A stretch of DNA of 64,000 nucleotides from Ochotona curzoniae (Eukaryota; Chordata; Mammalia; Lagomorpha; Ochotonidae). The first letter of the stretch is position 1; every line of letters starts with the position of its first letter. Of this stretch, positions 1 to 64,000 are shown piece by piece. The DNA lies in the NCBI RefSeq assembly GCF_017591425.1, contig NW_024466413.1, positions 1,426,001 to 1,490,000 of the forward strand, written 5' to 3'. The notes below the pieces were generated by a model. The model made no database searches and was not told the DNA's origin. It saw only the letters and a program-made list of their open reading frames with translations. Position numbers and translations under genes: made by a program.

Positions 1-270
1 CCATATGGGCACCGGTTCTATCCCGGCAGCCCCGCTTCCCTTCCAGCTCCCCGCCTGTGGCCTGGGAGAACAGTCGAGGATGGTCCAAAGCTTTGGGACC
101 CTGCACCCGTGTGGGAGACCCGGAAGAGGCTCCTGGCTTTGGATCGGCATAGCATCGGCCTGTTGCACTCACTTAGGGAGTGAATCATCGGACGGAAGAT
201 CTTCCTCTCTGTCTCTCCTCTGTGTATATCCGCCTTTCCAATAAAAAAATAACAACAACAACAACAAAAA
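1..270 (+). mobile_element. CSINE, young, cut by window edge
   Basis: From 'ccatatgggcaccggttcta' it reads through the CSINE body (aacagtcgaggatggtccaa, gggaccctgcacccgtgtgg, ggacggaagatcttcctc) to cctttccaataaaaa and an (AAC)n tail. The tRNA-related head lies outside the window. It is close to the 38656 and 40898 copies, so it is a recent insertion. Confidence 0.88.
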
Positions 271-650
271 GAATGCCTATAAAAGGCCTGGCACTGTGTT
301 CTCAAAGGCACACAGCCTGCCCTGTGGACAAGAGGCATTGATGGTATGGCCTCTTAGCCACCAGGCACACTATTCTATATGCGGTAGGGCATTCATTGTT
401 GTAGCCTCTGCAACCAGGTTTCACACAAGTTAAAGAGAGTACAGAACTAATCACTTGATGAAGTGTTTTCTCAACAGGTGCACATGGTGAGCCTACAAGC
501 AGTGCAGATATTTTTATTTGCATACTCTGCATAAATTTCACAGGTGATTCTGGGAGTCTTATAAAAGACACAGAACAGTAAAGGGTAAAAAGGTAGCTGT
601 AGGTTCATCCAGAATGGGGGACCAAAAAAGGGAGGGAGCACAAGGAAGCT

Positions 651-691
651 TGCACAGTAGTGCCGTGTGCACAGTAGTGCCGTGTGCACAG
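651..691. repeat. 17-bp tandem repeat, 2.4 copies
   Basis: The unit tgcacagtagtgccgtg occurs at 651-667 and 668-684, followed by a partial copy (tgcacag). Confidence 0.9.
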
Positions 692-2104
692 CCTGACTCT
701 AGGCCTGGGCTGGAGGCATCCCACGCACCCGGCCATCGAAGAGAATTTGTATTTTCATCAAGGTGCCTGAACTTTGAGCCAGACAAGGAGCAGGTTATCT
801 CCAAAAGAACTTTCTGAGAAAAGTTGCTGTTGGAACTCATTCAAAAAGCTAAGCTGGGGGGTGACAGATGCAAGGTTGGGACCTGTTGAGGAGAGGCTGC
901 AGGCAGAGGAGGCTAAGGGCCCCTCGCGCAGCATGCGTGCTGCCCCCAGTGCATCCTTAGGAGTGTTTTGTGCTTTCCTTGATGAAAGGTGAGCATCTGT
1001 GCTCTGTCTAGTCAGCAAGCCTAGGACAGACAGTATTGATTCTCTAATCCCCATTTCAGTCGTGCTTTGACCAAAGTGCCTTGCCAGCTTTCCTGAACTC
1101 TTTGCTTACAGACATGGCCTAGGTCTGAGTTGTGTTTGAGCTACTGTTTTGCAGAGTGTATAAAAATTGGAACCCTGGAAATAAACTTTGTCAGTTGCCC
1201 ACGAAAGCTCCGTCCCCCCATTTCTTTTAAACTTGCAGTTGCATCTTTCGAGGTTTAACCAGGAGAAACATTTCCCAGAGTGACATACCTCAGTGCCTTA
1301 TGGTCCTACTCCCCTGGCAGGACTGGTTCTGATGAGGCTACTGGTCTGCCCCACTCAGACCTTTCTGTTAGAAGGGTGAATGATTCAGAGTCTTGGTAAG
1401 GAGGCCTGGGTGGAGTGGCATTCAGGAGGCTCTGAAGAGACAGATTATAGCAAACCTGGGAAAAGCAACGGAGGGAGGATTTGGAGAGGAGATCGCCCTT
1501 ACTAAGGGGCATTGAACAAAGCTAGGAAGGAAGGGCAAGAGCCAGCCGGCATGAATGCCCTTTAGGTCCTAAAAAAGACCATGTATTACCCATGCAAGCA
1601 GCTCCTTTGGGATGTAGCAAAGGGAGTGCTGGGATTTACAAAGGTCAGCCTAGCAGGGAACAGGGAGATGGAGTGGGAGCCCAAGGGCAAGGAGGGTACT
1701 GCTGTCTTCCTGAATGGGCACAACAGGGCCTGGAAGGGCACGCTGCAGGAAGCCAGCTGCAGCCTGCAGACCTGGCCACCAGATAAGATTGGAAGGAAGA
1801 ACTCTGTGCAAAGGGAAGTTAAGGTGAGTTGATTTTAAAGTTTTGCCGTGAAATAAGCTTGACGAGGGGACAAGCACTGTGGTATGGCAAGATAAACTGC
1901 TGCCTGTGTTACCAAGCTCTGTGGTTATTGGTGCCCTGATTTGAGTCCTTGCTGCTCTATCTATGCTCCAAAGAATTTTAGCAAAACAAAGAAAGGGCTT
2001 GCAGATGTCTTTGATGGTCCAGAGGCCACCGGGGAAGCTCTCTGTGTGGGGACTGGCGGACTTCAGCCCATTAGGACACTTCCAACGGCCTTCTTGCCAG
2101 GGAT

Positions 2105-2290
2105 GGGGTGTGCTGTGTGTCAGACACTGTACTGAGTGCTTTGTCGTTTCTTATGGAGTCACTGCATGTCTTTACGGGGGATTTTATGATTCTGTTTTTA
2201 TAGTAAGAAAACAGAGGTTTAGAGAAAAGATAATGTTTGTTCCAAATCACCTCCTTGGGAAGAAGTAGAGCTGGGTTGGCTTCCACACTG
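2105..2290 (-). mobile_element. MIR relic
   Basis: The pattern cagacactgtactgagtgct, then tttatagtaagaaaacagag gtttagagaa and agaagtagagctgggttggc, follows the reverse MIR consensus (size-ordered landmarks, not exact sequence). Confidence 0.6.
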
Positions 2291-4282
2291 GGTGTGTGAC
2301 AAGGTCAAGACCCCATGCCGGAGCTGGTGGAGCCCTGGTTTCTTATGTGGCCTGCCACTATGGTCTGTTGCAAGTCAAGACAGTAAGCGTGACTCCCCTG
2401 GCTTGAGAGTCGTCAGCACTCCGTGTGTGCATTTTCTTACTAGTTCATCCAGGAGCAATGCCACGGGGCAAGCAATTTATTTCACGCCAGTTTTTTAGAA
2501 GAGAGAACAATGGAGAGCTTGGTCTCACAGATGCTCGGTGACAGCGCCAACATTTGTGTCCATGGTCTCTGATTCTTAGCTGGCTGTCTGCAGTGGAGCT
2601 CAAGAGAGAAGAAGAAAGGAGAACACCAGAGAGCCAGCCAAAACCAACCAATGTGTGACTTGTGTGGGTAAAAGGACCACAGATGGAACCCTGGCGACAG
2701 AGTAATGGATAGCAATTGATGGGATCCAGGGTCTAGGGCTCACCGACCAGCCCAGCTTAGAGTTTGCTCTGCCTTTCTGCCTTCATTTGAAACCGTGATA
2801 CAATATTTCTGAATTCAGAGTCATATCCACATTAAATAAGATCGTGTTTGTGCAGTACTGTCCCTGTCACATAGTAACTCTAGTTATTGTTTTTTTTTTT
2901 CTTAATATACAAGGCTTCCTAGTGCTACTGAAGTGACTTTTGAGAGGGGAGGTTGTTTGTGCGTGGTAAGGCAGGATAAAGGGAAGTCACGCATGTGTCA
3001 TGCATGTATACCTGTATATGTGTGCAAAGATTGGCAACAGCCAGCCATGGAATGAATGGTTAGAAAAGACCATGCTTTTCATTGTGGAGTCTTGTGAAGG
3101 GAAGATATATGCAGAGACCGGACTGCCCCATGGATCCACACCTCGTGCAGGCTGGCGGTGGTTCTCTTGGCTCGCACCCGGACCTCCTTCCCAGACGCTG
3201 CGTGCTCTTGGGGATGACCTCCTTGGCCAGTCTCACTTCCCAGCCTCTGGGGACAACATGCTGCATTGCTTTCCGTGTGTGTATGTGTGAAGTGAGCTTT
3301 GTGATTATGCAAAACAAAGCTAGAAGAGGATTATTTATAGCCGGTGGACTCAGCCAAATGTTAACTTCTAAACACATTTTTGCAACAAGTTTTAAACCGC
3401 AAGGACCTAAAGATAAATCTCGTCCATATGTCTCTGCCTAAATTATGCAGAAGCAGAGAGATGTTTCCAGGGAGCCCTTTGTTGGGGAGATTTCCGTCCC
3501 TGAAGGAGCTCATCCTGGGGAAGAAATGAAAACGAGGAAAAAGAGGGGACAGAGGAAGAGCTTGACTGTCTCCCAGAGATGCATTGATTATAACCGTGCT
3601 GCCGGGGTCTCTCTCTGGAGCTGGGGGTGCAGGGAAGGAAAGGCATGTTTTTCCTGAAGGCAATGCAGATTGTGCGGCCAGCAGGCCAGAAGACAGCCAG
3701 GGGCATCACTGCTGGTCTGACGGGTAATGCTGCTGAATGTGGTGAGCCGTGGTACATGCGAGAGTAACTGCCAGATAAAAACCATAGCTAACAAATACCA
3801 TCCCTGCATTCTCAGATCCATATTTTTTAATAGAAGCTTGAAACTTATAATACAACTGTGAACTTGCCTGAATTCTAAATGGTGCTATTGTTCAAAGCAT
3901 TTTAAAGATACTATGGGGACTAAACGAAACACATCTGCAGAAAACGCTCAGCTCATGGGCTCCCAGGTTATAATCATGAAGCAAGCACCTGTAGCAGGAG
4001 CTGTAAAAAGGCTGCAATGCAGGAGAAGAGCAGAACTGTGTCCATCCTGGCAATGGGGTACTGTGTCAGGGCCAAGTCCTGTCACAAGTGCAGGACTGAT
4101 GCTGGGTGGCCCAGCTGTGGGAGGTCGTGGTGAGACCTGCCATGTAGCAAATCACTCCCTCTGAGACTACGATGAGACAGGGGAAGAACCTGTCTTTAGG
4201 TTCATGTGAGAGAGTTTGAGATTGTTTTTTAGTGTTAAGGTTGAGTATAACCATGCATAGAACATGAAATACTAGTGGTTCT

Positions 4283-4440
4283 TTTTTTAATATATTTTTA
4301 TTTTGAATGCTGAATTATGTGGTACAGTTTTGTATAGGCAGGGATTTCCCCGCCTCCAAACTCACACCGCCCGTCAGATTTTCCCGATGTTACTAGAATA
4401 ATGTAGACCTTCATAAGCAGTCATCATCCTGTTAGTCTCT
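4283..4440 (-). mobile_element. L1 3'-tail-like repeat, family member 1
   Basis: It opens with a T-run and aatatatttttatttt, then tacagttttgtataggcagg gatttcccc. The same order (T-run, gttttgtaggca, agttcccc) occurs at 8068. I read both as reverse-oriented L1 3' ends of a lagomorph family. This is recollection, not a database match. Confidence 0.45.
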
Positions 4441-4954
4441 TAGTGGGTCTCAGAACAGAGTCGAGGACCACTGGCTTTGGAAGCTGAGCCAGCACGGTGT
4501 CTTGGTTTCCTGATTGTCCAATTGCACCTGCAAATGCACCTGCCATGGGGCTGGTGTTAACTCTGTCTGTACCAGCAGCCAGGCAGGGTTCTGCTGCAAG
4601 GTCCCTAGTCTGTACTTCTCAGAGCAAGGACTTGAGAACACTGCGTTCTTGCTCCAGTTTTTATTCCAGATCAAGTCTGTTTAGGAAATGAGGATGTCAG
4701 AAGTATTTCAAAAAAAGAAGCTTAAACATTTTCTGCAATGTAGTGCTTCCCAAACTGGCTGCATGGTTTCCTTCCGTTTTCCATATAGTGTTCTCATATA
4801 GGCATTTCATCTGGAGTTCCATGGAACCCACATGGAAATTTGACTGAAGTATAAAGGATATTACTTGTCCATTCTATGTGAAGTAGACCAGAGGAACATT
4901 TCAGTTGGACAAGCATTGACTCACAACATGCCTTGGATTTTGTCTCTCTTGCAG

Positions 4955-5025
4955 GTAGAGGATGCGCTCAGTGAAGTCGACTTCCAGCTCAAGGTGGACT
5001 TGCACTTCACAGACAGTGAGCAGCA
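4955..5025 (+). CDS. FAM135B: FAM135B internal coding exon (first in window)
   Basis: This exon encodes VEDALSEVDFQLKVDLHF and then TDSEQ plus two bases of a split Gln codon. I recognise it as the FAM135B segment starting near residue 100. The paralogue FAM135A has a clearly different version here. The acceptor is a good pyrimidine tract ending in gcag at 4951-4954. The donor is CA|gtgcgt at 5026, an atypical site because the last exon base is A rather than G. The exon starts in phase 0 and ends with two bases over, which join the first base of the next exon to make Gln. FAM135B is a poorly characterised protein with a carboxy-terminal alpha/beta-hydrolase-like (DUF676) domain, not present here; its biochemical activity is not established. 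The first residue is Val where I recall Met in human. A minisatellite starts about 50 bp downstream of the donor. Confidence 0.92.
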
Positions 5026-5073
5026 GTGCGTGTCCTGGAGGCCCTGGACTGTGGTAGCAGGAGGTCCCACCAT

Positions 5074-6176
5074 CCTCCCCACGCCTCGGGTGTCCTGGCC
5101 TCGCCACTGCTGGGGTGTCCTGGCCTCCCCACTGCTGGGGTGTCCTCCTGGCTCCCACTGCTGGGGTGTCCTCCTGGCCTCCCCACTGCTGAGGTGTCCT
5201 GGCCTTCCCACTGCTGGGGTGTCCTCCTGGCCTCGCCACTGCTGGGGTGTCCTGGCCTTCCCACTGCTGCGGTCTCCTCCTGGCCTCGCCACTGCTGGGG
5301 TGTCCTGGCCTTCCCACTGCTGGGGTGTCCTCCTGGCCTCACCACTGCTGGGGTGTCCTGGCCTTCCCATTGCTGGGGTGTCATCCTGGCCTCCCCATTC
5401 CTGGGGTGTCCTCCTGGCCTCGCCACTGCTGGGTGTCCTCCTGGCCTCCCCACTCCTGGGGTGTCCTGGTCTTCCCACTGCTGGGGTGTCCTCCTGGTCT
5501 CACCATTGCTGGGGTGTCCTCCTGGCCTCTCCATTCCTGGGGTGTCCTCCTGGCCTCCCCACTCCTGGGTTGTCCTCCTGGCCTCGCCACTCCTGGGGTG
5601 TCCTGGCCTCCCCACTGCTGGGGTGTCATTCTGGCCTCCCCATTCCTGGGGTGTCCTCCTGGCCTCCCCACTCCTGGAGTGTCCTGGTCTTCCCACTGCT
5701 GGGGTGTCCTCCTGGTCTCACCATTGCTGGGGTGTCCTCCTGGCCTCGCCATTCCTGGAGTGTCCTCCTGGCCTCGCCACTGCTGGGTGTCCTCCTGGCC
5801 TCGCCACTGCTGGGGTGTCCTGGCCTTCCCACTGCTGGGGTGTCCTCCTGGCCTCGCCACTGCTGAGGTGTCACCTGGCCTCCCCACTGCTGGGGTGTCA
5901 CCTGGCCTTCCCACTGCTAGGGTGTCCTCCTGGTCTCGCCACTGCTGGGGTGTCCTCCTGGCCACTGCTGGTGTGTCCTCTTGGCCTTACCATTCCTGCG
6001 GTATCCTCCTGGCCTTCCCACTGCTGGGGTGTCCTGGCCTTCCCACTGCTGGGGTGTCCTCCTGGCCTCGCCACTGCTGGGGTGTCACCTGGCCTCCCTA
6101 CTCCTGGGTTGTCCTCCTGGCCTCGCCACTGCTGGGGTGTCACCTGGCCTCCCTACTCCTGGGTTGTCCTCCTGGC
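5074..6176. repeat. Minisatellite, 25/28-bp units, about 40 copies
   Basis: The unit is tgtcctggcctccccactgc tgggg (25 bp) or the same with an extra CCT after tgtcct (28 bp). Variants are g/c at cctcgcc versus cctcccc, cactgctg versus cattcctg, and shortened units such as gtcacctgg. The order of variant units is repeated in blocks (compare about 5400-5560 and 5640-5800, and the last two near-identical units at 6070-6110 and 6130-6170), showing recent block duplication. The array starts about 50 bp after the donor of the first FAM135B exon. The unit has no stop codon in most frames on either strand, which produces long but meaningless open frames. Confidence 0.95.
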
Positions 6177-8067
6177 CACAGCCTCAGGAATGCCTCTCAG
6201 AAATGTCTTTCCATAGTTACAGCTCAGTGGGACATGGATCATGTAGGCAGGTAGCTTCTCCAAGTCCCTGTATGTTTCCATAGTAAAATATCAGAGACTA
6301 GAGCAGCAGGTCTTACAAACTGAGTGGCTGCACACTGAAAGTCCGGGTACTGCTGTACACATCTGGTGAAGGCTATCTGCCACATGCCCTCATGGTGGGT
6401 GGAGGGGCAGCAAAGCCAGTGTCAAACTCATTCTGTCAAAACCTTGCTCCTGAGATAACAGCATAGAACCCTCATGGCCTTGTGCTCTCTTGAACATTCT
6501 ACCTGTCAACACGTTGGGGATTTGAGTTTCTGACACAGGAATATTGGCACATTCAAGATCCAAGCCATAGTGCATCTCAATTATGTGTCACAGGCTTGAT
6601 CCACTGGCGTGCTCTCATGTCTGACTCCTCCACAGATTTCCAAAGTGGTGTTCACTGAGGGTTTTCCACGTGTGACTCTACAAGAAAACATACTTCAAAG
6701 CCCCCTTTTGAATCAAAAGATTCTTGTGGAATTCTGCACTTTGTGCTAAATATCTGACACCAACTTTCAACTCTCTGAAAAGAAAATCCATTTAGGCACA
6801 ACCCTGTGATTAAATAAGCAAGAAGTTAATCCTGTACAAAATGGCTGCCTTTAGGTTCATTCTGTGGCCTCTTCATTCCCCGTGGAAAAGCCAATCAGCT
6901 TTTCAGATCTCTTTCAGGTGATCAATGAATCCTTTTTCTTAAGGGATTAAGAAGCCCCGTGAAATATAATTTCAAAACTATGTAAACTCTAGATAAATTT
7001 ATAACTTTTTCCATTGCTTCCCTTTCCCACCCTACTCACAGATGCAAGCTTTCTCAGGCTAGGAACCCCCCAGTGCAGACACCACACATCGGAAGGATCT
7101 GGTATTTCTCCATTTACCTTGTTCTCACTGTGGCCTAAGATGAGGGAGAAATGGAAGAAGGGGCAAGTTCTGTTTGATTGGTTCTTTTGTAAGCAGGGTC
7201 TTCATTTGTTACAGAGGATCACGAAAATGAATGAGTGAAGAAAATCAAATCATTGGTTTGATTTTTGCACCACTATTGACTTGTCTTGTGATTCCCTTTT
7301 CTGGGAACCTTTCACAGTTATCTTGTAGATGCTGAGGAACTATCCTTGGAGTGACCTTGGCAAAGAACCCTGGGGAGCCCTCCTCCTGCCCCACCTGGCC
7401 CCATCCTATGTTGATGCCTCTGACACATGATGGTTATGTCACTGGTGACAGTCCTTGGAGGAGGCTTTGGGGAACCTGATACTTTCCTAAGGAACCCAGT
7501 CACAGGCAATCAGGCGGATGCCACCTGCCCAAAGCTGCTCTCTCTCCCTTGGGCCATTCTTGTCACCCACAGCTTCTGTCCAGAGGGCCTTGGCACAGTT
7601 GTAGAGGGTGCAGGGAAAGCTATCTGTAGATGCTTGTGCTTTGGCTGGGGAGGGGCAAGGAAGCCCCTCTCTGCTCTGTTCTGTGACCAGCCTCTTGGCA
7701 CACTTGGGCCACTCTGAATTCAAATGATCCTTATGACTGGTCTGTGCAACCTCTTCAGCAAGCACTCTCTCCTTTCATTTGGAGAATTGGGGCAGGAAGC
7801 TGCCTTGCTGATGTCAGGGAGCAGATCCTCCCATCTGGTCGTGGGAAGTGCTCCTTCACTGCCCCATTCCTGAATCTGTCTAATGGTTGTAGGGAGTTGC
7901 AATGTCAGGAAGTTGTACTGGAGGGTGCCTGTACCAAGGCTGGGCTTCTGCGAGGTGTTAGAGATCCGTTGTCAGTGGACACCTGCTCATGCCACACTGC
8001 CTGCCTGCCTTTGGATGGTGCCTCTGCCACTGTCAGGGCTCAGCCTCTGGGGTTCCTCGCCTTGTCT

Positions 8068-8320
8068 TGTTTCTTTTTTTATTGTCATTATTTTCCATGA
8101 TAGAGTTTTGTAGGCATAAGGAGTTCCCCCTCCCCTTTATCCACATTCCCTCACCCCATTTTCTCCTATAATATTACGGTAGTATAATTCACAGTAGTAG
8201 CAGAAGTCACAAGTCCAATATTCTGTTATTTACATGTGTCATGGCATTGTAGGTGTAAGCAATGGTAGAAAATCTAGTATCAAATAGTCAAGGTATGTTT
8301 AACAGTTTGACTGGGAGGCC
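8068..8320 (-). mobile_element. L1 3'-tail-like repeat, family member 2
   Basis: A T-run, attgtcattattttccatga, agagttttgtaggcataagg and agttccccctcccc match the layout of 4283-4440. Sequence after about 8180 (cacagtagtagcagaagtca) may extend the same element. Confidence 0.45.
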
Positions 8321-9851
8321 TTGTTTTTTTTTTAAAATGGGAGTAGAGATGCATATTTTCTGGCATGCTAGTCTCCATTATACAGTTTATCTATGAGGGG
8401 GAAATATATATATACATACCTGTTTATCTGCCTATCTATTTATTTTGTATTTTGCACAAAATCTCATCCTTGCCTTTACCAGAGCCCTGGCACCTCTGTG
8501 CAACCACTCCTCTCCGCACATCTGCTTCCTGCTTGGTGGGATCCTGTGCCTTCTACGGGATCATTGTAGTACCGCCACAATGAACTCAGGCTGAGTCAGA
8601 GCTGACATCCCCAAGTCCATCGCTCTCAGAAGCCACTCCTCCCTTCAACACCCCTCCCCACCCCTCATTCCGTTTTTCTTCAGAGAAAGTTATCCATGCC
8701 TCATTTCTACAGGGCCACAGAGTTAAAACTTAGCCAGTTACCCAAACGCCTTTAGTGGAAAGCCCTAGCCAGCACAGGAAGTGACACCCTTCCAGCGCAT
8801 AGATGGTGGGCACAGACAGAGTGCGTGGACTCCAGCGCCGATGGCCCTGAAATCACAGCTCTGAAACAGCAGAGCTGCTCTGATCTGCAACTCAACTCAG
8901 TGGCCTCATTTACAGAGCTGACATCTATGTGAAAAAGCAGACCTGTTCCCTCTTTTACAAAGGTGATGCGAGACCACAGGGCAGACCCTCCCACATGGCC
9001 TGCAGAAGAAGTTTCTTCCTCCAGTTCGCAGCTTCCTAGGTGCAAGTGGGGCCAGGCTTTAATGTGCTGCTTCCTTCCTGTAATACAAAGCACTTAATAA
9101 TAATCAGAGCACGGGGGTTTCATAAAGTATAAGATTAGCTTAGATGAGCAGGAAGCCAGAGGCTGGGGAAGATTGGAAGACATATTTTTTCATTTTCATA
9201 AATTAGGTTTAAGGATGATAAGGCATCTGCAAATCCTGGGGGCAGAAGTTGCGCTTTGCAGTGAGACTGAGTTGACTGGCTTCTCTAATGCTGCGCAGAC
9301 CGTGGGGCAGCCAGTGGCAGGGCTGGCTTACCGAGCATTTTGTGCAGCAGTTCTCAAAGCAGGTGGATGCTTCTGAACCTCGGACATTTGGTGGTTTCCT
9401 GAGTCATTCAGGGAGAGCCATTTGGTGGTATCCAGATATGCTGCACAGAATAGCCCTTGCTCCCTACAAAGCGCGTTTGATGTGGTCCCCAAAGTCAGTG
9501 ATCAGAGCTTAAGCAGCTCTGCTCGTGGCCAGGGGCCCCTTAGAGTGTGCTGCCCTGCCAAGACTTCTCAGCACCTGCTTGTTCAGGGTCAGGGAGCTCA
9601 CGCTTCCTCATCCTATTCCAGTTTGCTCCTGAACAGCTCTTCCAACCAGAACATTCTTCTTTACTTGGAGGAGCAGTGTATCCTTGTGTAAATTCCGTCA
9701 GCTGGCTTCAGTTGTATGCCTTCCTACCACCCAGAAAAGCTCTCAGTCTGAGTGACAGTTTTGATAAGTCTCTTAAGTGATGGCTTTATCTTTAGATCCA
9801 ATACTGGGCTTTCATGCTGTCCTCTTTGCCCCTCTTTCACCGCCCTTCACT

Positions 9852-9853
<2 letters not shown>

Positions 9854-9886
<33 letters not shown>
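9854..9886. repeat. (GT)n microsatellite
   Basis: This is an uninterrupted run of about 16 GT dinucleotides. Confidence 0.95.
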
Positions 9887-9887
<1 letters not shown>

Positions 9888-11224
9888 ACATGCATGCACA
9901 TTTTGCTTGTTTTACTTCCTTTATAGGAACATGGGTATTCTTCTTTTCATGCTACAAAGTTTATCTCTGTCTTTTCTAAATTGGGACCCATCCCTAGGAC
10001 CTCAGTAATTGTCTCCATCCATACCAGAGCTAAGAGGCATCACTTCCTCCTCTCCTGCACCTTCATTCTTACTTCCTTCTTATTTATGTGGCTTAAATTC
10101 TGAATAACACTTTGGATGATTTGCTATCCTGAAATGTCATTAATCTCCTGTTGTCTAAGCCCGAAGGATACTGCTGTGATTCATAGGAACTGGTGTCTGA
10201 ATGGGTTCCAGGCAACAGTGAGCAATAACTCAGAACCACCTGGAAACAGAAAAATCTGGTCTGTGTTTGGTTTTGCCTTAGGGCTTGGAATTTGTTAATT
10301 AACTTGTATTGCCTTTATTTCTATAAGTGGACAATACTGGGAAACACTTGCTCTGCTTGCCATGCAGGGGACAGGCATCATGCCCAATTCGTAGTAAGGC
10401 CTCAACAAATAACAGGAGTACCGATGTTATCAACTTCCTGAAAGTTACTGGGAAGAGTCTTCTTCCCCCAGTCCACCTCTCATTTCCCATTGAGTAGGAG
10501 GCTGGTACCTGCAGACTGTGCGTGGAGTCATGCTGGAGTCCAGTGACTTAATTGGCTCTTTTAATTAGCAACCAGTAACCTGGATGCCAAGGAAGCAGGA
10601 CCCATTGGGTTGGGTCTTTACAGGCTGCTCCTCACCCTCCTCTCTGTGTCTTTCTCCATGGAGGCAAGAAACACATGCCTCTAGAGTAATCATGGAAGAC
10701 GCTGCAGCCAGGTTTCTCACGCTCTGGTTCAGCCAAGCTGGCAGAGCCCAGGTGATTGGTTTCCAGAGCTTGAGATGAATGCTGGGGTCTCCTGGGTCAT
10801 GTCTGTTGTGTAACCAGGGCCATGGGTGGGCTGCCAGGTGTTTTATTTCTTAAGGATCAGACAGGTGCCAGGTAAAGAGGGATGACATTTTGCTAGGGGA
10901 TTTTGAGGCGAGTGGCCAGAGATGACTGAACAGCTGCACTTGGGAGCCGCCCATGTGGTCAGTGGCTCATTTTAAGCTTCAGACCCTTGATGACCTCCTG
11001 TGGAATGCATTGGGAATAGAAAGCATGAGCCAAAATCCTTGTCCTTACTTGGTAGATATCGAATAGAAAGCACAGGCTTTCAAGGACATGCAGCACTGTG
11101 GAAGCCATGTGAGGAACCTATAGAAGAATTAAGAGAAAAGGGACCAGGGGACCAGGGCTCTGCTGTGTCGCTAGGAGCCTTGGAAGAAGTCTTGGCAACT
11201 GATTCACCTTCACAATGCTGGTCT

Positions 11225-11635
<411 letters not shown>

Positions 11636-13884
11636 TGAAACAGAGACTCCCTCCTTCCATCCCACATGTGATGGAAAGGCGTGGAATTGGCATGGAAAGT
11701 CAACACAGATCAGAAGGTCAGCAGACTTGGGGCAGCAGACTTGTTCTGTGGACCTTACAGAATGGAATGGAAGAGGCAAGGCAGAGTAGATGCATCATGT
11801 ATTGGGACAATATTGGTGACTGAACACCTTTAAGCTCTGGCTCATCCTGGGAGGGTGAGATTTCTACATCTGACCTCACTTTTGGCTGAGTGTCCTTTAT
11901 TTGAGAGCTGCCTAATGTCCTTGAACATCAAACTCTTCATTGTCTGGTCAGAGCCAGGTCCATGGTCTTTTTGGCTCTACCTTTGTGAAATGCCTCAGAC
12001 AAGCTCCAGGACCCCATGCATTACTGACATTTTATGAATTCCATACTTTGAAAGACAGACAGAGCTCAGCCTTCTTTGTAAGAATTCCTTGCATGGCCAT
12101 ATACATCCATGAAACCATGTCAAACTGTCACATGTGCTGTAAGCAAAAGTTGCAGCTCATGCAGCAAGATATTTAGGGATAGGATCTTACAATGTGGAGT
12201 TTCGTGCCTGAAACTTCTCCCATTTCCCTTTTTCTGTGTAAGTGCTTGATAGTTAAACTCAGGTTCTCACTGATGGTGCTGCTCCTGGTCTGAGGCCTCT
12301 GTTACTTCCTGAGGCCAGAGAGAAGGAAATGAGAGAACTTGAAATAAGCCACGTGGTGTGGCCAGAAGAAGCTGCAATTGGAGATCTTGACCCAGTACCT
12401 GAATTCATCTCCCAAGTTCACCATGTGCTGCTCAGACTCTCAGATAGTGAACTTCATGTGTAGAGTGACAGACACGTAGCAAGCAGAACACAGAAATGGA
12501 GACAGACCACTCAGGGCTAATGCAGAGGTCCAGGTGACATGCATTTGAGAGAAGAAAAGGTGGCATTGCATAGGAGTGGGTCTTGGGCAGACAGGAATCC
12601 TATGGCAGGAGCCAGGGGCACAAGGATGTGAGGGGCAAAGGGCATTGCTGGGCAGCAGCACCCAGACCTGGCGCTTCAGGCGAAGTGCAGACAGGTCCTA
12701 CCCTACAGTGCTTTGATGGGAAGCTTGGATGTGCCCTGCTTGATTGAGTTCCTTTCAGGTAACTGGAAATTAAAGATAGAAGAACCCCTTCTACTAGGAA
12801 GGTCTTAAACTTTTTATCACCCTTGCATTGAAGAGGTGACTTGTGGGCTTGTGCTCTCAGAGCAGTTTGGGTATACACAGTGAACCTACTATGGGGTTGA
12901 AGTGTCAAGTACCCCTGAGTACGCAGTCCAGGGTTTTAGGGCAATTTGCATATGAGGAATTATCATGTACTAAATGCTGTTGGCATAGCATCTAGTAGAT
13001 ATAGTTTCAAGGTGTAATGGAAAATGTGTGTGACTATGGACCAGAAAACATTCTGAGTCATATCTGTGGGAACAGGGAGGCAGCCCTAACTTTGGGGTTG
13101 CAGGGGAAATGGGATCTGGAAAGCAGCCAGGTCCTAGCATCTTGCATTGCACATTTCCTAGGGTTTACTCATGGTCAGGCCGACAGCCAATGTTCTCAGC
13201 ATAGAGGTGAGGGTGTGACGTGCCCATGCTCCACAGAGAAGACTGTCAACCAGTCTGTGTCCTGGAATCACACCCAGTGTTGATGCTGACAGGAGGAGAC
13301 AGGCTGTGCTAGGAAAGGCTGGACTCCTTCAGGCATTTCTGGGGTGCTGAGCGTTGGAGTTGCGATCATCTAAATTTTAAGTCTGGCCTCACTGCTTGTC
13401 ACCTAGGGATCCTTGGACATAAGACCTAACATTACAGGACATGGGAGTGTTTTTCAGTGGGGGATGATGCTTAGGTAGGTAAGAAGGCTGATGGCTGAGT
13501 TCACAGTGCACAGGCTGGAAAAGCACTTGATGTGCTGTGGTATCATTAAGCTGCAGACCCTTCTGCAGGGAAGGTGAAACCTAGAAGCGCTGAGATGAAT
13601 CCGTTAAGCCTGGGGTCTTACAGGGATCAAGATGTGGCAGCAATTGATGCATGCTCTGAGCTCATCTTGGAGCAACACCTCAGTGGAGTTGCAGAGTGTG
13701 GTGGCTCCCTGTCTACTGTAGGGCTACACACATGGGCTTAACGTCTGTGTGGGTGGAGCTTGGAGTTCTAAACCCTGCTTGCTTGCTCTGCTGGCTTCAA
13801 GTAGGGCAATTTTGGTTTCAGAACATTCAGGAGATGTTAGGAGGATGAAATGAGATGATGTATGCCGAAACCTGGGCACTAGAT

Positions 13885-13945
13885 TCTAAAGATTAATATT
13901 TATTTAGTGCCTACCATATCCAAAGCCCTGCAGTATGGGAAACAG
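13885..13945 (-). mobile_element. MIR/L2-type relic, short
   Basis: The sequence aatatttatttagtgcctac catatccaaagccctgc fits the 3' end of MIR or L2 in reverse. Confidence 0.5.
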
Positions 13946-14001
13946 GAGGTTAAGCTTATGATATTTGGGGTGTTTCATAAATGGTGTGGTCTTTGGGAGT
14001 C

Positions 14002-14225
14002 TGTCACAGTGACTCAACAGGCTGATCCTCCTACTGCCAGCACTGACATCCCATATGGGTATTAGTTCATGTCCCGGCTGCTCCACTTGTCATCTAGCTC
14101 CTTGCTTATGAACTGGGAAAGCAATGGGGAGCAGCCCATGTCCTTGGGCCCTTGTACCCATGTGGGATACCTGGAAGAAGCTCCTGGCTTTGGATTGGGC
14201 AACTCTGTAAATCTACCTTTATGTA
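14002..14225 (+). mobile_element. CSINE, old copy
   Basis: It contains the diverged head (aacaggctgatcctcctact), 'catcccatatgggtattag', the 'tgtacccatgtgggatacctg' segment and 'aagctcctggctttgga'. It ends in gtaaatctacctttatg and then runs into the AT-only island, which probably grew from its A-rich tail. Confidence 0.75.
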
Positions 14226-14229
14226 GAAG

Positions 14230-14995
14230 AGCTCCTCATATTGTATACTATATATCTATTTTAATAAAAATATATAATATGCATATCTAAAATATATGTT
14301 TAAATATATATTTGAATATATATTGTGTAAATTCATATATTTATAAATTTATATATATCGGCCGTTGCGGCTCACTTGGGGAGTGAATCATTGGACGGAA
14401 GATCTTCCTCTCTCTGTCTCTCCTCTCTGTATATCCGCCTTTCCAATAAAAAATAATAAAATATAAATATATATAATATATTATATATTAAATATTTATA
14501 TATTCTATATTTATATATTATATATGTATATATTTATAAATTTATAAATAATAATATAATATAATTATATAAATATAATAATATAAATATATAAATTATA
14601 TTGTTTTATATATTTATATGTTATATAAATGTATAAATATAGAATATATATTTAAATGTGGATTTATTATATATAATAATATATAATTTATTATATATTA
14701 TATACAATATAATATGATAGATAATATATAATTTAAAATTTATAATTTAAAATGTATAATTTATATTATACATATAATATATAATATGTAATGTAATATA
14801 TATATTTTATAATATATGTTATATACTTAAATATCTAAATATATTTTAATACATAATTTATAAACATACTTATATTCATATACAGTATTTTTATATCTAT
14901 ATAAATATAATAAATATATGTGAATATATACACAAATATGTAAATATATACATTTTAAACATATCATTTAAAAATATTATATGTATTTTTTAAGG
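14230..14995. repeat. AT-only island
   Basis: Apart from the CSINE fragment at 14355-14460, about 650 bp consist almost entirely of A and T with many TATATA and ATATAATATA motifs and local self-complementary runs. It probably grew from CSINE tails by repeat slippage. Confidence 0.9.
14355..14460 (+). mobile_element. CSINE 3' fragment inside the AT island
   Basis: The sequence cggccgttgcggctcacttg through ggacggaagatcttcctc to cctttccaataaaaaat is the 3' third of a young-type CSINE. AT-only sequence flanks it on both sides. It starts abruptly and is 5'-truncated. Confidence 0.8.
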
Positions 14996-15966
14996 ATGTG
15001 CTCTTTGTACTGTGCTCCACAGCATTAGAGATGGCAGCAGCAAGGGTAAACCAGAGCCATATTTCAAATTCCGTAATGGCACACTAAGGGAGTAGAGATT
15101 TGTTCATCATACAAGAAGGTCACACCAAGAGTTTGAGGCCTTAGAACAGTACTGATGAGAGCTCATTTTTGCAAAGACCCTGCCAACCACTGCAGGGTCA
15201 GTGAGCTGAAGCCACTGTAGAGTCGAGGTCTGGGGACTGACCAGAGAGAAGTGTCGCCAGCCTTGGAAGGACAGTGGAGTTCAGGTGTCCCTCCTTTGGC
15301 TTCCAGGAGCCCTGACGCTTCTTGCAAGGACTGGAGATTGGGGTGCCTTAGACTTAGCCTCCTGACATGAGCGGTGTCTGGCCAGGTTGTCTGCCGCAGC
15401 TGTGCAGAGGAACACACACAGAAACTTTGAAGAAGTGCGGGGACTCCTCCAGGGAGGGGTGGAAACAGAACAGTGCTCTGTTGTTGGGATCCTGCAGGAA
15501 GAGTTTCTGCCACGGTGGTTGGGGACAAAGCAGCCCTTGGAGATCAGGCAGATGCTCATCAAAGAGGTCCAGCTCTCGTTAGTGCAGAAAAGCATTTTTT
15601 TTTCCACAATTAAATCCCATCCCTGGGAAGCAGTTGTGTAATTAGAATTTAACCTCGAAAAGCAATCTTCACAAAAACACAGCCAAGAAAATAATTTTAA
15701 CTGTCTGATGAGTTCAGCTGAATTTCACTAAGAATTCCCTGTCCAACCACAAGCTAAGCAAGACCTATACTTGAGGAATTGGGAAGGTTTCAGCTGCCAC
15801 TTTGCAGCTTGTCCTCTGAATGTGTCGCTGGCGTCTGTTCTCACACACGCTCCATCCTTCTCCTGGGATGGCTTTGCTCCCCATCTGCTTGCTAGGCAGC
15901 AGAATTGCTTCAAATAACCTGAATAAAATGGGGTGATGACATCCAGCTTTAATGGCTGTATATGAA

Positions 15967-16060
15967 GGGGCTTCAAAAAGTTTGTGGAAAATGGAATTGG
16001 GGACCAAAAGCTATGCTGTGTGTGTGTAACACATTTTCTATGAACTTTTTGAAGAGCCCC
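15967..16060. mobile_element. Short palindromic DNA element (MITE-like, 94 bp)
   Basis: The ends are inverted repeats. The left is ggggcttcaaaaagtttgtg gaaaatg. The right is cattttctatgaacttttt gaagagcccc, whose reverse complement matches the left over almost all of 27 bp. It has the structure of a non-autonomous mariner-type element, although I cannot name the family with certainty. Confidence 0.72.
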
Positions 16061-16283
16061 TCTTACATGTCATAAAGATGTTTTTATTTTGTTTGTGACA
16101 TTACAAACAACTGATGCTAGGTACTGTTGAGTCATGACCAATTTCTCACTATACATAAAGCTGTGCTTGGTTAATCTTGGGGAATCCTTGCAGTGACCCC
16201 CCCCCAGTTAAAATGATAATGTTACCACGTCTGACAAATGAAGAAATAGGCAACAGGAAGTCAGAAAACTTGGCCTCCTCTTG

Positions 16284-16640
16284 AGGTGGGCATTTGGCCC
16301 TGAGGTTAAGCTGCCGATAAACAGCCCCTCCCCACCTGCCAAGTCCCATAAGTCTCAAATCAGAGTACTTGGGTTGGCTACTTAGCTCTGGTTCTTGCTT
16401 CCAGCTTCCTGATAATGTAGCCTCTGGGAGGTGGGAGTAACAAGCAAGGAGCTGAATTTCGGCCGCCTGGGTTGAGTCCTGGGCTCCTAGCCCTGGCTCC
16501 AGCCCAGCCTGTGCTGCTGCAATTGGGGAGTGAAGCAACAGAAGGGAACTGTCTCTGCTTTGCTTTCTGTCTCTTTGCTTCTACAATAAATAAAGACGTA
16601 AAGATAAATAGAAAACATTTAAAAATAAAAGAAAGAAAAA
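16284..16640 (+). mobile_element. CSINE, old copy
   Basis: The head gtgggcatttggccctgagg ttaagc, the middle gagctgaatttcggccgcct, and the 3' end (attggggagtgaagcaacag, tttgcttctacaataaata) followed by an A-rich tail identify a diverged plus-strand CSINE. Confidence 0.65.
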
Positions 16641-17688
16641 TGTTTCTTATAGTTATGGCCAAGACATCAGCAGCACTGCTGGGACTTGAACCTGGCAGAT
16701 TGGCTTTGTCGCCTGCCTCTGTGCCATCTGGGCACTCTGCTGGAGTGTCATCTCTGTGTTTCCTTTTTACCAAGTTTGCTCTGTAAGTTATCTGTCCTAC
16801 GTGCTGGCCCAGCTCTTGCCCCGTTGTTTTACATCTTGTTTTGATAATCACCATTGGTGGGCCATGCTAACGGATTAGCTTAAGAGAAGTGACATTTAGT
16901 TAGGCACATGATGTTAGCTGCTATTGCTGGTGTTCATAGTGACCGTGCCTCCCTCTCTGGACCAGTGTGTCTTTAAGGAGAGCATTGCATCTTACTCCTC
17001 TAACCAGCAAAACACCCAACATCCTGCCTGCATGTGGCATGATACTAATGAGCATTTCAATAAATGTGTTAAACATAAATACAGTGTTAACATTCCCTGC
17101 CTGTATTTCAAGCAAGGATTTGAATCTTTTAGATTGTGCAGCCTCAGTGAGGATGATATCCAATGGCTATTTATTGTCCCTAACTTCTTTGTCATCAGAG
17201 ACGTAAGAAATGCCCATGTGATACTAATTCTAATCAGGCGAAACAATTAGCCGTGATCATAGCTAATAGAAGAGATCCAAAAGTAAGGGAAAAACGAGTA
17301 TGTGCGGATGTTGCCGATAGGCTTGTTGATGAAAATCAAACAGGGGAAGGTAGGAGAGATCCAAATAAAATAAATGTAAATCTGAATAAGATAAATGTGG
17401 CTAGCCCATCGCTGCTGCTAATCCCCCCAGGTTGAGGTTGACAGTGGCCACCTCACTGTGGCAGTTGACCTGTCCGGTGAATCTCAGAGCTCCACAGGAT
17501 CTGTGTGCTTGTCAGTTGGGCCAGCGAAGTACAGTATTCCCAGCAGCATCGGTCAAGTGGGTATTTTACAATCCTCGCAGCCCTTGGCATTCTGCTAGAT
17601 TCTTGCGCTAGGCATGGAGGTAGACGGGGCTCTGTGTTCTCCCACAGGAGCTCGCTCTGGGTTAAACACCACTGTAGGGAGCAGATAA

Positions 17689-18387
<699 letters not shown>

Positions 18388-18743
18388 TAAAGGGCTGTCC
18401 CTGGACTCTGGGCTTACACAGGGGTGTTGGCACCGAGCTCGGCTCAGTCTCCCATTTCCTCCCTCTGTGTCAGTTTGCCCTCCAGTGGAGTGGGCCACTA
18501 ACCATGCCCTCATGCTGAGTCCCGTGTGCCTGTTGTAATGCATATGAATTTCCTCATGTATCATGTTCTTACCCTTGCGGCTTTTTTTTCTGAGAAATAC
18601 CTGCTGCTATTCTGTGACCACACACTGTGTGATTTCCCTAATTTGTACTGACCCAATATATGGTTTCTCTATTAGTAGCCTGCTTAGAAGTAATCAAACT
18701 GTAACATTCACTGGTCACCAGACACATGGGACAAATTAAGAGA

Positions 18744-18765
18744 GGTCATTCATTGGAACTTAAAA
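18744..18765 (+). mobile_element. Palindromic DNA-element copy, left half
   Basis: The left end 'gaggtcattcattggaact' matches the terminal pattern seen at 15967 (ggggcttcaaaaagtttgtg). The copy is split here by the composite insertion; its right half is at 21781-21912. Confidence 0.55.
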
Positions 18766-19299
18766 GCATTTTTAATTTATATTTTTGACAATCTTTACAT
18801 AGTTAATTAGGGTAAAGAGGTTCAAGGGCTATAGGAAAATGGATAAGACTATTATTTCCATATTGTTTCCTTTATGTTTAAAGAGGAGTATTAAGGGAAA
18901 AGGCCCACCCAATTTCCCACCCTCCCCAGGTCCCAGATGTAGGGTATGCTCCGAAGTTCTTGCTCAAGTGGTTTTGATAGTTCACCAGTTCTGAATCACT
19001 GCCAGACTTGCCACTCCAAGCACGATGAGGTCACCGAAGAATCCACTGATTGTCATAGTCCATCATAGAGTCTCTGTTTGCCCCGTATTTCGCTGCCAAC
19101 ATGTAGCTGAGATGGTTGATTGACCTGTTCTGTCTTCTCTCTTTTCTTGGTTAGGGTTCTGAGTCCAGCATTTCGATTGGGGAGATCTCCAAAGAAACTT
19201 TGTCTGAGGTGTTCTCAAACCAGATTCTTGTATGTGCTAGCAAGTACAAGGCCTGGCACAGTCCATGGCCCTGATCAGCTGGTGGTTGCAATCGCTGGG

Positions 19300-21120
19300 T
19301 TGGTTTTGTTTTCAGCCCCAACTTCCACTGGAACCAATGGGTGTTGCAGTCCAGCCTAGTGCTGCACAGTACATACTCAACCCTCGCATAAACCAGTGGG
19401 AGCTGCAGCCTTTGACTTGACAGAACTAGCCCCAAATGCCAGCTTCTGCCAGCTGATGCTGTGGCTAAGCCCAAACAACCCTCACCCACTCTAATTTTGT
19501 TTGCACCAGTAGGAATAATCACCCTAGCCTGGCTTTTCCCTGATCTAGTCCACATGAGGCATACAGGTGTTGTAGCCCTGCTTGGTCTGGACTGCCCCAT
19601 CCCAGCTCATGCTCTCCATTGGGAATAGCTGTCCAGCAAAGGAACCACCCCTTATTCCCCTGCCAGCTCTGCCCCCTCCCTTCCTTGTTCTCACCCGTGC
19701 TGGTTGGGTGCAGCGGTCCCTTCCGGTACAGGCAACCTCACCTTGGTGTTTTGTATTGTGCACTGGTTTTTGTTGCAGTTGAACCTGGCTTGACCCACAC
19801 TCTGTTCTGGTGCTTGGATTTGCCAGTGGATGATGTAAACAGATTCAGCTTGGTCTGTCCCTGATCCCTGCCAAATGTATGCCAGTGGGTAAATTTCCAT
19901 GACCTGTTCTGGGCTGTTTCCTATCATGTTTCTTGAGCTTACCTGAAGGGACTATGTCCTGCTAAAGGAGTTGCCCAGGCTCCTCCTCAGAACCTCTTCC
20001 AAAGCCAGATTTTACGCATACCAGTGGGTCCATGAGCCAGCCCTACTCAGTCCACCTCCTGTCATAGCAGGAACAGTGGCTTTTCCTGACTGGCCTTCAA
20101 CCCAAACTGGTCCTTGCTCTTGGATGCTTCAGCCCAGTCATGGCTTGTCCATACCCACATATGGCTCACACATGGCTCAGTAGGGGTTGAGATCTTGCCT
20201 AGTTCATCCCAGATCTGCCCTGGATCTCCAGCACACCAGAGGGTGTTGGAGTCTGGCCTGGCTCGGTGCATCCAATACCAGTTCTCACTTGTGCCAAGGG
20301 AAACTATAAAGATTTCCCATTCAGAATGCAGCCCCGATTCAAAGCAACATGCCTCTTGGTTGGAACCTCAACCCAGCTAGGGTTGTCCTGTTAGCTCCCT
20401 AACCAGGCCTGTTCCCAGCCATAGATTGCCTGCATGCCAGTGGTTGCACTGACTCAGCCTGGCTCAGCCCCTCACCTGTCCCGACCTCTGCCTTAGACAC
20501 TGGCTTAGCGTTCCTGGCTCATGCACCCAGTAGGTACAAGAGCCTTGCTCGGCATGACCTGTGCTCTGTCCTGGTCTCTAGTTTTGCTTCTGGGCTAAGG
20601 TTTGCTCAGTCCTGCCTGATCTACCCTGTTCCATTACCAATTGACACATTTGCCAGATGTTGGAGCTAATTTGCCCAGCTTGTCCAACCCCCAGGTCTGG
20701 ACCACATGTTCACCAGCGGGAGCTATGACTCACCAAGGGAGTTTCCCAAGTTCCTCCACTTGATCCACTCCCAGACCCAGTTCTCATACATGCCATTGGG
20801 TTTAGGCCAGGTTCTGGCAAAGTCTTACCTTCCATTCGTCCTTGTATGAGCTGGTGAACGTTGCAGCCCAGCCCACCCCACACCCTATTCAGGATGTGCC
20901 TTTGGGTGCTGCTGCCCTGACCAGTCCAGACTGTTGGAGGTTCCTTTACCTGTGATTCATGGCAGGCTCTTTGGTCACACCTAGCTTAGTCCATCACCAC
21001 CCCATCTCTTGAGCTAACCAGTGGGGCTAGAATTTCCACAAGGTTTTGCCCACACATCCCTCACAGAATCTGCCCCCAGTTATGGTTCTCAAGTGCTAGT
21101 TAATATAATGGCCCTGCCTA
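19300..21120. repeat. Degenerate ~58-bp tandem array inside the composite element
   Basis: A motif like ccagtgggtgntgcagccca recurs near 19333, 19391, 19450, 19505, 19560, 19758, 19822, 19881, 20019, 20435, 20710, 20847 and 21014, mostly 55-65 bp apart or multiples of that. The units are heavily diverged, so the array is old or was never homogenised. Confidence 0.65.
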
Positions 21121-21420
21121 ATGTGACCTTTCTCCTTATCCATCATGTCAGGTAACAGGATATGATTCTGCTGGACAAGCACCGAGCCATCGCTTTAGCA
21201 TTGACTGGTATTTGGCGGTCAGCATTATTCAGTGATTACAAGTTTTTCAAAATAAGAATTACTGTCATTGGGAATCTTTGCAATTGCTTCACGTCCTAGA
21301 AGCACAGTGGGTTCAACCTGGATCTACCTAAGCAGTGATTCAAAGAACCAAAACTCCAGAGCTTCCCGGCCGGGCGGCCAGCAGGCAGAGCCTGGCAACA
21401 AATGGCGCACTGGCCACCCG

Positions 21421-21780
21421 TGGACCGCTCACCACGTGCACATGGTGGCTGGCGTCTGGGATCCAGGCATGAGACTCCTTGTCCTGAGACCCACCAGCAG
21501 CCAGGAGGCTGCTGGAAGTTTAAACTCCTAGGCCCATGGTCGCGCCCCTCCCCAGTCCCTTTCACCGCCCAATGAGGGTGGCGTGTGGGCCCTGGACCTG
21601 CCCAGTCACGGAAACCTCCCCCCTTGGTGTACTCACCCCTAAGGAAGCAGCCCCTGGAGCTCAGGCAGGCCCAGGGACAGCTCACCACGTGCAAATGGTG
21701 GCTGGTGGCTGGGATCCAGGCATGACACGCCCCGTCCTGAGACCCACTAACAGCCGAGAGGCTGCTGGAAGTTTAAACTC
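21421..21780 (-). repeat. Two GC-rich monomers, ~252-bp period
   Basis: Each unit contains ctcaccacgtgcanatggtg, gggatccaggcatgac/gag and gctgctggaagtttaaactc; they start at about 21421 and 21672. Each carries a CACGTG E-box in a near-palindrome. A promoter role, like the 5' monomers of some L1 families, is inferred from position and composition only. Confidence 0.65.
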
Positions 21781-21912
21781 TGGAACTTAAAAATATTTAT
21801 AAAAAACATAGTTTATAAAATGTCTGTTGATGGATACTAAATATTTTTTTGCACAGACATATAAACTTTTAATTCAATTTTCCTAGGAACTTTTGGAAAG
21901 ACCTTTATGTGC
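21781..21912 (+). mobile_element. Palindromic DNA-element copy, right half
   Basis: The sequence aaaaaacatagtttataaaa through aaacttttaattcaattttc to aggaacttttggaaagacct continues the copy begun at 18744. The 12-bp duplication tggaacttaaaa is shared by both halves. Confidence 0.6.
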
Positions 21913-23274
21913 ATTTATGTGCTGTGTGTATGTGTATGAGTGTATGAATGAAGGGATTTATCATAAACTGCTCTGATTTACCAAATGTTAAGGCAGCTGA
22001 GAGACCCAGGAGAGCTGATGCTGTGAAATTTAGTTCAAGTTCAAGCCCAAGTCCAAAGCAGGAGGTAACTGACATCCAAGATCAGAGGCAGCCAATAAGA
22101 TCTTCACTGTGTGTCTGAGGTTGATGGGAACCAGCAGCACCAGTGAGTGTGGTCTGTTCCCCGACACATGCAGCAGCCTATGTCATCTGGCGCTGAGGTC
22201 CAACCAGTGAGTCTGGCTGCCAAGGCAGCACAAGTCATGTTTGTGTCTGGTCATATGTTCTCAAGCTCCTTAACCTGCCAAGAGTATCCTGAGGGACAGG
22301 AGACCTGAAGCCAGTGCAGGGCTATATGAAATGCAAGGAGCAAACTTCGGAGATAAATAGCACTGGATGGAGAGTGAATTCCAGTAACTGTAAACAGTCA
22401 CTGAGCTTCTGAAGTTCTGGTGTCCTTAGCACCCAGCAGACAGTAACTGAATGAGTGGAAGAGGAAGGAGAAAGCAGTGAGTCTTACAGCACAGGATGGC
22501 CATGTCTACGACCGCTCATTGTACTGATGGCATCAGGGCTCAGGAATGGGACTGGGAAGAGTGGAAGGCTGGGACTGACTGCCCCCTCTCCGCCTCCAAG
22601 GTCTAGGCAGACCTTTAAATCCTGCAGCAGATGCAGAAGTTGTGTCCCCAGTGGTCCCATGGTTCCTCTTCTCCTTAGAGCATCTGCAGTCGAATTGGCA
22701 GGATCATCTTTGTGCATAGCTCCCCAGGAGTCCGTGGGAGTTTCTGTGAGTCTACAGCATGGTCCTACATAGTCCCTGCTAACCATGTGGACTATTACCT
22801 GAACATCTTCACCCCGCCTGTTTCAGCAAGCACGGCGTGAGGTCTTAGGAAATGCCCATAGCCACAGATGATTGTACAACGTTTTCATCACATAATCCCC
22901 TGAGCTGAGGGCCGCCCCTGCTGGTGATTGCCTAGCAGGTGGCACTTCTTCCAAGATGCTCTAAGCTTCAGCTGGGCTCTGAGCAGCCACAGATGGAGAG
23001 CTCATCATTTCACTCTATCCCAAGACCCAACACCATGCCTGGCACACAAAACTATGCTTAGGAAATGTGTGTTGAATGAGCGACTAATACAAGTTGGCTG
23101 AAGCACACTCCTATAGAGAACTGCATGGCAAGAGAGCCACACAGGCCAGACTTTGCTCTATGTGGCAGCAGATAAAAGGCAGATCGGATTGGGGTGGAGG
23201 GTTGGTGCACAGTGAGGGCATCTACAATGATATGCCTGTGCAATTTGGGCTTCCTGGAGACTCTGTGCAGAAAC

Positions 23275-23385
23275 CCTGAGCCACTCTTGGTGACTCAGTT
23301 TTCTCAGCTGTGAAATGGGATAGCACCCGTGTCTCCAGAAGAGGATTCCAAGAGTATGTGTGAAGCATTACAGAAATAAACCTAG
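23275..23385 (+). mobile_element. MIR relic
   Basis: The sequence tggtgactcagttttctcag ctgtgaaatgggatagcacc, with a following agaggattccaagagtatgt, follows MIR order. Confidence 0.55.
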
Positions 23386-24689
23386 CATAACAGTATCATC
23401 TTTCATTTCTTTTCTTGGATTTTTTTGTGTGTCAAAGCAGGCATCTTTGTCTTTCACAAGAGTCAGATAAAATGCTTTATTTCTGGGTGCTTAGTGCTGA
23501 ACCTGCTCATGTTGCTTAGCTCAACGGGTTATTTCCAGGACTTGATTCTTTTCCTGGGCATTTTCCATTTGGGTGCCATCCAGTTATGCAGATTCAGGGC
23601 TGTGTGCCCACTCAGTGCCTTCCACCAGGCAAGGGCTGCCAAGCAAGGAACAAAACCCACTCCCCCTCCTCCCCTGGGAGCTGTGCCTCCAAATCCCCAA
23701 GAAGCCAGCGCATTAGCAAACAACGTGGGCATCCGCACAGATTGCAGCGTCCGCTGGAAGGACTAGAGAACAGGTGTCCCCTTCAAAATAAGCCTTTCTT
23801 TACAGAGACAGTAGAACAAGGGCTGCATAGTGATGGGAGCTGATTAGCACGGCACAGGGCAGGAGTGTGGGTGGGGGTACCCTGTGCCTCTCTCATCAGC
23901 GCAGGCCCTACTGCCACGCTGTTTCCAGCAGCATCTCTGACATCTACACTGGCAAGCTGAGAGTTGGCAGAGCCAGGGTTTCTGTGTCTTCCCCACATCA
24001 AGCCAGCAGCATTTTACTGGGTAGGGAGATTATTTATCCTCGGACTCATGGCCTGTCTGCCCAAGGGGAGAGGAGAGATTAGGTGAAATTAACTCAAGGA
24101 GGCCTTGAGCACAGAGCCTGACAAAATGCCCAGGGAAAGCCTGTCATTTTCCTCTTCATTTATCCATGCAGCTAACAGTGAATGTTACACAATATACACG
24201 GTGCAATCGTACGGCTCGACCATTGATTGCAGAGTTGGAAATGTGGCTGTAACTGGCTATGTGGCTGTCAACCAGCCACTTGCCCTCTCTGAGTCCTGTG
24301 TCCCAAGCAATTGGGAGAGAGCTGGGTGAGACATCCTGAAGATCTGCTCCAGGCCTTTCCGTACTTCTTGCACTGTGATTTCCCAGACACTGACTGCCCA
24401 GCACTTGGCAAGTGCCCAGAACAACAGAGTCAGTGGCGTGCACATGGGTCTCTTGTCCAGTCATGCCTCTCTTCCTCCCTCCTTCCTTTCCTCTCTTCTC
24501 TCAATCTTAACTACCAGGTCAGTGCATACCCAGAAGGCCTGCATCGCTCCTGTGGTGGAGAGGAGCTGTGCCTGTTAGGATGCATGCACTCAGCTTCACA
24601 ACTGGGAAAGGGGGTAAGGGCAGTCTTCCAGAGAGGATTTCAGGAGTTAATGTGCACAAAGATGTTAGAGAAAGACCTAAAATAGACAA

Positions 24690-24800
24690 CTTCAGAAAGT
24701 GCATGGAAAAAAGTTATTTCACACAAAAAAATATGGTGGATTTTACTTTATTTTGCAGCAAACTCATTTTTAAATTCCATTTTAATTAAGTTTTTGATGT
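24690..24800. mobile_element. Palindromic DNA-element copy, diverged
   Basis: The left end is acttcagaaagtgcatggaa and the right part is attccattttaattaagttt ttga, matching the terminal pattern of the 15967 element but more diverged and with a longer AT-rich middle. Confidence 0.5.
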
Positions 24801-26382
24801 AAATCCCCAGGGTAGGGCACATAGATATTCATCACATGCAGTTGGCATTGGACATCTGCTCCGGAAGTGTCTGTTGAATGAGTGAGCACTGTGTGATATG
24901 GAAGCCAAGAACACCTGAGAGTGTGAGAACAAAAAGCACCTGCAGATCAAGACACAGGCATCTGACTTTCTCAACAGATCGTGTGGCATCCAGCACTGTG
25001 AGGCTCTCTGCTCCTCCTCTCACCCGTGAAGATCACAGCCCTGCCCCGCAGGGGACAGCATGTGCTGCTGGAGCAGACACAAAGTGAAGCCCTGTCCTCT
25101 GCTTGCCCCAGAAGATGGCTTTCCAGAGAGACAATGCATGTCATTGAGAAATTGCTCAAGGTTGCTGCTCGGAAGCCGTTTTCCATTTAGCTGGATTGCA
25201 GAGAACTGTGCAGGATAGGAATTCTTCCACCGAGCGTGTGTGGTGTGCTTAACTCCACTCCCCCGCCCCGTGCTGATTCCTGTGTCCTGAAAGCACCTGC
25301 CCCCACGGAAGAGGTGTGAATCTGACAGGGCAGGAGGAGAAGGGGGAGAAATCCTCCTGTCCCCCGACCCTGCCAGCTGGGCTTGTCTTTAACCCTTTGT
25401 CCCCATTCTTACCTGGTCCCTTGCATTTATCTTCCTGTGTAATATCTGTTTACTGTGGCAGACATCCTCTGTGCAGAGTTAGGGCTGTATTTGTAAGCGG
25501 CACCGTGTGTTGTTGCTGACAAACAGGTCCTGTGGTCTCTGGACTCTGACACCACCATAATCACAGACATTATGGTCGGCTTGTTCACTAACAGATAATG
25601 AACAACACAACAAGTCTATCTCAGGCACAGTGCAAAGAGGCAGTGACCCAGCGATGGGAGCCACAGCCTTAACCCCAGCTTCGGAGCACTGTGTTGCTAG
25701 CGCCCTCAGTGCCTGAGTCATGACTCACCACAAGTGCTCAGGGAAAGCTGAGTGACAAGGGTGATGGCTTAGCTGTGCACTGAGCTTCTCTCATATCTCT
25801 GCAAAGTGACCAGTGCTGACAGCCTTCACACATGCATTGGACAGCATCTGAGGGTCATAGTAGCCTTATGGAGCCCGGTGTGTTTTAACTCCTTTCCAAA
25901 TCAGAACAGACTCCCATCCCCGTAATGTTTATCTTTATACTAGTGCTGTTGTAAAAAGGAAATAGAAAATGGTTTGTTTTATGGAAGAAGGAGCCATTAA
26001 GGGCAAAGTGCATGGCATCCGTGAAAGTCACAGCTCAGCACTGGGAGCGATTCTTTCTTCTTGTTTCCTGATCACAGATGTCAGAAAGAGGAGCCCAGGA
26101 CACCACGTAGCTTCCTCGGGAGCAGAGGATGAGGGTGAAGAGCTCATCCCCATGTTCTGCTGAAATGCATTGCAGCAGCAAGGTGCCTGCACGTGGGCTG
26201 TGCTGTGCGAGCACATGGGCATAGCTGAGTTAGCTGCAGGAAGACAACATCTATTTGAAATTTGTGACTAATACATCTTAAAGTTAACCATTTAGAAAAC
26301 AATCAGATTTACCAGGAACATGTCTTCCAGGCTTCTTGGAGTAGTTAGATAGGACAGGATTTACTTTATTTCTCAACCTAAA

Positions 26383-26411
26383 TAGTGTGTGTGTGTCTGT
26401 GTGTGTGTGTC
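26383..26411. repeat. (GT)n microsatellite, interrupted
   Basis: Two short GT runs are separated by a single tct interruption. Confidence 0.85.
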
Positions 26412-26506
26412 CATCCATGCATGAACATGAAGATTAAGGTTGCTCTCATATCTTCATGATTGTGAATTATATTGAATGAACATGAGTCATGGCAATTATA
26501 ATTTAG

Positions 26507-26825
26507 TTTTTTTTTTAAAGATTCATTAGAGAGAGAAGGAGAGACAGAAAGAGAGGGAGAGAGAGAGATTTTCTATCCACTAGTTCATGTCTCAAAAAGT
26601 AGCGATGTCTGGAGTTTGGTCAGGAGAAACCAGGAGCTTGAAACTCCATTCATTTCTCCCACAGGAGTGGCAGGTGCCCAAGTACTTGGGTCTTCTGTTA
26701 CTTTCCCAAGTGCATTAGCAGGAAGCTGGGTTGGAAGTAGAGCAGCTGGCACTCTAGCTGGTGTTCTAATATGACTACCAGCAGCAAAAGCAGCAGCTTA
26801 GTCCATCGTGCCACACTGCCCGCCC
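26507..26825 (-). mobile_element. CSINE, old copy, minus strand
   Basis: It reads as the reverse complement of a CSINE. It starts with a T-run and aaagattcattagagagag, and includes gtgcccaagtacttgggtc and aagctgggttggaagtagag. It ends at the complement of the head (agtccatcgtgccacactgc). Confidence 0.78.
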
Positions 26826-26947
26826 TCCAATTTTAGATTTTTTTTAAAAGAAAACTCTGCATTGCTTTAATGGCTGCACTAATACACATTCCTATAGACA
26901 ATGCACAAGCGTTCTGATTTCTCTACATCCTTGCCAACATGTACTGC

Positions 26948-27032
26948 TTTTTAATTATGTATTTTTAAAATTTATTTTTATTGGAGAGACAGAGTTACAC
27001 AGAGGGGGAGAGGGAGAGAGAGAGAGAGAGAG

Positions 27033-27088
<56 letters not shown>

Positions 27089-27321
27089 TCCATCAACTGG
27101 ATTGCTCCCCAAAAGGCTGCAAAGGCCAAAGTTGGATTTGTCTGAAGTTAGGAGTCAGGAACTTCTTCTGGTTCTCCTGCTTGGGTATAGGGGCCCAAGT
27201 ATTTGGCCAGCCTCTGCTGATTTTCCCAGGCCATAACCAGGGAGCTGGATTGGTAGTGGAATGGCTGGGACACCAGCATCACAGTGGAGATTTCACCTGC
27301 TTTGCCACTGTACCAGCCCCA
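26948..27321 (-). mobile_element. CSINE inserted into L1, with target-site duplication
   Basis: This is a reverse-complement CSINE with an internally expanded GA/GATA tract (about 27005-27085). It is flanked by the exact direct repeat atgtactgc at 26939-26947 and 27322-27330. Removing the element restores a continuous minus-strand L1 sequence, which confirms the insertion point. Confidence 0.85.
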
Positions 27322-28135
27322 ATGTACTGCGTATAGCCATCCTAGTGGTTGGGAGGAGATGCCCCATCGTGGATCTGATACGTATGTTTCTGCTGGTTGG
27401 TGATATCCAGACTAATTTCCTGTACCTATTAACCATTTGTCTGTCATCTTTGGAGACGTGTGAATTCAAGTTCTTAGCCAATTTGCAATTTTCTTGAGTT
27501 GGAGGGATTTCTTAAGTCTTTCGAGTAGTGAAATGTCTTGGGCTGTTCGGTTGGCAGCTGTTTTCTTAACCACTTGGCAGGCTGTTTCCCTCTCCTGTCT
27601 GCTTCCTCTGCAATGCAGGTGCTTTTTCTTTCACCAGATTTTTGCTCTTGTCATTTGTGCAGTTGGGGTTGCATGTAAAGAATTATTTCCAAAATTTATG
27701 TCCATTAGCTTTGCCATTATGCTCCAGCAAGTAGTTTTACAGTCCCAGGGCTTATGTTTCAATCTTCCGTCCATTTTGAGTTGGTTTGGAATCAACATCA
27801 TTATTCAGTGGACACACATTAAGTTTTCTAATTCCAGTTTTGGAAGTTATTACCCTATTTCCATTGGGCATTCCATGTACTCTGTCAAAGATCAGCTAGC
27901 CACATAGTCTATTTGTGGATTTTTTATCATTTCTTAAGCCACTTTACTGAGGTAAGATTGATGTATTAGGGAAAGCTGTGCATGGTTAATGTTTACAGCA
28001 TGAGGAGTTTAGTTGGGTTTCCTCTCAAGTGTCCCACTTGTCTATATTGATGCCTATACTATGACTGTTTTAATTACTATAAACTTATATTCTGAAATCA
28101 GGAAATCTCAAAATTTATTATCTTCATTTTTTCAG

Positions 28136-28412
28136 TATTTATTTATCTTTTTGAAGGTCAGAGTTAGATCTTGTATTCACTGGTTCATTCCTCAGATGGC
28201 TGTAACATCTGGAACTGGGGCAAGCCAAAGCTAGGAGACAAGATCTTCCAGGTCTCCCATGTGGGTGGCTGGAGCCCAAACATTTGGGTCATCTTACGGT
28301 GCTTTTCTGAGGTCATTTACAAGCAGCTGAATGTATAGAGAATAAAGTGAGCCTGGTGCAGCAATGCTGTGTGCAGGCAGCAGCATTGCCTGATATGCCA
28401 CAATGGGAGGCC
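28136..28412 (-). mobile_element. CSINE, old copy inserted into L1
   Basis: The reverse-complement CSINE body contains gtctcccatgtgggtggctg and gcccaaacatttgggtcatc and ends at gatatgccacaatgggaggc. L1-like sequence lies on both sides. Confidence 0.7.
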
Positions 28413-29607
28413 ATATTGTTCTTTCTCAAGATAGCTTTGGGTATTTGGGGTATTTTCTAATTTTTGTACAGATTTGGGGGTTTTACTAAATTAAGTCCAT
28501 CACAGAGGGATAAACCCAAGAAGAGCCTACTTTTATTAGAATCTGATAGTCAAGTTCACAAAAGCCTAGACTGTAGTAGTCCTTGCAGGAATGGGGGCGG
28601 AGGAGGTTGGGAGCTTGCTATGTGATGGCTGTGCAAGAAGCATGCATGTTGAAGTCTGCCCTACAACACTTGCCTACATTGAACTGTATATATATTGCGG
28701 TTTCTTTGAAGAAGAAGGTAGGTCTTAACTTATGGTTTCTTCTCAGAAAAATATGTGAATGAAAACAAGCAATGAGGGATAATCACTTGATGGCTGTATA
28801 AAGAAAACCCCCCTGTGTGGTTTAAAACCTATAGTTAATAATATTATTTGAAGAATTAAAATGGCAAGCACTGTTGTATTTCCTTCCATTAAATTAAACC
28901 GTTTTAAAATTTCTCATTTCAATGATAATCTGATTTCCTGTTATCCTGCAGAATAGATGGCTGTTGCGAACTGGTGCACAGGATGCGCTGTGGTACATTG
29001 CTTCCAGCTGCAGGGCCATCTATCATAATTCCACAGGTCATTTCCAGAAGAACCATATAACTCAGTAAAAATAAGACCACAGTATTGCGTATATCTGTAT
29101 GAGCCCTTTTATTTCTGAAAACTACCTTGGTTCTCCGTGGCCTTCTCGCAGGAGTCTGGCTCCTGCCGCTGTTTCTGGGTGGCGTGGTAATGGAGAGGCG
29201 GCCATGTCTCATCCCCGACTTTTGATGTCACCCCTCTAAGTCCTTGGCACATGGTGCCTAAGAGTCAGATCCTGAAGTGTGGGATGCCATCGTGATGATG
29301 GGGTTTGGAGGAGGGGAAGCTAATGAGTAAGGTTAAGTTTTCCCATGGATTAAGTATGGGAGTTGGAGCAAGGTCATCAAAGAGTCCAATCCTCCATCTC
29401 TTCTTTTCTCCAAGAAAAGGTCAAAACCTCATCCAGTAAGGTGTGTCTGGGACTGGAGTCATGGAGGATGCTTCCGCATCCTGGAGTCCATCTCCCTGTC
29501 CCCTGTGCCTCTCCTTGTTCCCTTCCTCAGGGGCAGAGTCATGGCTACACTAGAAACACATCTTCCCTTCCACAAAAGGACCTTGGCTAAATGTAGTGAG
29601 GCCTTTG

Positions 29608-29918
29608 CGAAATAATTATCTATTTAAAATGCAGAGCTAGAGACAGAAAGGAAGAGGAATCATAGATCTGTTTTCTCTCTTCTTCAAGTGGCTGAGGCAG
29701 CCAGAGTTGGGCCCAGTAGAAGCCAGGGGCCTGGGATTCTATCACTGTTTCCTGCATAGGGGGCAAAGGCCCATGTACTATCCATTGATTTGCACTGTCA
29801 CTCCCAGGTGCAACAGCAGGTGACTGGATTGGAAGTAGAACAGCCAGGAACTCTCAAGCACCCCTATAGGATGCTGACATCACAGATGCCAACCTCTGTG
29901 CCACAATGCTGGCCCCAT
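29608..29918 (-). mobile_element. CSINE, old copy, minus strand
   Basis: The reverse-complement CSINE landmarks are tctcttcttcaagtggctga, aaaggcccatgtactatcc, ctggattggaagtagaacag and a terminal tgtgccacaatgctggcccc. Confidence 0.75.
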
Positions 29919-32900
29919 AGTAGTGATCACTTTTTATGCTAGGCTCCATGCTGGATATTTATTAAACTCTACTTCATAGCTCCCTGAGTGTCTTCACAAA
30001 AGCCCTAATAATGTCAGCAAATTGATAAGTGCATCAATCCCTGGAACAGCTAGCATAGTGATTGTGACTGCGTCTTACACTTGCCCTCTGCTTAGGGACA
30101 CTTCCCACCTGCACATGTCCTTGCATCCTCCTAGTAAATATGAGGATCATATCTGTCACACTGCACACCCAGCACAGCACAGTCACCAACAGACTGTCCC
30201 CTCGCCTCTGCTGTGCCTGCAGACAGAGTTATGTTAGTGCTTGCTTCTTTTTGCCATTGGGCAGACTCAGACTAAGCTAGTCTGATGCATTCATGTGGAG
30301 AGTGGTTAAGTTTAAGTCTTCTGTGAGAGAGGTGGTGGGCAGTAATTCTGTCTGCTCCCTTCTTTCACAAAGTTTACAATGAAGCCAGAGAAAAAAGAGA
30401 TCTTGAAGAAGTAAGTAGATATGAGATAGACATTTGCAGTCATTTTTAGTGCTGGGGCATGTAGAAGGGGATTCGACCACATTAACTGTTGCCAGGACAG
30501 CTTCTCAGAGACATTGGAACTTAAGCAGATTGTTCAGATGGCAATAACAGTGTGGGACTGAGTTTAAATCCTGGTCTCCCACACATGACAGACGCATCCC
30601 AAGCCCTCCATTTTCCAAGGTGGCCTAGGACTCATCAACGTTATTTGATCCATCTTCCTCTTTAGAAAATACACATTTTACTACTGGGTGCTTTTGCTCA
30701 TTGATTCAGCATCTTTTTATAGATTACATGGTTTGAATGCCCTTGTGGTTAAGTAAACAAACAGAACCTAGCAAGAGAAATGTGGGCCCTGTATAAAAAA
30801 TGACATCACCAGCATTTGTGTCTTGGTAGTGGCCTGCTAGAGAAGTGCAAATGACAGCTGGGTCTTCTAGTCATGAGGGACGATAGGAATGCTTCCCAGG
30901 GCAAAACATCTTTGATCAGAGCCAAAGAGATCAATCATCAATTGCAAAATAAAGGGGGACATAGGGATGAATGCCAAGCAGGTGTGGACAGGCTTGTTGC
31001 TGGAAAGTTCATCAGACACCTGTTTACTGGAGACCCTGTCAAATACCAGGTCAACAGTGGAACATGGTGAGCATGGGAAGGGTGTAGTAGTGCAGAACTG
31101 GTGAAAGACCATTGATGGGAAGTGGATACAATGGTGTGGGAAGACAGAGTTACATCTGGTGCTCTGGCCCACAGAGAGCGGAAGGTTAGCTCCAACCAAG
31201 AAGAAGCAAATAGCAGAGTAGAGAGATGGATTTCTATCAGAACTGCAACTGATGTCAGTATTGGATCATGTGGGTATTTTGGTCAAGAGTTATTGCAGTG
31301 GCTCAGCTGTGAGCAAGTTTCCCAATGAAGAGAACTGGAAAACTGGATTCAGCATGAGCAACTGCTGTCACCCATTTTGCATGACCCTAATTTAGGCATT
31401 TACAATTCAAAGCTGAGCAATTTGCTGGGGCAAAAAAGATGGCATGTCCTATCCTCTCTGACCCTCTCCCATTAATCTTTGTATCTGGAGATCTCCTATC
31501 CTTCAAAGCTGTATTTCATCAGAAGCCCTTTTTGACCATCTCAGATGCCCAACGCCTCCATTTTGCATGTCCTAGGCCTGCACTTTGGCTATGTTTCTGC
31601 AGCCTCACCTAAATGTAATAATTGTTTAATGAATCTGTCTGCTGTACTTGAAAGCATCCCATGAAGGCATAGTAATTCATTTCAATATTCACAAGTCAAT
31701 CCAAGGACAGTTTGCTCTCCTTTCCAAGGTTAATCCCCTTGAAGAAGCAAGTGACCTGATGTCAGGCTTGGCCAATAACCAGACTTTTAGAGCTGTGTCC
31801 AGAAGTCTTAGCCAGGTGTCTGTCTTTGACACTGTACTACTTGAATGTTGCTTAACAAAGCCCAAATTAAAAAGGGTCAGATGCCAAAGGAATTGGAGTC
31901 CTTGTATGTGGCCTTAACATGTGAGAGAAGTGGACTCTCAGGTCAGTCTGGCCTCTTTCCTGTGTCATCAAGCACAATGATGTTTGGCAGAACAGACAAG
32001 CTGAGGCTGCAACTTTGCCTGTCATCTCCTTACTATGTTGTGCTTCAGTAAGCTGGCTGTGTGCATGGAGCTAGGCCCTGTTTCCTCCTTTGTCCTAGAA
32101 GGGGGCTTCTTTCTGAGTGGCATAAAGACAATCTATGGTTCTTAGTGGATCTCTGGGAGGAGTAAGAACTAACGCATCCCTGCAGCATTACAGTGAAATG
32201 GTTTGATGAAGGCTACTTCATACACTGGGCCTGTGACTGGCAACCAGGACGTCAAGGGATGTGAGCTGAGGTTGTGCAAGGAGGCAGGAGATTTTCTGAC
32301 TGGGAGCAGGATATGAAGCTGCCTTCTGGGGTGACTGTGATGGCCAAGAATTGTATGGATCTAAAACACACAGTGTGGGACCCAGCAGGGAGCGTGGCTT
32401 TGGAAGTCCAAAGCAGGTGTTGCAATTATCTTGCAGTGCAACAGCCCAATCTCCAACAACCATAGCTCCACACAGCTTGGCTGATCTCTGCAGCCGTTCT
32501 GGTGTGGTGATTTGTTATTTACGGGGAAGCCAGATGATTGGGGCTGGCTTGTGGAGCAAAAGACAGAAAGAGGCTGCCTAAGAACCTGCTGGTTCTGCTC
32601 CAGAGTCGCGGTGTTTGAGGTGAATAAAGACTGCTGTGGGGTTGACTGTGGCTCCAACTTAACTGTGGATGAGTTTACCAGCTGTTCTGAGCATCCATGA
32701 GGGGACAGGATGGAATCTTGGAAGGGATTTCCTAGTACCCTCACCACAAATGTTGGTTACTAAATCGGACAAAGAGCAGTTATAGCTTAACCTGTTTAAG
32801 AATTTTGGATGTGTTCACTAAAGTCTAAATGAGATCACAGACAAATATATTGACATCTACTTAGTTTTGTAGAAAATGAAATTTTCAAAGAAACTACTGC

Positions 32901-32987
32901 CTTGGACTACAGTAAGATTTGACTCTTCAGCACAGATAACAAACCTTGGACCCCCACTGTTTCTGAGAGGAGTTTCGAAAGCTGTGC

Positions 32988-33297
32988 AAGGGGGCTGGTG
33001 CAGACCTCAATAGACTATTACTCCACCTGCAAGCAGTGGCATCCCGTGTGAACACTGGTCCATGTTCTTGCTGCTCCACTTCTGACTCAGCTCTCAGCTT
33101 CTGTCCTGGGAAGGACATAGAGAATTGCCCAAGGCCTTGGTCCCCCTGTAACCATATGGGAGACCTGAAAGAAGCTTCTGGCTTTGGATCAGCTCAGTTC
33201 TGGCCATCATGGCCATTTGGGAAATGAACCAACAGATGGAAAATCTTTCTGTAAACCTATGTTTATAATAAACATAAATCTCTCTTTTAAAAAAAAT
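32988..33297 (+). mobile_element. CSINE, full-length old copy
   Basis: It runs from ggggctggtgcagacctcaa through ttgctgctccacttctgac, ccatatgggagacctgaaag and agcttctggctttggatcag to ataataaacataaatctc plus an A-run. A palindromic-element copy follows within about 10 bp. Confidence 0.8.
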
Positions 33298-33305
33298 GAT
33301 GTACA

Positions 33306-33422
33306 GAATGTTTGAAAAAGTTCATAGAAAATGTGACTATGAAAATCTATGCATGTATCAAACATGCTTGTAACAGGAGAGACTTATGTTTTAATTTAAT
33401 TTTCCAAAATCTTTCAAAGCGA
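33306..33422. mobile_element. Palindromic DNA-element copy, diverged
   Basis: The left end is gaatgtttgaaaaagttcat agaaaatg and the right part is tttaattttccaaaatcttt caaagc. It has the same layout as the 15967 element and lies directly after a CSINE tail. Confidence 0.55.
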
Positions 33423-34146
33423 CCTTATGTAGTCTTTGAGGATCATGTCAGAACGGCCCAGGAGCAGAAAGAGCACTAGTGATTGGTGAACAGGCTTCTG
33501 GGAGGAGGGTGCAGGGACTGTGAAATCCAAATCCAGGCACATGGTCCAAGGTGTTCTAATCAGCAGGAGAATCTGTAATCCTAATACAGGCAGAGGGACT
33601 TCACTTTGCCCAGCAGGATTTCAGAATTTCTGGAGAACTCTGCTGTGTGTTTCCCACTGCTCTCTGTTTCCAGTGGGAATGGTTTTGTCAGTTAACCTCT
33701 CCCATTGGGAAACATACACACTAAGATCAAATGCCAACACCACCATCCATCACTCAGCACTTCTAAGGTGGGCACTTAGGCTTGTTGCCCTCAGAGGTGG
33801 ATTCTTCAGATGTGGGGTCAAGGGTGTTGTGTGATCAGAATGGCAGTGGTGGCAGAGATTGGCTGTATCCATGCATGCTCCAAGACAATTCTAAGCCTTG
33901 TTTGCATTCATGTGAGGTTACCCATCTGGGCTACTGTCTGTGGAATACACAAGTCCTTATCCCTTAACAATATTCTACTTAATGCTCCAGGCATTCCAAC
34001 CCTTCCATTGGTCCCTTTTGAGGATAAGTGTCAGAGGTGGCAACATCACAAAACAAAAGGATCCCAGAAACTGGAGACCCTACTTTTTACAGAACTATCC
34101 AGGGAAACTACCGATCCACAGTGGATTTCACCATGGCGACAACTTG

Positions 34147-34463
34147 AGTTTTTGATTGATTGATTGATTGATTTGAAAATCAGAGTCACACAGAGAGGGG
34201 CAGGGATGGTGGAGAGAGAGTTGACTTCCCAGTTGACTCTAGTGGCCAGGGTTGGGCCAGACGGAAGCCAGGAGCCAGAAGCTTCCTCTGGGTCTCTTTC
34301 ATGAATATAGGGGCTTGAGAAGTTGAATCATTCTCCACCGCTTTCCTTGGTTTATTAGCAGGGAACTGGAACCAAAGTGGAGCAGCTGTGACAAACCGGT
34401 GCACATATAGGATGCTGGTGTTGCCGACAATGACCTTACTTGCTATCCCGTAATGCTGACCCT
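34147..34463 (-). mobile_element. CSINE, old copy, minus strand
   Basis: A (TTGA)n-modified tail at 34153-34172 is followed by the reverse-complement body (aagcttcctctgggtctctt, cagggaactggaaccaaagt) and the head complement ctatcccgtaatgctgaccc. Confidence 0.75.
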
Positions 34464-35824
34464 GGTAACTCAGCTTTCATAGCATTGTCTACAAAGCACT
34501 GTGGGTTACTGAAATGAACGCATTTATCAAAGACTATAATTCTGATGTGTGGAACCTGTTGTAGCCCATAGTGTTCTTGTGAGGTTGAGTGTGGCCGGTG
34601 GGCTTTGATGAAAGAGGGCCCAGGTCATGGGAGATGAGCCCACCTTGGAGACAATAGAGAGTATCAAAGAGGAGGATACAGCAGGGGCACTGCAGAAGCT
34701 GAGCATGCAATGGGATTAGACCTTAAATGACTTCTGCTAATCACAGAAGCACCCAGTAACTGACCACATGGCTTCCTAGTGACAGTTCCCTGTGCCCGTG
34801 TGTGTTGTGCACATGTGCACCTACGTGGGAGTTATAGGTACAGGTCATTATTTGTGCAGAAGGAATGGAGTGTTGCCTTTGGCAGCACTCTTTACATCTC
34901 GGAGGTCCTCAGTCTGATGCCTGGTCAGCCCAGGAAGACCCGGTGCTGCTGGGTAACTGGAGAGACACCTGGGAATGAAGAGAACATTAGAGTGTCTCAC
35001 CACTGGGCAGGAGGCCCTTGCAGGCTGATTGTCTTCTACCATCCCGAGTCTCTTGCTAGCCTTTTTGTTATTGCTTGAAACTAAAAGGGATAAAGAAATT
35101 TGAATGAGCAGCCTAAAGTTGTGTGGGAAATGCCACTCCCACCCTGAGTTTGTCGCACAGGGGAGTTTGTTGTTCAGCTCAGCTGGTGCAGTCAGCCTTG
35201 TTAAATGCAGGTCTAACCCGCGACAACATGCTTCTGTAAAGCTCTACAGCCCCTCGGCTCTCAGCATATTCTTTAATGTGGACACAGGCATCAGAAGCCC
35301 AGCATATCTGCACCTCTTAGTCACTCATTGGTGGCAAAGAACCTGGAACATCGTACTGAGCCGCAGGCAGGGAGCGCTGCTTCCCGTGGCTGTCCGTGCA
35401 GTTCCATATGATGCAGTAGCTGTTGGCCAGAAGTGCATGTCAGTCTCCAGGGGAGAGCTTTTTATTTTTAGTAATATATATATCTGATACCCACCCAGAG
35501 ATTTTTATTCAGCCATGTGGAAGACAGAGTCCAGCAGGCAGTGCTTAAGGACTGTAGCCAGGTTGAGTCGGCTGTGAAGCCTGCAGTTGACATCTCCTGA
35601 AATGTTCCCAAAGGCATGGGCTTTGTCCATCATTTGGGTCTAGACTGGCAGGGTCTGTCTTGTGGATTAATCTCACAGATCATGTACTGGTGCAAGCTAG
35701 CAGAGGTCAGCAACACCTGAACTGCTCCTGGAGCCGCAGTGGGAACTGTGCTGTGCGGGGACGGGGCAGGGGCAAAGAGGTATCAGTTGGGCATGATTGA
35801 TTGCAAGATTAAGAACTCACTCAT

Positions 35825-35876
35825 TAAATAAATAAATAAATAAATAAAAATAAATTAAAAATTTCAAATTAAAAAA
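35825..35876 (+). mobile_element. Tail-only retro-insertion with 14-bp target-site duplication
   Basis: A 52-bp A-rich stretch, beginning (TAAA)n and ending in an A-run, lies between exact copies of aagaactcactcat at 35811-35824 and 35877-35890. The left border reads gatt|aaga, a good L1-endonuclease cut site. No body of an element is present. Confidence 0.82.
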
Positions 35877-36715
35877 AAGAACTCACTCATGTGGCCATTA
35901 ATTGTTCCTTTTCAATGGGTATGAAATTTCGGTTATAAAGCAAGAGTAAGTTCTAGAGACCACGTAGTACTGTAGTTAACAATATTGCATCGTGCATTAA
36001 GTACTTGTCAGGAGGGCAGAACTTGTATTAATTGTCTAATCATACACACACACAGTAACAAACAGATAAATAAAACCACTCTACAGAGGCAAAAAGAATC
36101 TTTTGGGAATAATGGTTGTAACCTTCACCTTGCCTGGAGTCATGGTTACAGAATAGCTATATGCCCAATCTTCACACCTGGTGTGAATTAAACATGTGAG
36201 CTCTGTAACAGAAATTAAACCTCAATCAAAATTACAAAGAAAAACAAAATAGTTACTCAGTTCTTACTGGCTTCCAGAAGGAGAGGCAAGCATATGCCCA
36301 GGGGTTCAGATGATGAGCTGAGGAACTCTCGGCCCAAGCAGACCCCACCGGGACTGAGGGACACCTGCTCGCATTTGATGGCAATGTGGCCGTGTCAGCT
36401 GCCTCGGTTGTGCTTGCTTTCCCATCCACGTTGCGTTAACCTCCCTCCCCCTTGCCCAAATCGCTGCCTTTATCGCTTTTTGCCAAAACAAATCTCAGAA
36501 GATTGCTGGCAAATAACTCAGATGAGCATCTCTGTTTGCACAGACAATAGCAACTGTCATGGCAAAGGTCCCTGGACACTCCTGGGTTGGGTTTTGTAAC
36601 TGGCTGGGTCCGGTCAGCCGTGGACTCGGCAGATGGGACTGAAAACAGTTCTGTTTGTCCTGGAATTTACTCTTTAATGGATGAACATGTGCCGTGAGTT
36701 GCTGGAAAGAATATT

Positions 36716-37040
36716 ATCTTTAAAAGATGTATCCATCTGTCTATCTACATGAAAGGCAGAGTGACAGTTGGAGTAGAGAATGGAGATGAGACACAGCGAT
36801 AGGAAATGTCTTGCATCTGCTGATTCACTCACCAATTTCCTGCAATAGCCAGATCACAGCCAGGAGCCAGGGACTCCACGGAGGCCTCCCATGTGGGCGG
36901 CCATCATCCACTGCCTCCCGGGAGGCATTATCAGAAAAATGGGTGGAAAATAGAACAGCCAGGGCTTCGGCTGGTGCTCCTGTATGGGATGCTGAAACCA
37001 CAGCTAACAGCTTAACTCATGTCACAATAATCACTCTTTA
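36716..37040 (-). mobile_element. CSINE, old copy, minus strand
   Basis: The landmarks are tgctgattcactcaccaatt, cagccaggagccagggactc, ggcctcccatgtgggcggcc and ctcctgtatgggatgctgaa, which is a reverse-complement CSINE. It is moderately diverged. Confidence 0.75.
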
Positions 37041-38655
37041 AAACAAACAAAAGATTAAATTTTTTTGTTTGTTTTGCTTAGGTGTTAAAAATGCACAACT
37101 TGGAGTAAAATTAATATTTAACTTGGGCTCTGCTACTAACATTGTCCTCAAGCGTGTTACCATTGAGCCTGTTGACAATATCTTTGGTCAGTAAATTGTG
37201 AGTAAGACTTGTTCCATTTTGCTTTCCGCATTCCGTAACATTTGGCTATCCCAGATTGTTCCCTGGACTGTAGGAGTCTCCGGTGGAACTGTGGTGAGCA
37301 ACACAAAAGCCACTGTTTTTATGAGTGGGAAAAGAGAAGTGAGCATAGCTACTTGGGGAGGGGATGTAAAGACAAAATAATTGTAAGATGGGGCGTGTCA
37401 GTGCATTCGTCACAAGTGTAACTGAATACCTGATTGGAGAAGGTTTGTTTAGTCCCGTTTGACACTGGCATTGACTTGTTGCAGAGAACCTTAAGGTAGA
37501 TGACGTCATGGTGAGAGCATGTGTGACAGTAAAGATCACGACTTTGAACCGGAAGCCGGAGGGTTTGTTAGAGGCCAGTCCCAGTTATTTCCAGGTTTGT
37601 ATGGCGTCCGGGCATCATCTTCCCAACCCTGGGATCGTCCCATGAACTCCTGCTCCCTGACTCCCTGTGTCCTGTTTCATGTTCTCCCATCAGGATGCTT
37701 GCAGGGTTTGCCTGCGTCCCAGTACTCCCCCATCTGTGGCTTAGATCCTGCATTAGGTTTTAGTCTGTGCGAGCTGATATCCAGCATCGGACAACTATTG
37801 CTGTATGCGTTTTATCTGGATTTATTTCGGTGTGGGGGTAAATCTGGTCTCTAATACTTGCTGTTGGCAGAAAGCATGGCCTCTTCCTAGCCCCTGGGAG
37901 TCGTCATGTGTATGCCGCCATTCCTTGGGATTCTGTGTCCTCTGTCCTTGAAAATTACAAGCTGATATCCACCCTGGCAGTTGGAACAGAGGCCTTGAAA
38001 ATGATTTTCCTCGGAAGTCCTTTGTGTGACATAGGTGGGAAGAGAGTTATTTCCGTTTTCCCCACCATCTTCAGCATCTCACTGATTTCTCAAGTACCAG
38101 AGGCGTTTCTAAGCTCTTGAAATTTGCATACTCATTGAGTGACCATGACATTTGTAAGGGGCTGGAGGTTAACAACCTCATATTAAAGACAAAGAAATGA
38201 AAGCACAGGGAGCTCCAGGGTCAGCTGGTTATTTTAGCAAACTCAGGCTCAGCTACCTGCTGTTTGCCTGGTGCCAGCTAAGCACAGCAGGACTTCCCTG
38301 GGTGCCCCAGATGAATGAGTGGCACTTCTGCTGCTGACTGGAGTGGCACTTGAGTTGCACTTACCTAAGACTGTAAAAGAAATGGCAGATCTGCCCCCGC
38401 ACCCCCAAGTTGGGTAAGTGACTTACCCATGTGCTCTTGTTTGAGAGAATAGTGCCACCTTCAGGCAAGACAAGCATTGCAAGCTACATGCCTGCTTTAA
38501 ACTGTGGATCTAGACCACATATATTCTATTCTCACGTTTCTGTACATAAACATGTCTATGTGTATATGTGTATGAGAGCTTAATTGTTGATTTCAGGTAA
38601 GTCATGTTCTCCCTGTGCCTGAGTTAGGCATTTGTACAGTGTGATACAAGCAATC

Positions 38656-38987
38656 TGGGGCCTAGCATGATAGCCTAGCGGTAAAGTCCTTGACTTACAT
38701 GCCCCAGGATCCCATATGGGCGCCAGTTCTAACCCTGGCAGCCCCACTTCCCATCCAGCTCTCTGCTTGTAGCCTGGGAAAGCAGTCGAGGACAGCCGAA
38801 AGCCTTGGGACCCTGCACCTGCGTGGGAGACCCAGATGGGCTCCTAGCTTCTGGCTCCTGGCTTCAGATCAGTGCAGCTCCGGCAGTTGTGGCTGCTTGG
38901 GGAGTGAATCAGCGGATGGAAAATATTCCTCCCTGTCTCTCTTCCTCTCTATATATCTGACTTTTCAATAAAAACAATTTTAAAAAA
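38656..38987 (+). mobile_element. CSINE, young full-length copy
   Basis: It is complete from ggggcctagcatgatagcct through ggatcccatatgggcgccag, agcagtcgaggacagccgaa and accctgcacctgcgtgggag to gacttttcaataaaaacaat. The head retains the tRNA-like A and B box layout expected for RNA polymerase III transcription. Confidence 0.9.
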
Positions 38988-40253
38988 TCTGTAGATTTGA
39001 GGCCTGAGAAATGAAATTAATTATCTAGGGAAAGCATTCAAGAGCATGACAGGCTTGATGATAGATTCACAAGCCATTGTGCATGAGTCGTTTGTATAAA
39101 CTGGCTCCTTGAGGCAAGAAGTGGGGCAAGCTTGCAGTTACCTAGGAGAGAACCTGTCTTGTGCAAATAACAGCAGGAAGTGAGGAGGGAGCTGAAGGAG
39201 GTGGAAAACTGGGTCTGGAGGAAGCCGAGAGGCCTTGGTTCTCTGCCTGGAATGATCAGATCATTGCATGGCTTGTCCTGCTTACTTTGCACTGTATTTC
39301 TTCAGTATTTTCTCGATAGCCACCCCGAGGATTTGCTCGGATTTTGTGCTTCTCACTGTGGGGTTTCTGAAGGCTGCTGGGAGTTCATTGGAATTAGCAC
39401 CCCATGTGTTTTGGTGAAGTGATTTAAGACAAAACGTCAAGTTCCTGTGTTGGAGGAGGCCAGAGGGAAGGTTTTAGGCTTAGCAATTCTAGAAATTACA
39501 GGAGTGTGGGAAATTGCGATCCTTAACCCCAGATTTCAGGCTGTTTGCCCTAGCCTCATTCTTGCATCATTCTGAAATACAAGCAGGACCAAAGGAATAT
39601 TCCAGATCCTACACTTTCTATCTCCAAAGTTATACATAATTGAATATATTTGACAGTTTCTATCATCTTAAAAAATCACTTCTCAGATATTGAAATAATA
39701 AACAATTCATCTAGGACCAGTGGTGTGGATTTGTTTCTGTTTCCAATGAAACAAAATTGCTGATGTTGTGTGTGTGGGTACCCTTGGCAGTTGCCGCTGG
39801 AATACATGTGGGTATCCGGTAAGAAGCACCGTATGTGATCACCTGCAAATGTTTTTAACTTAGTGCCACTTATACTTGCTGGTGGGACGTTAGAAATGGT
39901 TGTATCTTCCAGGGTGAATCAACTTAAGTTCCTTGAAGGCCAGTTGTCAGTGCCAGGTAAGTGGTGTCTTGGCTGTGTTGCCTGTCTGATAGGACACCAT
40001 TTGCCCAGGAAAAAAGGGGCCAAGTTACTTTTAGAGGAATACGATGAGTCTGCACAGCTGCCTGTTGTCAGTTTTCTGGCATCCCCTGGATCCAGGAGTG
40101 TGAGCCTTCCTCCATGGAGGACAAGGGTAGAAATCTCAGTGTAGTTTTTTTTTGTTTTGTTTTTTAATGGAAGCAATTTGAACTCAGATTTTAATCCATG
40201 GAACTTAAAGCTACTCATTTTGATGCAGAAAATGTTTGAGATTCTTGCATATG

Positions 40254-40350
40254 AGGAGTCTTCAAGAAGCTAGTGTTTAATGTGTATTATGGAAAGCTAC
40301 ATGTGAATTTTTTTTTAAATATAGCAAAATGAGATTTCTTCTAAATGACA
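40254..40350. mobile_element. Palindromic DNA-element copy, partial
   Basis: The sequence gaggagtcttcaagaagcta through atgtgtattatggaaagcta matches the left half of the family. A right-end-like piece (aatccatggaacttaaag) lies about 60 bp upstream, so two fragments may be adjacent. Confidence 0.4.
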
Positions 40351-40897
40351 AATATTCACAAATATCCCAAGTATGATTTGATGTGCGTTTCTTTTGTGTG
40401 TTGCTCTAGTTGATTTGTATTTGTTAGCAGCATGTATTACTACCAGCCCGTAGTTTCCCATGCTTGGGCTCATGGTCGGTGTATGCGGAGTTGTTGCCAC
40501 ATGATAAAGATTGCATATACTGAGGCTCTAGTTTCCTGCTTTTCGTATTTTATTTTTATCTCTTCCTATTATTTTTAGTATAGCTAGAAAGGAAGCAATA
40601 AACGTAGAATTATTGCCATTTTTACTCTTGTGCACAAAAAAAGTTTAGTTACTTCAGCAACTACATTTGTATGAATTGCATTCTTATTTCTTCTCAAAGT
40701 GTAATTGTTCACATATCTGGAAGTAATCTGAGTAATAATATTTTCAAAACTACGAAATTTTCATTCACTGAAGTCTATCAGTTATATTTAATATCTAGGA
40801 AAAGGGTTAAATTTGTCTTTCATTTTAGTTTCTTTGAAAGAGATAAGTAATTTGTTAAATATATATAGAATTGAGAATTACTTAAAAGTCTGTCTTG

Positions 40898-41210
40898 GGG
40901 CCTGCTGTGATAGTGTAGCAGCTAAAGTCTTCACCTTGAATGCACTGGGGTCCAGTATGGACACAGGTTCTAATCCCGGCAGCCCCTGTTCTCATCCAGC
41001 TCCCTGTTTGTGGCCTGGAAAAGCAGCCGAAGACGGCCCTAGGCCCTGGGACCCTGCACCCACGTGGGGGGCCTGGGAGAGGCTCCTGGCTTCGGATTGG
41101 CTCAGCTCCAGCTTTTGTGGCCACTTGGGGAGCTGAGCCATCAGACTAAAGATCTTCCTCTCTGTATATCTGCCTTTCCAATAAAAATAAATAGATGATA
41201 AAGAAAAAAC
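40898..41210 (+). mobile_element. CSINE, young full-length copy with target-site duplication
   Basis: It runs from gggcctgctgtgatagtgta to cctttccaataaaaataaat plus an A-rich tail. It is bounded by the exact 11-bp direct repeat agtctgtcttg at 40887-40897 and 41211-41221. This is typical of L1-machinery retrotransposition. Confidence 0.93.
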
Positions 41211-43698
41211 AGTCTGTCTTGAAGAAGCCTGCACGTTTCTTCTCTGTTTCCCTTGGCTGTTTCATGTCACATTCAGTATCTTCTCCTTCCCCATTTTATC
41301 TGTCTGTGCACTGGCTGTATCAAGAAAGAGGTCATAGATTTCCCAGACACTGATATATCCCAAGTGCCACAGATACAGCAGCAGGTGCCTGGGATGGTGT
41401 CATGTAAAGGGACGTGTGGGAGAAGGAGCTCAGAGCGAAGCCTAGAGCAAGGGTGGTTGTTCCCACTTCCTGAGCATGATCTTACAATTTCAGATCAGTT
41501 CTCAGACTCACACCAGTCCCTTTGTTGTCTCAAGATGACTGCTCCCAGTTCACACAGGTAATTCTGGCTATAAAACATACCCTTCCACTTCTTTACCACT
41601 TAGCTGAATTTCCCGACTCTTCACCCGTGCGGGCCTATTTGGCAGGTGCTCTGTGCTGGTGATATGATGGGGATGATCAAGGTCAACACTGACGTGGGTT
41701 TTCTGCTTTGTTTCACTGTCATTCTCATGCTAGGCCTTGACCTCCTCTTTTACAAGGCGTCCTCTTGGGTCCATCTTCCTATCATTGCAGACACAGCTGT
41801 CTTTAGGCACAGTCTGTCCATCCTTTATTATTGGAGATGAGTCTCTTCCCTCACTTTCCATGGTCGTCTCTCAGCCTCATTAGTTCCTTTCTCAGAAATA
41901 GCACAGAGAATCCTGCTGATGTCGCTTTCCTCCCCAAGGGCATTTTCAAGGAAATGGGTGATTATTTCTGTTTGCCAGAGTGTCTTCAAGGTCCTCTCTG
42001 GCTGCCTGCGCGCCAAGGCCTGCTGGTTTCTCCTGAGGACAGTGCACAGGGTCTAGTAGAGCCTGTCCTACTGATCCTGCTCTCTGTGCTGACTCTGCCT
42101 CAGCTAGCTGCATGTGAAGAATCGTATACTTACGTTCAGGATAGCCAAGGGAGACTTGAGGCCACTGCGTCTAAGCCTGCCTCAACCTTGTTCCTGTAGA
42201 TTCTTTCCCTTAAATGTCCGTCCATTTGATTTTTCACTCCTGCATATGATTTTCTTGTTTACTTCCACCTATGTACCTGGAATTTTCTTCCTCCAATGTT
42301 TTGATATCTATGGATCTACTAAATAGAGTCCTTTGTTTTTCTTGCCCGGCACTAGAATGAAGCAGAGGTCCATCTTTGTACTGTATTTAATTTTTGTACA
42401 CATTTTACATAGAGCTTTCCAGACTGTATCGAAATCATTCTGCTACATGCTGCTTCACACTCAGGGCTGCAGAGGTCATGAATGTGGAAATCATGCTCAG
42501 AAAATCCTGTGTCTTCCCTAACAACACTTGGCTTAGAGTCCCACTTAGAAACAACCCCCACAAAGTTATTGTTGAATATGTGACCATGAGGAGCATGCTA
42601 TGGGGTATATTCTACTTCATGCTGCAGGATGGTGATTCTTGTAAGGCATGTCTCTTTCTCTGATGCAAAAGTACTAATAAATGTAACATTCAAATCTAGA
42701 AAATAAACAGGGAAGTTCAATGACACATGAAATTTCCGTTTACCAGGCTGCGTGTGGGTGTTATCTGTGGCTCCTGGCCCGTAGGTCAGGTGAAGGCACA
42801 CACTGTAGATGCTATCAGACAGAGATGGTTCAAAGAGAGAGCAGGCTGGTTTGGGGCAACTGAAGTGTTGGCAAGAAGCAGCCAGAGGAAGCAAGGGCAG
42901 GGGGTTAGGAATTCCTCTTGGCAGTCTCAGGAGGCTGAGAGAGAGCTTGGGAGAATGAAAGTGGCTTAGTGACAGGTTGAAAGCAGACCCCCAGGCCCCC
43001 AGGGCTCCAGGCTGTGGGAGAGTTTTCTGTATTGGGGTGATATAATGACATCATTCACCTTAATTAAGGTGTATTCACAGTCTTCATTAATGGGTTCAGT
43101 TGTGAAATGGCCTCTGCATATAACTCATGGTCTGCACTGACTGCCTGTGAGTATCATCTGAAGACCCTATCTGCCATTCAGAAAATTGAAACAAAGAGCT
43201 AGCTGTGCTTGCAAGCCTACAGGGACAACGGAGCTGCTTCCATCATTGCTTCCTGTGCTTCATGCCTTCAGTACAGGGACGGCTCCATATCTGTGTAATG
43301 TGGCTGCCAATTGCATGGCCAGCCCCGCCTACAGTGGCTACCTATTGTGTCTTCCGAGCCATTCCTCATTGCTCTGTCTCTACACCTGTAGGTCCTTCCT
43401 CTATGTCTCACACTGCGGGTCTGCCTCCTCTGTAGGTTTCTTTTGCCAGCCTCTTTGAAAGCACCTTGCTGACACGAGCTGTCCTAATCTCTCTGAACCA
43501 CATTGCTGAGATTATTGCTGTTTTGTAGTAGGGACAATAAATGATTTCAGTTATGCCACATGTGCATACATAGCCACATGCCCTGTAGCAGGTGCCTCTA
43601 ATATTCAACAGAATCCGAGTAAAAAAACAAAGACTTGGGAAATGATGATGTTGTGTCAGATTTTGCAATCCGCAGAAAATCATCACGAGTCTGAAGTC

Positions 43699-44215
43699 AT
43701 GCAAAAGCATAAAAGCGGTTTATTCAAAACTAAGCTAGGCTCGCAGCCCAGCAGGATGGGGGAACAGTAGCAGCCACCCCGGTGGTGGCCACTGCTGCTG
43801 CCAAGGTGTCCGAAGCAGGAAAAGCTGCAGCAGAAGGGGCAGAAGAAGGTCCAAAAAGAGGCTGAGGTTCAACAACACAGGGTTTTTATACATTTCAGGC
43901 CAATTCCATACAATTATACAGTCATGATGGGTCAGTTTAACTGTTAACTTTTAGATAGAGCAAGTTGGCAGGCTTCTATTCGTGGGTTTGAAGCAAGCAA
44001 CTTTCAAAAAGTACAACTGATGGGCTATAGGGTAGTGGGTCTTATCAAACACCGGGGACCTCCTTCCCGAGGAGTGGTCTGCCTCCGTGACCTGCCAGGT
44101 GTCCTGCCGGGTGTCACGTAGACTGTCAGGCCTGGGGTTCACACAGCGCCCAACCAAGCAAGCAACGCAGAACACAAAAGCAGAAAACACTGAGGTTCTT
44201 AATGACATACATTAA
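43699..44215 (-). mobile_element. Solo LTR of an endogenous retrovirus
   Basis: On the minus strand the block has an LTR layout. A U3-like region comes first, then a TATA box (tgtataaaaaccctg, complement near 43880-43895), a CT-rich R/U5 stretch with pyrimidine-rich cttcttctgccccttctgct, and the polyadenylation signal AATAAA (complement at about 43721-43726, 'ggtttattc'). No retroviral coding sequence lies on either side, so this is a solo LTR left by recombination. The exact ends are uncertain: the left end is taken at tgcaaaagc, and I found no convincing target-site duplication. A gammaretrovirus-like origin is a guess from the U5 style. Confidence 0.7.
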
Positions 44216-44798
44216 GAAAAAACTAAACGTTCAGTCTCAATGAAGAGATGTCAGAATACACCAGAAATTTATCATTTCAATAGTTATAGTTTAACAGTTT
44301 AACAGATTTATTGAGATTTATTGAGATTATTTGAGATTATTATTGAGATTATTTTTGGTCTATTTATTTTAAATGTATTTTTAATAGGGAAATCTTGATT
44401 TTTAATCCTGGGAGATGTACCGCTTTGTGTTTCCATTAAATGAAGCAAATAATGACATGTACCTTTCTGAAGTGTGAGTGATTCTGCAAATGCTATTCTT
44501 TTGGTTCTTGTGATTGCTTTAATTATCTGAGCCTGTTTTCTGTGCAACTAAGCACCCTGGAATGACAAAGTCTGTGACAGGGTCTGAGCCAGGTGTATCT
44601 TTCCTGCGGGAGCCAGCGGGGAGTTTGCGCTGTCATTAGCCATCTTCTGTGGGGAAGCAGGAACTGGCAGTTAACATCGTGGACTCCGGGATCAGACACA
44701 CCTCACTGGCAACAGCAATGCCTTATCTTGATCGTCTAATAGTCAGCTCACTCCTGCTCCCTCACCACACACCTGGCTACTCGAATCAGAAGATGCAC

Positions 44799-44801
<3 letters not shown>

Positions 44802-44833
<32 letters not shown>
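44802..44833. repeat. (GT)n microsatellite
   Basis: This is an uninterrupted run of about 16 GT dinucleotides inside the giant intron. Confidence 0.95.
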
Positions 44834-44835
<2 letters not shown>

Positions 44836-45374
44836 TTTGGTGTTAAAACACTGGATACGGGTTCACCACTGGTCTGCTCTGGTCTACTCTCCAACTTCCC
44901 TGCAGAGCAGACCACATGCAGAAGGCTCTTTATGAGTACCATGAGTAGAGGCACAAGACCAAATCCACACAAGAGACCACACACCTCACCGTCGAGAGAA
45001 TCATGAGTCACTTCTTCCATGGCTACCCTGATAGCGTTGTAGTAGTTTTAATACTTTTCATAATTAAAAACAAGGAAGGAAGTGGTAATGAGTCTTCCAG
45101 GTGCACCTTTGTAAAACTTCCCACCTGGAAATATATATATCCTGTGGTCACTGGGACTGCAATTCAACTTCTGCAGTCACTCTGTGGTTTCGGAGCTTGA
45201 AATTGGCCTCTTGGAGATGGGAATGATAACTGGTCCTTCCCATGCACACCGCCTAATTCAGCCTGTTGATCTGATGGTCATCGCCTCGTACTCCTGCTGT
45301 GTCCGTTACCTCCCCCGTCACTGCCTTGCCCTCAGTCGAGAGCCATTATGTCTCGTGAATCTAAAATGAAACCC

Positions 45375-45485
45375 TGCGGCATGAATGGTTGGCTTTGGAG
45401 CCGGGCCGTGTGATTTGGTCATTCTGGACTTGTCTCTAAGTAACTGTGGGACTGGGGAATCTCCCTTAACCTCTTGGGGCCCACG
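45375..45485 (+). mobile_element. MIR relic overlapping duplicated segment
   Basis: The sequence gcatgaatggttggctttgg agccgggcc and taactgtgggactggggaat ctcccttaacctcttgg follow MIR landmarks. The 3' part lies inside the duplicated 101-bp segment. Confidence 0.5.
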
Positions 45486-45560
45486 TCACCTCTGGAAGTG
45501 TGTGTCATGCTCTCAGCTTCCCTGAAGGTCTGAAGGAGCAGCAGCCACGAGCAGTGAGAA
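45460..45560 (+). repeat. 101-bp duplicated segment, copy 1
   Basis: It is 97 of 101 identical to 47399-47499. The sequence to its left (taactgtgggactggggaat) continues a MIR-like pattern into the duplicated part, suggesting this is the original copy. Confidence 0.9.
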
Positions 45561-47398
45561 GCGAGAGTGATAGAGAAGAGGCTGGGTACAGGCCCACTCG
45601 CCACATCCCACCTCTCCTAGAGGGGCATGCTGTCACATGCTGTGTGCCATGCACATGAGCCCAGGGACCAGTTCATGGTCATGTGATATGCCACCCTCCA
45701 TGACCGAACTCCAGCTTGCCTGTCTGGCTTTATTCCCTGCTTCCTCTCTTGCGTTCATCTTCCCTTGCAGCACACGACTGTTCCTGTCTCCTTCCCATTC
45801 ATCCTTTGAGTTACTTTTCTGTAGTTCCTGCACGTGGCGTGACCTCCTTCCATGCTTTATTTGAATACCCAGCACTTTAGTATTCACCTGCACCAGGAAA
45901 CCCTCGCACCCACACCCCTGCCCAGAGGGTGATGTGGACTCCACCATATACAGCACCTCATTATTTCTTCTAGAATATTACTTGCACTGTTGTCCTGCAA
46001 TCCCGTGTTCACATCGCTGGTTTTTCAGACTCGAGGACATTCCACTCTAAGTGGGGATATTTCCTTGGAACTTGCGACCTCAAGGACTCAGCACAGTCCA
46101 GGGCGGACAGGAAGCAACAGATGAAGAGCAATTAGGATCATTATCTAGAATGGAATTGATCTAATCCCTCTTACTTGCTGAAAGATATGAGGAAAGCCAG
46201 CTCTTTCAATGTGAAAATATAGTTCTCTGAAGTGAAAGAGATTAATAGCAAAAATTCATGTATTCATGCAAAATGTAGCCTGAAGGTTAGCTTGTAAGAA
46301 GGTTATGAATGATTCATGGTTGGTATTTGAGTTGTTACTAATGAGTTAGTATTTGAAATCGGTGTGCTGATGTTTCTGTCTGGACTCAGAGATCTCCCCT
46401 CCGCAGTCCATCTCCCAAGCACCTCCACTGGCTGAGGTGGTCCCAGGGCTGAGCCAGGAGGCAGGGGCTCCACCCAGCACCCCTGCTTTGGGGGCAGCAA
46501 CCCGACTGCTGGAGCGGTCCCCTGCTGCCTCCCGTGCTGCTGGAGTGGGGCGTGGAAACGAGGGGGTCACACCCAAGAATTGTGGATGTGGAAGGCAGGT
46601 GTGTTAATGAGACCAACTAGTGCACCGAAAGGGCTGCCCCTCCTTCCTGTAAAGTCTAACTAGGTCAGTCTGCTGCTGACGCCGATAGACCAGTTTGCCA
46701 AAGAAAAGTGCCAGCGTTGAAGTCTGTTGGTGGGAGGATCCATGTGGAAGCCATGATGAGAATGCCAACCGCTGGAGTCTTGGCTGGGCTTTGAGTGCGC
46801 ATTCGCCTCCAGTCCCATTCTTACCCACTGATGCTACAGAAACCCTGTACGGGACTGTGCCCCAGCTGAGTCACAAAGCCCTCACGTGACCCCAGGGTTC
46901 CCCTCTGATGCCCAGTCTGCTAGTGGGTTTTTTTTTCTTTTTGTATGCAGCCGTGTTCTTTTGTTCTACAAAGTGTAAGATAAAAAAAAAAAAAAACTTA
47001 CAGTTGTTTTGAAAAAAAAAAACAGATCAAAAATATCTGTCAGAATTTGCCATTTAAGCAGGCTTATAAACACACAGGAAAAATGATAGTATTTAGGAAT
47101 GGGAAATGAAAATAGCACCTCAGGGAGATTATCAAGATATTATTTTCAGCCACGCAATTTGTACCTTGCCCTAGACCACAGCAGAATAGCTGGAGCCTCA
47201 AGGGGCATTGAGCTAGTCCAGTGATTTTCAAGCAATTAAATTCCTAGGAAGATTCCAGGTTACAAAACTGCTGGGAACAGAAAACCCCTTGCTGAAGAGA
47301 GTGTGCTCTTGCTGCTTGCGACCCTCCCAGGGCTCCTCCAAATGCTGAGTCAGAGCTCCTGGTTGCCTAATGTCAAGGCCGTGACCACCCCTTGGGGG

Positions 47399-47499
47399 TC
47401 TCCCTTAATCTCTTGGGGCCCACGTCGCCTCTGGAAGTGTGTGTCATGCTCTCAGCTTCCCTGAAGGTCTGAAGGAGCAGCAGCCATGACCAGTGAGAA
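47399..47499 (+). repeat. 101-bp duplicated segment, copy 2
   Basis: It shares 97 of 101 positions with 45460-45560, in direct orientation 1,939 bp away. Flanking sequence is unrelated on both sides. Three of the four differences are C/T or A/G changes and the fourth is G/C. Confidence 0.9.
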
Positions 47500-47569
47500 C
47501 ACAGGTGTGTGAACGCTGCCTGAATTGATTCAACGTCAAGGCTGCAAGTGTGTGGGCTTCATGCGGCAG

Positions 47570-47750
47570 GTCTCTGAATCCTTCCCTGACCGCTTACTTG
47601 CCCTGTGATCTGAGATGCAGTTTTTCTCGGGCTCAATGCATCAGGTCAGCATGATAATTAAATGATTAATACAGGTTCAGTGCTCAAGCAATGCCTGACA
47701 TTTAACTGGGTAGGATAATAAATGAGCATTGTTTATTAATTCATCTATGA
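47570..47750 (+). mobile_element. MIR relic
   Basis: The sequence gcttacttgccctgtgatct, then gtttttctcgggctc, gataattaaatgattaatac and aagcaatgcctgacatttaa, follows MIR order. Confidence 0.55.
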
Positions 47751-48859
47751 TTATGTCTATGATTTTCTTGTTGGTAAAAATGTACTAAAACATAAGACTC
47801 CCTGCATCACCAAGAGAAGACTCGAGACTCAAGGCAGCACCAGACGCTTAGCAGTTACAGTGAATGGCAGCTGTGGTTAATAGCCCTCTAGGTGCTGCGC
47901 TCTGAGATAGCTTCCACTTCTTTTCCAAATAAACATCTAAAATATTAAAGCCAATTCCATGCATGCGTTCTCCTGCAGTTGTAACATATATACAAGCATA
48001 TTGACTGATATGGCTTGACAGAAATCTCCTACGTTCATGGGAGTTAATTTGGTCACAGAGAAGGAGAGAAGAGTCACCTGTCTTGTGCTACGCACCTGAC
48101 CTGGGGGCCTCCGTTTGTGAGTTCATGTCCGGCCTGATGCTCTGCCTGATTCCTGTTGCATCATTTAGGGCTTTCCTTCCTCACTTGAAAAAGGGCGGTG
48201 GGGGCGCTCCCGCTCTGAGCTGGGGAGATGGATCAGGCTGTTGTTTAGTCCACTCCATCAGTTCTAATGGCGGTGCGTGGACTTTTTCCACTGTGACAAC
48301 TGGGGGATGTCTGCATTATTTTTGTCACATTCAGAAGCGTGTGGTTGAGTGTGTGTGCAGAAGAGAGACTTTGTCTTGCCTTGTTTAGAATAATCTCCAG
48401 CCACAGTCCTGTATTTTTCAGGGTTTTTCTTTGGATTAGCATTTTGACCTCTTCATAGCTAAGCAATCACGTTGGGTCAGGTCCCTGAAGATTCTCCAGT
48501 TTCCTTTTTATTTCTCTTGGAAACTCCAGTTGATATTGAGAATCTGAAAAGTTGCAGACCTCAGAGATCCCTTGCCTTCTTCAGCAGGTCCTCAGGAAGG
48601 ATTGGGGTGTGAGCAGGTAACAGGCCCGGAAGCAGGTTTGTGGGGTGCTTTCAGCCCACTGGCCACGCAGCTGTAACTAGCGGATTTGGTGCCGTTGTTA
48701 ATTTCCTTTCTGTTTTTATTGCTGCTTAGTCATAGCCAGCAGATAGCTCAGGACTTCAGTTAATACCTCCGCTATCGAAGGCAGCCCCTTGTGGAGTGTC
48801 TGTCGCCTGCCTGGCATGGATTTCATTTCAGAGGCATGAGTGTGGTACTGAGGAGCGCC

Positions 48860-48965
48860 TGCCTTGGGGAAGCCGAATGGCCTTGAACAAGTCGCTTACT
48901 TCTCGGAGCCACAGTCTATGGTCTATGAAATGGGAGTAGGAGTTCTTAGCACAGTTGTCTGACCT
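48860..48965 (+). mobile_element. MIR relic
   Basis: The sequence ggccttgaacaagtcgctta cttctcggagccacagtcta, with tatgaaatgggagtaggagt, follows MIR order. Confidence 0.6.
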
Positions 48966-50748
48966 GAAAGACAGGCAAAGCCTTGAAAAACAAGGAGGAG
49001 AGAAATGGTCAGAAAATCCACCGACTTTTGCGTGTGTCTGCAAACACACATGCAACGTGCACATACATACATTCAGGGACACCTGTGCGCATGGGAATCA
49101 TACTAACAATTCTGCAAAAGATTATTGGAAGTTGAATAATGGGATGCTCCGTGTCATGTTTCCTCTGGTGATAATTGAGATTTTTTTTTTCTTTTTTCTA
49201 TATCTGTATTCAGTTTTGAAAAGCAGAATTAGAGTACTTGCCTGCCTGTTATCTGAAGATCAAATGGGCAGCAGCCGCAGGATTCCCCAGAGGCCTGGTA
49301 ACAGTGGTTTTCTTCTTTCCCCATCTGCCCAGGGGGTCTAGCACATGCCCTGCTGGGCACATGCTCTACCACCTTTCTATAACTGGCTGCTCTGTGTGTG
49401 CTCATAGCATAGTAGGAAATAATAGAAATTGGAGTGCATACGTTACTTTTCCAGGTTCACAGATGTTCTTGCTGGATGCATTTTCTGGCTATGAAGTGGA
49501 TAAATCTTTTAGTTCCAAACCTTGTTGAGTTTGGAACTTAACAGAAGGGACCTGGCAGCCTGCAATCAAGGCCAGGATCCAGTTGCACGGAAGTGTGACC
49601 CTGGGGTGGAGGTTGCACAGCAGCCTCTAGAGGGTGCTGTTGAGTACAGTTGCTACACAGGGTCTGGGGTGATTGTGGTGTGTTGTCCCATATTGCTGCC
49701 CCATGGTTATTCCTCCTGAGAGCATCACCCAGCATTGTCAGAACCTGTTTCCTAAGGCAGTCTGAGAGCTAGGTAACTGCACACCTATGATTCCATCCGT
49801 GTCTCCTTACGTGTGGCGCCTTACTGTAGGGTGGCTGCAGTTACTCCCATCATTGCCTGTGTGCACACCATTGGGAGCATGGATGAAGGTTTGCCTTCCA
49901 TCACACACATCCTTTTTCTACTGTATAAACCCAGCGTTGTAATACGGCAGGAGAGATGGGAGATGGGTGAGAAGGGAGGACACCCCAGACTCCAGCCACA
50001 CACACCAACACACAAAATCAAACAAGGTGGAGTTCTACAGATCCCTACTGAGCTTCTTTCAGAAGTATAGGGAAGGTGAGGGCCACTGCTTCTGCCCACA
50101 GCAGCCATGTAGGCAGCTGATGGAGCCGCAAGCCCTGACCTCACAAAGATGTGCAGACACACTATCTTCAAAGCTCCTACTTTCTACTGCCTCTGTGCTT
50201 CTCCATTCTAGTGTCACCCCTCTGTTCTCAGAGCAAGTTTTGCCTGGAATTCACCTGGAATGCCCTTCTCAAGTTGGCACAAAGCTCTAAGCTGTACTGC
50301 TTCACTCTTGTCATCTGGTTTGCCCAGATCAGCTGGCAGTTCCAGTTCAGAGTGCTTATATCTACATGTGGAGAGAGCAATAGCCAACCTCTCCCACTGG
50401 GCAATCTCACACTCAGAGCCTTGGGTTCTCTAGCCATTCTACAACAAGGTTCCTCCTGTTCACCGGCTCCAAGAGTCTCTTAATTCCTTATCTCCCTGTG
50501 ATGATAAGATGCCTCATCCTGCTGCTGGTGTTGGTCAGAACAGATGCTTATAAACGGGGTCATTGAGTTGTGAACTATGATGTCACTGTCCCCATCATCT
50601 TCATTCTCCTGATTGTCACTCATCATCATCACTGTTATTTTGAGTGCGATAAGACACAGGCATGACAGCTTTCCAAGGATTTTTCCACGTGGAGGAGGGA
50701 TGAAGAAGTTCAATCTCAGATCTCTGTTCCTGGATCTTCACATTTTAG

Positions 50749-53423
<2,675 letters not shown>

Positions 53424-53473
53424 AAGCCCTTGCGGTTGAAGAAACGCTCTCTCAGCTGTGCTCAGAGCTCCAG
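53424..53473 (+). CDS. FAM135B: FAM135B short internal coding exon
   Basis: This 50-base exon completes a Glu codon (G from the previous exon plus AA) and then encodes ALAVEETLSQLCSELQ. The acceptor is ttttgtctccccag at 53410-53423 and the donor is CAG|gtaaga at 53474, both close to consensus. It ends in phase 0. The sequence is acidic and probably helical and joins two conserved blocks of the FAM135 amino-terminal region. At this length it would be missed without the flanking exons. The identification rests on the exact reading-frame continuity and on the FAM135B-like peptide. Confidence 0.92.
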
Positions 53474-54073
53474 GTAAGAGAGGCTGGCTCCTAAAACCTG
53501 AATGCATAGCAGTGGTGAGGCCAGACAGATGGTGCTTGCTCGCTCTCGGGATCAGGAGGGAAAAGACAAGACTTGAGCCTCACGCTGAAGCGGTGTTCCT
53601 TCCGCCTCTGCAGCTCCCACAGTGTAAACCTTACTCTTTGCTACACAATTTTGAAAATTCAAATGCGTAACCAAATGTGTATCTCCTCGGAGCATGCCCT
53701 TCCTTTATCTCCTTGCCCCTGATCCATGCATTGAAAAACTCTTACAGACCACCAGTTGTGAGCCCCTCCCTGAGAGTGGCTGGACCCTGCACCTGTGCCC
53801 AGGTGGCCTCAGATGGTGCAGGAAGGTGGGTTCAGGTATATGGCGATATACCCTTTCTGTACTTTGTGCTCACTAAATGACCTGTGCATGGGTTTGAGAT
53901 TGAATCCTCTGGAGCCCACGCATACCCTGCTGTGCTGGGCAGTCAGACAGGAGGCGAACACACTGGAAGGAAGCCTGGCGACTTGGGGTAAGCGACATGC
54001 TAGTGGACGCCTAGAAACTGGACTCAGAGCAGACTCATTGCCAGCACACACCTGTGCTTTGTGGTTTTTGTTT

Positions 54074-54382
54074 TTTAAAGATTTGTTTATTTTTATTGGA
54101 AAGGCATATTTACAAAGAGGAAGAGAAACAAAGAAAGATCTTCCATCTGCTGGGTCACTCCACGAATGGCCACACCAGCAGGAGCTGAGCTGATCTGAAG
54201 CCCAGAGAAAGGAGCTTCTTCCGGATTTCCCATGTGGATCATGGTCCCAAGGCCTTGAGCCATTCTCCACTGCTTTCCCAGGCCAACAGCTTGGAACTGG
54301 ATGGGAATCAGAGCAGCCAACAGGATGTCACATCTAGCAGGTGGAGCATTGGCTTGCTCCGCCACTGAACAACACCACAGCC
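54074..54382 (-). mobile_element. CSINE, minus strand
   Basis: A T-run and aaagatttgtttatttttat are followed by gaaagatcttccatctgctg, cattctccactgctttccc and the head complement, ending near acaacaccacagcc. Confidence 0.82.
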
Positions 54383-55862
54383 TGCTGATGTTTCATCTGC
54401 ACTCCTGACCACTCAGCTGCGAGTAGAGGGCTCCTGTGGCCATGCTTCTGGCTCAGTCCTGTGATCAAGCGACTCAGAGAACTCAGCAAGCACTTGGCTT
54501 TCCTGTGCCAAGGCATTCTAAAGCATGTCATGAGGGAGGCAGGAGAAAGTGCAGAGGAAGTGGTACCCAGGGCAATGTCAGACAGGCTGCCCTGTGTAGC
54601 AGCTTCTGTCCCACTTGCCCCGTCTTGGCCGGTGGACACCATGCTTGCCAGGCAGACAGCTCTCCAGCCTGGTGCGGGAGGCCGTGGCAATGCCTTGGCA
54701 TCAGATGTGATTGAACACTAGCTATGGTGGCAGGCTGAGTCCTAGCATGTCTCCCTTCCCCCACCCTCAAAATATGACCCACCTGAACTGTGGAGGGGGC
54801 TGTACGAAATTGGGCCAAGAGCTAGAGATTATATATCACAAATGTTTGCCTTCTTTCTCTCTCTCTCACACACACATAAGCACATGTGTCTGTGGACAGC
54901 AGAATTAGAAGACAATGTGAGTTTTCCATGAGTTCTGAAGCTCCCGTGTGTGGGCAGGTATCAGTGTGTGGAGTTCGGTCACCTGCTCGCAGAGTATGCC
55001 GCAATGTTGCACAGGGAAAAGCAATGAGCCTTAAGGAAGGCCAGGGGTTACTAGTGCAGCTGCAGCAGTGGGGACAGTGGCGTCCCCATGGAGTGTTTGT
55101 TCCTGTACAAAGGATTCACTCACTGGGCACTGTCTGCACGGCAGCCCTGGGCACTACACTCAAGAGGTGACCAAGGGCTGGCCCTGGAGGCCTGTGCACT
55201 GCATTCCTGTTACCTCTGGTGCCTGCACTGCTTCTGGTGAGGTATTGGGGTTGGCACTGAGGGTGAGAGACGCAGGGCAGCAGTGAACCTGCCTAACACG
55301 TTCCCTGAAAGAGTAGCTGTTTCCTTCTCTTGTGACACTGTGCCAAGCTGCAGGGATGCTGTGTCTTGGTTTTGAGTCACTGTTGCCATGGGCTTTATTT
55401 TGCACCTGGCATCCTAGTTGGCTGGCTGACAAGGGAGAAAGGTGACGGGATGAGCATCAGCCTAGTCCTATGTTCACTAAGGGATTGGCTTGCTGGTGGT
55501 AGTGGAAGAGCCTGTGTCTCCTCTCCTGAAACTCAGAGTGAGCTGAAGCCTGTTCAGAGGCAGAACATCTCCACCTGGCGGCCGTTACAGTCCTCAGCCA
55601 GCTTATCTGTCTCAGGGCAATAGGATCCTCTGGCAACTGTTCTCAGTGACAGCACGCAGTCTGGGACAGTGCAGTTATTCCAACGTGATTCTACTCCATG
55701 CTGACTGTTATGCTCTGCCACGTCAGCCAGATACTGGGAAGACAAGCAAGTGACATGCCGCTTAGGACTTGTAGCTTCCCAACAAAGCCAAGGGCTGGCA
55801 ATACAGTCAGCACTAGAAGCAGGCAGCATAAGGCAAGGGGAGATGGCAGCAGGTGGGGCTGG

Positions 55863-55970
55863 GTGATCCTGACCCTGCCTGGGGAGGCGAGGACCTGACC
55901 CTGCCTTGGGAGGTGGTGACCTGACCCTGCCTGGGGAGGTGGTGACCTGACTCTGCCTGGGGAGGCGATG
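55863..55970. repeat. Four-unit ~26-bp tandem repeat
   Basis: Four units of the form ggtgacctgaccctgcctgg ggaggt follow one another, with one or two differences each. Confidence 0.9.
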
Positions 55971-56233
55971 ATGGCTCAGTGCCAGCTAGCAGTGACTGAG
56001 TTAGTGAGTCACACACACATCCAGGGAAGCAGGCATCTGTAAGCCTGACTGAGGCATTGTTCTGGGTGCTTGGGACCAGTGGGGCTGAGGTCCTCCAACA
56101 CCAGCCTGCATGAATCGTGAGAATCCCTTCTCTCTGGCCTGGCTGGAAGGCAGGGCTGTGCTCCACAGAGTGCGGGGGCTTGTGCACCTGCAGCCCGTCC
56201 ACCGCTTCAGACTCATGCAAAGAAATCAATGCC

Positions 56234-56561
56234 ATTTTTTTTAAGATTTATTTTTATTACGAAGTCAGATATACAGAGAGGAGGAGAGACAGAGAGGAAG
56301 ATCTTCTGTCTGATGATTCACTCCCCAAGTGATCACAACAGCCGGTACTACGCCTATCCGAAGCTGGGAACCAGGAACCTCTTCTGGATCTCCCACACAG
56401 GTGCAGGGTCCCAAGGCTTTGGGCCGTCCTCGACTGCTTTCCCAGGCCACAAGCAGGGAGCTGAATGGGGAGTGGAGCTGCTGGGATTAGAACCAGTGTC
56501 CGTATAGGATCCTGGCATATTCAAGGCGAGGACTTTAGCCACTAGGCCATTGCACCGGGCC
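56234..56561 (-). mobile_element. CSINE, young, minus strand
   Basis: The copy is complete, from a T-run and aagatttatttttattacga to tagccactaggccattgcac cgggcc. It matches the 38656 copy closely. Together with the next fragment it sits between imperfect direct repeats (aatcaatgcc at 56224-56233, aatcagtgcc at 56634-56643). Confidence 0.88.
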
Positions 56562-56633
56562 CTTTTTTTTTTAAAGATTTATTGTTGTTACAAAGTCAGA
56601 TATACTGAGAGGAGGACAGACAGAGAGGAATAG
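56562..56633 (-). mobile_element. CSINE 3' fragment, minus strand
   Basis: A T-run, aaagatttattgttgttaca and aagtcagatatactgagagg correspond only to the 3' tail end of a second CSINE. It sits directly behind the full copy in the same orientation, which fits a young element landing in the tail of an older truncated one. Confidence 0.8.
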
Positions 56634-57024
56634 AATCAGTGCCCTTTTAAACACAGCAACCTAAGGCTTCTGCCCACAGAGGGCAGTGCCCTGTGTGCCT
56701 CCTTGTGCTCTTCTGTCCTCCACCCCCAGCATGGTTCAGTCTTGCCCAGAGCTGCACTCTCCTCGCAGTAACCAGAATGCACACACCAAGGTGCAGCCAT
56801 GGCCTGTGGCACGGGGGGTGGATTCTATGTCCTGGTTGGTTTCTTTCTCTGGGGGTTAGTGCGTCTGGCAGAGGGTCCTCAATGCATCGCTTCATTGAGA
56901 AACTCAGAAACATTCTTTTGATGCTAGGATACTCTGGTGCCAGGAGACTATGTCACTCCTCGGGTCCCACCATGCAGTTCCTGATCTGTCACTCAGGGAG
57001 ACACAGGACAACTGCTCCAACACC

Positions 57025-57519
57025 ACCCCCCATTCCATCCCCATCCCATCCCCCATCCCATTCCATCCCATCCCATCCCCCATCCCCCATCCCATCCCAT
57101 TCCCCATCCCATCCCCCATCCCATTCCATCCCATCCTATCCTATCCCATCCCATACTCCCATCCCATCGCATCCCCCCCATCCCATCCTATCCCATCCCC
57201 CATCCCATCCCCCATCCCATCCCATCCCATCCCCCCATCCCATCCCCATCCCATCCCCCATCCCATCCCCATCCCATCCCCCATCCCATTCCATCCCATC
57301 CCATCCCCCATCCCCCATCCCATCCCATCCCCCATCTCATCCCCCATCCCATCCCATCCCCCATCCCATCCCATCCCATCCCATCCCATCCCCCATCCCA
57401 TCCCATCCCCCCATCCCTCCATTCCATTCCTCCATCTCCCCCATCCCATCCCACCATCCCATCCCATCCCATCCCATCCCATCCCATCCCATCCCATCCC
57501 ATCCCATTCCATCCCATCC
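57025..57519. repeat. CCATCC / CCATCCC tandem array (~0.5 kb)
   Basis: Units of ccatc, ccatcc and ccccatc repeat with few interruptions. The minus strand therefore carries dense GGGAT GGGAT runs, a classic G-quadruplex pattern with two-base loops. The last 90 bp are nearly pure (CCCAT)n. Confidence 0.95.
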
Positions 57520-58854
57520 ACACATGGCACTTCGCTCCTCCCAGTAGAGGGATACAGTGCTCTGCAGGAACCCATGTTTACGCTGGTCCAGGTTTGATCA
57601 GCCTGCTTCCTGCGGGGGATGCTAGAGCAATGAGGAGTGGCTATCTGTTACAACCTCTTCCTAGCTTTACAGCCCACCGCTAGCACCGAGGCTTTCCAAC
57701 AGGAACACCAGAAGGCAGCCCAGAGCTGGGAGTGTTTAGAGCCTGCCCTGAGCAGCAAGGGAGCACCAGGCTCTGCCAGAAAACCAGTCAGGTCTTGGGC
57801 TCTGTATATCAGGGCCTTGGTAAATGCAAATTCTACTTTATTTGGTCTGGGGAAAGGCAGTTCCTGTGCTTCCTGCAGGTCCTTACGATCTAACCGCTGC
57901 TGCTCTCCCCTTCCGGACCCTGCAGGTTCTTGTGTCGTCACAAGGCTGGATGAAGCATCTAAGGCTGTCTGTGCCCCTTCTGGGCTGCCCTGCCCGTTGC
58001 CTTCCAGGCCCTTCCCTGGGTGCTGCTCCTTTGCCCTTTCCATAGCTATACGTTCCCATATTGCAGGTCCTTTCTGCCATCATGCTTTGCTTTGCAGAAT
58101 CTCATACAGAGGAGGTTGCAGCAGGGAAGGAATGCCATACAGTCACAGGCTCAAAGTCCAATTGAAGCCTCCTAGTGGCCCTCGGCTGCTGCAGCACAAA
58201 GACCTGCTTGAGATGAATAGAGGTCTTGGCCATGGGATGTTTCGCTGGGCTGTGGCTGAGCTGCCATCACCCTCCTGCACAGGCTGCTTCTGCCCCTCAG
58301 GGCACAGGTGGTGCCTTACCCAGTGTCCTGCATGCTGCAGTCTCTTGCTGGATTGTCCCACTCACCCTTGGATTGATTGCTCCATTGTGCTGTCTCCCCA
58401 TAAGGCGTAAGCCAACCATTCTCTCAGGGTGCCATGTGAGCCTCTGGGATCCGTGGGCTCCTGACACTCCAGGTCGCACATGCAGTGGCCTGTTTTCACT
58501 TTTCAGTGAAGTCTCATATTTGTGCCATTGTTCTCTCCTTCACTAATCTGTGACCTCCTGCACAGAAGCAGCCACATTCTATTTATGGTGATAGCCGCTG
58601 TCAGAATGTACTAGGTGCTTGGCAAATATTTGCTGAACCAAATACTCAAATGAGCCTCCGGACAGCACAAGGTAGAGGGTAGGGAACTCAGGCCGCTCGG
58701 CAGGCACACATGTGTACCCCGGCACTGCATGGGGAGATGGGAGCCGTGTGAAGGCCTGTGCTGGAGGTGAAAGGGCACCATGAAGAGGCGGCGGCCTGGT
58801 GTGGCCGCTGAGCAGAGCCTCGGAGCTAGGCTGCTGGCCCTACATCCTGTCCCT

Positions 58855-58985
58855 TCCCATTACTGCAATCATGAGCAAGTTTCTTAAGCTGCTGGAGCCT
58901 TGGCTGCTCTACTACCACTTAGCATGGTGATGATAGTACCTGTGCATGGGATGTGTTCTAAGGATTAAGCAATTACTTTCTGTAA
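58855..58985 (+). mobile_element. MIR relic
   Basis: The sequence atgagcaagtttcttaagct, then tggtgatgatagtacctgtg and ctaaggattaagcaattact, follows MIR order. Confidence 0.6.
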
Positions 58986-59631
58986 GCCTTTGGCTCCCTG
59001 GGCTTTGAGGCTGTTAGCTGCCCTTGTTGCTGCAGGCATTCTCAGATCCTGTAGTGCATTCCTGTCATGCACAAGAAGTTGCCTGCATGGGTGTCATGGA
59101 ACTAAGGCCAACACAGCCGTGGACGTGGTGTGTCTGCGTGTGCACGCATGGCAAGTGGGAGGCATTCTGTGCTGAGAACACGCACCGAGGCAGGGGATGA
59201 GCAAGCAGGACGTGCAGCCCTGACTGCACACTGGGGTCACCCGAGAAGCATTTCTGAGATGTTAAGTTGCCAAGCATCTGCTCAGAGATTCTGAGATGGA
59301 TTCCGACAGCTGTAGACTTAGAGCCTGCGGAGCTCAGGACCACTGTGAGTGGTCAGCCAAGATTTTTCCATGGCTGTCACCAAAGCCTGCATAGCCTGGA
59401 CAGTTGTGAGAGCAGGAGTGTCTTCTTGTGATGTCATTAGAAGCTTCTCTAACCTTACCTGAAGGTTGGAGAAAAAAATTTCCCAAAGACACTCTTAATC
59501 AGTAACTTTTCCTTTTTCTCTTCTGCGCTCTGGTGACTTAGCTCAGAGTTTGCACTGTTTGCAGGTGCCACCATGACAGAGGGGAGTGCTGACACTGATG
59601 TAATAAGCCTGGTTGGAAGTTAGTGGAGAAA

Positions 59632-59830
59632 TGTTGTGGCATTGTGGGTTAAGCTGCCACCTGCAGTGCTGATATTCCGTTTGGGCTAAGGTTCAAGTTC
59701 CAGCTGCTCCACTTCCAATCAAACTCCCTGCTTAATGTACCTGGGAAAATAGGAGAAGATGACCCAAGTGCTTGGTCCCCTGTATCAGCATGGGAGACCT
59801 GAAAGAAGCTCCAGCGCATGGGAGACCTCT
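59632..59830 (+). mobile_element. CSINE, old 3'-truncated copy
   Basis: The landmarks are gtggcattgtgggttaagct, agctgctccacttccaatca, aactccctgcttaatgtac and cagcatgggagacctgaaag. After about 59830 the similarity breaks down. Confidence 0.75.
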
Positions 59831-61469
59831 CTCTGTTTTGGCCTTTCTTCACTCTCTCTGTGGGGCTTGGCAGAGTTTCCGAAGAATCTTCAGAAGCCAG
59901 AAGGAGTTGGCCATTTTATATGGTTGCCCAGTGGAGGACAGATAAATCTAAGGTGATGAGAAGTCGAACTCAAAGGTGGACATTCTGAAGGCATTCTACC
60001 GAGAGGGCATAGCCCCACCAAAAGACTAGTGGCTGGAAGTAGCCAGGTGTGTGGAGGCTAGCGTAAACAGATGAGTGGGTGGCGGCAATAGATTGCATTG
60101 GGCCGGACAAGAGGCGGCCCCAGCTCGGGAGAGGAATCTTCTTGGGGGCGCCATGGGGTTGGGCCGATGCAGGATCTCACTCACGGGAGGTGCTGTTTGG
60201 AGAATCTTAGTATGAGACACAGATAGTCCTTCCCATAGTCTCCCTCTCCAACCTGAAACTTTTCCAGTAGTTGACTCCTCTCCCCCAGCTCTCCCACCTA
60301 ACCCTTACTTGTCTGCCTCTTTAAATGTTCTTGACTATACTGTATGGGACTGAGCCAAGAGTGGCCACTCCCAGTTTGAGCCTTACATCTTATTGAGTCA
60401 GGCTTAAGGTCTTCGGTCTTTCTCTAATGTGTCATCATCAAAGACCAATCTTCCATCTTGGAAGAAGCAACTCTGGAATGCCATGGTTCAATGATGACTG
60501 TGTCTGGAACCAGTCATTTACTGTAAAGCAACAGCATTAAGCTTGTAGTAGTTGCATTTTTTTTAATTTTCGTAGTCTGAGAGGCATCATTCCACCTGAT
60601 CTGCTTTATTGAGCACCAGTCTTCAGTTTAAGCCAGAAGAAATCTCCGTGTTTGGATCTAAGAAGTAGATGTGGACCATCTTTCTGCAAGTTCTTACCTC
60701 TGTTGGCACTATGTGGTTTGCATGCTGCCTTGACAGGGGAAGAAACTGTTACGGGACGGAAGAAAAGAGAACAGGGGTGCCATCTACCCTGGTGTCATGC
60801 ATGACAGAGGACTCCATGTCTATTTTGTTTATTCAGTGTTTTAAAGCATGGTTGCAATAATTCTACTAAAGGATATTTATAGGGAATAAATAGGGAGTAA
60901 AAATAAAATGTCTAATACTCTGCCTGCCTGTTTGTAGAAGCTAGTCACTAGAAAGTATCAAGTTCAGGATTTACAGGTGCATACACTGTAATCCAACGTG
61001 AGAATGCATGGCCTTTTGAAGAATTTTAGGTGGGTGTGGACGGTTGAGACCTAGCTGCACTCAGTAATCAAAATGTCTTGAAAGAAGAGGCACTGAATGT
61101 TGGCAGTGAAAGGTAGAGATGATTGGGATTGGAGATGGTGGATATAGAAGTTCAAAACAACAGAAAAAGGAAATTGCAAAAAGTGCAAGACATTTGAGGA
61201 AATCCAGAGCTGCGCTGAGTGTAAAATGTGCACATTGCAATAAGAAGACTGGTGCTAGATTCTAAGTTTTCATGTCCACAAGACTAAGGGCTTTAGGTGC
61301 CATTTGATAGAAACACCGGTGGTGATTGTGGCTTTAACTCCGACATCAGATATGCTGTGACAATGTGGCCCTGTGGGACGAAGGACTGTGCTATGACACT
61401 ATTGGTGTACAGAGGAGGGGAAGGGAGTGTTCACTCAGAGCAAGAATGCCAGTGGAGAACGGAGGATGA

Positions 61470-62457
<988 letters not shown>

Positions 62458-62531
62458 GTCCGGAGGTTTTCTGAGGCCTTCTTTTATATGGAGCACCAGA
62501 AGCTTGCCGTCCTGACCTTTCAGGAGAATCT
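62458..62531 (+). CDS. FAM135B: FAM135B internal coding exon (last in window)
   Basis: The exon encodes VRRFSEAFFYMEHQKLAVL then TFQEN plus two bases of a Leu codon. This follows directly on the EHHTLR of the previous exon, as in FAM135B (the family motif is HHTLRVRRFSEAFF). The acceptor is ttatcccttag at 62447-62457. The donor is CT|gtaagt at 62532, with a strong intronic side although the last exon base is T. It ends with two bases over. The next coding exon and the carboxy-terminal esterase-like domain lie beyond the window. Confidence 0.94.
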
Positions 62532-62892
62532 GTAAGTAATGAAGTCCACATCTACTTCACCTACAAGGTAGTCACCAAAGACAGACCTTGCTTTCTGCAT
62601 TGGACTTCCTGTTTCACATCGTCGTTGCTGGAAAAGCAGAGGAATTTGCCCGCCTCTGCACATTCTGTCTGCATTTTCTCTGCAGGCTGAAAAAACCAAC
62701 CCACTAAAATTAAACAAATACATTTATTTACAGGGATGAGAGCTGGCAAGGGGCACAGAATGACAACAACCAGAGTCCTTTTCTGCGCTGCTGTGGTTCT
62801 GTAGACACAATCAACACTTCCTAGATCCCCAAAGACATTTGTGCTGAGCCTTCTTCCTAAGTCTTGTGTGTATTGCACAGGCAGATAAGACT

Positions 62893-63180
62893 AATAGAGA
62901 GAAGGAGAGACAAAGAGAAAGATCTTCCAACCACTGATTCATTCCCAAATGACTGCAATGGCCAGACCTGAGCCAATCTGAAGCCAAGAGCCAGAAGCTG
63001 TTTCCAGATTGCCCCACAGGTGCAGGGTCCCAAAGATTTGAGCCATTCTCTACTGTTTTCCTAGGCCATAAGTAGGTAGCTGGATTGGATTGGAGCAGCT
63101 GGCGCACGAACTGGTGCCCACAGGGGATCCTGTGTTTGCGAGGCGAGGATTTAGCCATTGAGTCATTGCTTGGGCTCCAT
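62893..63180 (-). mobile_element. CSINE, minus strand
   Basis: The reverse-complement landmarks are gaaagatcttccaaccactg, cccacaggtgcagggtccca and aaagatttgagccattctct. The head complement gcgaggatttagccattgag is near the right end. Confidence 0.82.
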
Positions 63181-63899
63181 GTGCAGAAACTTCCTTCAAA
63201 CATAGATTAATAGAAAGTGGTGTGGCCACAAGCTATATCAGAAAAAAAAAAAAAAACAGAATTCACATGAGACAGTGCAATAGCTACAAAATGCATTTAG
63301 CATAGAAATGAAATCTCAACAGCTTAATGAAGAGTACCCATTTCTACATTTTACTTCTTCCTCAAAATATAAAAGTTTAACATACTCAAGGAACTTAGAG
63401 GGCTAATGGAAGATGAGGTTATCCTCTTGTATGGATGAGCTGGTGAGCACGAACGGAGATTCCTTCAAAAAATTTCATTCTTGGACACACAACTGTTAAA
63501 AAGCAAAAACCTGAGGAGTGTGTTCACATCAAAATGTCAAGGTGGACATGGAATGATTTTGTAGAAACCATGCAAGTCTGGCAGGAGGAGCACTTGAGAA
63601 TAATCCATCGCCAAAGACAAATGCTGATGACCTGTGAATGCTTATCTGCATAGTCTTAATTTTCTCCCCACACTTCACTGCTTTTAAAAATTACAGCAGC
63701 ATTTACCATTTGTCTCACAGCTTCTGAAAGTAGGGGTGGGAGAACGCCAAGGAAAACACACCTTCATGTTAAAATAACTGGTCCAGACATCTTGTGAGTC
63801 TGTTTCACATACATTTAGTCATCTGTTCATTCTAGTCTCCAGGTAGAACTTGGTGAATGTAGTTTTAACAACTAACAGCACAATATGACAAATAAGAAC

Positions 63900-64000
63900 A
63901 AGGATTGTTTATTTTTAGCTGAAGAGTAGATTTTGTGGGATGGAGAACAGAATGAGAATGATGCTAACCCACTGGTTCACTTCCCCAGTGACCGCAGTGG
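63900..64000 (-). mobile_element. CSINE 3' part, cut by window edge
   Basis: The sequence ttgtttatttttagctgaag through cactggttcacttccccagt gaccgcag fits the 3' third of a diverged minus-strand CSINE continuing beyond the window. Confidence 0.6.

What the first reader, a model, noticed from the sequence alone, without database searches (positions are those of the whole stretch)
18754..21792. Roughly 3 kb composite retroelement with a VNTR-like middle and a resolved insertion site
The sequence shows an exact 12-bp direct repeat (tggaacttaaaa) on both sides of a block that combines GC-rich 5' monomers, about 1.8 kb of degenerate 58-bp repeats and a low-GC tail. The outer flanks together rebuild an older palindromic element, which is independent evidence of a single insertion event. 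The architecture is like primate SVA or gibbon LAVA elements: a promoter-like head, a tandem array and a retrotransposon tail without coding capacity. That this is an undescribed lagomorph composite family, rather than an internally deleted L1, is inference. The duplication start does not match the canonical TT|AAAA cut, which is a weak point.
Basis: partly seen in the sequence, partly recalled or inferred. Interest (0 to 1): 0.75.

Follow-up and report, generated by a model that had tools for sequence, protein, structure and literature searches.

The report
Non-coding L1-hitchhiking retroelement family
This 3 kb block is one copy of a repeated, protein-less DNA family that was copied around this mammal's genome, most likely by borrowing the machinery of the LINE-1 retrotransposon; whether repeat databases already list the family could not be checked.

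Summary
The block is a real retrotransposed insertion. The 12-bp flanking repeat occurs in the window only at the two edges (0.02 expected). The window's own 2.08-Gb assembly holds other copies: of 17 independent loci fetched by the GC-rich head, 16 carry head, array and tail in the same order, 79-92% identical piece by piece. Many, not all, copies show their own target-site duplications. The best-marked 11 share an L1-endonuclease-like cut; copies share a 3' end plus A-rich tract and are often 5'-truncated. No convincing ORF.

The ~58-bp repeat is real but old and frozen: its length varies among copies only by deletions and one two-state segment (~222 or ~318 bp), which the window copy lacks and 37 of 37 spanning loci have. 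The flank palindrome is not above chance. The tail does not match the 3' UTR of the one young L1 compared; L1 5' UTRs could not be fetched.

Best reading: an L1-mobilised, non-coding composite with a monomeric, promoter-like head. It works like SVA/LAVA but fails defining features. Repbase and Dfam could not be consulted.

The parts
21781..21792 (-). Target-site duplication, copy on the element's 5' side (TGGAACTTAAAA on +)
   Evidence: Exact 12-bp repeat, only two matches in window, 0.02 expected
21422..21780 (-). Head: about 1.4 GC-rich 253-bp monomers (repeated sub-block 21675-21780 and 21422-21527)
   Evidence: own-genome search: 2034 first-look candidates, 40 scored, 48 matches of 82-100% identity, the window itself included
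21131..21421 (-). Non-repeated region between head and array
   Evidence: Colinear in other copies
19141..21130 (-). Central region of strongly diverged ~58-bp repeats, frozen in the family
   Evidence: Hold-out profile tests; 13 copies, window included, align colinearly, pairwise identity mean 0.892, range 0.853-0.932
19411..19412 (-). Point where this copy lacks a segment that other copies have (~222 bp in most, ~318 bp in a second class)
   Evidence: 37 of 37 held loci that span the point carry 196-319 extra bases; 32 independent after removing same-flank or same-locus pairs
18769..19140 (-). AT-rich 3' tail; family 3' end reads ...AAAGATTGTCAAAAATATAAT plus A-rich tract
   Evidence: 4920 first-look candidates, 40 scored, 91-100% identity, the window itself included; common 3' end; no similarity to the 3' UTR of one young L1
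18766..18789 (-). A-rich end of the element (decayed poly(A)-like)
   Evidence: Sequence and comparison with other copies' A-rich ends
18754..18765 (-). Target-site duplication, copy on the element's 3' side

Best explanation
The block is one copy, apparently complete at its 5' end and with a private internal deletion, of a multi-copy, non-coding, non-autonomous non-LTR retroelement family of about 3.2 kb. SHOWN: a fixed order of parts (253-bp GC-rich monomers, a short unique region, an old frozen ~58-bp repeat region, an AT-rich tail), a common 3' end followed by an A-rich tract, locus-specific target-site duplications in a good part of the copies, frequent 5' truncation, and cut sites resembling the L1 endonuclease site. 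INFERRED: RNA polymerase II starts within the monomeric head, as in monomer-bearing rodent L1s (recalled); the polyadenylated RNA is picked up in trans by L1 proteins; L1 endonuclease nicks a TT|AAAA-like site; and target-primed reverse transcription inserts a copy. L1s with 1306-aa open frames, a possible source of the machinery, exist in the same genome.
For: Co-occurrence: 16 of 17 independent head-anchored loci carry head, array and tail in the same order and orientation (20 regions fetched, 3 being same-flank duplicates; the exception, L048, breaks off at sense 443). Duplications: 6 of 16 independent loci have a direct repeat not reached by any of 200 shuffles and 9 of 16 by 10 or fewer, 8 of 19 by 4 or fewer of 100 (L019's does not abut the start). 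The sequences differ from locus to locus. Cut site: 11 copies match TT|AAAA at 4.45 of 6 against 2.13 background, 0 of 20000 resamplings. 3' end: common end, A-rich tract, unrelated flanks. Truncation: in 19 of 28 independent tail-anchored loci the homology stops within the ~1.5 kb held upstream. Coding: in 9 of 10 copies the longest ORF is within the range of 50 shuffles, L052 just over (132 against 128 aa); the window's longest, 149 aa, is reached by 13 of 500 shuffles and runs across the point where this copy lacks the segment; the array majority's 114 and 123 aa are below the 95th percentile of 133. 5' ends: 7 of 17 fall within 6 bp of one monomer phase, 2.7% under the strictest null.
Against: For the window copy alone the cut site is poor (1 of 6 at the duplication start, 4 if shifted 2-4 bases). 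Many copies show no clear duplication (7 of 16, 11 of 19). Leading A's of a duplication can be inflated by chance matches to the A-rich tail. L040 lacks the end of the tail and has no duplication. No transcript or promoter assay exists here. The 5'-end clustering weakens from 0 of 20000 under a uniform null to 539 of 20000 when the null is restricted to the observed phase range, and the copies were picked by similarity to the window's head. ORF1 was not searched for by sequence.
Confidence: 0.87

Rival explanations
1. It is an internally deleted derivative of an L1 lineage: head and array from that L1's 5' UTR, tail from its 3' UTR, ORFs lost, then amplified.
For: Tandem GC-rich monomers at the 5' end and an A-rich 3' end are L1-like in kind; the insertion signature is L1-like.
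Against: The 3' UTR of a young L1 (L060) shows no similarity to the tail (best E 0.34), while it does match the 3' UTR of an older L1 in L059 (76% over 165 columns, plus a second piece of 124 columns at 80% in the opposite orientation). No match to two ORF2 pieces lies between head and tail in the copies held (ORF1 not searched). Older copies in L051 and L056 (67-80% identity) already have the array-to-tail order.
Confidence: 0.25
2. It is a decayed copy of an autonomous element whose ORFs lay in the middle.
For: Only mechanical: the element is long enough to code, and the window copy's longest ORF (149 aa) is reached by only 13 of 500 shuffles.
Against: The majority of 13 copies over the middle has no ORF beyond chance; that 149-aa frame spans the private deletion point; the middle is a repeat whose unit spacing does not keep to multiples of three.
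Confidence: 0.03
3. It is a hominoid-type VNTR composite (SVA/LAVA kin) or a convergent VNTR composite with a variable array.
For: Head-array-tail layout, non-coding, L1-like insertion.
Against: Array length varies only by deletions and a two-state segment; no CT-hexamer array in the element; head is 253-bp monomers.
Confidence: 0.05
4. The copies are segmental duplications or assembly duplicates and not insertions.
For: Some fetched pairs share flanks (L039/L045, L040/L041, L047/L055, L011/L029).
Against: The other loci have unrelated 3' flanks, and many have their own duplications.
Confidence: 0.02

Closest known systems
VNTR composite retrotransposons of hominoids (SVA, LAVA, PVA, FVA; PMC4432496)
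   Same: Non-coding, L1-like insertion footprint, head-array-tail layout, target-site duplications
   Different: No CT-hexamer array; head of 253-bp monomers; array old and fixed in length and not a 30-50 bp variable array; 3' tail of unknown origin; different mammal
Monomer-bearing L1 5' UTRs of rodents (recalled, not compared by sequence)
   Same: 5' end made of tandem GC-rich monomers of varying number (2 sub-blocks in 15 of 16 copies, 4 in L040)
   Different: No ORFs follow; monomer 253 bp; sequence relation untested
HAL1 (half-L1) elements
   Same: Non-autonomous, L1-dependent (recalled)
   Different: HAL1 keep ORF1 (recalled); no ORF of that kind seen here (ORF1 not searched by sequence)
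Young L1 family of the same genome (1306-aa open frames)
   Same: Likely source of the machinery; A-rich 3' end
   Different: 3' UTR unrelated to this element's tail in the one copy compared

Membership tests
VNTR composite (SVA/LAVA) | 5' CT-hexameric repeat (PMC4432496, Background section read) | tested here: not met
   Tandem Repeats Finder on 18700-21900 lists four short low-scoring rows, none a hexamer; head is 253-bp GC-rich monomers
VNTR composite (SVA/LAVA) | Alu-like 5' region | not tested
   No alignment to Alu was made; Rfam gives no match in the window at gathering scores
VNTR composite (SVA/LAVA) | Central array of 30-50 bp GC-rich units with variable number | tested here: not met
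   Diverged units with spacings of 57 bp and more, 52% GC, length varying among copies only by deletions and a two-state segment
VNTR composite (SVA/LAVA) | Mobilised by L1 in trans | tested here: inconclusive
   Footprint of L1-type insertion seen; mobilisation itself needs an assay
HAL1 | ORF1 present, ORF2 absent (recalled) | tested here: inconclusive
   No ORF that stands out from shuffles in 9 of 10 copies or in the array majority; window's 149-aa ORF reached by 13 of 500; no search with an ORF1 sequence was made
Internally deleted L1 | 3' end is an L1 3' UTR | tested here: inconclusive
   No match to one young and one older L1 3' UTR; other L1 subfamilies untested
Internally deleted L1 | 5' end is an L1 5' UTR | not tested
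L1-mobilised non-autonomous retroelement (general kind) | Target-site duplications, TT|AAAA-like cut, A-rich 3' end, 5' truncation | tested here: met
   met at family level, duplications clear in 9 of 16 and 8 of 19 loci
L1-mobilised non-autonomous retroelement (general kind) | Multiple interspersed copies at unrelated loci | tested here: met

The most novel reading that the evidence does not exclude
A long-lived non-coding retroelement lineage, independent of L1 in both ends, that has kept its ~2 kb frozen repeat region colinear from copies 67-80% identical to the window down to the more recent ones. The persistence would mean that array and tail are needed as RNA to capture the L1 machinery: a second, independent invention of the SVA/LAVA strategy in mammals with a different promoter design.
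Probability: 0.3. Interest if true: 0.65.

Novelty: new member of a known kind. Interest (0 to 1): 0.45.

Why it matters
Large non-coding composites that hijack L1 are best known from hominoids (PMC4432496 calls the VNTR composites specific to hominoid primates). A multi-copy family of similar logic but different parts in another mammal would allow comparison of which RNA features L1 accepts. It also gives many duplication-marked insertions as markers. If repeat databases already list it, the value is mainly the anatomy: fixed array, clustered 5' ends, and a 3' end unlike the sampled L1s.

Tried and rejected
Rejected: VNTR-like behaviour; flank palindrome; L040 as a full-length L1 with this head (the ORF2 next to its tail belongs to an older L1 with a different 3' UTR, and the rest of the tail does not resume in the 5.2 kb read); L048 as a head followed by ORFs (what follows matches short, SINE-like repeats of other loci); splicing as cause of the internal deletions (no GT/AG at the junctions of the 5 loci looked at; L039's two edges fall at matching repeat positions, which suggests recombination between units).

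Literature: eight searches, of which I saw titles and abstract beginnings, listed no paper that announces such a lagomorph family. Of papers opened: passages of PMC3183009 (its pika list of families under 1% diverged names SINE and ERV/LTR families only) and outline, abstract and Background section of PMC4432496. Repbase and Dfam were not available.

The protein-database hits show pieces of the head (P0001, 1 hit) and of the array (P0002-P0005, 4 hits) in other public contigs of unknown species; P0002-P0004 are colinear with the window over a few hundred bases in shifting frames.

Full report
WHAT WAS CHECKED. The window lies in an unnamed 2.08-Gb assembly, which could be searched at times and partly read. 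The finding's edges are right. The 12-bp repeat TGGAACTTAAAA occurs exactly twice in 64 kb, at 18754-18765 and 21781-21792, with 0.02 expected. Between them lie an AT-rich tail (left), a ~2 kb middle and a GC-rich head with a 106-bp sub-block repeated at 253 bp spacing and 88.7% identity. Because the A-rich end is on the left, the element's sense strand is minus.

THE 58-BP REPEAT. Tandem Repeats Finder reports nothing of that period and autocorrelation is weak. Hold-out tests, in which a profile built on one half is searched against the other half, are positive for the window copy (top 13.6 against 8.5 in 100 shuffles, and 15.2 against 6.8). They are clearer on the majority of 13 copies (top 11.2 against 6.3 in 200 shuffles, and 20.6 against 7.2). 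So the repeat is real but very diverged; 17 units are recognised and only 6 of their 16 spacings are 57-71 bp, the rest 80-225.

THE FLANK PALINDROME. Left flank against the reverse complement of the right flank scores no better than shuffles (235 of 300 reach it; lenient scoring 114 of 300). This part of the finding is not supported.

RELATED COPIES. The head probe gave 2034 first-look candidates, 40 of them scored, 48 matches. The tail probe gave 4920 first-look candidates, 40 scored. These are tool counts, not copy numbers, and the scored ones are those most like the window. The array probe did not complete. I read 8 short head-anchored loci (L001-L008), 30 tail-anchored loci (L009-L038, L009 being the window itself) and 20 larger head-anchored regions (L039-L058). 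Same-flank pairs (L039/L045, L040/L041, L047/L055, L011/L029) and one locus fetched twice (L033/L058) are counted once where 'independent' is said. Of 17 independent loci among the 20 regions, 16 carry head, array and tail in order, at 79-92% identity piece by piece. L048 breaks off at sense base 443. L040 lacks the last part of the tail. L039, L042, L044, L047 and L058 have internal deletions. Pairwise identity over the array in 13 copies, the window included, is 0.853-0.932, and each copy is 4-10% from the majority (L051's row also took in an older fragment upstream). L051 and L056 also hold older relatives at 67-80% identity, with the same order in parts.

FROZEN, NOT VARIABLE. Across the copies read, the array aligns without visible unit gain, apart from deletions and one point (sense 2382, window 19411/19412). 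There 37 of 37 spanning loci (32 independent) carry extra sequence in two main sizes, about 222 and about 318 bp (range 196-319), while the window copy has none. The two sizes look like two subfamilies; the window copy has a private deletion.

INSERTION MECHANISM. The 3' end is common to copies and is followed by A-rich tracts and unrelated flanks. Direct repeats at the 5' start and after the A-rich end: 6 of 16 independent loci were not reached by any of 200 shuffles, 9 of 16 by 10 or fewer, and 7 of 16 were not distinguishable by that mark (L051's start was mis-set there by the older fragment), 8 of 19 were reached by 4 or fewer of 100 (L019's does not abut the start) and 11 of 19 were not. 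They differ between loci. For the 11 copies whose repeat no shuffle reached (six, five; L011, at 1 of 100, and duplicates left out) the cut matches TT|AAAA at 4.45 of 6 positions against 2.13 (0 of 20000). A-rich tails can inflate the A's, but TT precedes the cut in 5 of the 11 (L050 counted with the cut shifted by one base). In 19 of 28 independent tail-anchored loci the homology ends within the held upstream stretch. This is the footprint of L1-driven target-primed reverse transcription. L1s with 1306-aa open frames are in the same genome. That L1 moved this family in trans is inferred.

5' ENDS. In 17 copies (16 fetched plus the window), 7 starts fall within 6 bp of one phase of the monomer, and 6 of the other 11 considered within 10 bp of another. 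For the first cluster a uniform null gives 0 of 20000, the strictest null 539 of 20000; the second cluster was tested only against the uniform null (2 of 5000). It hints at defined transcription starts inside the monomers.

ORIGIN OF THE PARTS. The 3' UTR of a young L1 (L060) has no similarity to the tail, yet matches the 3' UTR of an older L1 in L059, which is itself unlike the tail. This counts against a simple internally deleted L1 for these two L1s only; L1 5' UTRs could not be fetched. Coding: in 9 of 10 copies the longest ORF is within the shuffle range, L052 just over it; the array majority is within it; the window's longest ORF (149 aa, 19154-19600) is reached by 13 of 500 shuffles but spans the private deletion point, so it is not a family feature. 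Three independent truncated copies (L015, L022, L028) start at or within a base of sense 2511 (CCAGCTGATC), each with a repeat next to it; unexplained.

VERDICT. A real, multi-copy, non-coding, L1-style retroelement. It works like SVA/LAVA and is not a member of them. Whether it is undescribed is open: the searched papers' titles and abstracts do not announce it, but Repbase and Dfam were out of reach. That the host is a lagomorph rests on recall of a C-repeat SINE-like sequence at the window start, not on a call.

Noticed in passing
window 5074-6177: 1.1-kb minisatellite, 28-bp GC-rich unit, about 40 copies, 82% matches, with open frames of up to 398 aa through it
   Followed up: no
window 57023-57519: CCCAT-type array with extreme GC skew (-0.97) and a 228-bp higher-order period
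   Followed up: no
window 14456-14950: About 0.5 kb of nearly pure AT sequence (GC 0.08 in 14501-15000)
   Followed up: no
L015, L022, L028: Three independent copies of the family truncated at the same place (sense 2511-2512), each with a direct repeat next to it; may be a reverse-transcription stall site or a short subfamily
   Followed up: partly
L018, L023, L030, L043, L050, L057 versus the rest: Two size classes (about 307-319 and about 222 bp) of the segment at sense 2382, suggesting two subfamilies
   Followed up: partly
L051, L056: Older relatives (67-80% identity) of the family; in L051 the younger copy sits between two parts of an older one
   Followed up: no
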